A stretch of DNA of 64,000 nt from contig JAKZAN010000149.1 of NCBI GenBank assembly GCA_023053545.1, positions 1-64,000 on the forward strand. Reading direction: 5' to 3'. The DNA is from Lepidurus packardi (taxonomy: Eukaryota > Arthropoda > Branchiopoda > Notostraca > Triopsidae). Below, piece after piece: positions 1 to 64,000 of this stretch (position 1 is its first letter; every line of letters starts with the position of its first letter). The position numbers and the translations under genes are program-made. The notes below the pieces were generated by a model. The model did no database searches, was not told the DNA's origin, and was given only the letters and a program-made list of their open reading frames with translations.

Positions 1-250
1 CCCCAACCCCAACCCCAACCCCAACCCCAACCCCCAACCCCAACCCCCAACCCCAACCCCCAACCCCAACCCCAACCCCCAACCCCAACCCCAACCCCAA
101 CCCCAACCCCAACCCCAACCCCAACCCCAACCCCAACCCCAACCCCAACCCCAACCCCAACCCCAACCCCAACCCCAACCCCAACCCCCAACCCCAACCC
201 CAACCCCAACCCCAACCCCAACCCCAACCCCAACCCCCAACCCCAACCCC
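1..250. repeat. macronuclear telomere, C4A2 type
   Basis: The window begins with an uninterrupted array of CCCCAA units; at several places (near 31, 43, 57, 73, 185 and 230) a unit has five C instead of four. The array decays at about 240-262 (CCCCATACCCCAATC). CCCCAA on the 5' strand is the telomere of Tetrahymena, Glaucoma and, mixed with CCCAAA, Paramecium; spirotrich ciliates use C4A4. This marks the physical left end of a macronuclear chromosome. No telomere is present at the right edge. Confidence 0.98.
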
Positions 251-363
251 ATACCCCAATCAGCTAGCGTCTCCACTTCCATAATATATTCATTCTACTT
301 CCTAAACACCATATTTCTTATAGACTGCAGTCAAATGTAAAACTTAAATATCAGCCAAACTAT
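251..363. promoter_or_regulatory. subtelomeric leader / promoter of the first gene
   Basis: Only about 110 bases separate the telomere from the first ATG. The stretch is AT-rich (ATAATATATTCATTC and similar) and contains no open frame of note. It must hold the promoter of the kinase gene, but I recognise no specific element. Confidence 0.4.
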
Positions 364-2583
364 ATGGACACCGCACATTGTACAGCCCTCGTCAACGACT
401 ATGAGATTTTGCAGGAGTTAGGCAAAGGCAGCTTTGGAGTCGCGTACAAGGTTCGCCACCGCGCGACTGGTGTGCTCCTGGTCATGAAGATGATACGTTT
501 TAAAGACCTGAAAGTATTGAACTAGGCATTGACCCATTCCTCCATCTATATCTATTTGAAGCTAACTATGGAATCGTTCAGGGAAAAAATCAAAAAGCAG
601 CTTTCCGGGAAGTGACTTTGCTGAGATCACTCTCACACCCAAACATCGTTCGATACGAGAATTCTTTCCTCGACGGGGACAACCTCTATATTATCATGGA
701 ATACGCTGAGAGAGGGGATCTATACACAGTAATGCAAAATTACCCATAACCCATCTATTTCTGCTTTTTCTTCTCCAAAGCTTATCAGGTCCAGAAAATA
801 AAAAAAAGAGCAGTTTGCTGAATCCCAGATTTGGAAGATGGCCTCAGAGCTGATCCATGCCCTCGCCTATCTCCACAGCCGACGCATTATACATCGGGAC
901 ATCAAAACTCTCAACGTATTCGTCGCTGCTGACGGTATTCTCAAGGTAACCTTTTCCTGCATCCTTGTTCGTTTCATTCTGGACAGATTGGAGATTTGGG
1001 AGTTTCGAAGATTTTAGATATCTAAAATTTTTAGCAGACAAGAATCGGTACACCTCTCTACCTGGCTCCGGAACTTGTGAAGCATGAAACCTACGATTTG
1101 AAAGCCGATGTCTGGAGTCTTGGGATCATTTTGTATCTCGTGGCCAGTCTATAGCATCCTTTTAACGGGAAGAATATCATCAGCTTAGGTCAAAGTATAG
1201 TGCAGGATACTCCAAAATCACTGTCGGATCGCCTCTCAAATCCTCTGAAAAACATGATTAACGATATGCTCGAGAAGAAATCGTTCGAACGACCTACCTG
1301 TTAACAAATCCTCGTGAATTACCCTGAGTTGGAAAGGTTTTGGCAAAGTAGGTAAAAGATGGAGTCACATAAATACCCAAAGGCTCCTCAATAAATGCAA
1401 GAAAGGATGGTCTTCCGATAGCCCAATTCTAGGATAGTAACGCTACTGAAGAAAGACCAGATAAATAAATAAGAATAAATACTCGACAAGTTAGACAGTG
1501 CGAATCATATACCTTACAAAGGAAATTCCTGTAGCAGGAATGCGTAGGTCTTAAAAAGTGCTAAAATAAGAACATCAATAGAGTAAAGCAAAGGTTTTTA
1601 GAAAATTAGGGAGAATTCTGATTAGTAAATGGGAAGCCTATTGGTCGGTGGGGCAGCCGTGGAATGCAGCGTCAAAAAGAGTTACTGCAACAGAAGGAAA
1701 ACAGGAACTTACAGACGATAGTATATTAACTCCTCTGGGTTGAGCTAGCAGAACCAGTCAGTACTAAAGAAGGGATTGGATAAAAACTGTGTTCCTGGAT
1801 CTCCCACAACCTAGGTCCAGCGACCCAAATTCAGTTTTGTCCAAAAATAAATCGACAATAATAGCAATCAGGCGTACCTACCGATAGCAATCAACCAAAA
1901 CAAAAATCACACCAAGGCCTTTTGTGTAGATCCGTTTTCAATAGCCACGAACTCATTTCAGCAAACAAAGGATGCTAGATATTCGAGCAATACAGCCGTT
2001 CGTCCCTTTTCTGCTGCAGTTATGAGCTGTGTGAACGCAGGTATCAAGATCAGCGACGCCCCTAAGCAAAGGATTGACTGCAGCAATTTTCGCTCAACAT
2101 TGAACTCCGATAATACCTTAACTGCGTTTCAAGATAAAATTCGGATGATCTGCTTATAAAAACCTTAGCAAAGCAGCACGTCCGACAAAACTGCGGCCAT
2201 CCAATCTGGAATAACACTTCATGAATTACTTCGCGTGAAGAACTCCTGTCAAATACTTTCCCTTCTGCATAACCCTGACCCCAATCCAGTTGACCATTAG
2301 ATAGGCTCAAATTCCAAGCTTTCTTCTTTATTACCTGTAAGTATGGTCCCGAGAGGCCAATAGCTCAGAATTTAAGTTCCTTCGAGACTGACCCAACCTT
2401 CTCATTCTATTAATGTCAGTTATGCAGTATCTCGAACTCTGTCCCGGCCACAGACTGCAGCTCAAAGGAATGTTAAAAGAGTATATTAGCCTGAAGGTGG
2501 CGAGAGCAAATGTGATACTCGAGTGGTCGCAAAGAATCGCTCAAGACAAAGCAGTCAAACGCCTGGCTCAACAGTATAAGTGA
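364..2583 (+). CDS. NEK-family serine/threonine protein kinase
   Basis: Spliced model of 655 residues with exons 364-513, 582-728, 781-945, 987-2336 and 2428-2583; phases close and the stop is TGA. The N-terminal third is a protein kinase: glycine loop GKGSFG, lysine in VMKM, catalytic [11 protein letters not shown] in place of DFG (usual in NEK kinases), and LAPE followed by [11 protein letters not shown]. In-frame TAG and TAA sit where NEK kinases have glutamine (the SLQHPF and TCQQIL segments), which fixes the genetic code. The roughly 400-residue C-terminal part is low-complexity and Q/N/S-rich, ending in a short alpha-helical segment. Ciliates have very expanded NEK families that act on cilia and cell shape; the exact role here is unknown. 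This is the gene next to the telomere. Confidence 0.85.
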
Positions 2584-2770
2584 GGCAGGACAGACCCGAG
2601 TTCATTTTCATTGAGAATCCTTCTAACTCTGGAATGGTATCTTAAAAAATCAATATGAAACCAAAGAAGTGAGTGATATTGTTAACCTTTGAATATTTAC
2701 TTTTTACCAATCTAAAAACCAAGATAGCATCAGATAAACTCAAATAACACGTTCGCAACTCGCCGGCTCC

Positions 2771-3307
2771 TCACTTTTTATTGGGTTTATTCGTTTTCGT
2801 TTTCTCGCTCTCTTCCTTCTTGGGGTTCTTGTTGGGCTCTCCTTTCCCTCCGTTTTCCTTTTAGGATTTTTTAGCAAAGCCCACTTCCTTTTTCTCACCT
2901 TTTTTTTCATCTTTCTTTTCATCTTTTTTGGTGCTGATTGCTGTTTTTGAGCGTGATCCTGGCTTCTCTGTCACAGCTCTATGTTTGGCTGTTGAATCAG
3001 CCTTCTTGGGGCGAGACTTCTCTGGCTTTTCGTCATCGCTCAAAGAGTTTTTCTTTTTGTTTGAAGAGGCCTTCTTCATTTCTTCTGGGTGGTCTTTGGC
3101 CCACAAGTCCATATCCTTCTTGTAGGTTTCTAGTCCTTTTTTGTATTAGTCTTCCCATTGTTTTTTCTTGAGCTGGTCGATATTCGTCCATTCGTCAGCA
3201 ATCACCTTCTTCTTCTCAGAATAGGAAATAGCAGGGTCAAGTCTCTTGAGGACTTCTGCTTTGAGACGAAAGTATGCATTTAGGGGCTTGGCTGGTTTCT
3301 TGTCCAT
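2771..3307 (-). CDS. HMG-box chromatin protein (HMGB/NHP6-like)
   Basis: One uninterrupted frame of 178 residues. Residues 1-76 form an HMG box beginning KPAKPLNAYF, with the expected aromatic and basic pattern (EWTNIDQLKKKQWED, YKKGLETYKKDMDLW). The rest is a long lysine/glutamate/serine-rich tail typical of abundant chromatin proteins. Two in-frame TAA codons encode Gln (one inside the box after WED). HMG-box proteins bend DNA and loosen nucleosomes; small HMG-B proteins are abundant in ciliate macronuclei. The gene is convergent with the NEK kinase (about 190 bases between stops) and its first ATG directly precedes the box, so the start is secure. Confidence 0.85.
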
Positions 3308-3384
3308 TGAGTAAAATCTGCAGTAAAGTATTTAACAATTAATTGTTTGAACCAGGACCCGCACATCTAAAGATTACAGGCTGG

Positions 3385-3486
3385 ATGATGCTAATTGGCA
3401 GTGAGAATTATACTGACTAATAATACCCTATAGTCAAACAGATTTTCACTCCAGCCAGACAGCTCAGCCATATACATTCAGGCTGA
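3385..3486 (+). CDS. doubtful short reading frame
   Basis: A 33-codon frame from ATG to TGA, containing a possible tiny intron (GTGAG at 3401 to TAG at 3433). If that intron is removed, a different downstream frame stays open to about 3640, but then it lacks an ATG. No family is recognised. It may be a fragment of a small gene or chance. Confidence 0.15.
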
Positions 3487-3489
3487 TCC

Positions 3490-4189
3490 GCAAAATGGCC
3501 AAATTATCGACCTCTCCTCCCTGCCTCTTGACATCCGCAACCATTAGCGCTCTGCACATGTCTCCTCACCAACTTGGTTAGTGAGTTAGCGAGAGCAGCA
3601 AAGGAGCCCTAATATGTGGGTGGGATAGGTGTAGTGAGGGTCATGCTATTTAAAAGCATATATCCCTCTAGGACCATCCACGCGTTTCTTCCCAAGCATT
3701 AGACCAACAAGAGAACTCCCAAAGTGAGAAATCACCAATTACTAGAAATAGATTATAGGATTTACGTATAATATGACAAAACGTAAGATGGAGAGGGTTT
3801 TCCAAAAGGAGTTCTAACTGGTATGCAGAGAGAGGCTGGTTGTAAACCAAAGGAGATTGTTAGTAAATGAAGGAAGTACATGGGGGTGAAAGGCTGGGAG
3901 GCGGATGAAGGAAAATAGAGCGGGGAGAGAAAGGTGGGATGGAAACAAAAGGGCGTGGGAAATAGGGAAATGTAAGAAGCCAAGATTTGTTGGTGGAGTT
4001 TGAGAGTGGAAATGTGGGGATTCAAATATATAGCATACGAAACAAATCTGAAACAAATCTGGAACAAATCTTTAGAAAATGAGTGTGGAATATTTCGAAA
4101 CAGGATCTGCTCATTTATGCACTTTTAGTATGCCTAAGTTCGAAAACTCTACATATCAATTAAATTCCAAAACCATTTTCTATAGCTCA
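3490..4189. other. intergenic, upstream of the discoidin gene
   Basis: About 700 bases with a strongly purine-rich plus strand from 3790 to 4070. The open frames on the minus strand here are pyrimidine-driven and do not look like protein. It presumably contains the promoter of the gene starting at 4190. Nothing else is recognised. Confidence 0.5.
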
Positions 4190-7100
4190 ATGAACAAACC
4201 ATTCATCAATTCGCTACTCATACTCGCCCTTCTCGTCGCCTCCACGGCTCCCCAGACTCTTTGTCCTGATTCCCAACTCATCACTGCCTAGAGCCAGGGC
4301 AAATGCCAAAAAATACTCAAGTATATCGAAGGATGCTTCTCCTATGCATCTCCTACCGCCTGCCAGATATGCGAGTACAACTACCAGCTCCGAGATGGCA
4401 ACTGTAACTTTTCCATGGCCAACACTGATCCTTGCGTCTAATATTCATCCAAGGGCGTCTGTGTCCGATGCCAAACTGGCATGTATGCTGATGATGGAAT
4501 CTGCAAACAAATCAGGATTGCTGGCTGCTTGCTCAAGGACAAAAATAAATGTCTGAATTGTGCTGAGGGTTTCGAACGTCAGGATGACCAGTGTTACTTT
4601 ATCGAAGAACAAAAGGTGACTGTGTTCACTGGGAATCATGAGAATGCCATCACCCAGGATGCCATTCCTAAAGTGATTCAGACAACCTCCACGAACGTGA
4701 TAAAAGGCAAAGGATCAGTCCGCAACACTGTTAAGGTTGTCACTACCAGGGTTATTACTAAAGAGTTCGGCATTGGTTCAGATTTGGGAAAACTCATTTA
4801 TAGCAGTGCCCAGATTGCTCCAAAAAAGGAAGGATTCCAGATAAACAGCACCATGTCTTGGAAACCAGCAACCGTCAATTCTTCAGAGTATGTGGGGCTG
4901 ATGTTTAGAAAGCTATTGCGGCTCGAAAGAATTGAGATTCGGGGTGGAGATAACGATGAATATGTGACCAAATTCTGGATCGAGTACAGCAAAGACTACA
5001 AGAACTTCATCCGGATGGATAAAATTTTCGAAAGCACCGACGCTAAAAAGGGAACTGTTATGGCTGAATTTGAACAGATCGAAGCCCTTGAAGTGCGCAT
5101 CCATCCTGCTGGCTACAACAAGTGGCCTTCCATGCAGTTCGAACTCTTCTATGTTAACGATAACTGCAACACAAAAGAAGACGAAACTGTGGAAATTAAT
5201 GATCTCGAAAAAGGCAAAAACAACCAGATTGTCAATAATACGCAAACAATCACCGCAGAGATATCCAACAAACCAGTCGCTGAAACATCAACATCAGTGC
5301 CCAAGCTCAACAACAGAAAAAGATTCATCAAATTCACTGAGAAGGACACATACGAACAGATACTGGAATCAGCTTCGGCTGAGGGCAAGTGGACCTCATT
5401 CCGCACTCCAAGCATTCTTAAGCTTAATAGCCTAGGCTATATGAGTTGGAAAGCTTCTTCTGCTTCGAAGGAAGAGTTCTTGAGCGTAAACATGGGCAAA
5501 TATGTACTATTCCAAGATTTGCAGCTCATGGCCTTCTCAAGCAGCTTCTACATTACGAAATTCAGGCTGTAATATAGTGCTGATGGGCGCCAATTCAACA
5601 AGATGAACAGTACCTTCGAATGTAACGATTTAAACGGTAAAGATGATAAAGTATGCACTATTTAATTCCCCATCGTCAGAGCAGTAGAACTGAGAATCTA
5701 TCCCGTTGAGTTCGTTGGTGAAGCACCCGCGGGTATATTTGCACTGTTCTACGAACGTTATGATGAAGCAGCCTACACACAGTTTAAGAATAAACGAGAT
5801 CTTGCTTAAAGAATAGTGAATGAAAAGAAGGAAGAGGAACAAAAACGTCAACGGGAATAGATGGAAACTGAAAGACTCAGACAGGTTAAGAGATTAGACG
5901 AGGAGAAGACGAAGGTAGAAGAGGAAAAGAGGAGACTCGAAAAATAAGAATAAAGAGTGCAGGAAGAACAGAGAAAAAAGAAGCAAGCTGAACAAGAGTA
6001 GCTTTTGAGAATGCAACTCGCTCGGGAGGAAGGGCTAAGAAAAAACAAAATTGCCCAAGAAGAAGAAGAATACAAACTTAAGAAAGAAAATGAGGAAAAG
6101 GAACTCCAGTAAAAACTGAGAAAGCAGAAAGAAGAAGAGCAGAGACTCCGCAAAGAACAAGAACGGAAGCATCAAGAGGAAAAAGAAGCCAAGGCCAAGC
6201 TTAAGGAACTCGAGGAGTAAGAACAAAAACTCAAAGAAAAGCGTGCTGAGGAAGAGTTAAGAGTGAAGAAAATTTAGGAAGAGGTCAAAGCGGTAAAGGA
6301 AAGCAAGGCAGCCCCAGCTAAAATAGAACAAATGGATGCTCATTTGACCCAACTTAAGAAGGAGTTGACAGAAAATTAGAAAAAGTTCACTCAATCTATG
6401 ATGATGGTGGGAAAGGAATTAAAACTCGGGGAGGTTCAAATTTAAAAGATAAATGGAGAGATAGAAACCATCGAACAGCAAGAAATGGAAGTCGTAGAGG
6501 CAGAATTGAATACAGAGAAAAAGATATAGGCAAGTTTGGCTGAGTTGACTAAGGCTTCAGAATTCGAGCCCGCCCTCATTGCAAGCGAGTCCTTCGGTCC
6601 CGAGTACACAAGCTATGAAATAACCAGCACCAGAGGCTGGAGATCAAAGACTAACGCCGTCGGTACTTTTGCTGGAGTTGGCCTCAAAGAACCTGTTGAT
6701 TTCTACGCTCTGCAGCTCGCCCAAGGTGACGGAGGAAACCTCATCAAGTTTATGATAGAGGTCAGCGAAGATGGTAACACCTGGACTCCCATTACAGTGG
6801 ACGGAACTAACGAGTTCGATGGGTCTGAGACTGAGAACGGAAAGCCCATTACCATCACGTTCCCCTATCGTAGAGCCCGATTCGCCAGAGTCGTTGCTAA
6901 AAGCTGGAAGACTGCTATCGCCTTCCGCTTCGAATTCTACGTCAGAGGATCTAGAAAGTCTTTGGCTGAGTTGACTAAGGCTTCAGAATTCGAGCCCGCC
7001 CTCATTGCAAGCGAGTCCTTCGGTCCCGAGTACACAAGCTATGAAATAACCAGCACCAGAGGCTGGAGATCAAAGACTAACGCCGTCGGTACTTTTGCTG

Positions 7101-9298
7101 GAGTTGGCCTCAAAGAACCTGTTGATTTCTACGCTCTGCAGCTCGCCCAAGGTGACGGAGGAAACCTCATCAAGTTTATGATAGAGGTCAGCGAAGATGG
7201 TAACACCTGGACTCCCATTACAGTGGACGGAACTAACGAGTTCGATGGGTCTGAGACTGAGAACGGAAAGCCCATTACCATCACGTTCCCCTATCGTAGA
7301 GCCCGATTCGCCAGAGTCGTTGCTAAAAGCTGGAAGACTGCTATCGCCTTCCGCTTCGAATTCTACGTCAGAGGATCTAGAAAGTCTTTGGCTGAGTTGA
7401 CTAAGGCTTCAGAATTCGAGCCCGCCCTCATTGCAAGCGAGTCCTTCGGTCCCGAGTACACAAGCTATGAAATAACCAGCACCAGAGGCTGGAGATCAAA
7501 GACTAACGCCGTCGGTACTTTTGCTGGAGTTGGCCTCAAAGAACCTGTTGATTTCTACGCTCTGCAGCTCGCCCAAGGTGACGGAGGAAACCTCATCAAG
7601 TTTATGATAGAGGTCAGCGAAGATGGTAACACCTGGACTCCCATTACAGTGGACGGAACTAACGAGTTCGATGGGTCTGAGACTGAGAACGGAAAGCCCA
7701 TTACCATCACGTTCCCCTATCGTAGAGCCCGATTCGCCAGAGTCGTTGCTAAAAGCTGGAAGACTGCTATCGCCTTCCGCTTCGAATTCTACGTCAGAGG
7801 ATCTAGAAAGTCTTTGGCTGAGTTGACTAAGGCTTCAGAATTCGAGCCCGCCCTCATTGCAAGCGAGTCCTTCGGTCCCGAGTACACAAGCTATGAAATA
7901 ACCAGCACCAGAGGCTGGAGATCAAAGACTAACGCCGTCGGTACTTTTGCTGGAGTTGGCCTCAAAGAACCTGTTGATTTCTACGCTCTGCAGCTCGCCC
8001 AAGGTGACGGAGGAAACCTCATCAAGTTTATGATAGAGGTCAGCGAAGATGGTAACACCTGGACTCCCATTACAGTGGACGGAACTAACGAGTTCGATGG
8101 GTCTGAGACTGAGAACGGAAAGCCCATTACCATCACGTTCCCCTATCGTAGAGCCCGATTCGCCAGAGTCGTTGCTAAAAGCTGGAAGACTGCTATCGCC
8201 TTCCGCTTCGAATTCTACGTCAGAGGATCTAGAAAGTCTTTGGCTGAGTTGACTAAGGCTTCAGAATTCGAGCCCGCCCTCATTGCAAGCGAGTCCTTCG
8301 GTCCCGAGTACACAAGCTATGAAATAACCAGCACCAGAGGCTGGAGATCAAAGACTAACGCCGTCGGTACTTTTGCTGGAGTTGGCCTCAAAGAACCTGT
8401 TGATTTCTACGCTCTGCAGCTCGCCCAAGGTGACGGAGGAAACCTCATCAAGTTTATGATAGAGGTCAGCGAAGATGGTAACACCTGGACTCCCATTACA
8501 GTGGACGGAACTAACGAGTTCGATGGGTCTGAGACTGAGAACGGAAAGCCCATTACCATCACGTTCCCCTATCGTAGAGCCCGATTCGCCAGAGTCGTTG
8601 CTAAAAGCTGGAAGACTGCTATCGCCTTCCGCTTCGAATTCTACGTCGATAAGAGTATCTCTCTCCATCGTTATCAGAGAGCTTCCGCTGTTGGAAAACT
8701 CATTTCTTCCTCTAGTTATGGCTTCGAAACAACAACATGGCCTAACTCTTCGCCTTCTACCCGCTTTATCCGACTTAAGCCATTAAATGGAGCCTTTATT
8801 GGATATGAGATGCAGAGTCCCGTTGGGTTTGAGGCTTTACAAATAGAATTCCCTAGCGGTCTTTCTCCAATTAAAGGTATCCAGATTCAAGTGGCCGACG
8901 GCTGCTCTTTCAAGAATTGGGGTTCTGTATACAACATTTCATCGACCAAAAGTGGGCCCCAAACTATCTTCTTTGAAAAGGTTCTTGCCAGAAAAATCAG
9001 AGTAATCTTCATTGGAAAGGCCACAGTTTTATCCGCGCGACTCGAATTCTTCTATGCAGATCAATCCCAGAATATATTGAAGATTAAATCACAGGCCCCG
9101 CAGCCACCTTCAGCTCAAGGAGGATGGAATCCATTCACAGGCAGACGAGACAACTTCTGGACAACCAGCAAGTCGCAGACGCAAGGATGTCAAGGAATTT
9201 CGAATAGTCATAGACCAAAGGCAGGAGGATGTTGTTGCAGGAAGGCGTGTCCATGCTTAAGAAGATGTAGGCTGCTGAAGTGCTGTCGCCGTCGCTGA
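4190..9298 (+). CDS. secreted multi-discoidin (F5/8 type C) repeat protein
   Basis: A single frame of 1702 residues. The ATG at 4190 is chosen over an in-frame ATG at 4079 because it starts a clean signal peptide (NSLLILALLVAS). Order: signal peptide; Cys-rich region, residues about 22-137, like those of ciliate surface proteins; two diverged discoidin-like domains (about 197-325 and 381-522); charged E/K/Q coiled coil (about 524-780); five tandem 142-residue discoidin units (783-1487); a last diverged discoidin-like domain (about 1487-1622); a tail rich in Cys and Arg. The units contain the expected FMIEVSEDGNTWTPI and FRFEFYV segments. Discoidin domains usually bind carbohydrate or lipid at cell surfaces, so an adhesive or extracellular-matrix role is an inference. 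TAA/TAG Gln codons are common in the first part but absent from the five repeats. The 3' end has a frame ambiguity (see findings). Confidence 0.85.
6536..8647 (+). repeat. five tandem 426-bp coding repeats
   Basis: Units begin at 6536, 6962, 7388, 7814 and 8240, exactly 426 bases apart; the fifth diverges after about 8647. By reading, the copies are the same base for base: the encoded protein and the out-of-frame translations are identical in all five. Each unit encodes one 142-residue discoidin domain plus a short linker (RGSRKS). Such identity points to very recent amplification or continuing homogenisation. An assembler collapsing or expanding the array could change the copy number. Confidence 0.97.
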
Positions 9299-9491
9299 AG
9301 GATGCGAGATAGGAGTGATATTTACAAATAATCGATCGACAGAATATTTTAACTTTTGCCAAAAGTTCCATTTTCAGACTAATATAATGCCCAATAAATT
9401 CACGCGCTTTCAAAAGCAGTGCTTTGAAACTCCCAAACATCTCACACTAAATATACACTCTGAAATTTATACAAACCTCCAATTCTCAATC

Positions 9492-10022
9492 ATGTCTCAG
9501 AACACCAACTTCCCTCCCGCCAGCTACGCCTCTGTCCAGAAACCAGGCTGTCCCAGGCCCTAGTATCCCCCAATCCAGGAAACTATTCAGCGCGTCCGGG
9601 TCGCTGATGACAACGAGTTCCCCACCGTGTATAGACCACGCAAAGGCCAATCCAAAACTCCAGGTTATGAGGCCATCGTCTCGCTTTTCGGCAGCGAATC
9701 AGAAGTGGTGAAGTTCCGAGTGTTTAAAGACAAGGAACTAGGAGTGGGCTTTGAAGCCCAAAAATATATTCATCAGACTGTAAATCACTCAAATATAACA
9801 ACACATTTTATCTTATAGAGAAATGACGATGATCGTCAAACTACTGAAACACAGCTGGACAGGAGCAGAGCACACACGCTGCATGACCTCAAAAAGGGTA
9901 TCCATCTCAACAATCCTGCTTATGTCATGAGCCAGGTCACGAGTACAGCTTCATCAGCGCAAGGAGAAGAGTTTGATTAGTCAAGCGGGTGGACGGGTTG
10001 CGGGTACAGCCAGCCATTCTGA
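9492..10022 (+). CDS. small hydrophilic protein, unknown function
   Basis: Two exons (9492-9779 and 9819-10022; 39-base intron GTAAAT...TATAG) give 163 residues ending at TGA. Proline-rich N-terminus, a central segment around YRPRKGQSKTPGYEAIVSLF, and an acidic/polar second half. No signal peptide, membrane segment or known motif is seen. An in-frame TAG after CPRP is read as Gln. It is convergent with the next gene, 49 bases between stops. Confidence 0.65.
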
Positions 10023-10071
10023 TTGTTAGCAAATTGCATAATTTGAGCAGTAGAAAGCGAGTATATTCCAA

Positions 10072-11169
10072 TCAAAATTCTAGAGCGAACAGACTCTTAT
10101 CGACCTTGCCCCAAGTAAAGTTATCCATCTCTTTAAAATTCATCTTGTTGATGATATTTTTAGGTTGTTTCTTACTGTCATTTTTCACCAGGTACACCTA
10201 GTTCTTACCTCCCATCCAGCCGTCGCACTCGTTGCTAACTCTGTCTCTCCTCTGCACTGTATTCGTCACTCTTGCCTCTGAACTAGCCCACTGCCCGATC
10301 GACTTGCTTGGTTTGATGTTTGCGTCTTTTCGGAAGGGTAAAATCGAGACTGTGTGGTTGGAAGCTTCCGTTTCAACTTTTTTATGATCATGGTACTATT
10401 TGACTAGGGAGCAGAAATGCTGGAATTCATCTTAGAGCATTGATCGCCTGCGTGAATCTGGATGATTAATGCTGGGTACTCCCTTCAAACTGCTCGGGTC
10501 TGGCGCAGATACCAGACTCTGATGCTTCTTCTATCGGATATTTGGGGGCGGCACTCCGTTGATGCCATATTTCCTAATGTTATCCAAGATTGTCTTTGAT
10601 TGCCTTCTTTATTCTGGATCACGTTAGTTCTGCATCGGTGGCTCACCCACTATCTTGACTAATGAGCTTTCCTTCAATGAGTTGCGTATGCTCGTTTTCC
10701 GGAACTTACGCACATCGTCGGATAGTTTACCAGCATTCGACTTTTGGGTTTTCATCTGAAGGTTTCTAGCCCACACATCGGGTAATGGTCTTGTAATGAA
10801 ATCGTCGCCAAAGCCTGCTCCCTTCATATCATCATCCTGTTTTCTTTCTCGGGACGGGTTTTAAGGCGGGAGTATTGAATGAATATTAAACGACTCCGGC
10901 GTCTCCATACTATCAAGAGGCGCAGAGGACTATTTACTATAGAGAGCACTCTTGGCATTGACTTCGTCCTGGATGAGAGATGAGAGATAAGCAATACTTC
11001 TTTTATCGTTGAGGAAGAAGGACTATCTGCGAAGAAAGGTACGGTCTTTATTGGGAGGTGAAGAAGTTGTTTTTTTTGCTTCTTTTAGGTAGAGGACTCT
11101 GACAAACTGTGGATTGGAGTCGGAAGGCTGGGATCGATGGATGGATTGGAGGTAGTTGTTGGACAGCAT
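10072..11169 (-). CDS. conserved-looking basic protein, unknown function
   Basis: One intronless frame of 365 residues with about nine TAA/TAG Gln codons and a single terminal TGA. It is rich in S, K, R and P; a more ordered stretch is centred on GFGDDFITRPLPDVWARNLQ (about residues 120-140), followed by a basic segment with serine-rich motifs such as RKTSIRNS that could be kinase sites. No domain is recognised. It is divergent from the membrane protein gene at 11387, with a shared upstream region of about 220 bases. Confidence 0.6.
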
Positions 11170-11386
11170 CGAAGAGAGGGAGTTTTATATTGAGCCAATG
11201 ATTTATTGTTTTTATTGGCTGGAAGGGCGATCATCCAATAAATATATCTCTCTTATCTACAGTAGTCATCTAAACTAGAGCGCCTTGGCCAGACACCTTC
11301 GCAGCACAAGCCACCAAATAATCAATAATTCGCACGTCCACATTTGGATACAACCTCCCAACTTTCACCCACACGCCCAAACGCTT

Positions 11387-12052
11387 ATGAGCGGAGTCCT
11401 CTTCCTCATCATCTTGTGCCTTGTCCTAGCCTATGTCCTGTATGACAACGCCCAGAGAAATCGCAGAATCGCACAAACTAGACTCAAAACATCCACTCCC
11501 TCCACCATCGCTTCTCCACAGTCAGGGTCTCTCCTCCGTAAGAACAACGACTATATTGTGGAATCTAAGATACTGGCAGACATGGCCCGCGAGAAGGCTG
11601 GGTATCTTGCCTCACCCGGCTCCGCCAGAAATAATGATAGCCTCCCTAAAGTCTCGATCCATTGGAGACCAAATGTTCCTATTCCTAGTAACCTCGCTTA
11701 GCTGCTTCGAAAATCATGTGAGTCGTTTGATTTATATTTGGTCATTAAAACAGCCGATGTGCAGCTCGCCACTGGTAGTATGACTATTTTCCAACAAATA
11801 GTATCGCCAAAAAAGACCTTCTAAGTGAAAACCTAGTAAGGCCTCCACGCAGTAATCCGTCAGCTGGGGGCGAGGATTCACATATAATCATAGTTGGGAG
11901 TGATCCGGAGCTTGAAGACATACTTACATACAGTTGCGACGATCGGCAGCGTGGTACAGTAAGAAGTAAGTATAATTAAAAACTCGAATAATGTTACGAG
12001 CTTCGAGAGCTTGGCTGACATTTTGAGTAATCTGGAGAAGCTGCTGATCTGA
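11387..12052 (+). CDS. single-pass membrane-anchored protein, unknown function
   Basis: Model with exons 11387-11717, 11765-11958 and 12008-12052 (introns 47 and 49 bases), 189 residues. Residues 2-20 are a hydrophobic anchor (SGVLFLIILCLVLAYVLY) followed by basic residues, so the rest should face the cytosol. The soluble part contains a beta-strand-like HIIIVGSDPELEDIL. The arrangement loosely recalls PEX22-type peroxisomal anchors, but this is weak. The 3' third overlaps an equally open frame on the minus strand (11888-12450), so the second and third exons are the uncertain part. Confidence 0.45.
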
Positions 12053-12450
12053 AATAAAAATGGTATATGTTCGGACTATTGTCTCTGTACACAAAAACAA
12101 ATACTAATCGGGCATCCTTTTATGTGTGGGAACGTCGCACGGAATTGTATGGGACCCTTCATAGGGAATAGGGTAATAAGACAGACTCGAACAGTTTAGC
12201 AAACCACCCGAATTAATCATATAAACATATAGAATAGTCGACCCATGAACAATATCCTGTCAAAATAATAATAGATTCAATAAAAATAGAAGTCACTCAC
12301 TTATGATGCTTTCCCTTCCTTTCCATTTACATGTTTCAAACAACGAATCTCAGAAACGTATATTCTACGTATCTCAGACTTGATGCCATTTTCTGTACAT
12401 CTTCCCTTGAAAAGCAACCTCCAAAGTGACTGACACCATGGCAATACCAT
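11888..12450 (-). CDS. possible continuation of the cyclin gene or separate small gene
   Basis: A frame of 172 residues in two exons (12301-12450 and 11888-12256; intron GTGAGT...GACAG of 44 bases). The second exon has a good hydrophobic pattern (GSTILYVYMINSGGLL; SDQQLLQITQNVSQALEARN). A 52-base intron from GTGAG near 12478 to CAG near 12427 would join this frame in phase to the cyclin-box exon upstream, so it may be the 3' part of that gene. It overlaps the 3' exons of the plus-strand membrane protein. No family is recognised. Confidence 0.35.
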
Positions 12451-12468
12451 GAATTAGAATATCTCTCA

Positions 12469-13026
12469 TCAGACTCTCACTGAGTTGCAGATATGTCCAG
12501 GAATTTAGACATGTAGATCGAAATCCATAGCATCCAAAATCTCAAACTCAGACTGGATGACTGCCTCCTTGCTATAGGGGGTGTTGTGAATCAGCAGATC
12601 TAGTTTAGGCTGTCGGCACTCATAGGTTTTGGCATAGATCCAGAACATGGCCAACGCAAAAAGATGGGCAGAAGGCACCTCCACCTTTTTAGGAGCTGCC
12701 ATGAACTTTTTAACCAGACGACTGTAAACGAATTCAGAGTCAGCACTATATTTCACGATGTGGTTAAGGTAGAAAAAGACATCGCTGACCGAGTGGAGGT
12801 CAACACAATTGTTGGTGTTGGCCGCACATCTTACAGGAGAAGAGGGCTGTTCAGATGCTCCAGAGGTGTGAGTTTCAGAAGCACATGTTTGAGGAGGAGA
12901 GTTGAGTTTGGTAGAAGGATTGTTGGGCTGGAGTTTAGAGGAGGCGGGTTTCCTGTGAGGGGTTTTCTTGATGCGGCGGGTGAGTTTGGCAGGCTGCTGG
13001 GGAAGAAGAGGGATTTATGTTTTCAT
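12469..13026 (-). CDS. cyclin-box protein
   Basis: A frame of 185 residues from ATG to the first TGA. Residues about 1-75 are a proline-rich, low-complexity head; about 85-170 match the cyclin N-terminal fold: FVYSRLVKKFMAAPK, then PSAHLFALAMFWIYAKTYE, then SKEAVIQSEFEILDAMDFDL, the helix before the usual turn into the second half. It is likely a cyclin of the transcription/PHO80-like sort rather than a mitotic cyclin, but the subclass is not clear. The C-terminal boundary is uncertain: downstream frames continue with plausible coding, either after a 52-base intron (see 11888-12450) or in another frame (12360-12480). Confidence 0.6.
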
Positions 13027-13559
13027 GGTTGACGAGGAAAGTAGTTGTTTGGTTTTGCTAGATTGGATTTGTTTTTATTGATTATCCAAAGGGGGAGAGT
13101 GCGAGGTTTATATTGTAGGATAGAAAGCAAATGCTTGTTAATCACTCTTCATATGAAAATAGCAATATCTCCTCGCTAAATGCCTGCATGCTTAATCGAA
13201 AGGCTTTTCTTTGCTAAACTCTTTGCTATATCATCAAATCGTATCTATTTGCTCTGACCTCTAGTTCTTTCACTTATTCGCCCTTCCAAGTCCATGCACG
13301 GCATCTCTTCCTCACCACGTCTCAGACCACCCTCTCACGAACAATACGACCACTGGTTCTCAACGATACTCTACCGAATCCTCGATACCATCAACTACTT
13401 CAGTAGCATCGCAATCCCTTGTTAGCTTCTATTTTAACTAAGTTGAAAGTAGTTTGTCGAGGATATTTCACAGATTTGACGCTAAACTATCAATACTTGA
13501 ACCGACAACTCTAGCAATTTATCGACAGAAATAATCGCTAACTTACCATCGCAAACTCA
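13027..13559. other. intergenic, cyclin promoter and 3' flank of the Rac gene
   Basis: About 530 bases. It contains the upstream region of the cyclin gene (minus strand) and the 3' flank of the GTPase. The only protein-like item is a 50-codon plus-strand frame at 13294-13446, listed separately. Confidence 0.5.
13294..13446 (+). CDS. doubtful small open frame
   Basis: 50 codons from ATG to TGA with a protein-like segment (HEQYDHWFSTILYRILDTI). Splicing out a short GTTAGC...AAG intron would extend it into the GTPase 3' end in antisense. No family is recognised. It may be a small gene of its own or chance in this permissive code. Confidence 0.25.
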
Positions 13560-14322
13560 TCAAATCAAGCTGCAGAAATTACATTTCCCCTCACCCCCAG
13601 ACTCTTTGCTTCCTTTGCTCGTCACCTTGCCCTTCCCACTCTTGTTCGCAATCACTGTTCGGATAGCTTACTAAAAGATCTCCTTGAGTCCTTCTTGCGT
13701 GAGGGCACTACATTCAAAGTAACGGGTCTTGAATTCCTCTTATATAATTTTCTGGGCCGTTGCTTTCTCGATAGGTGCTTCTTTGGGATCTTTTTTCTTG
13801 GCTCTCTCGCCTGCGCGCAAATCAATTTTATTACCGATAAATATTTTGGGAACGTTGGGGACGTTGTCCTGAAGTTATGGATACCACTATGTTGACATAC
13901 TCGTCAGTCTTCTAGTTGTAGGATAGATTACCTTGTTCCTAGCATTGACAAAACTAGCTGGATCCACGACCGAAAAAGTGATCAGAAAAACGTCACAGTG
14001 AGGATAGGCCAGAGGTCTCAGCCTGTTATATTATTCTTGTCCGGCAGTATCCCTGTTTCGTAGTAAGTTTATGCAAATGGAATTACCAGAGGCCCAGGTT
14101 GATGAGTTTGCCGTCTACTTTGATGGTAGCGGCATAGTTATCGAAGACAGTAGGCACATAGTCGGTGGGGAATCGATCAGTAGTGTAGCTTGGTAAACGA
14201 CAGTATGCAGTAAGATCGAGAATGAACGTTTATGGATACCTGATAAGGACACAAGTCTTGCCGACGCAGCCGTCACCCACGATGACAAGTTTGACTGACA
14301 AGGGTTACTCTGAGGAAGTCAT
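13560..14322 (-). CDS. Rho/Rac-family small GTPase
   Basis: Four exons with introns at 14189-14239, 14053-14086 and 13887-13931 (51, 34 and 45 bases); 210 residues, phases closed. All GTPase motifs are present: P-loop GDGCVGKT, switch [10 protein letters not shown], switch II DTAGQEQYNRLRPL, base-binding GNKIDLR (N where most Rho proteins have T), and ECSAL. A Rho-type insert ([16 protein letters not shown]) follows. The C-terminus has a basic stretch and ends CNFCSLI, a CaaX box (CSLI) for prenylation, so it should sit on membranes and regulate actin, phagocytosis or secretion. TAA/TAG Gln codons occur. Start confirmed by the conserved VKLVIVGDG strand about 11 residues in. Confidence 0.95.
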
Positions 14323-14424
14323 ATTACGCGATGGAGTATTTATGCGTGGATTTGGTTAATGTTTATAATATTTAGAGGCAATTATATCAAATTCTCGTCT
14401 GAAAATCGGCAAGGGATGGCCGAG

Positions 14425-15152
14425 TCATGTGATTAGAGTGACAGGAGTGGGCACTGTCACGTAGATCCACGAACAGTTAGGAGGATTCCTCCACACAAGC
14501 CCATGAGTATCCTCTCGGTTTAACCTTTCGAAGTATAGCTTGAGCTCGTCCTTGATCTTCTGATCGTAGTCCTGGGTCTCATACTTCTTTAGAATTATCA
14601 ACGCGATATTCAACACCATGAGTCCATCTGTCACGTTCTGCGAAAAGCTAAGTCAACCGTCAATAAAATTGGATTACATAGCGCCATGAACATGCCGAAT
14701 GTGGCATCGAATACCCACGTTTCGCTGCCGTTCTCCTGATAGTTCACAAAGAAAAACACGAAAACTGTGAAGGTCAGCACTGCTGTGATCCGCAGCAGAA
14801 AGTATTCTGTTTCGAACGGAAACTTTTATCTCTAACACTTAGCAGTCTTCCAAACACCATAACACATCTTATTGATCGAGTCAATCTGCTACATAACAAT
14901 GTCTCGGTAGCTAGGATTCAGCCTACGAATCATTTTTTCGTCATTCTATAGCTACTCTTCGGGGATGTCTAGGTTTTTGATACGAGGGAGGCAGCATTGG
15001 TAGCCCACAGCCGTGGTATTAGGAAGGAACACTATCCTGTTTGGGGTGGAGGCAGGCCACTTGGTGGCTGTGCGAATACTCTAGTTTCGGGTTGGAGTTC
15101 TGCTGGAGAGGGGGGAATGAGAGAAGTGATCGGGGGGTAGAAGCGCGTTCAT
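14425..15152 (-). CDS. two-pass membrane protein
   Basis: Two exons (intron 14628-14677, 50 bases), 225 residues. Cytosolic N-terminal half with a paired-Cys segment (GYQCCLPRI), then two hydrophobic hairpin-like segments (YFLLRITAVLTFTVFVFFFV and, across the splice, FGMFMALYGLMVLNIALIIL), then a soluble tail ending in VTVPTPVTLIT. The tail (KIKDELKLYFERLNRE... GLVWRNPP) loosely resembles the C-terminal region of GOLGA7/ERF4 palmitoylation cofactors, but I do not rely on this. It lies just upstream of the GTPase gene on the same strand (103 bases). Confidence 0.6.
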
Positions 15153-15304
15153 AAGGATGGGTATTCTGTGGTATTTCGTTTTTGTGTCCACTTTTCTGGA
15201 ATTCGAACTAATAACTTTCTTAAATCAGATCGATGAATACACCATTTCGCAGTAAACCCTTATCTTAATTCATATACAAACATCATAACATCATATGTCG
15301 GCTT

Positions 15305-16050
15305 TCAAAGATACAGCCTGTTCGAGTAGGCCTGCCCATTGAGCTTCTTTATCAGTCCCTTCAACACCTCTTCATGGCTGTTCAGGTTGTAGCTTCCCAA
15401 AGGTTCGTATACATTAAGACTGTCCTTCGTTACTTCGTAGTCGTCGATGACTCCGATGTAGCAAATCACTTTGGAGCAATAGATTTCTCCTTTGGCGAGA
15501 ACATCGGCTATGGGCCCGGTGAGGCTGCCTTTAAAAGGGGAGCCCAGGCATTTATCGGTCCACGAAGTTGTCTTGATGTACTGTGGGATAAATTGTTATT
15601 AGAGAATTGTTACGCGTAGATCCAGAGTTTTGTCTTCAAGATTGGCTTGGTGTTTGAAATCGATGATGATAATTCGGTCCACGCAGAAGTTTTCTTTCAG
15701 GAAATCCCCGAGGTAATACTAGAAAACCGCAGGCCGGAAAGCCTACGTAAATACAAAATACAGGTTTTCCTAGAAGTAGTAGATGTGGGCCAGAGGCATC
15801 TGCCGTTCCCGCATAAAGTTCAGATGACCGATTTGGCTACCCGAATTCAAACATGATTCGAGGAAAACGCTCGAAGGACCTAGAACCCTACAAGACGCAG
15901 GGGAGTGGAATGTAAGGGGAAGATACCATAAGAAGCGAGGAATAGAGTCTTGGCTTTGGTCACTCTGTTTTGGAACTACGTATTGAACTCAAACTGGAGA
16001 TTGGGCTGCGGCTCCTGTTCGAAGAATCGATCCTATTCAGAAATCTCCAT
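15305..16050 (-). CDS. proteasome assembly chaperone 1-like protein (weak)
   Basis: Four exons with introns at 15837-15879, 15719-15761 and 15581-15613 (43, 43, 33 bases); 208 residues and exact phase closure. Alternating strands and helices (VDRIIIIDF; CSKVICYIGVIDDYEV) and a C-terminus EEVLKGLIKKLN... fit the layout of PSMG1/PAC1, which pairs with PAC2 to build proteasome alpha rings. Identification rests on this order and length only. The minus-strand frame stays open upstream of the ATG, so a longer N-terminus is possible. Confidence 0.55.
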
Positions 16051-16335
16051 GGTGGCTGCGTTTGGCTAGATAAGATTGTAAAAAATATTTGAAATAAGAG
16101 TAAATAGTGTTATCTTAATAATGCAGGTAGATTTGATGCATTCGACGATTTCCTGCACCAAGCTGGTTAGCAACTAGAACCACTAAAAACCGGACCCATT
16201 GCAGTACCAAGGTTTTTAGCCCACTTCCTGGCCCTTTGCATACGCGTCTTTATTCGACTATTATGGCTTTTATTCTTATTCCTCCGTCCTAATATTATAA
16301 AGTAATTCCACGATAAATAGTCGCAACATCTCATC

Positions 16336-16689
16336 ATGTACAACGAACAAAACTATACTCTACCCACATACCATTCCGCCAAACTACCTAACACCACCGG
16401 CACACACTAAACTATTTTCCTCACTAAACCTTTTGAGCTCGTAACCTTCCCAAAATCTCCTGACTAGCTGGAACCTAGTCATCTTTGCGCTCTGAAACTG
16501 ACAGTGCTTCAGGCCTTGGGTACCCCGTATAAAAGTATCAAACAACATACAAGCAGCAAAGAATGCCAGCAGAATACAGGAGGTCGTTGGCAACGAAATA
16601 TAAAAAACCAAAGCAAAAAGGTATCGCCTCAAATCTAATCGAGAGTAATTGGGAGTAGCAGCGGGAACGATGGGTAGATTGTGGTTTGA
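16336..16689 (+). CDS. small unknown protein (overlapped by an antisense membrane ORF)
   Basis: A plus-strand frame of 117 residues from ATG to TGA with three reassigned Gln codons at plausible places; composition is protein-like (NYTLPTYHSAKLP; PFELVTFPKSPDQLEPSHL). On the opposite strand at 16384-16700 a frame with one good transmembrane segment (TTSCILLAFFAACMLFDTF) is also open but has no ATG. Only one is likely real; I favour the plus strand because it has a start. Confidence 0.4.
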
Positions 16690-16870
16690 GCCACAATATG
16701 GCCTGCATTTAAGAAATGGCGAATCCTTAGAATCGTTCTCCCGTTTTATTTCTTGGTTTCTTTGCAGTTTGTTTAATATTCTTATTTGATCCGTTTTCCT
16801 TCAGGTTACCTTCTGCGACTATATCGTTGAAAAATAAAAAGACCAACTTCTCCTAGTCCCTTTGGCCCCT

Positions 16871-18473
16871 ATGCCACTTGAACTTTCTCCACACTCTGAT
16901 TTCCTTCTCGAGGATCCCGCGCGTTGGGCCAATCGACTCCTAATCGACGAACAGCTCCTCTTCGACATTCAGAACACTCTCACCCTTACGCAGCCCGACA
17001 CGAAACTTGGCTTCCAATAGTCTCGATACATTTCCTAGATTTCTAGCAGTACAGCATCGACCAGCCAAACCAAGTATTCCAAATAATGAAAACATGGTTG
17101 ATTTCTACAGCTAGTTTAAGAATGGACGATATACTGGCACGAAACGACTCCGCAAAGCCAAGATCCTCGACATCTTTGAGTCTTCTATGATTGAATTCAT
17201 AGATAAAGAGTCATGTCGCTATTCCTAAGCAGGACTCCCTGAATGGAACAAGTCTCTATGGGCTGTATTCGACTGGCTAAGTAAAAATATCACATTGCTA
17301 ACCCTGCCTTCTGGTGATAGATGAGAATAGGATGTTACTCACATAATTAGTCGGACGTGCCGACGCAGACGGGGAGAGTACTAGTGTGGACGACATGTAC
17401 TTGGTGAGGTATTTCGAGGCCGACTGGGGTATGGTATAGGAACTGGTAGAAGACCAATTCGAAGCACATCAAACAGTTCTCAGAAAGTGCTGTCCTCCGA
17501 TGCGGAAAGACAACGGAGTAACATATATTTGGAAGTTGCGCTACTTTACTTGGATATCTGATATTTTAGATTTGGCTCGCAGAAACTTGAGTTTTGGAAC
17601 TGTATCCTCGATAAATTTTTCCGCAACTGCCACCAGAGCCAATCCGTGACCTCACGTCAAGGCATCACTCCCACACACACACCTATGGGGCCTTTTAAGC
17701 TACGCTCATACCTTGAAATGATTACTGGCGTCCCTGTTTTAGAGAAGAAATTATCCTAAATTTCGATGCTTTCTGAATTCCTGAGCGAATTTACTTCCAA
17801 TGCTAGTCTTACCGTGTTCCTCTAGACTTTGTGGGGCCAATCTTTCCGAGCTACTTCCATCTAGCACCTAAAGTTCACGGATTCGACGGGCAGCGACAGA
17901 TTCGAAGAGGTCATAGTGGTCTCAGGGCTGAACCTTCGCACCGCCAATAATCGCCTGATGGAGTTGTCTCTAAAAAATAAGAACCCTGAAATCTACTAAG
18001 CTTTGAGCATGCCTGTCAAACTATGGATCAATACATTGGAAAAGAATAATTGCGTGATCTTTAAGACTGAAGATCTAGTGGCTTTTGGCTTCGAGAATGT
18101 GCTGGTTTGTGTCAACGAGAGACTCCTTCTTAACAATATTGATTTGCCTATCCGAATCACTAAAGATACTAGTATCCTCATTAACAACACGAAGAGCCCT
18201 CAGATGATCTATATCCTTGTGGACCCTTTGAGATTGTTCAGCCAGAGCAAGGACTAGATCGTACAGATCCAGTTGTTCAAACTCGAAGAAGAATGCGAGT
18301 GGAAATAGATCTTGGACTTGAGTTTCAAAGTAGAAGGAGGCAAAATGGACATTGTGATTTACGAACGTGTGGAAGAGGGCCTCTACGAGCTGTGTGCGAG
18401 CGAAGCATGTAATGTGTGGGCCTGGTGGTAGAAACAGGAACTTGAGCTATGTTTCTCAGAAGAGGGCAGGTGA
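16871..18473 (+). CDS. unknown protein of 476 residues
   Basis: Four exons (16871-17073, 17111-17280, 17351-17517, 17583-18473) closing to 476 residues with TGA. N-terminal region is helical and soluble (EDPARWANRLLIDEQLLFDI), followed by SSMIEFIDKESCRYSQ, and the long last exon has a beta-rich C-terminal half (LVCVNERLLLNNIDLPIRI; MIYILVDPLRLF; KMDIVIYERVEEGLYELC). No membrane segment, signal peptide or catalytic motif is recognised. Splicing is well supported by strong GT/AG sites and by the length. Confidence 0.7.
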
Positions 18474-18933
18474 TGATGACATATTGATTTAGTGGTGTAT
18501 GAAGGTACATGAGATTGTTGTATGCCTTTCATCTATGCTTTATCCCAGCAGCTTTCATACAATAGAGTGTTTTCGGGCTTGGTGACATTACAGCCCATTC
18601 AATTAACTATCTGGCTTCCGACCCGTATTATTTTAAAACCTCATCACCAACACCTAACGCTTGACCTTATTCAACTTGCTCATTTTATGGAGTACTTCGG
18701 TAGAAGCCACTCTTGTCAGCCTCCGCGATCGCCATGGGTTTCGGTGGATCGTGGTCCCGACTCCAGAGTTTGAAGTTAGTTTTGAATTTCCGTTGCGAAA
18801 TTAAGCAGCCTAATTATAGAAATTACTTCCTACGATCGGTACGCCGAAACATTTTAGCGGCTGTCTAAAAGCTGAGATAGCACACTTATTTTATTATTTC
18901 CAATTTAAATCTGCTTTTTTCGCTTAACAAACC
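18474..18933. other. intergenic with one small minus-strand frame
   Basis: 460 bases between two plus-strand genes. A minus-strand frame (18529-18735, 68 residues, start ATGGCGATCGCGG) has a hydrophilic, protein-like sequence with four reassigned Gln codons, but no known family. Apart from that, the AT-rich part just before 18934 should be the promoter of the ubiquitin-like gene. Confidence 0.35.
18529..18735 (-). CDS. possible small protein
   Basis: ATG to TGA, 68 codons, beginning MAIAEADKSGFYRST. No intron is needed. Gln by TAA/TAG at four positions. No homologous family is recognised; antisense frames are also open, so coding status is uncertain. Confidence 0.3.
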
Positions 18934-19458
18934 ATGGAACTGCTCGTCCACACTGACACTGGCAGGATTCTTTCCGTCACTACGCATCCCCAGGACACCT
19001 TTTATCTCCTTCAGAAGAAGCTTGCCCAACAAACAGGACTACAAATCCCTGACCAGTCCCTGACCCTTGTCAATACTGCCGGTCTCGAATGTCCTTTCAG
19101 CTTCACTCATTCCACTCCTCTCAATTCTTACCAGTTCGCAGAGCCTACTTGCTATCTGCGACTCCATCGCAAGCACTCAGATGAAGGCCTGTTTATGCAG
19201 CTGTGGATATCTGTTTTCAATAAAAAACAGAAGATTAGGGTGGATGTGCCTTGTGAGGCATCAGTCGTCGACATCAAAAGAAAGGTTTTCGGGATCACGA
19301 AGATCCCTGAGAGCCAACAAAAATTATTATTCAATGGAATTGAAATGACAGGGAGTTAAGACAGGGTGACTTAGAAATACGGACTGTATGACGGGGCAAA
19401 TATCGACTTGGGGGAATGCGAATGCCGTAACTGTCCTTACCGAAACAGGTCTTATTGA
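18934..19458 (+). CDS. tandem ubiquitin-like domain protein
   Basis: An intronless frame of 174 residues. Two ubiquitin-like folds: residues 1-70 (MELLVHTDTGRILSV... LAQQTGLQIPDQSLTLVN) and about 84-160 (KIRVDVPCEASVVDIKRKVF, then IPESQQKLLFNGIEM, matching the ubiquitin pattern I-P-x-x-Q-Q-x-L-x-F-x-G). There is no C-terminal diglycine; the protein ends in a Cys-containing tail (CECRNCPYRNRSY), so it is probably a non-conjugated adaptor rather than a modifier. Two in-frame TAG/TAA Gln codons occur in the last part of the second domain. Confidence 0.75.
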
Positions 19459-19791
19459 AGAGAGCCTTTGAAGATCGAGGGAGTTAACATTGATACATGC
19501 AGTATTGGGGTGGAGGTGTGTTATGTTCTTGCTATCCAGTTCGTGTTAATTCTATTACTTTTTCTGGCTAGGGTTATGCGATTGGGCAACCTACTATTGC
19601 GGAAGGCGGGGCGGAAAATGTTAGACGCAACTGTATGAAGTGGTATTTGTCGATTTTGATCTACCCATGTCGTATACGAGCTGGCAGCTAAATAAAAAGT
19701 GTTAAGACTAAGAGGCAAATCATGTGAAGACAATTCAATCGTCTACACAGAAATTTATACATAGATCCAAACATAAACTCTTATAAGCAGC
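19459..19791. other. intergenic
   Basis: About 330 bases between the ubiquitin-like gene and SF1, both on the plus strand. No recognisable gene; the AT-rich part near 19680-19790 (AAATAAAAAGTG, TTATAAGCAG) presumably contains the terminator of the first and the promoter of the second. Confidence 0.4.
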
Positions 19792-21483
19792 ATGTAGAAG
19801 CCACACCTTCGAAATAACAATGCATTCGATACTCACCATCAACCAACCTATCCCCACTCCGATCCACATTTCACCAATAACAATGAAGCTCTCCCCAACT
19901 TTGTTGACGAGGTCAAAATCGACGGCGAAACTATCTTCACGATTCCATTCGACAAACTCCAGGAGGAGTAAGAGCTACAGCACGCAGAACGCAAGACGCG
20001 ATGGGGTGAGTTTATCATCAGAAAGCAGAAAATACATGAAGACGTGGTATTTAATCCTCTGGAGGCATTGATGAGCGGCAACTCTCTGCTTCCAATAACA
20101 CAGTTCAGCCAGGCCTAACTGGATAGCAAACTTACAGCTTACGGCAACAAGAAGAGGAAGACCAAGTAATAACCTTTGATTAGTGATTATTTTTGCAGGT
20201 GGCACGCCGACAATGAAAAAACATTTACTCCGCCCATGTTGAATTACATCGCACCCGAAATCAGTCTGGACGAAGTGGAGTACCTACTGCGACTCTATCG
20301 ACTGGATGAACTGCAGGCTCAGATGACCGAGTTTATTCCCGAAGATCCCGACATCAGATCTCCAAGTCCGTAACCTATTTACGACAAGAACGGCAAGCGC
20401 GTAAACACTCGCGAAGTGCGCAAGAAAGATACCCTCATTAAGGAAAAAAATAACCTTATTTAGGATTGTATCAAGATGAAGAAAACGTAAGTCTTTTGCT
20501 TCTACACACTCATCATTTTTTTGACTCGTAGATTTGTTCCCCCGTCGGACTACCGGCCACCCAAAAAATATAAAAAGATCTACTTGACTGACACCGCCAT
20601 GAACGATACCAATGCCAACTACATCGGCAGGATCATTGGATATAAAGGTGCCATCCAGAAGGTCATCGAGTAACGCTCCGGCTGTAAAATTGCTGTTCGC
20701 GGTCGTGGCGCCAACAACATACAAAAGGATGTTTATGATAACTACGATCGCCTCCACGTCCTAGTCACTGCTGATACTGACGAGCAGCTGGAACACGGTA
20801 TTGAGGAAATACAAAAGGTGCTCAACAATGAAGAAGATAAGGAGCTAGAGTATGCAAGAAACAGGCAGGTGCAGTTGATGCAGGGCTATTTCCCAGACAA
20901 CTATTGTGAGAATTGTCACCAGGAGGGGCATCGGGACTGGGCTTGTCCTTTCCCAAGCACGCATACCCGTAACCTGATCAAATGCAATATCTGCGGTGAA
21001 ATCAGTCACCCGACATCCGACTGTCCCCAAAAGACGCAGTTCATCTAAAACCAGCAGACCCAAAGAAAGGCCGAGATCTTTGAGACCACATACGAAAAAT
21101 TTAGAAGAGAATTAAATGGAGAAGTTTTATAGGAAACTGCTCCACGTCTACAACCTACCGGCAATCTTGCCTTTATCACAGATGCCCCCAAAAAAGACTT
21201 GCTTGCAATATAGGCAGGTCGAGAAGTATTGGCTCCTCCCCCTCCACCTTCAAATATATTGAGCATGCCTCCCTTACCGACAGCTTTCCCGATAAAGGAC
21301 GCAGTGAGGCCTTTTCAACTCCCAGCGCCATTAGGATCATTTCCTATGCCGACTGGTAATAGCCTAGGAACTACGATCATGCCGCCGAAACTGGTCAATT
21401 TGGAGCCGGCAAAACCAGTGGAGCTAACACTGCCGAAATTCGAGAATATAAACTTCAGTGGGGGCAGTGGCGAAAGAAAATGA
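19792..21483 (+). CDS. SF1: splicing factor 1 / branchpoint-binding protein
   Basis: Three exons (introns 20166-20198 and 20487-20531; 33 and 45 bases) giving 537 residues. Order: polar N-terminus; the helical region KWHADNEKTFTPPML... LDELQAQM; the conserved PSDYRPPKKYKKIYL lead-in; KH-QUA2 domain with IGRIIGYKGAIQKVIEQRSG; two CCHC zinc knuckles (CENCHQEGHRDWAC and CNICGEISHPTSDC); a proline-rich C-terminus (APPPPPSNILSMPPLP). SF1/BBP binds the intron branch point and hands over to U2AF and U2 snRNP. ATG at 19792 is immediately followed by TAG read as Gln. Relevant context: this genome has extremely short introns, so its branch-point recogniser works in unusually tight spacing. Confidence 0.93.
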
Positions 21484-21869
21484 GTATATAGAGTATTGTT
21501 GTGATGAAAAGATGATGGGTTTGAGGATGAGCGGGAAAGAGTTTTTGAAATGTTGAGGAATAAGTAAATTGTTTGATAGAGATGCGTGGCTGAGCCTAGG
21601 GGATAAAACAAAGAATAGGGGTGGAGAGAACGAGGAAGGGTGTGTTGAGAAAAATAGAAGTTGGGATTGTGTGTGTATCTATTTGGAACAATGGAAATAT
21701 TATGAGAATGGATGGATTGGTTATGCGTGGCTTCTGCGCAAATAGAACCTTCGAAGAGTCGCAGAAAAGAATCTTTTATCCACTATTAATAGAAAACCCT
21801 TTTTCAGCACCCATACATTGTACTCAAATACTTCAATTTACTCTTTTCTATTTCCCAACTAATTCAAGC
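21484..21869. other. intergenic, promoter of the heptad-repeat gene
   Basis: 386 bases. Nothing protein-like apart from an in-frame upstream extension of the next gene lacking a signal sequence. Likely 3' flank of SF1 and promoter of the gene at 21870. Confidence 0.4.
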
Positions 21870-24104
21870 ATGTCCAAACTCATTCTTCTTTCACTACTCC
21901 TCCTCTCTTCCAGACTCCAAGCATCCGTTATCGTCCCCAATGCCCAGCCACTAGCCAAGTCCCTCCTCGAAGACTCTGACATTAACGCCCAACAAATCAA
22001 GACCGCTGTCTAGAGCCTCCAATCTCAATTTACTGCCTCCATCGCACAGAAGAATGCCGAACGGGCAACAGCCTCCGCCAACCTCAAGATCACTAATCTT
22101 GTAACTGGATAAAAAAACAAAGTTCAGGGTATATAAAATGTGGTGGAAGGCCACAAGAATGTGGTGAGCGGCAAGCAAATCGATATTTCTGGCAGCTAGA
22201 ATAACATCAGAGGTCTGAACGCTACTGTTATCGGCAACCAAAACACCTTGGTCAAGGGCAAAGATGTGTTGATTAGTGGAAATGCCAACACTGTAGAAGG
22301 CAGCACAAACACTATCTTGGGAGACAAGAATCTTGTTTCCGGAAACACCAATACGGCAGTCGGTGCCGAAAATATTATCAAGGGGGATAAAAATACCCTG
22401 GTCGGTGACCAGTCAAAGGTCTTCGGCAGCAACAATATAGCAGTAGGCAACAAGAACACCATCAAAGGTAGTGACAATCTCCTGAAAGGACATGAAAACA
22501 CCATCACTGGGGGCAGCAACGTGGTCAAAGGCAACAGCAACGAGGTAACAGGAGACTCCAACAAAGTTTATCTCGACTCCAACAAGGTCGCAGGCAACAG
22601 CAACTCGGTCTTCGGAAACGAGAATGCGGTCATCGGAAATGAGAACGCTTTGAAGGGAGACAAAAATATGGTCAAGGGAAACCAAAACGAAGTTGAGGGT
22701 GACAAAAATACAATCTCAGGAAATAAGAACAGCATCACCAATGGGTCGAGCAATGTAGTTGCAGGCAGCTCAAACATACTCAAGAACGCCAGTGAAAACT
22801 CGGTCTCTGGTAATAAAAACGAGATCACTAATGGAAACAGGAATGTCGTTGCAGGAGACCAAAACTCTCTTCAAGGTGACGCCAACACAATCGAAGGCAA
22901 TCTAAATGTGGCCAAAGGCAATCTCAATCAGCTTTCTGGAAACTCCAACGTTTTGGAAGGAAGCTAAAACAAAATCAAAGGCGACCTCAATAAGGTCAAA
23001 GGAAACAAAAACGAGATATTGGGTAACACTAACGAAATTGCAGGTAGTACCAACAAAGTACAAGGCGACTAGAACAAAGTCAAAGGTAACGAAAATGTAA
23101 TTACTGACAACAAAAACACCGTCGAGGGAAACAAAAACAGGGTTGCCGGAGGAAACAACGTCATCTCTGGTGATATGAATCAGGTTGGTGGACTTAAAAA
23201 CACTGTCAGTGGGAACAGAAACTAAATCGAGGGAGGCAGCAACTGTGTAAAGGGTCAGGAAAACAAGGTCGAAGGTACTCGCAATTAGCTGGAAGGCAAC
23301 AAGAATCTTGTTAAGGGCGCTGACAACACCGTCAAAGGTAGCTAAAACACTCTCAGCGGTCAGAGTAACAAAGTCGTCGGCGACAAAAATGTGATGAAGG
23401 GTGACGAAAACACTGTTGTCGGATCGGAAAACTCACTGAAGGGAAACCAGAATACAGTTCAGGGCGACAAGAACTCAGTAAGTGGTGATACCAACACTCT
23501 CAGCGGCAAATAAAACATTGTAGAGGGTAACTAGAACTTGATCAACGGAAACAAAAACACTTTGGCTGGAAACAAAAATCAGATTGTGCACGGTGATAAT
23601 AACCAGGTCAAGGGAGACGAGAATGTTCTGAAGGGCAGTAACAACGGTGTCAACGGCAACAACAATGAGCTTATTGGCAACGCTAACCAGATCAAAGGCC
23701 ATGAAAACAAGATCAAAGGTGACAACAATGCTGTCATCGGAAACCTGAATCAGGTGGCTGGTCATTTTAATACTGCTAATGGAAACGAAAATAAGATCAA
23801 GGGTAGCAACAATATGGTCAGCGGCGATCATAATGCTCTTCAAGGCGCCAAAAACGCCATCAAGGGTGGTGACAACACCTTGATCGGAAACGAAAACACC
23901 CTATCGGGTTCCAGGAATAGTGTGCTGGGTTCAAACAACAATTTACTGGGAAATAAAAATGTAGTAGATGGTAAAGCTAACTGCATTAGCGGAGACTTCA
24001 ACAGGATCAAAGGCCAGGAAAACAATGTTAAGGGAGGTGGTAACCATGTGTCAGGAGGTGGAAATCATGTTAGCACCGAATTCAACGAAGAAGACCTATA
24101 CTGA
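21870..24104 (+). CDS. secreted heptapeptide-repeat beta-solenoid-like protein
   Basis: One intronless frame of 744 residues. Signal peptide at residues 1-18 (LILLSLLLLSSRLQA); short helical linker (about 20-85) with KSLLEDSDINAQQ; then about 90 heptads of the pattern N-x-(V/I/L)-x-G-(N/D/S)-x to about residue 738; a short acidic end (EFNEEDLY). Typical units: GNSNEVTGDSNKV. The spacing is almost perfect, interrupted only by slips such as ITNGSSNVV. Two heptads per coil would match the 14-residue turns of left-handed beta-rolls such as YadA heads, which suggests a long rigid rod. Function is inferred only: extracellular adhesin, cyst-wall or ice-binding-like protein. In-frame TAA/TAG Gln codons fall in the variable x positions. 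No Cys in the repeats except one or two. Confidence 0.88.
22141..24088 (+). repeat. about 90 tandem 21-base coding repeats
   Basis: The heptad N-x-hydrophobic-x-G-x-x repeats every 21 bases over about 1.95 kb. Unlike the discoidin array, the nucleotide copies are highly diverged while the codon pattern (AAC/AAT at position 1, GGN at position 5) is preserved, which indicates long-term selection on the protein rather than recent expansion. Confidence 0.9.
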
Positions 24105-24321
24105 TGAACAGTAGCATTTATCGCTTATTTAGCCTCGATTTATGATACTTAGACTATAATACTTTATTTCGATGGAGGGTCTATTAGAAGGTTAGCGAAC
24201 ATCTCACAGCTGGGAATATGCTAAGAATAAAAAGACACCTATCTACTCTCAAGCTAATGAATCATAGTCATCACTCCTACCATACCTGTTGTCGAAGGTT
24301 AAATTCATCGGGTCAAAAGCA

Positions 24322-26513
24322 TCAAGGTGCCAATGAGCCACCAGTGGCTTTGTTTTTCGAGAGTTGTCGCGTAATCCTGCCACTTTGTACGCTTTCCAAG
24401 TTGGAATTCGGCTCTTTTCCCATCTCCTCAGCCTCGATGTAGATTTTGAGAGACAGAGGATCATTGCGAGCGTCTTAACGGAGATGAGCGAGATCGGCGA
24501 TTGAATTGAGGATCTTAATGATGCGTTCCGGGAGGACTTCGGGGAAGTATTTTTTGATGGTTTCATCTAGAAAAGAGTCGATGGATTTGATATGGTTGGG
24601 GAATAGAGATACATAACTCCTTTTTCTCAGTGCGGTTCCATGTCAGTCTTGCCATGAGATTCTTTTTCTTCTCATTTTTTTCATTATCGTACTCTACAAA
24701 ACAAGTACCCACAAGGTTAAGCTTTGAGAATGCCTCCTTACCTCTTTTGTTGATATGGAACTCAGGTAGATACGCCTGGAAAGTCGTGCCAGTCCGAATT
24801 TTACCGTGAGCATCAGCGTATCTCGGTGCAGAGCTGTTGGTCTTGTTCCTGTCTACATCTCTCTTCTCTCGATGGGCGCCCATCGTGTGTGGTCTGTCCC
24901 TCTGCATGGCAGCGTCCTTGCTGGGCATTTCCCTCTAACGGACTTCTTTGGTTGTTGTCCAATCCTTTTGGAGTACAGTTTCTTTAATATCTCTTGTATC
25001 AATAATAATCTGTGTGGTATTGGCATTTCTTTTTGAAATTTTCTTGAGTTTGATTTTAGTGGCATTTCTATCTCCCTCTGAAATAGGGGTATCATTGTTA
25101 AGCGTCAACTGTGCACTCTTCTGAACTGCCTGCTCTTTTAATTTAGTGTTTGAAGAGGTGTTCAAAGTCGTCATGTTCAGATATGCCCCAGGCTTATTCT
25201 TTGTCAGATTCGATGTTTTGTTTAGCTGACCTATAGTTTTGCAAGTAATCAACCCTCTCGAAGGTTTCCTATTGCTAAGCACATTTGTAGCAGAGTGTCT
25301 TGTATTTGCAATACTGTTTGATGTTATATTTTGTTGCAGACTCGGAAGAGGAATAGGGGGCTTGTCAAAGTTCAAAATAGACGAAGGCGTAGACTTCAGG
25401 GGCGGAAGTTAGATGGGGCTGATAGAGCTCGAACCCTTCTTAGCAAGGTTAGATCCAGATTTAAAGTTAGCCTTTGGAGGTTGTTGATTGGGCTTATTGT
25501 CTACTGGATTTGAACTTGGTGAAGAAGGAATGATAATCGGATTTTGGGGCTTGGACTATTTCTTATTTTTGGCAGAAGGAGCAATTACAGGCTTTGGTGG
25601 CTCGTCATCAGAATCACTTAGAATGATGAGTTAATGCTTGGGCCTAAACGTTAAGGTGAGAAGTTGATAAAGATGAAGAGGTTGATGATTTAACAATGAG
25701 GATGTCGGGTTGGAGTGGAGTGGATGTAAGGATTGAAGCGGGTAAGGAGTTAGGATGATTGATTGATTTTTCTAAATGTTACGCTCAATGGCTGAGATTT
25801 TAGTGAAAATTATCGGGAGTGCTAACATATATTTTTTGCGACACTGAAGTGCTGCCCTTACCCACTGCTTCAAACCTACCCTCAACCCCCTGTCCTTAAG
25901 ATTTCAAGTATCTTTACTTTTCTTTCTTCCGGATGTCGTTGTTCAACACTACCATATTTGTTTGATCGTGTTTGTAAGAGCCTCTTCGCAGATGTTCGAT
26001 GTCTGAAACACTTATATTCACTATATATCATACCTGGCGCAGAGGGGGGTGCTACTCCACCAGCTGCCACAAATGGCATGTGGTGAGAATTTGGCATCGT
26101 CGGGAAACTCGGACTCGAATAGCCTCGGGAATAATAGAGTGGGTTGTAAACCCTTTCGTAGAGCTCAGGAGGTTGGCGATAGTCCATTCCAAGGCGTGGG
26201 TCATAGGTGGGCATTGGTTGCTAAGATGGCAATCAAAATTGATAAGTCGAGCATGTGAGCGTATTGGATGCTGATAAAGGTGTTTCTATACCTGGTATGC
26301 GCCGGGTACGCCCCTCGAGCATAAAAAGAGTTGAAATTGAAGCTTTTTGATCATCTCAATGTCAGCATTCAAAGGGTTCCAGCTGTGCATGGGCACAGAC
26401 CCCATGGATGAGCGTGCATAATGGAGGTCTGGTCGCGGTCCAACCGTAGGCGGACCAGTGGTAATATCAGGGTAGAAGGCGCCGTTGGGTTTAGGGAGCT
26501 GGTTCGGATTCAT
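24322..26513 (-). CDS. proline-rich protein with SUMO-interacting motif (joined model)
   Basis: Six exons: 26292-26513, 26034-26220, 25918-26002, 24742-25643, 24613-24693, 24322-24566; 573 residues, phases closed. The N-terminal part is P/Y/G-rich (NPLYYSRGYSSPSFP), as in RNA-binding or scaffold proteins. After the third splice comes LIILSDSDDEPPKP, a textbook SUMO-interacting motif (hydrophobic core plus acidic serines), then a long disordered region, a basic stretch (KKKNLMARLTWNRTEKK) and a helical C-terminus (YFPEVLPERIIKILNSIADL). The intron 25644-25917 (274 bases) is far longer than the others. Alternative: two genes, the upstream ending at TGA 25795-25797 and the downstream beginning at an unidentified start. 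I prefer the joined model because the downstream part has no in-frame ATG of its own except one overlapping the upstream gene. Confidence 0.5.
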
Positions 26514-27409
26514 GAAGATGTAGAGACGGAGTTGCAGGAAGGAGTCGATTTTCGTATTATATATATTTATAGGTGTGCCCAAATACTCTATTTAAATAAG
26601 CCAGCAGCAACACATAGGAATGGTGAGCGTGCCGATGGCGCGAGGGTGAAGTGTGCTGGGCTAGGGGCAGCAATGAAGGATATGCAGGAGAAATGTCTAT
26701 GTTAGAAAATGGGCGTGGAAGGAGAAGGAAGGGGACAGAGTCTGGGGTTGGAAGAAAAGTGTAGAAGCGTTTTGGGAATGTGGTGGGGGGACAAAGGTTA
26801 AAAATTTGTGTGGTGATTTCGGGTAGCACACAAAATATTTGGAAGTTTAATAAAATCTAAAAGTGTCCACGCAGCTATTAAACTCCATAAACGGTACCTT
26901 CCATTTTTATCCTCCTGTCCATACTTTAAGGCTCTCCCTTGTCGCACTTCTAATCCTCGTGCATCAGCAGATTATCTTCATTCAACCTCCATCCATTGTT
27001 CGCCTAAGAAAACCCTGCTTATTCGTTATGGCCTTATTATGTCGGTCGTGGTAACTGTGCTGTTTTGGCATGAGAACAGCACGCAGTCGATGGGAAAAGC
27101 CAGGTAAGAATGAAAAGGGGGTGGGGTGAAAGTAAGTTGACAAAAAAAGGGGAGAGCTTAAGTTGGATAAATGTGGTTACACTTTTTGCGTTGATGGGCA
27201 TTATAATGGAAGAGTTGAATATTCCAGATATTTTAAATTAGAGTATGTTGGTGCTTATTTATGGGTGTGCGATGAGTGATCTATTATAGTTCCGTTTGGG
27301 ACTTATTAAAAGTCTTCAACTCTTTCCTATCCTTCTTTACTTACTTCACCAATATCTGCACTTCAATACAAACAAAAATACCTTATTCTCATTTAAAAAT
27401 CCACAACCA
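26514..27409. other. long intergenic region
   Basis: About 900 bases between two minus-strand genes. Plus-strand purine-rich and T-rich tracts; frames here are short or composition-driven and I see no supported gene. It should contain the promoter of the 24322-26513 gene and the 3' flank of the zinc-finger/TPR gene. Confidence 0.45.
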
Positions 27410-29938
27410 TCATATCCGTTCCTTTATGTTCTTTTCCAACTATAAGTAATCCTCCGTCTCCCCACCCAGCCTAAGTGCCTCACCGATGTACTACTTCGCC
27501 TTCACGTACTCCTCCTGCGTGTATAAGCACACTGCTGCGTTGTACATCGCCTCTGCACTGTTCTTGTTCAGCTCGATGCTCTTCAAGTACTGCTCTACGC
27601 TTTTCTCATACATCCCAATACTAAAATATGCATCCCCCAGATTTTTATAGATTTTATCCAGTTCCTTAACTTCCAGACACTTTTCCAGTATAGGAATCGA
27701 CTATGAGTACCTTCCCAGCATTATCAGTGCTGCTCCTTTGTTGTTCTGGATGTGGATGTAGTTGACGTGCCTCTGGTTCTATAACTCAACCTGCTCCAGG
27801 ATTTTATTGCATACCTTCAGGCACTAGACAGGTTGTCCTGTCTCTAAAAGTAAGAACGATAGGTACTCGGCCGCTGAAAGATTATTCTGGCTGCATTCTA
27901 GAGCCCTTTTGAGCAGAGGAATGGCTTAGTCAGTTTCAAGAGAAAGAGACTCTGTGAGGAGTTTGATTGACTTTTCTTCGCTTGAGGTCAGCTTGAAGCC
28001 ATCTTTTTATTGGCTTGCGATTTCGATTTATGTGGGCTTCCTCGTCCTTTTAGACTTATTGATTTAAGGACTCTAGATTTCCTGTCCACTATTTTCCTCT
28101 TGGATTGTGTCAATAACATCAATCTTTCTGCTATTAGAAGTGACAGTGCTAGCGGGAGGCAGATTGTTGCCGGCTGTCGGACTAGTATCAGCATTATTCT
28201 TCTTCTATGATGTTACTGATTCTTTTCGTTTAAGTCGAGTGACAGCAGAGTTATTCCCTGTATCGATTGAAAAGTCTCCCACTATGGGTAGTACGATTGC
28301 TCTATACTCATTTTTAATCGCAAATCCCGGAGCCAATGCTTTGTTGCTTTATGCTGCAGGTAGCTTAGTATTTTTCATACCAGAAATCTAGGAAGCTTGC
28401 TTAGAAAACGGAAGTCTAAGTTGGTTTTATCCTAGATTTAAAGAAGGTGTGAAGGTATCGTCCATTTCAACGTTGGATCTGGAGTTGGGTATAGACAGGA
28501 GTTCGAGGTTGTGTTGAGGCTGAACAGGAGCAAGTAAAGTATTGGATGTTTTGTAATCGGGAGTATCCTTGGTGGATTTTGTGCGAGAATTAAGGGTTGA
28601 GTAGTGGTATTGAGGTAAAGAGGCCGGTTCGACAATCTTATATTCCTTTTCCTTGAAGACAGATATCATGGGGTTCGGACTTGCGAAAGTGCTACTAGGG
28701 GCATGGGCACTGGTCCAACTGAGCTATCTATTATTACCATTCGACATTAGGCTCAATAAGTTCTTTTTCATTTCATTCAATTGAGATTATTTTTTATCAT
28801 AGTCTGAAAAGGTATTCTCAGCACAGGCCGGAATAGTCAGAGGACTTGACTATCTTAAAGAATGTCTATTGCTACCCTCCCCTTCTTGTGTGCCTGACGA
28901 CTGACTAGTCACTGTCATATTCGTGGCTGGCGTGGTTGTAGCAGTCTCGCCACCTGAGGATAACTCGTGTAACTGAGATTTATGAATGAGAGGATGTATG
29001 GAACTGCTGATATATCCGAACCGATTAACAGAACTGTCTGTACCTTCTGCATCACCAGAACCTTCAGCCTTTATTCTGCTTGGATCGATGTTGGAAGTTT
29101 TAGAAATCTCGACCTCATGTCTTTTGGTTTCGAGTATTTTTTTTTGCAACTGTTCTAGTGTGAGATCAGGGCTTAATGGATTGAATACAGAGGCTGTATT
29201 TCTGGGAGTGGTCTAGAGCTTGCTATCGCTGGTCAGAATGTTGTCAGTAAAGTAAGTGGCCGTTGTATTGCGAGATCTACTGAGGCTGAGTTCTTCATGT
29301 CTGCTGCCTGATAAAAGAATTGGATCAAGCTGAGTGAATAGATTCCTAATTTTGGTTTCGATGGCGGTGTCTGGTTTGAACTGCGCAGTAGTCGCAAATG
29401 TTCTCAGTTTGGACTCGAGTGAAGCAACGGTGTTAAAAACTTAGCTGAGTGTGTTTCTATGCTTGCGGACAGCTTCTTCGTACAGGAGCTTCTCTTCGGC
29501 ATCGATTTATTCGGCTACCAGTCTGCTGGTTATGTCGTAGAACTGTTTGAACTCCTTCTGAGACACTTTCTTATATTCCTTCTTCTTGAGCTTTTTATAC
29601 ATGTTCACCAGACCGTACTTCGATAGGTACGGGTAACACAGCTCTGTCCGCACTTTCTTGTCCAAGTCGTCTACGAAGTTCACGAAACCTACTTTCACCG
29701 CATTGAAGTAGTCGTGGATGTACTGGTCTAGGTTGCTGACTTTGGGTTTGGTCTTTTCTGTGTCCATCTTGAACTTCCTGAGGAGTGCTTCTACTTACTT
29801 TTCATCGAGGATGATACTGGGCCCGACATGATTGTGGTATTTGTTGATGCAGCGGTCACAGCCCGCGCTTTCACGCCAGACACAGCATTCGGTGGCGCAG
29901 AATTTGTTGATTTTTTCCATATGCTCGCAACGGTCCAT
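27410..29938 (-). CDS. zinc-finger, coiled-coil and TPR protein
   Basis: A single uninterrupted exon of 842 residues with many TAA/TAG Gln codons; every segment lies in one frame. Residues 1-45 are a Cys/His cluster resembling a B-box zinc finger (MDRCEH..., FCATECCVWRESAGCDRC, NHVG). About 55-175 is a charged helical region (YLSKYGLVNMYKKLKKKEYK). About 180-640 is low-complexity and serine-rich. The C-terminus (about 680-835) holds four or five TPR repeats, e.g. NNKGAALIMLGRYSQSIPIL, YKNLGDAYFSIGMYEKSVEQ and EAMYNAAVCLYTQEEYVKAK. B-box plus TPR is an architecture I know mainly from ciliates. A scaffold in trafficking or cilia is plausible but inferred. Confidence 0.78.
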
Positions 29939-30277
29939 GGGAGTGATGTGGGGAGTGGGATTGTTTGGTTTCTAAGTCTATATGTATATTTTAGGGTTTA
30001 CGAGTTTATTGTTAATTTTGCCAACGATGCCTCCCTCGCCAATATTATTTTAGTAATAATATCGAGAATCAAGGATGCTTTCACGCCAAACCCTTGATCC
30101 CACGTCCGCCATCTTTCTACTCTTCCCATATATGTCTCATCTAATCATACACCCTTGCATCCCATTCCCTTATTATCCTTGTCTGTTCTTCCACTCTCCC
30201 ACTATTCACTATTCGTGGTTCTTTTCAATCTCTATATTATTATATCATCTTCACTCAAATTACACTTTATAAACATC
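29939..30277. promoter_or_regulatory. divergent promoter region
   Basis: About 340 bases between the start of the minus-strand zinc-finger/TPR gene and the start of the plus-strand gene at 30278. AT-rich near the right end (CTATATTATTATATCATC). No gene seen. Confidence 0.4.
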
Positions 30278-33200
30278 ATGCTCAACATCTTCCTCCATAA
30301 AACCCGCTCTTCTCTTCTTAGAGCTTTCCTCACCCACAGGCCTACTCGCTTCCTCTCCCTTCAATCACCTGAAGATGAAGCACAACAAACTCTTCAGTAA
30401 ACCACAGAAGAAGCACCCGCAGAGGTCATAGATGCTGAAGGTGAGCTCCAGGCAGAAGAAGCTGTGCCACCCGCACTAACTAACAGGAAGCCCTCTGATA
30501 CGATTCTGGATGATCCCTCCACATTGTATTTAACGCGAGAGGACTTCTCAACAGCGATCGAAAATCAGTTGAAGTGGATGGAGTAAAAGTATCCACTTGA
30601 TCCGTTGAGCCTGGCGAGCATGAGCCGAGATACGCTAAGTTCGGAAGGGCTGTCGCTGCAGGAGGAGTGGAGGCGGCTAGTTTCCAACAAAAGAGATATC
30701 AACTCCTTCAAAGTCACTCGGCTGGCTCGGATGATAATCAATAAGAGAGAGTATCAAATCTTCGCCGACGACCTCGCGTAAACGACTTGCATGCAACTAG
30801 ACTGTATTTTAATGCATATGTAGGATCCTTTTTAAATATGCGTCTCCAGATTTGCTGCTGTCGATGCCTGAGGCTGTCAATGTGCAGTATCCTTTGGGTA
30901 TGGCCGTGGCCTGTGCTCTCTTCTCCAATGCTTTCTAGAAGCCCCTCCCGAGTCACATCTCTCTGATGAAGCGGCTTGCATGCATTAAGAACCAGGATAG
31001 ATTCGATATTGATTTAGTGCCTGTGAAGGCTCGACAATTGTAGCAATTATTGCTACTGAATGAGAACAGTCAGGTTTTCGTTGACGGGCTGGAGTTCTAC
31101 TACAGGATTTACAGTTTGTTCCCGCACAGTGCGCCCGTATATTACTACCCACCATCCTAACTTTCTCTATATATACGATTCTAGGGAGCAATCGACATCA
31201 ATAAATTTATGGCTCATGTCGCTAAGCTGAGTTTCGGCTAGCTTATCCACAGCAATCGCGACCGGCAATCAGTTACTCAGTCCAGCATCATTGATGTAAT
31301 ATCCACCTATGCCCAACGGTCGCCGTTGTTCTCGTATTTTCTGGCTGAGGTATTCTTCATGGCGAATACTTACGAGGAAGGAGTCCAACATTTAATTCTA
31401 ACTCTGATGTTGTTAGCTCGTATTGACTACTTTGCCCGACGTCCTAGTACCATATAAAACTCGCTTGAAGATTTGCTGACGAGGCTGCCTCGAAATACCT
31501 TCCGGAGCAATTTTGAAAGCAAGCTCCTAAATATTTATCATGCTGTGGACAAAGATGCTTACCAGTGCTACAGATCGGAGCTTTAAAGATTTAATCTATT
31601 TGATACCACACATGTGGCTCCTAAAATCTTCACTGTCCTCGACTATGCGTACTACCACACAAACGATTCTTCGTCATCTATTCAAATATGTTATGGAGAT
31701 TTCCTAATCGCTAAATTCCATCCCCAACACATTGTCCCTTCCAAAATTCTAGAGCTTAACGAGACACCCAATCAGGCCAAGGTTTCTTTGCAGAGAATAA
31801 TGGATTCAGAGGAGGGTCGAAGATGGTTAGCATCATCGTAAGGTCTATTCCTGACTCGTCTGTAGAATGTCTTTGGAGCAGATAATCCCGAGATGAATGG
31901 GCTGAGAGTGTCACTCCAAAACTTTGTGAAGGACAGCCTAGCATTGGACCAGTTTACCTTGAAAGACTACGTACAGTTCATCGAGAATAATGAACACTAT
32001 AAGCAAGCGAATGAGAGATACTCAGAGCAAGTAGATTTAAAGAACAAAGAGAGGGCACGGATAGGGCTGAATGGTTTGCCATTGAATCGAAGTGTTCAGG
32101 AGATGATGGGTCTAATGAGTCCTACACCGGAGAAAACCGAAGAATAGGAGAGTTACACATTCTCAGATAACGACAACGAGCTCTCTCATCTGCTAGGGGC
32201 GACAGTCAAGAATAATTATAGGGTGTTGGAGGCCAAACTACAGAACATATTGAGGAATGCAAATGTAGAGAGTTGGTAAGCATATCGACACTTTAAATAG
32301 AAAACCATACCTACTCTTCACAACTTCACCGAAGAGCAAAAGGCTCTCTACCTTATGAGTCATGGTTTAAGACACTATCATCAATACTCCAGACCTAAAA
32401 GACTCAACGAAGTTCTAGAAACAGCCCAGGAGAAGGAAGAAAACCAAGTCCTTAGAAAAGAGAGATATCGTGCTACTAATGAGGCGAGAAGATCAGTTCG
32501 TCACAATCGAGGGACTGCAGGATTCAGCACAGCTAAGACTGTTCCCTAGAATGACGGCTTCAGCTCTTATCTGAATGTCGTCGGCAGTATTGATCAGCAA
32601 GTCAAGGATGCCCATATTCGCGAGCAGCCTTAATAGCTTCTAACAATTTCTAATGTCGTATAAAAAATCGAGAATATGAAAAATAAGATTTCTAAATCCA
32701 AAAGCCTTGTGGAAGCCGTCAAAGTTCTCGGATAAGACAACATATATCATCAACTATTTGTAGACTCCATGCTTGCTGTACCTGTTCTTCCCTTCTTTAA
32801 CTCTGGTCGTGATCTCTTCATAGGTACTTTCTTCTATGGTTGTGCTGCAGAGGTAGCATTAAAGTAAGACCCCAATCTCCAAGCCTATTTCGAGTCTTCG
32901 ATTGGGTTGGTAGACAAAGACTATAACAAATACTTGTAAAAGACGTTATACCCATTCGAACTGTCGGCACAAGCCTACAATGTGCTTCTATCTGACCAAA
33001 TAGCCAAATTCAATCGACTGCATTTTAAAAGAATACTTTCTCACCTTCTGAGATTCTCGAGCAAGCTAGAACAGGATACTGCTGAAAAGATCACAAGCTT
33101 AATCGTAAAGGAGCGTTCGGGTATTATTTTGCTGGAATTCGTATGTATGATCGCGAAGAAGAAGCTGCAAATCTCTGAAGCTACTTTCGGAGTCCTCGTA

Positions 33201-34595
33201 AACGGTCTAAAGAATTTCAAATACATCAACGACGATATTCTACCATTATACAGGCAAATCGCTACCGATAAGAAATGGATTCTAAGTCCAGATGTTCTAC
33301 ATAGCTATATTGGTTCCCTCATGGTCAATAAGGAAAAAGATAAAATTGATAAGATAATTAAGGTTTTGCGCGACTCTATGACTCAAAGAAGATATAGGTT
33401 CATCGATACGCTTTCCACTGCCTAAAACCAGAAAGAGTAAGCTCGATTCAAGGAGTTGATAAAAGTCGATGCTCGCAAGTGCCTAAGATCTCTTATCCAA
33501 ATTGCTACCAAAAACAACGACACTGAGACTGCAGCCACGCTATTTGAAGAGTACCAAACACAAGGTCATAGGGTCCAGAACACCGATACCTGGATCTAAA
33601 TCAAAGAACCCGAAGACTACCCCCTCGCCTACCTGAGTTATAACACTAACATCACTAAATTCTCTTATACACTAAAAGAACAGGCTAAAAAGAAGGAATC
33701 GATCAACAAAATCTCTGTAGATAGCATGCTGACTGCCTTTTAAAGGCATCCACGATTACTTTCTGAGCTGCTATAGGAAGCCCTGTCCCTCCCTGATTTA
33801 TGAAGCCAAAGTGCAACTTGATAAGGAAGAGATCGATCGCATTGCTAACATCATTCGCAGAGTTGATAAGTAAAATATTATTTTTTACAGTTTATGCATT
33901 GTTTAAATGATGCATCTTATAGTGCAACAGCCTTCAGCCGGTACCTGGAGTATCTGCTGAGATATCAGCCTGAAATGGGAGCCAATACAAAGAAGCTATT
34001 CTATAGAATATTCACACTGAGCAAGGATGACTCAAGCAAGCAGTATATTAAGGGCCTCTTAGAGTTATTGTTCGAGCCAAATAAAGCCCAAGAACGAGTT
34101 CAATACCGCAAAACGAGGGAGCTCGAAGAACAGAAACAATAAAAGTTAGCTCTTATGAAGCAAGAAGCCCTCGCTAAAAGAAGCACTGTCAGGGAAAATA
34201 AAGTGGAGCCAGCCATAACGGCGAAAGAAATTGCCATCCCGGTTACAGGAACTTCGACTAAAAAGGGGTTAGCTCCGGAAAAGCCTGAAGGTGCGGTTGT
34301 TGATACAAAGACTGTTGAAAGTGTGATAGTTAAGGTTGAGGAATAGGTACAGAGCGGAAAGAAAAAAGCGACAAAGAGCGAAAAGAAACAGCAAAAGAAA
34401 GAAGCTGATGCTGGTAAGAAAGGATCTGAAGTTGGAGAACGTAAGCAAAGGAGCCTACTGATCACTTTACAATAGAAGAAGGAAATCGGGCGGAAGAAAA
34501 TGCGTAGAGCAGGACGAGACAAGTTCGTGGATCTGATTATCACTGAGGAACAGTTGGAGGAGGAGGCCGCACAACAGTAGAAAAGGAAACCATGA
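30278..34595 (+). CDS. large helical protein, probably mitochondrial; one unresolved junction
   Basis: Exons 30278-30777, 30824-31136 and 31185 onward (introns 46 and 48 bases). The N-terminus is a basic amphipathic presequence-like segment (LNIFLHKTRSSLLRAFLTHR), suggesting mitochondrial import. The body is almost all helix with paired-helix texture (RIDYFARRPSTIQNSLEDLL; ILSHLLRFSSKLEQ) somewhat like PPR/RAP proteins. The frame meets TGA at 33801 (1143 residues), but the same frame reopens from about 33891 (YLEYLLRYQPEMG...) to TGA 34593, with a Lys/Glu-rich tail; the 90 bases between read well in a different frame (VQLDKEEIDRIANIIRRV). So either an unrecognised pair of splices, a sequence error, or two genes. 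Function unknown. Confidence 0.6.
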
Positions 34596-34759
34596 TAGCA
34601 ATAATATATCTAATATGATGCTTTGTAGATATGAAACCAAGGCGGGTGCCTGACTGCTCTTATAATTCCCTGCATGAAACATTATTTCAAACTTAATTTA
34701 ACTCCCTTCCGTTAATCCTTACTTTCCTATTTAAAATATACCCTTTTCTTGATCTCCAA

Positions 34760-37018
34760 ATGAACAGAACTCGATCGTCTTTCAGAGCTAGGACACAAAC
34801 TTCCGAATGTCCCACTGAAGATTCACACGACGATGCTTTTTCCATGGAACCCTTACGCCAACAGGACTCAGCCACCATTAACCCCCGTACTAATCGTACT
34901 ACCACTTCCAAACCCTTCTCCAACGTCAAAAACGTACTCAACAGAGTCCCAACAACTGCATCCATCAACAACAAGACTCCTCTCATCGAGAACTCACTGG
35001 TGCTTAACGAGTCAGTCTCTGAAAGGGCTTTGCATAACAGCAATTACTATTCTTCCTCATCGAATCACATTGACAGGAACAATAAGGAGAATATTCAATA
35101 TGAACAACTGATTGAAACAAGTCGTGATCGCTACCAAACGATGGTATAGCGTTGTCTGCAATACGAAAAGGAGAACGCAGAGCTGACGGTGGAGAAGGAA
35201 CTGAATGGGCAGAAGTTGGGAGAGTGCAGCGAAAGATGTTCACGGCTGCGGGAATAAATCGAGAAACTGAAGGTGCTCGCAGAAAGTAGAAACATTGAAA
35301 ACTCGAGGTTGCGCGGACTGTATGAAAATAAAGTCGGGGAAGTCCAGGAAGTCACCAATGAAATCACTAGTCGAATCGAAAAAGAACAGACTTAAAAAAA
35401 TATATTCATCAAAGAGATCAATAACAAAAACATCGAGATCAATAAGTTAAGGGAGTCTTACTCCGTAGTCAAGTCTGAAAACGACACCCTTAATCTCTTT
35501 ATCAAGGAGAAGTAGTCTGAAATCGACCACCTCCAATCTCAACTTAGCGAAATCAACTTCCAAAAGGAGAGATTGGAGAGCTATGAACTAGAGCTCAGCC
35601 AGTCCAACAATATGCTGAAGGATATAGAGGCGACCATGCAGCATCTGGAGAGAGAAGGCAGACTTAAGGACAAGATTATCGACTAGAACAACACAAGGAT
35701 CAACTCATTCTTAAATAAGACCAAGGTATATGAGGAGAAGATCACTGAACTCGAAGAAACAATGTTGCTTCTTTAGAAAGAGCGTAACCATCTCAAAGTA
35801 TAGTCAGTGGAGAGGCAGGCAGAGTTGGACGAATGGAAGGAAAATTATTTAGTCGTCAGTCGCAAGCTTGAGAGTCTGTCTTCAGTCGAAATTAAACTTA
35901 AAAACTCTATCGCCACCATTGATGACCTCGAGCACCGTATTGCCGAACTACTTTCCACCAACGAGAAGCTGAAGCTCCAGCATAATAGTCAGCTAACCAA
36001 GGAAAGAAGGTTACACGAGCTAGAGTCGGCATTGTCTGCCACTAACAAAACCCTGAAGGAAAAATAGTAGGAAATTAATTAAATTCGCGATAATTACGAG
36101 AGTCTCGATGCTCAGTTCAGAAAGATAGGACAGAACCAGGAAACAATGAGTTATCTCGAAAGAAGTGTGGAAGAAAAGACCAAGGATTTGAAGACAGCAG
36201 AAAGGAGGCTAGAAGAACGGAGCATCATAGTCGCTAATCAGGAAAGAGAGTTGAAGCGGATCCAGGATGAAAACGACAAACTCAGAGATCGCAGTGACAA
36301 GATAGACCAGATATACAAGGAAAACAAGAAACTGACCTCGAGCCTGATGGAGAAAATCAACCAGATCGAATAATTACAGCACACTGTCAACTCGTTAGAG
36401 AGTCGAGTAGCGAGTTTGGTCAACGAAAACATGAAACTAGATGCGCTGTTCGAGCAAGCGAAAGAGTCTGCGAATGAAGCCAGCACATCGTTGGAGGATG
36501 CCAAAATGCGAATAGAATACGAAGTTAATCTGAAGTTACAGCTACAGGAGAACATGGATAAAACGATTATGGAAACCTCACAGTTGCGGAGGGCTCTGGA
36601 GAAATAAAAAGAGGCAGCTCGGAACGACAAGGAACTTTTCAAAAAGGAACTCGAAAATAGGGATCAGATCGTCAGCTAATAAAAAGCACAATTTGACTCC
36701 TACAAGGTAGAAACCCAAGCCCAAATCAACCAGGAGCGCAAACGCATAGAGGAACTCAATGCAGAAGTCAGAGAAGTCAAGCGAAGGGTCGACATCCAGC
36801 AAAGGCGTGAGAAGTAGCAGCAGGAAATGATCTCCGACTTGGAGACAGCGAAGAGGAAGATGATGGAGGAATTCACCGCACTGAGAACCACATATGAACA
36901 AGCAGTCGGGAGGTGTACAGCTTTGGATAGGTGGAGAGTAGCCTATCTACGGATGAAGGATGGCCTGGAGAAGACAGTAGAGATGATGGGCGAGACAGCA
37001 GAGGAATTAACGAGATGA
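34760..37018 (+). CDS. long coiled-coil protein
   Basis: Intronless, 752 residues. About 120 residues of S/T/N-rich head (with IDRNNKENIQYEQLIETS), then nearly continuous heptad coiled coil (ELTVEKELNGQKLGEC through VEMMGETAEELTR), rich in Q encoded by TAA/TAG. No motor, head or calponin domain. Such proteins in ciliates are often basal-body or cortical structural components; that assignment is inference. Gap to the upstream gene is about 160 bases. Confidence 0.75.
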
Positions 37019-37189
37019 AGGTTGGATGCATTTAGTTTGATCAATTGATGGGATGATATGCCTGATTATAAAAGACTTGATGGTAAAAGTTGTGTCGGAA
37101 ATCAAAGGCATGCACTAGTATGAGTATTGAAAGCTTCAATCAGTGTAGTCTAGAATGATAACATATCTTCTTTTATTTTGCTTGTTTGG
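37019..37189. promoter_or_regulatory. short intergenic promoter of the TRANK1-like gene
   Basis: 170 bases, AT-rich (ATATCTTCTTTTATTTTG just before the ATG). No gene seen. Included because a single very large gene depends on it. Confidence 0.35.
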
Positions 37190-40100
37190 ATGAAGACAAC
37201 CCATAAGAGCAAAACACAAAAACAAACCATACCCTTCTACGAAGTTGAACCTTCTTCCGAGATCCAGCCCATCTTCCAAAGGATTCAGCAAAGTATTCAA
37301 ATCACCCCAATTCTTGTCTTTAATTCTTCCAATACTTCATTCTAGAAATCGCTATTCTTAAGCAAACCCACAGGAAATGGATGTACAACCGTGGCATTTA
37401 CGAACAGAACCTTGACACCAACACTCTCATTAGAAAATTTATGGATTACTTTTATGAACGAACTGAGTGCGATCAATTCAGACTCGAGCGCCTACAGGTA
37501 CAGGAAGGCCAGATTACCAATGCTCCTGCTGAAAAGTATATATTTGAAGCTTGTGAGGTTTTGGATGGCACAAGATGGGCTATCCGAGTGGGGAACAAGT
37601 TTATTCAGAGATTCAAAGAGCTATCATGGGACAAACCTATGATACATCTACTTGCCTTGATGCACTTTTTGGCGGATGGCAACTACCCAGGACCTTCTTG
37701 TGAAAACGTATTCCTTAGAACCAAAGTACTTTCAAGGGATATGCCAGCATACAATGCGTTTTTCGCCTTGAGGTTCTATGTTAACAAAAACTTACTCTTC
37801 AACGTGGGAGTAGAAAGGATGCCTGTGATGGATAAGTTTAAGAAAATCACTAGGTACGAATATACTGCGTACATCATGTTCCACGACATCCTGAACGATG
37901 CAGATATGCAGTATGCCAACATCAAAGAAATCGTCGGCAAGTATATTGCGAAAGTGCAGGAAGATGCTTCGCGTGGCGAATTCGATGATGAACTCGTACG
38001 GGCAGATAAGGCCAGCACTAACTCTTTCCAGAAAATAAAGGCAGGTTTTATGTTCATTGAAAGAAATCATGACTTCATTGAAGGGGCAAAGGTCATCGAG
38101 TTAGTCGAGCCAGACACAAACTCAACAGATACTCGAATATTTCTGCCGTGTAGTTTTAAACCAACTTACTTAACGGCTAACGAAGCTTCGAGTTTGATCT
38201 ATAACTAGTAGCTAAATCGTTGGGTGAACAAAGACAGCATGGCCCGCCTCGAACGCATCAAGTTCAACGAGTTCCAGCAGAAAGTGAACGAATAGATTCT
38301 CAAAAAGTATGTTGACTTCGACTCGGCAAAGAATCTGGTTGAGCTCCTCCAAAAGATTCCTAACTTTAAGATTAACCTTACTCCGGAAGAAAAAAATGTA
38401 GTTGGCCAGAACGGCAACGTCATGGTTATCGGACGCAGTGGCACAGGTAAAACCACTTGTGCCGTCCTCAGACTCTTCGCTATCGAGATGCTTTTTAAGA
38501 TAAGAGTTGCCCTCAGTAAGGAGAAACACGAAGGTATCCTGAGGAATACCACTGTCACAGCAGATGATGTCAGTTTAGTCATTGGCATGCACTCCATATT
38601 CGTGACTGCTTCTCCTGTTCTCACCAATTAGATTCAGCGTTACTACAACAAACTTACTGACCAAATCAAGCAGGAGCTTGAGAAAAAGAAAGAAAGAATC
38701 CGCCTAAAGAAACTTCAGGAAGAAAACAATAACCATGGGCAATAATCTCCGCCTGAGTAAATAAGTCCAGCAACGCAGCCTATAAAAGGCGTAGAGTAGA
38801 TTACGGACCAAGAAAGTAAGGTCATTGAAATCAAGCCAGAAAAAAGCTAAGCCCAGATCTAAGAAATAAGCAAGTTGCAATAGTAGTTACAGGGGCTCGA
38901 AATCCGCGAAGAAGGTGAAGATTAGGCTGAGGAATAAGATATTGATGTTGAAGAGCTCGAGCAGAAGCTTGCCAGATTCCATTCTCTAAATGATCTGGCA
39001 GAGACTGACTTTCCTGGATTCTTTACGGTGCGAGCTCTTATAATGATGATTGATGGGACTCTCAAGAAACCATTCTTTTTGAGAACTGTGGACCAGAAAA
39101 TAGTGGGACAAGACTCCAGAGCAGCATGGCATAATGAGGAGAAAGGAGTCATGATTATTGAGAACTACTATCGAAAACTTCAGGGAGATGATATAGGAGA
39201 TGAAAACTAAAGAGAGGTCGAACGTCTAGTTGATGAGGAAGTAAACTACTCGGACGAATAAGAGCTGGAACACGAATATCAGAGACAACTGAAGATGAAA
39301 TAGCAACAGAATAAGCAGGACTTCACACGTCAGCTTAAGGCAAAGTCCCACAATAAAGTATCTTTCGAGGTCGACTACTAGTACTTTGTAGTGCACTTTT
39401 GGCCCCAAATCCGCAAAAACTACTACACCAGCAAGCATATTAGTGCTCACGTCATCTGGACAGAGATATACTCCAGCATCAAAGGCAGCGCCAATGCACA
39501 TCTGTATCCAGGAGGATACCTTACTGAAAAAGCATACCTTGACCAGTGTCAGAACGTTTTCCTTACTCATACACAGAAGCGATAAGTCTATGAATCATTT
39601 TGCCAGTATGAACGATGGAAGATCAAAATGTGTGCCTACGATCTCGTGGACGTGGTCAACTATGTTCTGACCCAGATGAAAAACAGAGGATATTCGGGAC
39701 CTTCTTTACACTACCTCATGATCGATGAAGTGCAGGACCTGCCCCATTGTGTTTTATACTTGTTGTCTCGCGTTGCAGAGCAGGGGGTATTTTTTAGCGG
39801 GGATACTGCACAGACGATTGCTAAAGGCGTTGGTTTTCGGTTCGGAGATCTGAAGAACATATTCGACAAAAGGCACTTCGATTCAGAAATTAAGCTTAAA
39901 AAACCAACCGTGCTACAGCTGACTGTCAACTTTAGATCTCACAACAGCATTCTGCAGCTGGCTAATTCAGTGGTATCTATCATCTAAGTTTTGTTCCCAA
40001 CCACTATCGATATACTAAAAAAATAGAGGTCCGACTTATCAGGCCCCAAACCGATTATCCTAGCAGATTCAGATATCTAACTTTTGTTTTTTGTGCTTTG

Positions 40101-43100
40101 TGGAGAAGAGCTTTATCATCACCATCATGGGGATATGCTGCAAAGGCCTCCCTTGGAATTCGGATGTGACCAAGTTATTATTGTGAGGGACCAGGAAAGC
40201 AAAAAGAAAATCCCTCCTCTTCTACAGCATGCTCTCTGCCTCACCATTTATGAGGCCAAAGGTTTGGAGTTCAATGATGTGGTACTTTTTAACTTCTTCA
40301 GCGATACCAATTGTGAAGATAAGTGGAATCTGCTGAAGCAGCTTAAGGTCATCGAGGAAGAACTATCAAGATCCGACTATTAGAAGCTTCTGACGCACCA
40401 CAATAAACAGGAGCAGCCCAGTTAGGATCAAAAGGGACAGGGCAAGTAGCCTGAAGTTTCTAATCTCTAGCCTGAAACTCCCTAAGCAAAATGTTCTGAG
40501 GAAATAACAGCAGATAAAGTAATAATTAAAAAGGTCAAGCCTGAAGCGGCTCTAGTCAATAAGGACGTAAACTAATATTCAGAACTGTGTTCATAATTAA
40601 AGCTGCTTTACACTGCTGTTACACGTCCGAGGAACACCTTAATCATCTATGATGAAGACTCGTCGAAGCGTAAGGTGATCGAGAAATATTGGGAACGTCT
40701 ATAAGTTACACAAATCGTGACACTGGAATCGATCTAGGAGGCTCGCAATAAAAACAAAGATACTAGCAAATCCTAGAATCGCATTTTCAAGTCTCTCGTG
40801 AACGAGACCGACCCAGTACAGTGGAAGCGGCAGGGCGTGAAAATGTTCAAACGAAAGTATTTTGAACAAGCCATGAAGTGTTTCGAGAAATCCGGGGACC
40901 AGCACCTCTTCAAAAAGGCACACGCACATGCTTTGGCTGAGAATTCGACCAAACACTTAATAGAAATCTAGTCAGAGAAAAGCTACTTAAAATCCAGGTC
41001 ATATTCATACGCTTCGTTGTCAAAACAAGAGTTGACCCGGGTGAGGAACAAGTTACGTGCAGACGAGAAAAAATATCTGCGAGAATTCGTGGAGGCTGCC
41101 AGTATCTTCCAGACCATCTCCTAATGGAAACATGCAGGGCAGTGCTTCTTCAGCGGCAAAGAGTTCGTCAAGGCCGAAGAGTGTTTTAGGAAGGTTGACA
41201 TGAATAAACAAATTGCAGAGAGTCTGTTTATGCAACATCAATATCATGCTGCTGCCGAGTTCTTTGATTCCACAGGCGATTACTTGAAGGCAATCGAATG
41301 TCGAGATATGCTCAACGACTGGAGGGGGATCCTTGAAATACTTAGGAAGTATCAGGACAAAATTCCAGAATTGGAGAAACAAGGCCTGATTAGAAAATAC
41401 GCGGGATTAGCACTGGAGGAGCTGGTGCATAACATCGAATTCGAGAACGAAGTGCCTGATAGACAAAGAGGAATTTCTGATGCACCAGAAAAATATATAA
41501 TTGCAGAGGAAAATAGCTCTTAGGAGGATCTTTCATAAGAAGAAGACTCAGATTAGGATCCCGAAATCCAGGCAGAAAGATCGTACCGCAAAAAAATATC
41601 AGAAGAAATATCGCGCAAAGCCTCCCAGGAGATATCGAGAAAGGCTTCCGATGAGTTCATCCTCTCGCGAAAAGGTTCTCAGTAGCTCGCTCAGATCTCT
41701 CGTAAAATGTCTGAGTAAGGTGCACACAGAAAAATGAGTGTGGAACAGCCTCCTCAAATCAGAGAAGTGGCAGAAGAGAGTGCCAATGGACAGCACAGAG
41801 AAGGTCTTAGCCAGTCTGTGGCTGAAGAAATCCTGTAGTAGAACCCGGACTCTTCAGGTTTCGCATAGCTAAATGGATAATCTAGCAACTTCAATAGTAG
41901 CAACGCAAGTTGGGTTTAACTAAATGCCCCAGACATTGAAAGCGTAAAGTCTTTAATTGATCCTGCTGACGAATGGTTAGGCCACTCTTTGTCTGAAATC
42001 AACAAGAAGACTCATACAGAGTACTCCGTCATTGACTAGTCCTAATCGTTGGAGCCAGTCCGCATCATCAAGACCAAAGGCAACATCTTTGTGCAGGACT
42101 AAGTCATGAAACAGATCATTTAAACTGTTTCCATAGTAAACAGCGCCCTGGTCGACTTTCTCAGGCAGATCAAAGGGCACCAATCACTTACCACGAATAC
42201 TGGTGGGATCAAGAATGTGGTGCTAAGTGACTTTGAAGACATTGATTCTGGTTTTGTGGCCAAGATCCTAGATACTCTGGAAAGCTTCAAGATCTATAAA
42301 CTATGTCTGTTTGTATGCAACAGGTACCATCTGCCTTCGAAACTGGGCCGATATATAGCTTCTATTGCTCTGAAGTACTCGCCGATTGCTCAGAATGATG
42401 TCACTATCACACCGTCTCTGCTAGCCCCAAGTGGTCACAGAAAGTCAGAGCTAGAAAGAGGTATCTTGGCATCGATCGCAATTCATGCAGTTTTTTAAAA
42501 TATAAATCCTGATTTCCTGAAAGCGAAGGTGAAGTAAAGTTAAAACTGTCGCACATTGGGATTGTATCCAGTCCAGGGCCTCGTTCTTCAAGGTCTCTTT
42601 AAAAAAGTTGTATTCATGGTGGAGCCTCTGGAAGCCCTTTCCATCCTCTCCAACTATTTTGAACCTGAAATGTTCAAGAGCATCTATATCAAACATTACG
42701 CTGCCTAAGACTATTTAAATATCAATTCCTATCTTCCGCACGCCCCTTCCAACTAAATAGAGACTGAGCTGGCAATATTGACTTTGGAATCCACTATTTG
42801 GAGGAAGTTGGCCAGAGCTCATTCATCACTTATCAGTGCCTCATATACTAAAGAGTTCCATAGTCGCATTTTTTGCCCTGAAAATCCTCTCCCAGAATAC
42901 CTCCCTTTTAACAAGGCCCTTTGGGAGTATTTTGAAACTGACTCTAAAGATGACAGATCTCTTGCTGTTGTAATTAAGTAGGCAACTTTGATTTTGTAGC
43001 AGCTTCTCAGAGGAGATTCTGTCCTTAGCTCGTAAAAGGTCTTCGATGTGGTGACTTTCATGATTCTGGTATACCAGTTCCGTGAGGTATAAAAGGTCCT

Positions 43101-45318
43101 CAGACTTTTTGAAGTCGATGAAACTCTCGATATGTTTGTTGTTATGAAACAACTCTATTTCATGACCAACAATCTAGATACCAACAATTCGAACATCCGA
43201 AGCATCATCAGAGCTATGCTCTCGGTTTATCAGATCAGACTCATTAAAAACTGTGAGACGATGGAGCTATTCGGAGATTCATATGTGCTTCTTCATAGAA
43301 GTTCTACTGTCGTTTCTGATCTGTTGGAACATCGAAGACGTGCACAACTCAAACATCAATAACACATGCGCCTTCATTCATCCTCCAAGGAAGCCTTCCG
43401 TGAATAGTTTTTCTTCATTTAACAGGACTATAATATGATACTGGCTCCTTTCTTTGTTGTGTTCCAGAAAGTTCGCGAAAGGATCCTACGGAGCCTCGCT
43501 GAGTCGACCTACGTCTATGCTGACCTCATAAGTGAGAAAACTAATAGCCTCGTTACGCACGAGGACTACCTAGCATATCAGAAAGAAACTATTTTTGTCA
43601 ATTATATGCGAGACCAGGAGAAACTCATGCACAATCTTATATAGTATGTGAGGACAACCCGCAAGAAATAGAAGAAATCCAGTCGACGGGACCAGACGGG
43701 CGTTAAACAAAGCTCGAGTCGATCTGTAAATATCAACCGAAAGCTTCTCTCGCATTCTTATGATGAGGCCGAGGACTGGCAGCCCGATGAAAATGAGCTC
43801 AACGACCCTACGGAAGCCAGTGAATATAGCTCAGAATTTTACAACAGCCTCTTCTTTCCACAGAATGATTTGCACTATGAGTTACAACAAAATCTCCTGA
43901 GCAGGTTCCAAAAATTCAGCGTGAGGCTTAAAGAAACGAAGAACGGGAAGTATCTGTTTGTCTCAGGACAAAACAAAATCTACGGAGAGTATACACGCAG
44001 ACAAAAGGGGTACTATCTTTATGAAGCAATAGAGTTCAAATTGTTTAAGAGGCTCGATTTATACTGTGCTAATGCATATGAAGTTCTACCCGATATGCCT
44101 GCCAACGATCAGATTTTTTACGTCGAAGATTGCCTGACCCTCCTCATGGCCCATTATAAGTCACTTATACAACCCAATAAATCAACCTTACTCTTGGAAA
44201 CCGCCTACCTTAAATATATTCCTAATCTCAGATTCCGTGTATTCATCAATCCGCCAGCTTCCTCCGATTCGCAGGATTGGAGAAACACAGCAGTCTCCCA
44301 TCGTTGCCTCCTCTAGGCTGACTATCTCTTCACCTCTGATGACACTCCAGATTCTGTTTTGGTAACAATCCAAGACTACCTTTCCTATATTGAGGTTGAG
44401 ATTGCGGAACAAAGAATGAAGGCGCCTAATTTTTATGGTGTCGTGATTTGCCTCTACTACAACCTTCAGAAGTTCCCCAAGAAACTGATTAATCTTCTCA
44501 GCTACATCCTTAATGAGTCCATCAACAACAATGAGGCTCAAAGATAACCACTCCTTTTATAGCTAATCAATGCTAATTCCTAAAAGGAAATCTTTGACAT
44601 ACAGTAAAGGTTGTTGCAAAAAATTAAGGTTCACATCGCGCCTCTGGGGATTGTTGTTCATGAAGTATAGCTAACGACCAAAGGGAACAGCGTGGACAAC
44701 ATGAACGCCTGTGAGGCCGACTACCATCGATATAATGTTACCTTGTCTAAACGGATAACTGCAGCAAGGAGGATATCAAAGTGGTGGAAAGAACTCGTTC
44801 GCACTCAGAAAAAGAAAAGAATCACTACGGAAGAAATAAAAAGTAGACATTAAGAGCATATTAAATTATCTTGGCCTGTCTTCGTTTACAGAATCCCAGC
44901 TAACTTCTATCCTGGCTTTTTACCAAGAACAACAGACCTGACTCACGAGCTCCTCTCCTTCTTCTACTCAAATTAAATCACTAGCTCTCTGGATTTCCAC
45001 TTTATGCTAAGGACTCTTCAATAGATACAAGTATTGAGAAAATCATTTGTAGAATTGGCCAAGTCATCCACCAGAGACTTCTTCCCTGAAGTTATGGAGG
45101 AACTCCAGAAGCTTGAATCCATCGCAGAAGACATAAAAGCGTGGAAAGCAGATGATAAATGGAATATGAAGCACCACAGTAACTTAAGGAAAAAAAAAGT
45201 CTTCTAACTTAAATGGCTAACGAAGAATAGTAGTGCTCTGGCCAAAATGATAAAGAAGCGTGCAGGCTTGAAGAAGCAAGCAGCCCTGCAAGACAAGAAG
45301 AGCGCGTTGAGACGCTGA
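37190..45318 (+). CDS. TRANK1-like superfamily 1 helicase with large helical C-terminus
   Basis: Short first exon (37190-37292), a 53-base intron (37293-37345), then one exon of 7973 bases without TGA: 2691 residues. UvrD-like SF1 helicase motifs in order: Walker A GRSGTGKTTCAVLRL (about residue 395), Walker B HYLMIDEVQDLP (about 824), GDTAQTIAKGVGFRF (about 850), motif IV-like VNFRSHNSILQLAN (about 895), motif V-like YEAKGLEFNDVVLF (about 1003), motif VI YTAVTRPRNTLIIYDE (about 1123). A 500-residue charged, Q-rich insertion separates motifs I and II. Then TPR-like pairs (AMKCFEKSGDQHLFKKAHAH; CFRKVDMNKQ) and about 1100 helical residues. This is the layout of TRANK1 (lupus brain antigen) proteins; their biochemical role is not established. 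More than 60 in-frame TAA/TAG codons. Confidence 0.88.
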
Positions 45319-45396
45319 TGAAGATTGTATGTGTGTTGAATCAGATATTTAATTATTTACAAACCAATCAGAAAATGAATCTGCTCTAATGTAGGG

Positions 45397-48091
45397 TCAT
45401 TCCAAATCGTAGTCTTTCGGAAAAGATTTTAGGATTGCTGAAAGTTTTTCGTTCCGATGGCACCCTCGAATCATATCCAAAATGAATTCCAAACCCTGAA
45501 TAAAGAAGTGCATAAATATTAACTATTACCTATTCGACCTCCGCGATCTAGTCTTAAAGCTCTTTCTAAGCTTGCTAATCGTTTTCCTCTGAGTATCGCA
45601 ACTACACCTCCGCCCTCATAGTTCTGATCCCATCTACACAATGCCGTAGGATACTTGGTAGCATCTTTGTACATTCATCATTCATATAGACTTGAACTTA
45701 ACTTAACGCCTCTAAAAGCAAGCTGAGTTCTTGATGATCTTTTCGATGGAGAGTGTCCATGATATGAGTGTCTAAGTATTTCCAGAGGACCTTGACAAAA
45801 AATCTGCGTTGATCATCGGAAGAACAGCATTATTTTACGAGAGGTGCTATGGAGTTAATCATGCTGAAGCGTATGTCTTGGCTGTTCGGAAATCCGATAT
45901 TTTGACATATAATTTCTAAGCATGCTGGAACATAATCCTAATACGATGCTGCGAGGGTAGTGGCCATTTCGTAGAAAAGATGGGAACCCTCAATCTTGCT
46001 TTACAGAGCAGAAGTGTTGAGGACGAACTGTTTGGACCCTCCGAACATTCCGAGATCGAGAGTCTTCTGCAGATACTTATTGCTGGCTATTTCGGGGGTC
46101 TGCGGTGGTTTGACTGCAGTAAGTACATCGATTATTTTACACTAGACTGGCAGATACACTGCTTCTTTCACAAACTTGAAGATTCTCGGAAGCAATTCCT
46201 GAGAATTTGATGATTTGAGGCAGTGCAGAATTTTACTCGTAAATTGGAAGAAGGCAGGGAAGAAGGGATCGTCTTTTTATGCTTTGTCGGCCATCAGAAA
46301 AAGACCGTCTATCAGTTATTTGAACTATTGCTGAAACCTCACCAAATCGACGTTGCTCTTGCTGAGTACTCCTAGAAGCTCTCCCATGCATTTGATGCTG
46401 CTTGCTCTGACAAGTACATCCTTATGATTGGTGCCTGAGAGTGTTCTTACGAACTATCTCAAACCTGGCATGAAAAAGGAATAATATTTGCCAAATTCTT
46501 CGGTATAAATTGGAGCTACTGCTGCAATCGTCTAGATGCTAACATCTAGCAACTCGAAACAAGGAGGATTCAGGGCCTTGTGGAAAAGTTCAAAAACACA
46601 CTCTACAATATTATTGATTCTGGCAGTGACTATCACGGGAGTTCCATTCGACTGCAGGCTAGAAATGTTACGGCAGTAGGTTGTGATACAACTCAAGCCT
46701 GCCATATTAAGTTTTAGCAGCCGGCACCGGATACACCTTTCAGCGACAGCAATAAGGGTCTATCCATACTTTAGTTGGATGTCAAGTTGAAATTATTCGC
46801 TCAGACCTATTAGCAAATTAACCAGATCAAACAATAGTTTCGCATGCTGTTAAACCTCAGGGATCGTATAGTCTAACACCAACTTTATTGTAGGTCCTAG
46901 CATCAACAGAATATTGTCAACATCGCTCTTGAAGTGTTATGAGGATCCTTCCGCCAGAACGCACATCACCTAAAGGCCGGCACTCCTCTAGTTCAGGTTT
47001 TCACTTTCCAAGCATTCTCCAATCATTTTGATTAGCGCAGGTAGCATGAACTTAACCCCAAGTTCGACCTGAAGCTTCTCTAGAGCTTGAACAGCGACAG
47101 TGGAAACATCATTATTCTGATTTTTTTAATCACTTAAGTCAAGAAGCCAGTCTTCTACAGGAAACTTATAGAGCTCGGTCGCGGCTTTCATGAGGCAAGG
47201 GAGGGTGTTTGTTTTAAAAAAGTTATTTTTTCGGAGGAAGGGTGCATTTTCTAATGAAAGCGATGTTATTGCTTCTATGGCACAAGTACGAATATCGTCT
47301 CGAAATCTCCGACTGTCATTGAGGGCGATTTCCGTGAATATCTTGAGTAGACCTTCAATCTCAGGCTTGATGAACTTAGGTTGCTTTTCAACTAATAGTG
47401 CAAGGCTATCAATAACCTCTATAGCTTGGTCTTGGTCTTTTTATATGATATTAACGCCGTCTTGTAGAATGCGATGCTTCACAGACTCGAAAAACATTAG
47501 GTTCTGTTCTTATTTGAGAGTGGTCAGAAAAACAATGATAGCCTTTAAAGACATTACTTGTACCTCGAGGCTATCGTGCCCCAAACCTTGTAGAAACATC
47601 TTTTAGAAGAGACTCGTGTGTTTGACTAGGATAGAATCGTCGAAGGTATACTAGCAAGAGATTTCAAAAGTGTAGAAAGCCAGCTTCTACATTTGAACAT
47701 TCCCGTATGCGGATAGACTCTCTATGAAGGACACAATGTCTTCTTTCCGATCAGATTTCACAAGTAAAGTCACTATCGCTTCACTCTTTTTCCGCAACAG
47801 TGCGAAATGACTATCAGCCTTGGAAATTGACTGTTGCAATGTGGCTGCTATCGAGAATAACTGTGACTTTGAAAACTTAGAGGTGAAGTTTTCGGAATCA
47901 ATAAACTTTTTTTTAAGCAAAATGGTGGCCATGAGTAGCAGGTCGACAGGGAGACTGGAGTGGACTATAGTTTATAGGAGCTAAGCAAGGGAATCATGGC
48001 ATCGAGAAGTTATAAGAGCATCTAGTCGATTCTAGGCGTCTTTGACAACAACATGATCTTGACTGAGAAGGCAGGATAAGATGTCAATCAT
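45397..48091 (-). CDS. importin-5-like karyopherin beta
   Basis: Two exons with a 34-base intron (45496-45529); 886 residues from ATG 48091. HEAT-repeat protein aligned in order with importin-5/RanBP5: LLMATILLKKKFID near the start, EVQVMSLKAIIVFLTTLK, IEAITSLSLENAPFLRK, KFMLPALIKMIGECL followed by QRSAGLQVMCVLAEGS, the motif region of the central repeats. Ends with LILNIRGCHRN-like helical tail. Karyopherins carry cargo such as ribosomal proteins through nuclear pores under Ran control. Usual length is about 1100, so it is short; the start may be internal or an upstream exon may be missing. Convergent with the helicase gene (78 bases between stops). Confidence 0.78.
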
Positions 48092-48218
48092 GAAGTTTTT
48101 ATGGATTTTTAGTTTAGTAGTTTTGGTGAAAGAACCTGATCATTTAAAATTGATGCCGAGCGAAGGATCCGAAAAAGAAGTAAATAATAATGGTTAAATA
48201 TAACCGGCGACCTTTTCA

Positions 48219-49727
48219 TCAGTATCGAGATTTTGCCACGATGTAGTTTTCCCGCCATTGTCGGCTCTCCACTTCGCGTTCAGCAGCCAATCCTTTTACA
48301 CGTAGATTTTCCTCTTCCAGCTCTCGCACCAGTCTCACTAATCTTTCTTTATCGTGGTCCATTCTGATGAACTCCTCCTTACACTTCTCCATTTACAGAG
48401 AACTCTCCAGAAGCACATCACGTAGGTTTTTCACTTCAATCAATAGCGCTCTATTTTCTTCAGCATATTGTTCTGCTGTCACTTTAATCCTCGTCGAATT
48501 CACCTACTTCTATCGTTGTAGTTTGATGGTCTCACCTCTAAATATGGCAAGTTCTCCTTAGAAACTCTCAACTGTCCGTGCCAGCCGCTCGTTTTCCCGA
48601 ACGAGTTCCATATTTTTATGGGTAAGCTAACCTTTGAGACCTCCGATGACTACTTAGCTTTGATGGCAATGGTTGTTAAGCTGCATTTCCAAACCATGAC
48701 ACAAATTACCGAGTTTGATACGCTAGCAATCGGCCTGAGCTAAATCCGAAAGCGCCCTTTCTTTCTGGTGCGCTAATTGGCTAAGGTCGTGTTAATAGTG
48801 TTTGGTGAGTGCAAGAACTGTGTCTTTTTCTTTGGCAAGATCTGTAGCCAGAGTCTGATTCATAGCATCGCGATTGCAAATAATGTCTTCAAGTCTCCTT
48901 GCTTCGGCTGCGAACGTATTGGTTATCTCCTTGATTTCTAGATTTCTTGCGGCCGTTTCAGCGGCTCTTCTGTTATCCTGCTTATCTAATTCAGCCATGT
49001 GAAGTCTCTTCAATCCCTCGATTTCCTTATTTTTATCATTAATCAGAGTATCGATCTGAAATCTAAAGCTTTCACGTTCCCTGTCCAACTGTTCTTTCAG
49101 GTTATTGACTTCCTGGCTTAGAGTTTGTTAGGTATTTCGACTCAGCTCCTCGGTGCGTTGAAGCTTATCTTCTGTATTCTCTAAATTTTGTTTTGTAATC
49201 TGCAACGTGGAGTTGAGCTCGTGAATTGTACTGCTGCGATTGCCCAGTTGATCTTCTAATTGTCCTATTTTGGCGACAAGATCAGCCACTTAGTCCTCTA
49301 TCTATTCTTTTTAAGCCTGTGCCACTTTAGACTCTTCCTCGTGTTCTGCAAGCAGCTTATGAATTTCCTCATTGTAGCTAGTCTGGATACTCTTGAGGTG
49401 CTTCTTATACTACTCCTCTTGATCCTTGATCATTCGTCTATAAGTCTCAATCTGGAGTTCGAGGCTCCGTCTGATGGTGTCCATTTCTAGCTCAAGCTGG
49501 CGGATCTTCTAGGACTGCATAGTGGAAATAGACTATAGTTCACGGATCTTGATTTTCTCCTCCTCGACTCTTTTGGTGACAGTGAGTTCCTTATATAGTA
49601 TGTTTTCAGAGAGCTTCTCGGGGGTGTAGGCGAGTTCCTTAAAAGCAGTCTTGCCGTATTTTTGAGGAGAAAGGTTATAGATCCTGGTGGGAGAGCTCGA
49701 GTGGAAGTTTTCCTTAAAGTCAGACAT
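48219..49727 (-). CDS. coiled-coil protein
   Basis: Intronless frame of 502 residues. Short head (SDFKENFHSSSPTRIYNLSP), then essentially continuous coiled coil from about residue 60 (VTKRVEEEKIKIREL) to the end (EEENLRVKGLAAEREV). About 20 TAA/TAG Gln codons. The composition is like ciliary/centrosomal coiled-coil proteins. It lies 127 bases downstream of the importin-gene ATG, same strand. Confidence 0.75.
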
Positions 49728-50441
49728 TGGTTGACAAAAAATAATTTTTATAACTGAGGCAGAAGCGTAGCCGCTAAATTTATGGGCAGTCCATTTTTGA
49801 GATAAACTTTAATATTGAGACCAGCTTTAATTTTTATGGACTCGATTCTAGCGAATATCTCAGTTACTGATTTATCGCTCAGTCGATCAACCACCTATTC
49901 CCGAATAATACCCAGACAACACAAGCCACTTCCTCATCCACTCCCCCACGTTAGGACTCCACAGCTAGCCATCACGATCTGATCGGTTGGCCAAAACTGC
50001 CACTCAGACGGGATCTCAGCCAGCAATCCTCAAACTACATATAACTACTCCTGCTCTAAGTTTAGTCGGTCGTCTTACTCTTAAAAATTATCATTTAGTT
50101 TTTCACAATTACTTTATTTTCCTTCTGCAGTCCCAGGATTAGCTCTGAATCGATGCATCAGCAAAGATAAGTTAAGTAAAACTTACACTAGAAAATGCGA
50201 AGAAGTATAGTAGAAAATCATAGACGCTTTGCCATATAGGCGGAAGGCTCTAAAGATCGTTGTGGGATTCTACTCTAAAGGGGTCGGGCATATCAAAAAC
50301 CAGCTCCACTCATACCGAGACTCCAATAAAATACTTAATTAGTACACCCTGAAGAGTCGATTTTTTTAAGTTAATATCTGCAGATTATACAAAAATGATT
50401 TTTATCAGGCTTCGTGTATAGTTCAGGGTGTCTACGGGGGG
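49728..50441. other. unassigned stretch with several open frames
   Basis: About 700 bases between two minus-strand genes. Both strands have long TGA-free frames; on the plus strand, near 50150-50360, two frames look equally protein-like (one ATG-started at 50152 with MHQQRQVKQN; another without ATG). I cannot decide between a small plus-strand gene and non-coding flank. Code 6 makes chance frames longer here. Confidence 0.3.
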
Positions 50442-51095
50442 TCAGATTTGAGGTTTTGTTTCCTGGCGACACTCGAGTCGAAACCGATCCATCAATAAAT
50501 TGGACTCTCTGATGGCAGCCTCGCGGTACTTATTGACGAGTTGGACAATATAGTGCTCGATGTTTTCGTTGAGCATTCGTTCGGAGTTGTGGCTAATGAT
50601 TAATTTCTGCTACAATTCGAAATTTTCTTAGCGAAGCCTCTGCAACTCATACGACTCGTTATCGCTCACATTACTTCCCTTCTCTTTTAGTAGGCTCATA
50701 TATTTCAGATACAGTTCATTATACTTTACTTCCCAGTTCTTACATTAATTCACACACCGTTAGAACTCGAATCTCGGCACTGTGCTTATTCCAATACTAT
50801 TCATCCCAACGCCTCCCAAGACCCCTCCTGATCCATTCAAAAGTCCTGTTTATTCTGCTACGTAGCCATGGCTGTAAGTCACAGGCTGAGACACACCACC
50901 TCCAACATGTGGCATTCTGCTCATATTTGTGATTATGGCTGGGTTAGGCATAGGTGTCTGGGGATAATGAACGGCAGGTCCTAGAAGAGGAGTAGCCTCA
51001 AGTGTATAGGGTGTCATCGTGGGGACAAAGGGTTTGGAGGTGAGAGCTATTGTTGCATAGGTGGGAGAAGGGTGAGGCTGTTCTTGATGGTGCAT
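50442..51095 (-). CDS. unknown protein with proline-rich head and coiled-coil tail
   Basis: Intronless, 217 residues. First half is disordered and rich in P, T, V, M (PLLGPAVHYPQTPMPNP; GGVLGGVGMNSIG); the second half is helical and coiled-coil-like (WEVKYNELYLKYMSLLKEKG through YIVQLVNKYREAAIRESNLL). No domain is recognised. Divergent from the E2 gene across about 370 bases. Confidence 0.65.
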
Positions 51096-51464
51096 TCGTC
51101 TAAGTAGTTGTATAGCGATTCGACAGTTTTAATGATAATAAATTATTTTTTGTTTTGTGACCAGCCATGATAGGAAGACATCCTAAAGAATCTGAATTAT
51201 GGAGTATGGGCTAAGTAAATGAGTCGGATTGTATGGCTCTCTCGATGCTGCATCCAAAGACTGGATTGAGATTAATATTTATGGAGTTGCTCAGCGAGAA
51301 CAGCAGTCCGACTGAGGGTCATCGATATGGGATCTAGCCAACCCTGTAGTGGCAGATATTACACTTCTGACGGAGTCTGGGATAAAACATCAAGGCTAGC
51401 ATTTTCGGCTGTCTTTAGAAGTCTAAAATACCGACGTGTATAATCTTAAAGAACGAGCAAAACC
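51096..51464. promoter_or_regulatory. divergent promoter region
   Basis: 369 bases between a minus-strand start (51095) and the E2 gene start (51465). AT-rich near 51130 (TAATGATAATAAATTATTT). No gene seen. Confidence 0.4.
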
Positions 51465-52331
51465 ATGGCAAAATCAATCGGCCAAAACAGAATACTGCAA
51501 GAAATGAAGAACATGGTGAAGGATCAGCCGCCCAACATCTTCGCCCAACCTTTAGAAAACGATTTGTTCATCTGGCACTTCACCTTCCGGGGCCCTGAGA
51601 ATACAGACTTCCATCAAGGTATCTACCACGGACAAATTGTTTTGCCTTTCGAATATCCCTTCAAGCCTCCCGATATTTATTTCTTCAACAAAAATGGTCG
51701 GTTCGAGACCGACACTAAGATCTGTCTGACTATCACCCAATACCATCCTGAGGAGTGGAATGCTGCATGGACCATACGCACCATGCTCTAGGCTGTGATT
51801 TCCCTATTTAACTAACATGTACCGGGAGTCGGATACGTTGAAAGTACATCTGATACACGCAGACATCTAGCCAAAGAGAGTTCTTCCTATGTCTGCCACA
51901 AATGTGGACCAATCAGAAATATCTTAGCTCCGAGGAAACCCGTAGAACCATTAGAGAATGTCGTACCCAAAGTAATATAAGAGAATCGATAGCTATCATA
52001 GCAACCACTCCAATAAATCGAAACCTTTAAGCTCGAAGAGGACACAGATAACTTCGTCGTCTAGTATTAGTAGTCATATGTTGTCTGCTAGACTAAAGAT
52101 AAGAAACAATCAAATCTTCAAATAGTAAAGGAGCCTAGAGCTGATCTAAGGAGCAAAGTCGGAGCTATGAGAAAAGGAAGTAAAGCAGCAGAGCTAAGAG
52201 AAAAACGGCCCTCTCTACTGGAAAAAGGTAAAAAATATGATTTAATTGTGGATTATTTAGTGAGTCGAGGAGTGAGTTTGCTGCAATGGTGCCGAGTTAG
52301 CGCAAGACTAGTTAAAAAAGAGGGGAGCTGA
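51465..52331 (+). CDS. ubiquitin-conjugating enzyme E2, J type (UBC6/UBE2J-like)
   Basis: 288 residues if read through, or 277 if GTAAAA...TTTAG (52233-52265, 33 bases, phase-neutral) is an intron. Residues 1-110 are the UBC fold: RILQEMKNMVKDQPPN, WHFTFRGPENTDFHQGIYHG, PFKPPDIYFFNKNGRFETDT, catalytic Cys87 in KICLTITQYHPEEW, then NAAWTIRTML. The W-N/P-A-W-T/S pattern after the HPE is diagnostic of J-type E2s of ER-associated degradation. J-type enzymes usually end in a membrane anchor; none is evident here (see findings). After the UBC core: YVCHKCGPI and a Q/K-rich linker. The start is confirmed by MAKSIGQNRILQEM at the first helix. Confidence 0.82.
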
Positions 52332-52431
52332 TCTTGGACTCAGTTTATTCCAAAATATTATAGCTTTTGCTAATTAATTCAGCAACCCTTCGCATTCATC
52401 AATCAACAATATATTCTTTAGTTCTCCTCAA

Positions 52432-52926
52432 ATGGTCAAGACCTTAGAGAAAACTCCGTCAACAATCCCAGACCCTATAAAAAAGGGTTTTGCCTTGCTT
52501 GCCTTCCGAAAAACCCCACAGCCTACAACCACATCCACCAAGAAGGTCCGAGTCTTTAAGAATACCAAATAGGACAAGCGCCATCAAACCATTGCCACGA
52601 TTGAGCCCAATATCGATTTGAATGCATCAAACAATAAGCGTTGCACCGAACATATCTGCCAGAATTTCGGATAGTACAGTCAACATGTATCGGAACAAAA
52701 GAGTCGTTACTTTATTCTTGCTGTTGACTAGAGAACGGGAGAAAAGTAGATAATTGCTTTGGATACGCCAATGCAGGCAGTAATGCGAGTGACTAAGTAA
52801 TAGGAGAAGTTCCAAATTAGCAGGCCTGTGTACGACATCGAGCATAAGAAGAAGTTGGTTCAGGAATTTGGAACCAACAAGAGTAAGCGTAAGATGAATC
52901 AAATGATGAGCAACACCATTAAGTGA
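52432..52926 (+). CDS. RPA49-like RNA polymerase I subunit, dimerisation module only
   Basis: Intronless, 164 residues. The segment SRYFILAVDQRTGEKQIIALDTPMQ followed by VYDIEHKKKLVQEFGTNKSKRKMNQMM matches the N-terminal (A34-binding) part of A49/POLR1E and its signature L-V-x-x-F-G-(T/S)-x-K-x-(K/R)-(K/R). The C-terminal tandem winged helix of A49 is absent, and the following gene is on the other strand, so it is either a short isoform or the other half is elsewhere. Role: Pol I elongation and initiation in the nucleolus (known of the family). Confidence 0.55.
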
Positions 52927-52993
52927 CCTTCCCGATCATTCAAACTTCTATGACATACAATTATGAGTAGCGCAAAACCAATAATAGATGCAA

Positions 52994-54656
52994 TCAAAGT
53001 TTCTTCACGAAGGTTTTGGATATCATTTTCGTGCTGTTTCGTGGTCTGATGCTTGTATTTACATTCGCGATTCCCGCACAGCCACTATTCGAATGACTGA
53101 CTTGAGCTTTCTTGCATAAATACGGCCCTATAGACAGTCTCGAGGCATTTGCAGCAGCTCCGCGCGTGCTATTCAAGTGAACTGATTGTTCCACTCCTCT
53201 TGGTATAGCTCGATTGGGCATCTACTTTTTCTGAGACTCCTTCCTGGTGATTTGGATTTGACTATGATTGTTCTAGTTCTACTTTATGACTCCGATAATT
53301 TGCTATAGATGAGTCTACAGTCTGTCTATTTCTTGCTCGAAGTCTTGACGGTTGGGGCAGTGCCGCAGCATCTCAATCTTATATTCTATGTCTTCTTTCT
53401 TTTGCAATAATTTTTCCAGCAGACTTTTCCTCTAATTTGAAATAAAATAGATATCCTCTGCCAATAGATCTTCCCTCAACTATTCTAAGAGCCCCTGATG
53501 ACTTTTATCAGCCTCATGCATCGAACTATTGTTTTGGTCTTATGCGAGATAGATTACCTAGCTATCACCCTCACGTACACTGACAAGGGGCTTCTTGATG
53601 CCACCCTGACTTCCCGGGTACGGTTGACTTTTAGATCCAATATTTTATTTATTGCTGCCTCGCTGAAAGTTCTTCATATTCTTACATTTCTCAACGTGGC
53701 TAAAGAAATCCATTGGAGCATAGGATACTCTGCAAATATCACATAACAGGTCTGTCGCTATATTCCTCATTCTCTCTGTTCTACCTCTAGTTCTAGGGGA
53801 TATAAAACGCAACTACGGGGACCCACAGATTGGCAGACTCGACTTTGGCTGTTTAAAATAATTGAGGCTGTTCTGGTTAGTGTTCTCACAGAGGGTCCGG
53901 TGCGATTGAGGGGAAAGCATTTGATCGAGTGAATTACGACAGGAGTGATTGGGAGACTGCAGATTGTGGATTTAGTGAAGATATTTAGGACTTACTGAGA
54001 CCCTTCGCCTGTAGCTATGAGCAGCCTGCTTGATTTCGGCCTCGACTTCTTTTCGTTCCAGCTCGAGTCTATTGCGGACACTACCTTTAATGATTGCTTT
54101 GAGTTTTTTAATTTCTTCCTGATGCTGTGCAAGAAGGTGCGCTTTTTCAGACTAGAAGGCATCGCGCATGTGTTAGATTTTGTCTTCATAGTACCGTTTG
54201 AGTCTCTAATTGCTTTGCGACCGAAAGTACTTCTTGACTTAAAGGAGTAGTCTTTGAATATCAACAAGAGCCTACAAAATCAAGCAGCCAATCCCGTTAA
54301 ACAATCATCGATATAATTACCTCGGGACTGCCACAATTCAGATTCCGGAAACTTAGATATAGATTCTACATCAGATCGCTGTCTAGTTTTTCCGAATCCC
54401 CGTATTGTTCCACTTACTTTTCTATCATGTTTAGTTTCTACGGCATGACGAATCCTAGGAGTGAGGATGAGGACTATTGAGAAGCCAGACCCGGTATGTT
54501 AAGCACGGGGTTTGATAACTGGATAGCCGGAGAATCAGAGTTAGTTTTGAGGGTGTGCAGAGGGTCGTCGAGACTGGAGATGGTGGGGTTGGCATGTGAT
54601 TATGACTGGGAGAGGAGATGGCGTCGGTAGGCACTATAATTGATACTCTGCTTCAT
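52994..54656 (-). CDS. C2HC zinc-finger and coiled-coil protein
   Basis: Three exons (introns 54272-54320 and 53957-53995; the second, 39 bases, is phase-neutral but has strong GTAAGT...CAG sites); 524 residues. Serine-rich head; coiled coil RLELERKEVEAEIKQAAHSY; a C-x2-C-x11-H-x3-C finger (CDICRVSYAPMDFFSHVEKC) near 53700-53745; a second coiled coil (SLLEKLLQKKEDIEYKIEML); basic Ser-rich tail. C2HC fingers of this spacing occur in ciliary/centrosomal proteins, but no specific family is recognised. Convergent with the RPA49-like gene (67 bases). Confidence 0.65.
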
Positions 54657-55101
54657 GGCTAACGAATATATAATATGGTAGTTTATTAAAAACGCGAACA
54701 CTACTCTTATGTTTCGACGTGAGCTCAAACTAGATTCTCAAAATAGTCTTTACAAGGCTCATGAACTCGCTGACGCTTGGGGTCTAAAAACAATCGTTAT
54801 TTGATCCAGCTTTCTTCACTAACACACATTGAGGCTATCTGCTTCCACAATGCAGCAGAGTATTTGATAGATTTCCAAAGCAGGGCGTTATAGATCTCGG
54901 TCTTAAGAAATTGTCCAAAGAAAATATTACATTAGCCTATTTGTCAATCAGTAAATAATCCACTTTGATTCGATTCTGATCCTCGGATGTCCCTTGACTC
55001 CCAATCCCGACCACATCACAAACGAAACCCCTACGCCCTTTCTAAATAATACTCTCGCCACCATCTTCTTCATGCTTCCAAAGTATCTATTTCCACCATA
55101 A
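54657..55101. promoter_or_regulatory. divergent promoter region
   Basis: 445 bases between a minus-strand start (54656) and a plus-strand start (55102). Nothing protein-like; contains AT-rich runs (ATATAATATGGTAGTTTATT). Confidence 0.4.
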
Positions 55102-57092
55102 ATGCACCAAACATTTGTTCATAAGAATTATCCACAACATGACTCCACCAGGTCCATCTATAGGAACGCCTCCGCCAAAAATAACTCCCAAAAACCCATA
55201 TTTGAGCAACGACAACCCAACGCTGTGCAATCCTCAATAGATTCCGGTAGGCAAACGACTATCGACTCTGAACACCGTAGACCGCCAGAAAGGGGCTAGG
55301 TGTTGGTCGATGCAGGAAACTATAATAATCCAATGGTCAGTGCTTCCTGTACCCCACCTATTCGACCCATGTCTTTTTTACCCGTTTAGATGAAAAACTA
55401 AAGTTCAAGAGGATGAACAGATAAAATAATTTGCGAGTGAATTATCGTTATGCCCACTGTGAACAATAGCAACACTCCATTACGACAAAAAGAGAGCCAA
55501 CGTCTAGTTCCGCCAGTATCTTTCGCAACTATCGTGAGCTCAAAATCAGAAGCCAGGTCGATTCCAAGAAACAACAGTATTCAGTCGAAACTCTAATTGT
55601 CCATCCTGAGTCCATTGTCCCTGCTGACCCCATCAATCCAGATATAGCCAGAAATCTTCGCAGAAACAACTCATAAAGGCAATCGCCCTATAAGCAAGCT
55701 GAGTCTCTCTTAGTAGCGAAGGGACGTTGGGGCTATCAGAAAAATAGAGTCTGTAACCGCGATGGAAATCGCAATAAAATCCAGTAAACTGATATATAAT
55801 AAAGAACGCCTTGTAGCGATGCAAGCCAACAGCCACCCCAGCGGAAGCCCAAGAAGGTAAACAGCCTATACGAAATTGTGAAGAACGGGAACGACGACGA
55901 AACCAATACGAATCAATCACCTACTCCACTAAATTTGAAATATAGTCGCCAGAATACAATCTAAAATCGATAGAATAGCAACAGAGAAGTTAGCATGAAC
56001 GAGCGAGATTCCCTGTCCTATCCTAAGCGATATCTTCCCAAAGGAAATTCTGCTGCTCCAGCCCCAAGCAGCTACAAAAGACTTGGACCTAGTCATAAAA
56101 GGGATCCCAGTGAGAAATAATTTCAAATAGTTTCGGTGAATGCACGATCCCATACGGATAATGTGGCTAAAGGAGGACAGGAGTCGATCGATCTGTTATA
56201 GGAAATCATTAGCAAGACCAAGGAAGAGAATAAAGTGTCGTTCCGATAATTCAAGACTCGTGAAAAAATCCTATCGCAACAGGAAGCCCTTCAGTTGGCC
56301 TCGGCCAATAATAAGGAACTATCTTTGGAAAGGAACGAATCTACTTGCAGCAGAAAGATTCCTGCTGACAAATTTAGCTCAAATATCTTCGCCCGAAACA
56401 AAGGAGCTCGTAAATTTATACGCTCCCAAGTATTTCTTAACTACGCTGCCAATCCAAATAATGAGAACTAACAACATATCGCCCATGCCCCATCGTCTCT
56501 GGCTTCCAAGCAGAATTAACCACCACTGAAGCAGATCAAATCTATCCGCTAAAACTTTTTTGACAGCTCAAAATCTTTTCAGAAGCACTGTACAATAGAT
56601 GTGCTCGATCGAAACTCGCAAGGCTGCTCCTATAAATTTCGTGGTCCATATAGTCCCACAACAATCAAGGAAGAAAGCATATCCAAGTCTGTTCTAATCG
56701 ATTTTGACTGCAGCAGGATTTCGCCCAAGAAAGAAGAGTCGTTCATGAGTGATATTGTGATGAAAGATCTGTTTGTTCAAAACCTAGGGGCAGCCATCAA
56801 TCCTCCATCGAAGCAGAACCTTGGGGAAAATGGATCCTCAGTTGAGGATTTAGCTATCGCGAAGGGAAAGTAGTCCAAGTGCAGCAACCAAAGTACAGGA
56901 AGCCTTTTTAAGTACAACAACAACATGTTTTTTGGGAAGCAGATGGGCAGAAAAAATGACTTCCTGGACGACATCGAACTTCCTAGCAACAACGACCATC
57001 TCAAAAAAAATATAAAAGTTAGAGAAACGAAGAAACTTCTCGATGTCTGCAAATGGAAGAGAAATTTTCCCGATGGCTTTTTCGGGGCATGA
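55102..57092 (+). CDS. basic, mostly disordered protein, unknown function
   Basis: Two exons (55102-55348, 55390-57092; intron 55349-55389, 41 bases), 649 residues. It is rich in N, S, K, Q and R, with few hydrophobic runs. Recurring basic segments (RYLPKGNSAAPAPSSYKRL; KTREKILSQQEALQLASANN) and a C-terminus RNFPDGFFGA. No domain is recognised; it could be a structural or nucleic-acid-associated protein. Many reassigned Gln codons. Confidence 0.65.
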
Positions 57093-57258
57093 CCCATATT
57101 TTCACTTCTTCAATCTACTAGTATTGTCGCACAATGACTCTATTATCATTCTTTACGTTCCAACATGTCTCCACTCTTGAAAAGAGGAAGCACCGCTCTC
57201 AAATCTTAGTGAAAACTATTATAATATTTTTATACTTTTTTCGCTTTCCGCCCATTCC

Positions 57259-57858
57259 ATGCTCTCTCAATAGTCCCACCAAAAAACACTCCTAATTCAG
57301 CCAGTCCCTCGAGGCATCTCTATTTTAGACGTTCTAGCTCTTTTCCGAGACTATCATCATGATATCACTTCCATCCTGATCGCTCATGACTTTTCTACAA
57401 ACACCCGAAAGGCATATATTCAGTTTAGTCCTTTCAGCGAGGAGACGCAGGCAATGCTATAATTGGAATTCACAGAAATGAAGTATATCAACTGGAAGGC
57501 TCGTCTGTGTTTTTCTAATGGATAATGGGAATAGTTATTGGAGTCGTAGAAAATACTGGAACTTTCGCAATGTGTATAGTTAGAGACGAAGAAGAGGGAC
57601 TCAATCAATAGTGAGAGTTATACACAGGTAATAAAGTATTCCACTGATGCATAACTCATGTCAACTGAAGGAGGATAAAACATGTATCGCTCCCAAGTAA
57701 AGACAATTCGTGATGTATTGTCCGACCCCCTGCTCGAGAAAAAAAAATCATTTCATATTCTTAAAGCCCCCTCATCCTCATCAGATTCTTATGAGTTTCC
57801 AGATCAACTATACTGCTTGTTATTGGCTGGTTTGTTACTGTACTTCTTGATGCTTTGA
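57259..57858 (+). CDS. tail-anchored protein with RRM-like N-terminus
   Basis: Intronless, 199 residues. The first 75 residues resemble an RNA-recognition fold (VPRGISILDVLALFRDYHHD, RKAYIQFSPFSEETQAML), though RNP motifs are weak. A polar middle follows, then a C-terminal hydrophobic stretch LYCLLLAGLLLYFLML immediately before the stop. The VAP/MSP-type MSP domain is an alternative reading. C-terminal placement suggests tail anchoring, probably in the ER. Confidence 0.6.
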
Positions 57859-58094
57859 TACCTTAAGACAAACAAACAATCGTCTAATTCTTATGTTGAT
57901 TTTATCCTAGCCTCACTCACTCTATTTCGCTACTTTTTATAAAACAGATAAGCAGATATAAACCATGCAGCTACAGCAATATCAATTGTGTTTAAAGAAC
58001 TTGCCAGCTGTCCTATGCCTAATCTATACACTTGTCTTAATCCTTTCTCGTGAGCTCTGGGGGTGTGGAGAAGTTGAGCGGGGTTCTAATACGT
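57859..58094. terminator. convergent 3' flanks
   Basis: About 235 bases between the stops of two converging genes, AT-rich and with no open frame of note; transcription of both should end here. No poly(A) element identified with confidence. Confidence 0.3.
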
Positions 58095-59852
58095 TCATTA
58101 ACGCCTCTTTTATAAATATCTCCTATCTGGAAGAGTGAGATTGATAGTCGAATGAGGTGGGTTTGCCACTGTGTCGATTTCTCCTGTACTTTGCTTGTGA
58201 ACTCGATCCACCTATAACCTATAAAATTTAAAATAGGATAAATACGAGGTAGACTAATGAAAAAGTAATGATTTACTGGTAATTATGAGTTTTTTGAAGC
58301 TCGGGAGATGTGATTCACCTTTCGAATTCACGATATGAGATATTTTTTTAGAAAGAACGGATTCTATTGACTATAGTTTGGGATTAGAAACTAGAGTTTC
58401 ACCAAAGCAATGAACGCCTCTTTTGGAGGACTGCTCGATGCGCTGTGTATCATTTGCTCTCTGCAGGTTCGTGTGCTGGATGGCCAAGGCTTTGAAGGCA
58501 GACTCGCATTTTGTGTTGGTCTATTCGCAAAGATTCATGAGAGTTAGGTTTTCTTGGACCAACTTCTTGATATAGTCGATGTCTTCTGAACGCGAAGGAC
58601 GTGTTTCGTATATTGTTTCTATTTAGGAATACCTTTGCTTCTCTTAAATGATAATTTATTGATGGAGTTCCATCATTCTGTCAACTATTTGTTTCGATTC
58701 ATTCATAAGAATCAATAGTTCTTTCTCAACTTCCATCCTGATTTTATCAATCTGCAGTCTATGCTTTTATTCCATCACGCAACGTACCTTTTACTCAGCA
58801 TCTCTAATTAAGCTCTATAGATCAGGACCTTCATGTTCCTCAACCTATAAATGATTGTGTTCATCAGGCCCCAATAAAAACTCGCTCCTAACTCGAACAG
58901 GCTATTCAAAAACTTTGATTATAGGAGTTTTGATGTGAATCTGTTTAGATTTAGAGTTCCTGGGTGGAAAAACCACTTTTTCACACTGAGTTTATTGGCT
59001 AACCTTTTTCTGAGGTTTTTGAACTATGCTAGATATTACCGAGATACATGATAGTCGATCTTTCGGTAGCTTTTATAGAGTCATCTCTTCTCGCAATCTT
59101 TCGATACATTGCCTTTGTTCATTAGCCTCTTTTTAGACCTTGCAAATAATGGTCTTTAGTTCGGTAATCTTATTTCTATATACATTTTGAATATGATCGA
59201 GCTAATGTGTTCTCTAGCTTTTGGATTGCTAGAGTTCTTGCTTGTGAGCTTTCAGGGTATTAGTCATTTCCAGTCTAGTTAGATCTAATGTGCGTGTCAG
59301 TACATCGATTTTGCTGAAGAGGCTACGTTTGGCATCTTCAAAATCATTGCGCTCTTCCGCAATTTATTTCTGAAGTTTTATAATATTTTCTGTGTGAATC
59401 GTCTTTTGCTGGGACGTCTACTGAATCAGAGTTGCTTCTCGCCGCGCATTTTCCTATCTGACCGCTATCAGCTGATTTTTACAAATAGCAACTGCTTATT
59501 CTTGAATACGGAGCTGTTCGTCAAGCTGACGCACTTCTTTTTGTCGTTCGAAAAGTATAAATTCTTTATTATCGAGAGCATCATGTAGTTGCTGTAATGT
59601 CTGAAGATGCTTCGATTACAGTTCATTGACTAGGTTCATATAGTCAATAGTCTTGGCGATGAACATATTCTGACACTGGGCGATCACTTCCTCCTTTGAA
59701 CCCAGTAACTGTAGCTGTTTCAGCTTGCGATCGAAAATACGTCCAACAGCTTTACTCAAGTCGGTATTTTTGTTGCGAGCCCACGCAGCCAAAGATGATA
59801 GTTCACTAGATGAAAGGTTTTGGACATTAAAGTAATCGTCAGCGGAATCCAT
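58095..59852 (-). CDS. coiled-coil protein
   Basis: Intronless, 585 residues from ATG to TGA. Helical head (NVQNLSSSELSSLAAWARNK), then coiled coil through about residue 480 with numerous reassigned Gln codons (e.g. LDNKEFILFERQKEVRQLDE; TRTLDLTRLEMTNTLKAHKQ), then a basic tail. The last 60 residues are in an AT-rich stretch, so the true end may be earlier via a missed intron. Divergent from the katanin gene; both may be cytoskeletal. Confidence 0.7.
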
Positions 59853-60146
59853 AGTTAGTTAGTTTTCGGGGGTTGGATTAGTTATAGGATATGTTTGAGA
59901 GAGACTAAGGATAGCCAGTATCGAAAGTAGCTATTAGAAGAGTTGAGGACTAAGTGGTTCAAAGAAGGGCAAGGGATCGTAATAAAAGAAGGTGGATGAT
60001 AAGAGCCTAAAGTGAACTTTGAGGGATTTTAAAATAGATGCCAGATTGAATATAAATGTAAGACATTGAAGAAATCGTAAAAAAATTTGAGGACTCATAT
60101 AGAACCAAAAAATATTGAGGATAATCGGAATAGCCGTCGAAAGCTC

Positions 60147-62034
60147 ATGAAAAAAAGAAACCTGAAGTAAAGTACACCAATAATAAAAAACCCATCTCTA
60201 GGATAGTTTCAAACTGCAACCCACAAAATCGTCACCGCAAAGTTCGCTCACAGACTCACCTTCAACTTCGCTGCGGGCGACGATGCCAACAATCTCATGA
60301 TCTTCAATATGAATGAAGAGAAACCCCTTGTTGCCCTCAACTCACAGACCTCCAACGTTTCTGCCATCACTGCCCTCACATTCTCAGGAAACGAAGATCA
60401 GGTTATCGTAGGGTCCAGCCGCGGCTCCATCAATGTCTGGGATCTTAATACACTCAAAAGTATATTCAATACCATCACCTAACTATTACGCTCTATAGTT
60501 TCTTATTGCCTTAAGGGGCACACAGTCGAGGTGAGTGCCTTTGCTGTTGATGGGGGCAACTAGAATATTTTGATTAGCGGATCATACGACACTCAAGTCA
60601 AATTGTGGGATACTCGCCTTAAAAACTGCATCCATATTCTCAAACAACATACTATGCGAGTTTAATCACTTTCAGTGTCACCCGATTCTCGCTACATCTT
60701 ATCTGGAAGCGAAGATGGTACGATCCAGTTATATGACATCAAGATGTTCCGGCCTATCAATGAGTATGTGGTTCAGACTAGTGTTTAACATTTGGCTTTC
60801 CATCCCCAATCCATGATATTTGCAGCAGGATGCGCAGATCGCATGGCAAGAATCTACCAACTTTCGACTCCTTACTCTTTACTTTCAGCTACTAAAAACG
60901 AGAGTATGCCTGTAGTCCGAACCTATTTCTACCAAAAAAGCTTCATGTTCACAGCCGCGTCAGAATCTCTGAAGGTTTGGGAAATCAAGAAAGGATGCGT
61001 CCTTACGGATCATATTGAAGGTGGAGCCCGAGGGGTTTTAGATCTGCTCGTAACAGATTAGCAATCGCAGCAAATAGCTTTCTCAAACGGAGTGCTAAGC
61101 CTCCACGTGTGTAAAATAAACGATGTCAATTTCAAAGGACAGTATACACACGTATACTCACCGCCTAATAACTTCAATAATCTTTCTGATGAAAGATTTA
61201 TAAAGGATACGGGGTCCCGTCCTATCCGTTAATAAAGTCTTCGAAAGCCAGTTGTTCAGCAACTCACTAATAGTGCAGTCAAGGGTCTAATCCAAAGGCG
61301 CAGTGATTCAGTGAATAAAGCTTTGGTTGATGGGATAAAGTAGGATGTCAATGTGGCGCTTAGTAATGTGATGAGGCTGACCGACCAATTTTCACGGAAC
61401 AAGCAGGAGGCTGTGGAGTTAGGGACGATGCTAGAAGAACACCAAAAGTTTATGAATATTTTAACAGTAAGAGCCAATACGATATAAAAGGTGTTGGACC
61501 TATGGGCTTTGGGGAATACCAAAGCCATCATTTCACTGCTTAAAGAGTACAAATTTCTCCCTTTTAAGAAGACTAACATTTGTTTTAGCACCTAAATCTA
61601 CGTTGTTGCTGATGTGTTGATTCAGATTCTGAAACCAAGCAAATTTCCCATCAGTATCGACTTCGCGCTGGTTATTGTCGAGAACAGCCGCGAAATGCTG
61701 GTAGCTAAACACATGACTTTGATTAAGCATGGGCTCTGCTTCCTCAACCAAATTGTTTCCATGTTCAAAGATGTAACTCCATCTCCAATAACTATCATAG
61801 GACATAATCAAACTTAAGCTTTATCCGGCTGATCGTGGAGGCGTCGACCTGGCGCGCGAAGAGCGAATCCGCAAATACGACAGAATTCTAGAACTAATGA
61901 TGGACATCTATCAGCATCCTCGATTGAAGAAACTTCTAGGGAAGAAATAGTAGTTATGTAAGCTGGCCTAAGCTTTGCATAACGAATTAGGGACTCTTTT
62001 GAAGAAGGTATATAATCAAGATAACAACTTCTGA
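60147..62034 (+). CDS. KATNB1: katanin p80 (B1) subunit
   Basis: Two exons (intron 61773-61800, 28 bases), 619 residues. The N-terminal half is WD40 repeats: GSSRGSINVWDL, GSYDTQVKLWDT, GSEDGTIQLYDI, GCADRMARIYQL. A charged linker follows, then the katanin con80 domain that binds the p60 ATPase (VNVALSNVMRLTDQF; YRILELMMDIYQHP-like YDRILELMMDIYQH near the end). Katanin severs microtubules and is needed for ciliogenesis and macronuclear division in ciliates. The 28-base intron is one of the shortest here. Removing it is required to reach the conserved last 70 residues; without it TGA appears at 61830. Confidence 0.85.
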
Positions 62035-62184
62035 TTGGGAACAGATTAACCTGCTACATGTCCTGACCGATAGCTCTTTATTTGTCTGGACAGAGCAACC
62101 GATAATTAGTGTTAAACTTTAAGAATATGTCACGAATATCGTATTGTCTGCTAGCAATCGGTACAGGTCAGTAGTTTCAACTCC

Positions 62185-62673
62185 TCACTTTTTATCTTTT
62201 CCTTCCTCGACCTGTCCCTATGATTCTTCTTTTTCTTTCTGTTCTTCCTTCTTGCGAGTCTCCAAATACTATTTCTACAGAATCTCTGAGTTCGGCACTC
62301 CTTATAGCAGAAATTCCTTGGCTGATATAATTTTGCTTTGCAAATAGATTGTGCCCCCATTCGCCGGATCGTTTTTCTCCAATAATGCATAGTAACGTTA
62401 AATTATATGTTTGGGATCAACTTCCTTGCTGCTGGAGGCTTCAATATTTAGGATTTTTAAAGCCATTGACTCGGTAATAGGACTGGCTGTGAGATTAGTC
62501 TTGCTCATGATGTTGTTGAAAAAGTTGCCGAATTGATCATTTTTGTTAGCTTTGTGCTACTGTTGCTGTTGTGGACCTCTTCTTATGGTTTCAGAGTAGG
62601 CTTTGAAGACAGACTTGAAAATAGGAACTGCGAAGCTCTTGGCGTAGTTCTTGAGGAAACTGAAGAAAACCAT
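62185..62673 (-). CDS. PAM16: TIM16/PAM16, mitochondrial presequence translocase motor subunit
   Basis: Intronless, 162 residues. Hydrophobic/basic N-terminus (FFSFLKNYAKSFAVPIFK), then the J-like domain: TESMALKILNIEA, HIIQRYYALLEKND, and the family signature GGTIYLQSKIISAKEFLL (usual form GGS-F-YLQSKV-x-RAKE). No HPD, as expected for TIM16, which holds TIM14/PAM18 at the import motor. K/E-rich tail. Convergent with katanin p80 (150 bases between stops). Confidence 0.85.
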
Positions 62674-62763
62674 AGGTAGAGAATGTATATATAATGTGCC
62701 AGAATTAAAATACTAACTTGGCAATGTGTCGCCTACCTTATTCTTATATTAGTTCAAAGCGAC

Positions 62764-63263
62764 ATGGATTATTTTACTGAGTAATAGCTCCAAAATCTCA
62801 AGGAAGCATTCCAGGTCTTTGACAAAGACAGGGATGGTACCATCAATAAATAAGTACATCCATCATTCTAACTTTCAAGGAACTTAAAATCGTACTCGAC
62901 CAACTCGGCATGAAGCTCAAAGAGCAGCTCCTTGATTAGATCATCGAAAAAGTCGACGCCAACGGGGACAATGTTATTTCCTTCCACGAGTTCTTGAATC
63001 TTATGTCTGAGTAAGCAGTTCTCTCTTGACGTCCCAGCAAGTTCAAAGAACCAGATTCTGAGTTTGAGTTCCTGGAAGTCTTCAAAATTATAGACCAAGA
63101 TTGTGACGGCAAGATTTCGAAGGAGGAGCTGCGGACTGCCTTTCATGCCTACAAAATCGAGTTTGACTAAAACGATATGGGACTGTTGTTCGAGTAAAGT
63201 GACGAGGATAAGCAGGGCATGATCGGATATGAGGAGTTTCTCAAAATAATGAACTGTTCTTGA
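62764..63263 (+). CDS. calmodulin-like four-EF-hand calcium-binding protein
   Basis: Three exons with introns 62854-62879 (26 bases) and 63011-63037 (27 bases); 148 residues. EF loops: DKDRDGTINKQE, DANGDNVISFHE, DQDCDGKISKEE and a fourth, SDEDKQGMIGYEE, starting with S/D and less canonical. Length equals calmodulin, but calmodulin's fixed sequences (ADQLTEEQIAEF-type start) are only loosely kept (TEQQLQNLKEAFQVFDKD). It could be a calmodulin-like or centrin-like protein. The second intron splits a codon (GA|C). Without removing these introns no consistent frame exists. Confidence 0.85.
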
Positions 63264-63318
63264 CACATATATGTTTCAGGAAATCAAGCGATATTCACCA
63301 TTCGAATATTTCAAACTT

Positions 63319-64000
63319 TCAAGGAAGAAGGCTCAGATCGTGAAGATCGAGAGCTTCATTTTAAATCATCTTTTCCAGAACTAATTGCTTGTTCTGTTCT
63401 TGGTCTGCGACCTCCAACCATTATTGCTTGACCTCCTTCTTGCGGGACTTACTTTCTCGCACGCGTTCTGCTTCCAGGTTTTCCAGCACAAACTTGTATA
63501 CCTTCCCTGGATCCTGCTGTTCTCGGATGCTCTAAATCAGTTCACGTGTTTCTGCTAATGGCTCCAGCGAGTAAGACTCTAATAGAATCTACTTGGAATC
63601 ACTCATATACTTCATTAGCATCAAAAGACGCCCGTGCAAATAAAGATTCTTTGGTGTACGCTATTCTTCTACCAGGCCTTTAATTGTTGTCCTTGCCTTT
63701 TCGTATTCACTCTCAATCTTTCCGCGAATCACCACAACCACACTATTACGCTGGCAGATTCGTCCGTCTCGTTTCAGCCCAGCTCTCCTTTCTTCTGAGA
63801 GGTCCAGTTTTTTTGGAAGTCCAGCGTATAGGTTGGATGCTGAGGTGTAGCACTTGAGAGCGATTGGGTAGTTTCCATCACGGAAACAGAGCTAGGCTCG
63901 AGCTTTGTATTGATTGAAGAGAGCTATTCGCTCTTATATGTTCATGTAGTCATCGAGACGCACCTTGAAGTCCTCTAAGTAGACTTCATACCAGAATCCT
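63319..64000 (-). CDS. TPR protein, 5' truncated by the window edge
   Basis: Reading from the right edge, 227 residues to TGA with TAA/TAG Gln codons. A TPR pair is visible (KARAQLCFRDGNYPIALKCY... ASNLYAGLPKKLDLSEERR, YLHGRLLMLMKYMSD), followed by a charged helical tail (VYKFVLENLEAERVRESKSR). The TPR with adjacent helix recalls FKBP- or Hsp90-cochaperone-type proteins, but the upstream domain is outside the window. Convergent with the EF-hand gene, 55 bases apart. Confidence 0.65.

Follow-up and report, generated by a model that had tools for sequence, protein, structure and literature searches.

What is a long, presumably secreted repeat protein, whose best-matching described family is named for grass antifreezes, doing on a small chromosome that looks like that of a ciliate? 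The question arises from one reading frame in the window, the whole stretch of 64,000 bases analysed here, which opens a contig (C138) of 77,707 bases. The frame contains 11 in-frame TAA/TAG codons among its 744 and is open only if these are sense codons. Its parts are as follows:

21870..24104, + strand: coding sequence for the protein with heptad repeats (744 aa, ending at TGA); no intron was seen within the frame
21870..21923, + strand: presumed signal peptide, aa 1-18, a hydrophobic N-terminus recognised by eye
21945..22079, + strand: N-terminal segment, aa 26-70, predicted helical in a low-confidence single-sequence model (block pLDDT about 43-66)
22095..24083, + strand: repeat region, aa 76-738, 94 repeats of N-x-aliphatic-x-G-x-x by segmentation, bearing a charge ladder
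23073..23576, + strand: modelled part, aa 402-569, 24 heptads forming a regular beta-roll (AlphaFold2 pLDDT 96.1, pTM 0.86)
24084..24104, + strand: C-terminal tail of six residues and the stop, with no membrane segment seen

A probable ciliate chromosome and its gene family

CCCCAA repeats begin at base 1 of the window (1-250) and TTGGGG repeats close the far end of the contig, which with telomere repeats at both ends resembles a complete ciliate macronuclear chromosome; together with the use of TAA and TAG as sense codons, these ends bear out the ciliate source proposed by the initial annotation. The assembly also contains contigs of 10-14 Mb (C1, C5 and C6) beside the small telomere-capped ones, so that the ciliate seems to be the companion of another organism, one with multi-megabase contigs and intron-rich chaperonin genes. 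When the window was scanned for Rfam families and tRNAs there were no matches, ARAGORN likewise gave none at 11 loci, and the genes adjoining 21870-24104 gave no clue to function. Elsewhere in the window, a 1739-aa frame (4079-9298, + strand) contains F5/8 type C stretches, seven in all, as well as a hydrophobic, start-like segment in its interior, and its product is possibly another secreted, lectin-like protein encoded on the same chromosome.

Searching the assembly for paralogues turned up 15 matches, of which 13 lie on small contigs. The two on large contigs were rejected as spurious, that on C5 having 17% identity and 19 TGA codons and that on C6 29% identity and 10 TAG codons; in a further search, matches on C16, C76, C1, C290, C6 and C3 fell under the cut-off. 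Frames read around the remaining matches define a family of 12 genes on 11 contigs (C138, which holds the window, C334, C276, C183, C236, C209 with two, C313, C281, C308, C160 and C315), whose members range from about 7 to about 99 repeats, a count in which some genes may contain unrecognised introns and one, C209b, is read as two frames. C276 and C160 are likewise telomere-capped at both ends; C334 showed neither end. A hydrophobic, signal-like N-terminus was recognised by eye in 11 of the 12 genes, the start of C209a not being found, and proline-rich stretches precede the repeats in C236, C313 and C160. Upstream of the C334 repeats, an open frame has a signal-like start, a proline-rich stretch and a long Ser/Thr-Gly minisatellite of STTG type. 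The gene may thereby add a Ser/Thr-rich, mucin-like stretch to its beta-roll protein, but the Ser/Thr-Gly stretch changes frame once inside its repeats and lies in a different frame from the beta-roll, so that a single protein with both parts is unproven; the frame change could stem from an error of assembly or from an intron, or could mark a separate gene.

Repeat pattern, selection and fold

The strict heptad pattern first reported is real, and its extent, given as about 90 repeats over 650 residues, is corrected by segmentation to 94 repeats (89 of seven residues and five of eight) totalling 663 residues. Position 1 is Asn in 90 of the 94, position 3 is V, I, L, A or M in all 94, and position 5 is Gly in 86; the complete motif N-x-[VILAM]-x-G stands in register in 82/94 repeats, against a maximum of 14 matches among 1000 shuffles of the region. 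The proposed secretion agrees with the hydrophobic N-terminus, as judged by eye only, while the statement that Cys-bridges are lacking is amended in that two Cys lie inside the repeats.

The repeat is ancient, and its pattern has been preserved by purifying selection. Pairwise DNA identity among the seven-residue repeats averages 49% and synonymous codons are mixed, those for Gly comprising 34 GGA, 33 GGT, 29 GGC and 4 GGG. Aligned with its C334 paralogue, the window protein is 47% identical; pS is saturated at 0.80, and dN, 0.46 overall, divides into 0.13 at the scaffold positions 1, 3 and 5 and 0.81 at positions 2, 4, 6 and 7, where identity is still 26-28% against 9-16% by chance. Saturated pS combined with low dN at positions 1, 3 and 5 indicates purifying selection on the repeat pattern, as the initial annotation had held from the diverged nucleotide copies.

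Two lines of evidence concern the fold. AlphaFold2, given a 21-row alignment, modelled residues 402-569 with one short strand per heptad (mean pLDDT 96.1, pTM 0.86), the model covering 168 of the 744 residues as a monomer, with one of five models reaching only 70.2 and with 18 of the 21 alignment rows being bacterial or phage proteins that may steer the result; run without an alignment, it gave an unusable pLDDT of 34.5. The second line is a charge ladder between residues two heptads apart (lag 2), in which 28 pairs of opposite charge and 7 of like charge were counted in the window protein, against shuffle means of 18.5 and 23.0; none of 2000 shuffles reached it. In C334 the ladder is 31 opposite to 10 like (P 0.001), a result not independent of the first since the two proteins are homologous. 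In both it is confined to lag 2, the other lags among 1-8 giving P of 0.10 or more under code 6, and it falls short of significance both in C276 (lag 2 P 0.12; lag 1 P 0.047) and in C183 (P 0.09). Because the alignment-based model and the stacking of opposite charges two heptads apart concur, a predicted 14-residue beta-roll coil made of two heptads, as initially suggested, is well supported.

Relatives of the repeat and the ice-binding reading

By sequence, the repeat belongs to a family already named. Pfam-A assigns it to PF21300 (LbR_Ice_bind, the grass antifreeze beta-roll) at 5.8e-89, with 292.8 bits over 11 stretches and a curated cut-off of 30 bits, and the top PDB chain is 3ult, an ice recrystallisation inhibition (IRI) protein-like entry from Lolium (2.2e-13). 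With the motif NxVxG/NxVxxG published for grass IRI proteins (PMC2542378), this overturns the remark that no described eukaryotic family has the repeat. The IRI domain was stated in that 2008 paper to have no homologues outside cold-tolerant grasses. Like the grass proteins (LpIRIP/LpAFP, 3ult), the window protein has N-x-V-x-G or N-x-V-x-x-G repeats, predicted coils of 14-15 residues and presumed secretion (PMC5744647, PMC2542378). It differs from them in its 94 repeats, where most grass IRI proteins have about 15 or more (PMC2542378), in its charged faces, in its non-grass source and in its N-terminus, where some members of the grass family carry a leucine-rich repeat (LRR) domain: its Pfam matches at E 1 include no LRR family.

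After 3ult, the PDB sequence matches are CbpF, BpaC, UspA1 and other adhesin heads. The predicted 14-residue, two-heptad coil is shared with the left-handed beta-roll heads of YadA-type trimeric autotransporters, and the kinship in fold suggested initially holds up, in that a YadA-like model of a phage head also matched (TMq 0.69, rmsd 2.1); Foldseek against the PDB found nothing at E 0.001, the first rows being unreliable hits to LRR receptors. In contrast to those heads, the ciliate gene has reassigned stops, a stricter seven-residue unit and no YadA anchor among its Pfam matches at E 1. Out of 7985 candidates scored in a protein search, 21 proteins reached E 0.001 or better, and those examined we judge bacterial- or phage-like; 16 of the 21 share PF21300 (P0003, P0005, P0006, P0008 and others), two of the bacterial ones, P0002 and P0004, bear YadA anchors, and identity is mostly 27-34% over parts. 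The bacterial and phage PF21300 proteins differ from the window protein in their standard code and longer non-repeat domains. A second search, its query a piece of 307 aa, found a single match among 2169 candidates and no other ciliate, in a library of mostly prokaryotic-style predictions in which genes with reassigned stops would be split. Pattern stretches numbered 68 in bacterial and archaeal genome contigs and 44 in viral contigs, none of them confirmed as a close relative, and the open-access papers covered gave no account of this repeat in any ciliate.

Does the family name carry its function with it? A grass-IRI-like ice binder would adsorb ice through one flat, Thr/Ser-rich face and so stop recrystallisation, such a face being the ice-binding side in grasses (PMC7383708, PMC5744647). 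No flat, Thr/Ser-rich and essentially uncharged face was found in the window protein. Of its outward residues, those at positions 2 and 4, 57/188 carry a charge, against 1/30 in the Lolium fragment (Fisher P 0.0008), the latter cut by hand into 15 segments of which one is off-register by one residue, an error that affects T/S/V letters and leaves the charged count as it is. The two faces are alike in charge (P 0.52) and in T/S/V (P 0.68), and the longest runs of coils with positions 2 and 4 uncharged are six on one face and four on the other. Charge is higher again in the paralogues C276 (0.42) and C183 (0.44), which are poor in T/S (0.08-0.09). What favours ice binding is a mild bias of T/S to one face in C334 (28/100 vs 13/98, P 0.014), yet the same face is charged in 23/100. 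A search of the assembly for DUF3494 gave no matches, but the controls were equally silent, which makes the result uninformative. A common fold by itself shows no function, and charged outward faces without face preference disfavour ice binding, which we regard as very unlikely, and with it the initial notion of an ice-binding-like protein. The initial annotation had held that a database family already describing this repeat with a known function would refute its reading: such a family exists, but the ice-binding function known for it in grasses does not fit. A familiar fold has thus turned up in a lineage where it was not expected, and the antifreeze name is misleading.

The reassigned codons and the proposed rod

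Which amino acid the reassigned codons specify bears on the identity of the ciliate and on the role of the protein. In oligohymenophorean ciliates UAR encodes Gln, whereas in Vorticella and Campanella it encodes Glu (PMC6935857). Scored both ways, 20 chosen Pfam families divided into nine better with Glu, nine with Gln and two tied, summing to +8.0 bits for Glu, or +10.2 bits without PF21300; overlapping families were kept out of this sum, some speaking against Glu (PF24105, scoring 71.0 for Gln and 64.3 for Glu) and some for it (PF07719, 51.4 and 56.9). The paralogue residues facing TAR codons (n=22) include seven Glu, five Gln and three Asp. Reading TAR as Glu lifts the ladder from 28/7 to 37/7 in the window protein and from 31/10 to 37/13 in C334. 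A positive lag-2 neighbour accompanies 24/52 TAR codons, against 41/157 CAR (P 0.009) and 63/188 GAR (P 0.10), while the plus-to-minus ratios of the three at lag 2 do not differ significantly. A chaperonin eta-subunit fragment (Cpn60; contig C145, L073) is uninformative because its only two TAA codons lie in a stretch absent from PDB relatives and probably a short intron. We therefore lean, if weakly, towards Glu, the peritrich nuclear code (table 30), as the probable reading. Peritrichs are attached, often stalked ciliates. A Glu reading would make the ciliate a peritrich, and a role in a stalk or lorica would then be attractive.

The function of the window protein is a reasoned guess. On balance we favour a rigid, salt-bridged and secreted beta-roll rod, structural or adhesive rather than antifreeze. 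It is well supported that each pair of heptads forms one 14-residue coil, with the aliphatic residues and the Asn and Gly providing core and turns, that about 47 coils stack, and that adjacent coils are locked on the outside by Lys alternating with Asp/Glu at one heptad position. The stack would make a single continuous rod of some 21-23 nm (47 coils x 4.5-4.8 A). Released outside the cell, the rod, together with its paralogues, some of them Pro-rich or Ser/Thr-rich N-terminally, would build or stick to an extracellular layer, for instance a coat on the cell surface, a stalk, a lorica or the wall of a cyst, and the ligands of its charged faces would be polysaccharide, mineral ions or partner rods instead of ice.

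The adhesin heads and YadA-anchored bacterial proteins among the relatives, and the phage head model, would suit a trimeric YadA-like head, in which three rolls lie side by side to bind a host or substrate, with their charged faces partly buried or engaged with ligand; paralogues of about 7-10 repeats may also need partners for stability. We hold this arrangement to be unlikely, as neither a coiled-coil stalk nor a membrane anchor is apparent in the window protein, a YadA anchor is missing from its Pfam table at E 1 and the AlphaFold2 model is of a monomer only. Less probable again is a bulk protein stored in secretory granules (extrusomes) or laid down in the cyst wall, the roll serving for packing and not adhesion, a role that a secreted multigene family with widely varied repeat lengths would suit as space filling. 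A more specific version of the structural rod, in which a peritrich-type lineage built its stalk, lorica or cyst wall from its own secreted salt-bridged rods, having reached NxVxG through heptad expansion independently of the grass roll, is speculative, with a somewhat better chance than the trimeric head.

The lag-2 ladder that underlies the rod is a cheap test of coil size that needs no structure and is applicable to other repeat proteins. The NxVxG beta-roll has previously been described as confined to cold-tolerant grasses (PMC2542378); a ciliate family with a much longer, charged version would uncouple the fold from ice binding, and would represent a natural rigid protein rod with salt-bridge ladders built in.
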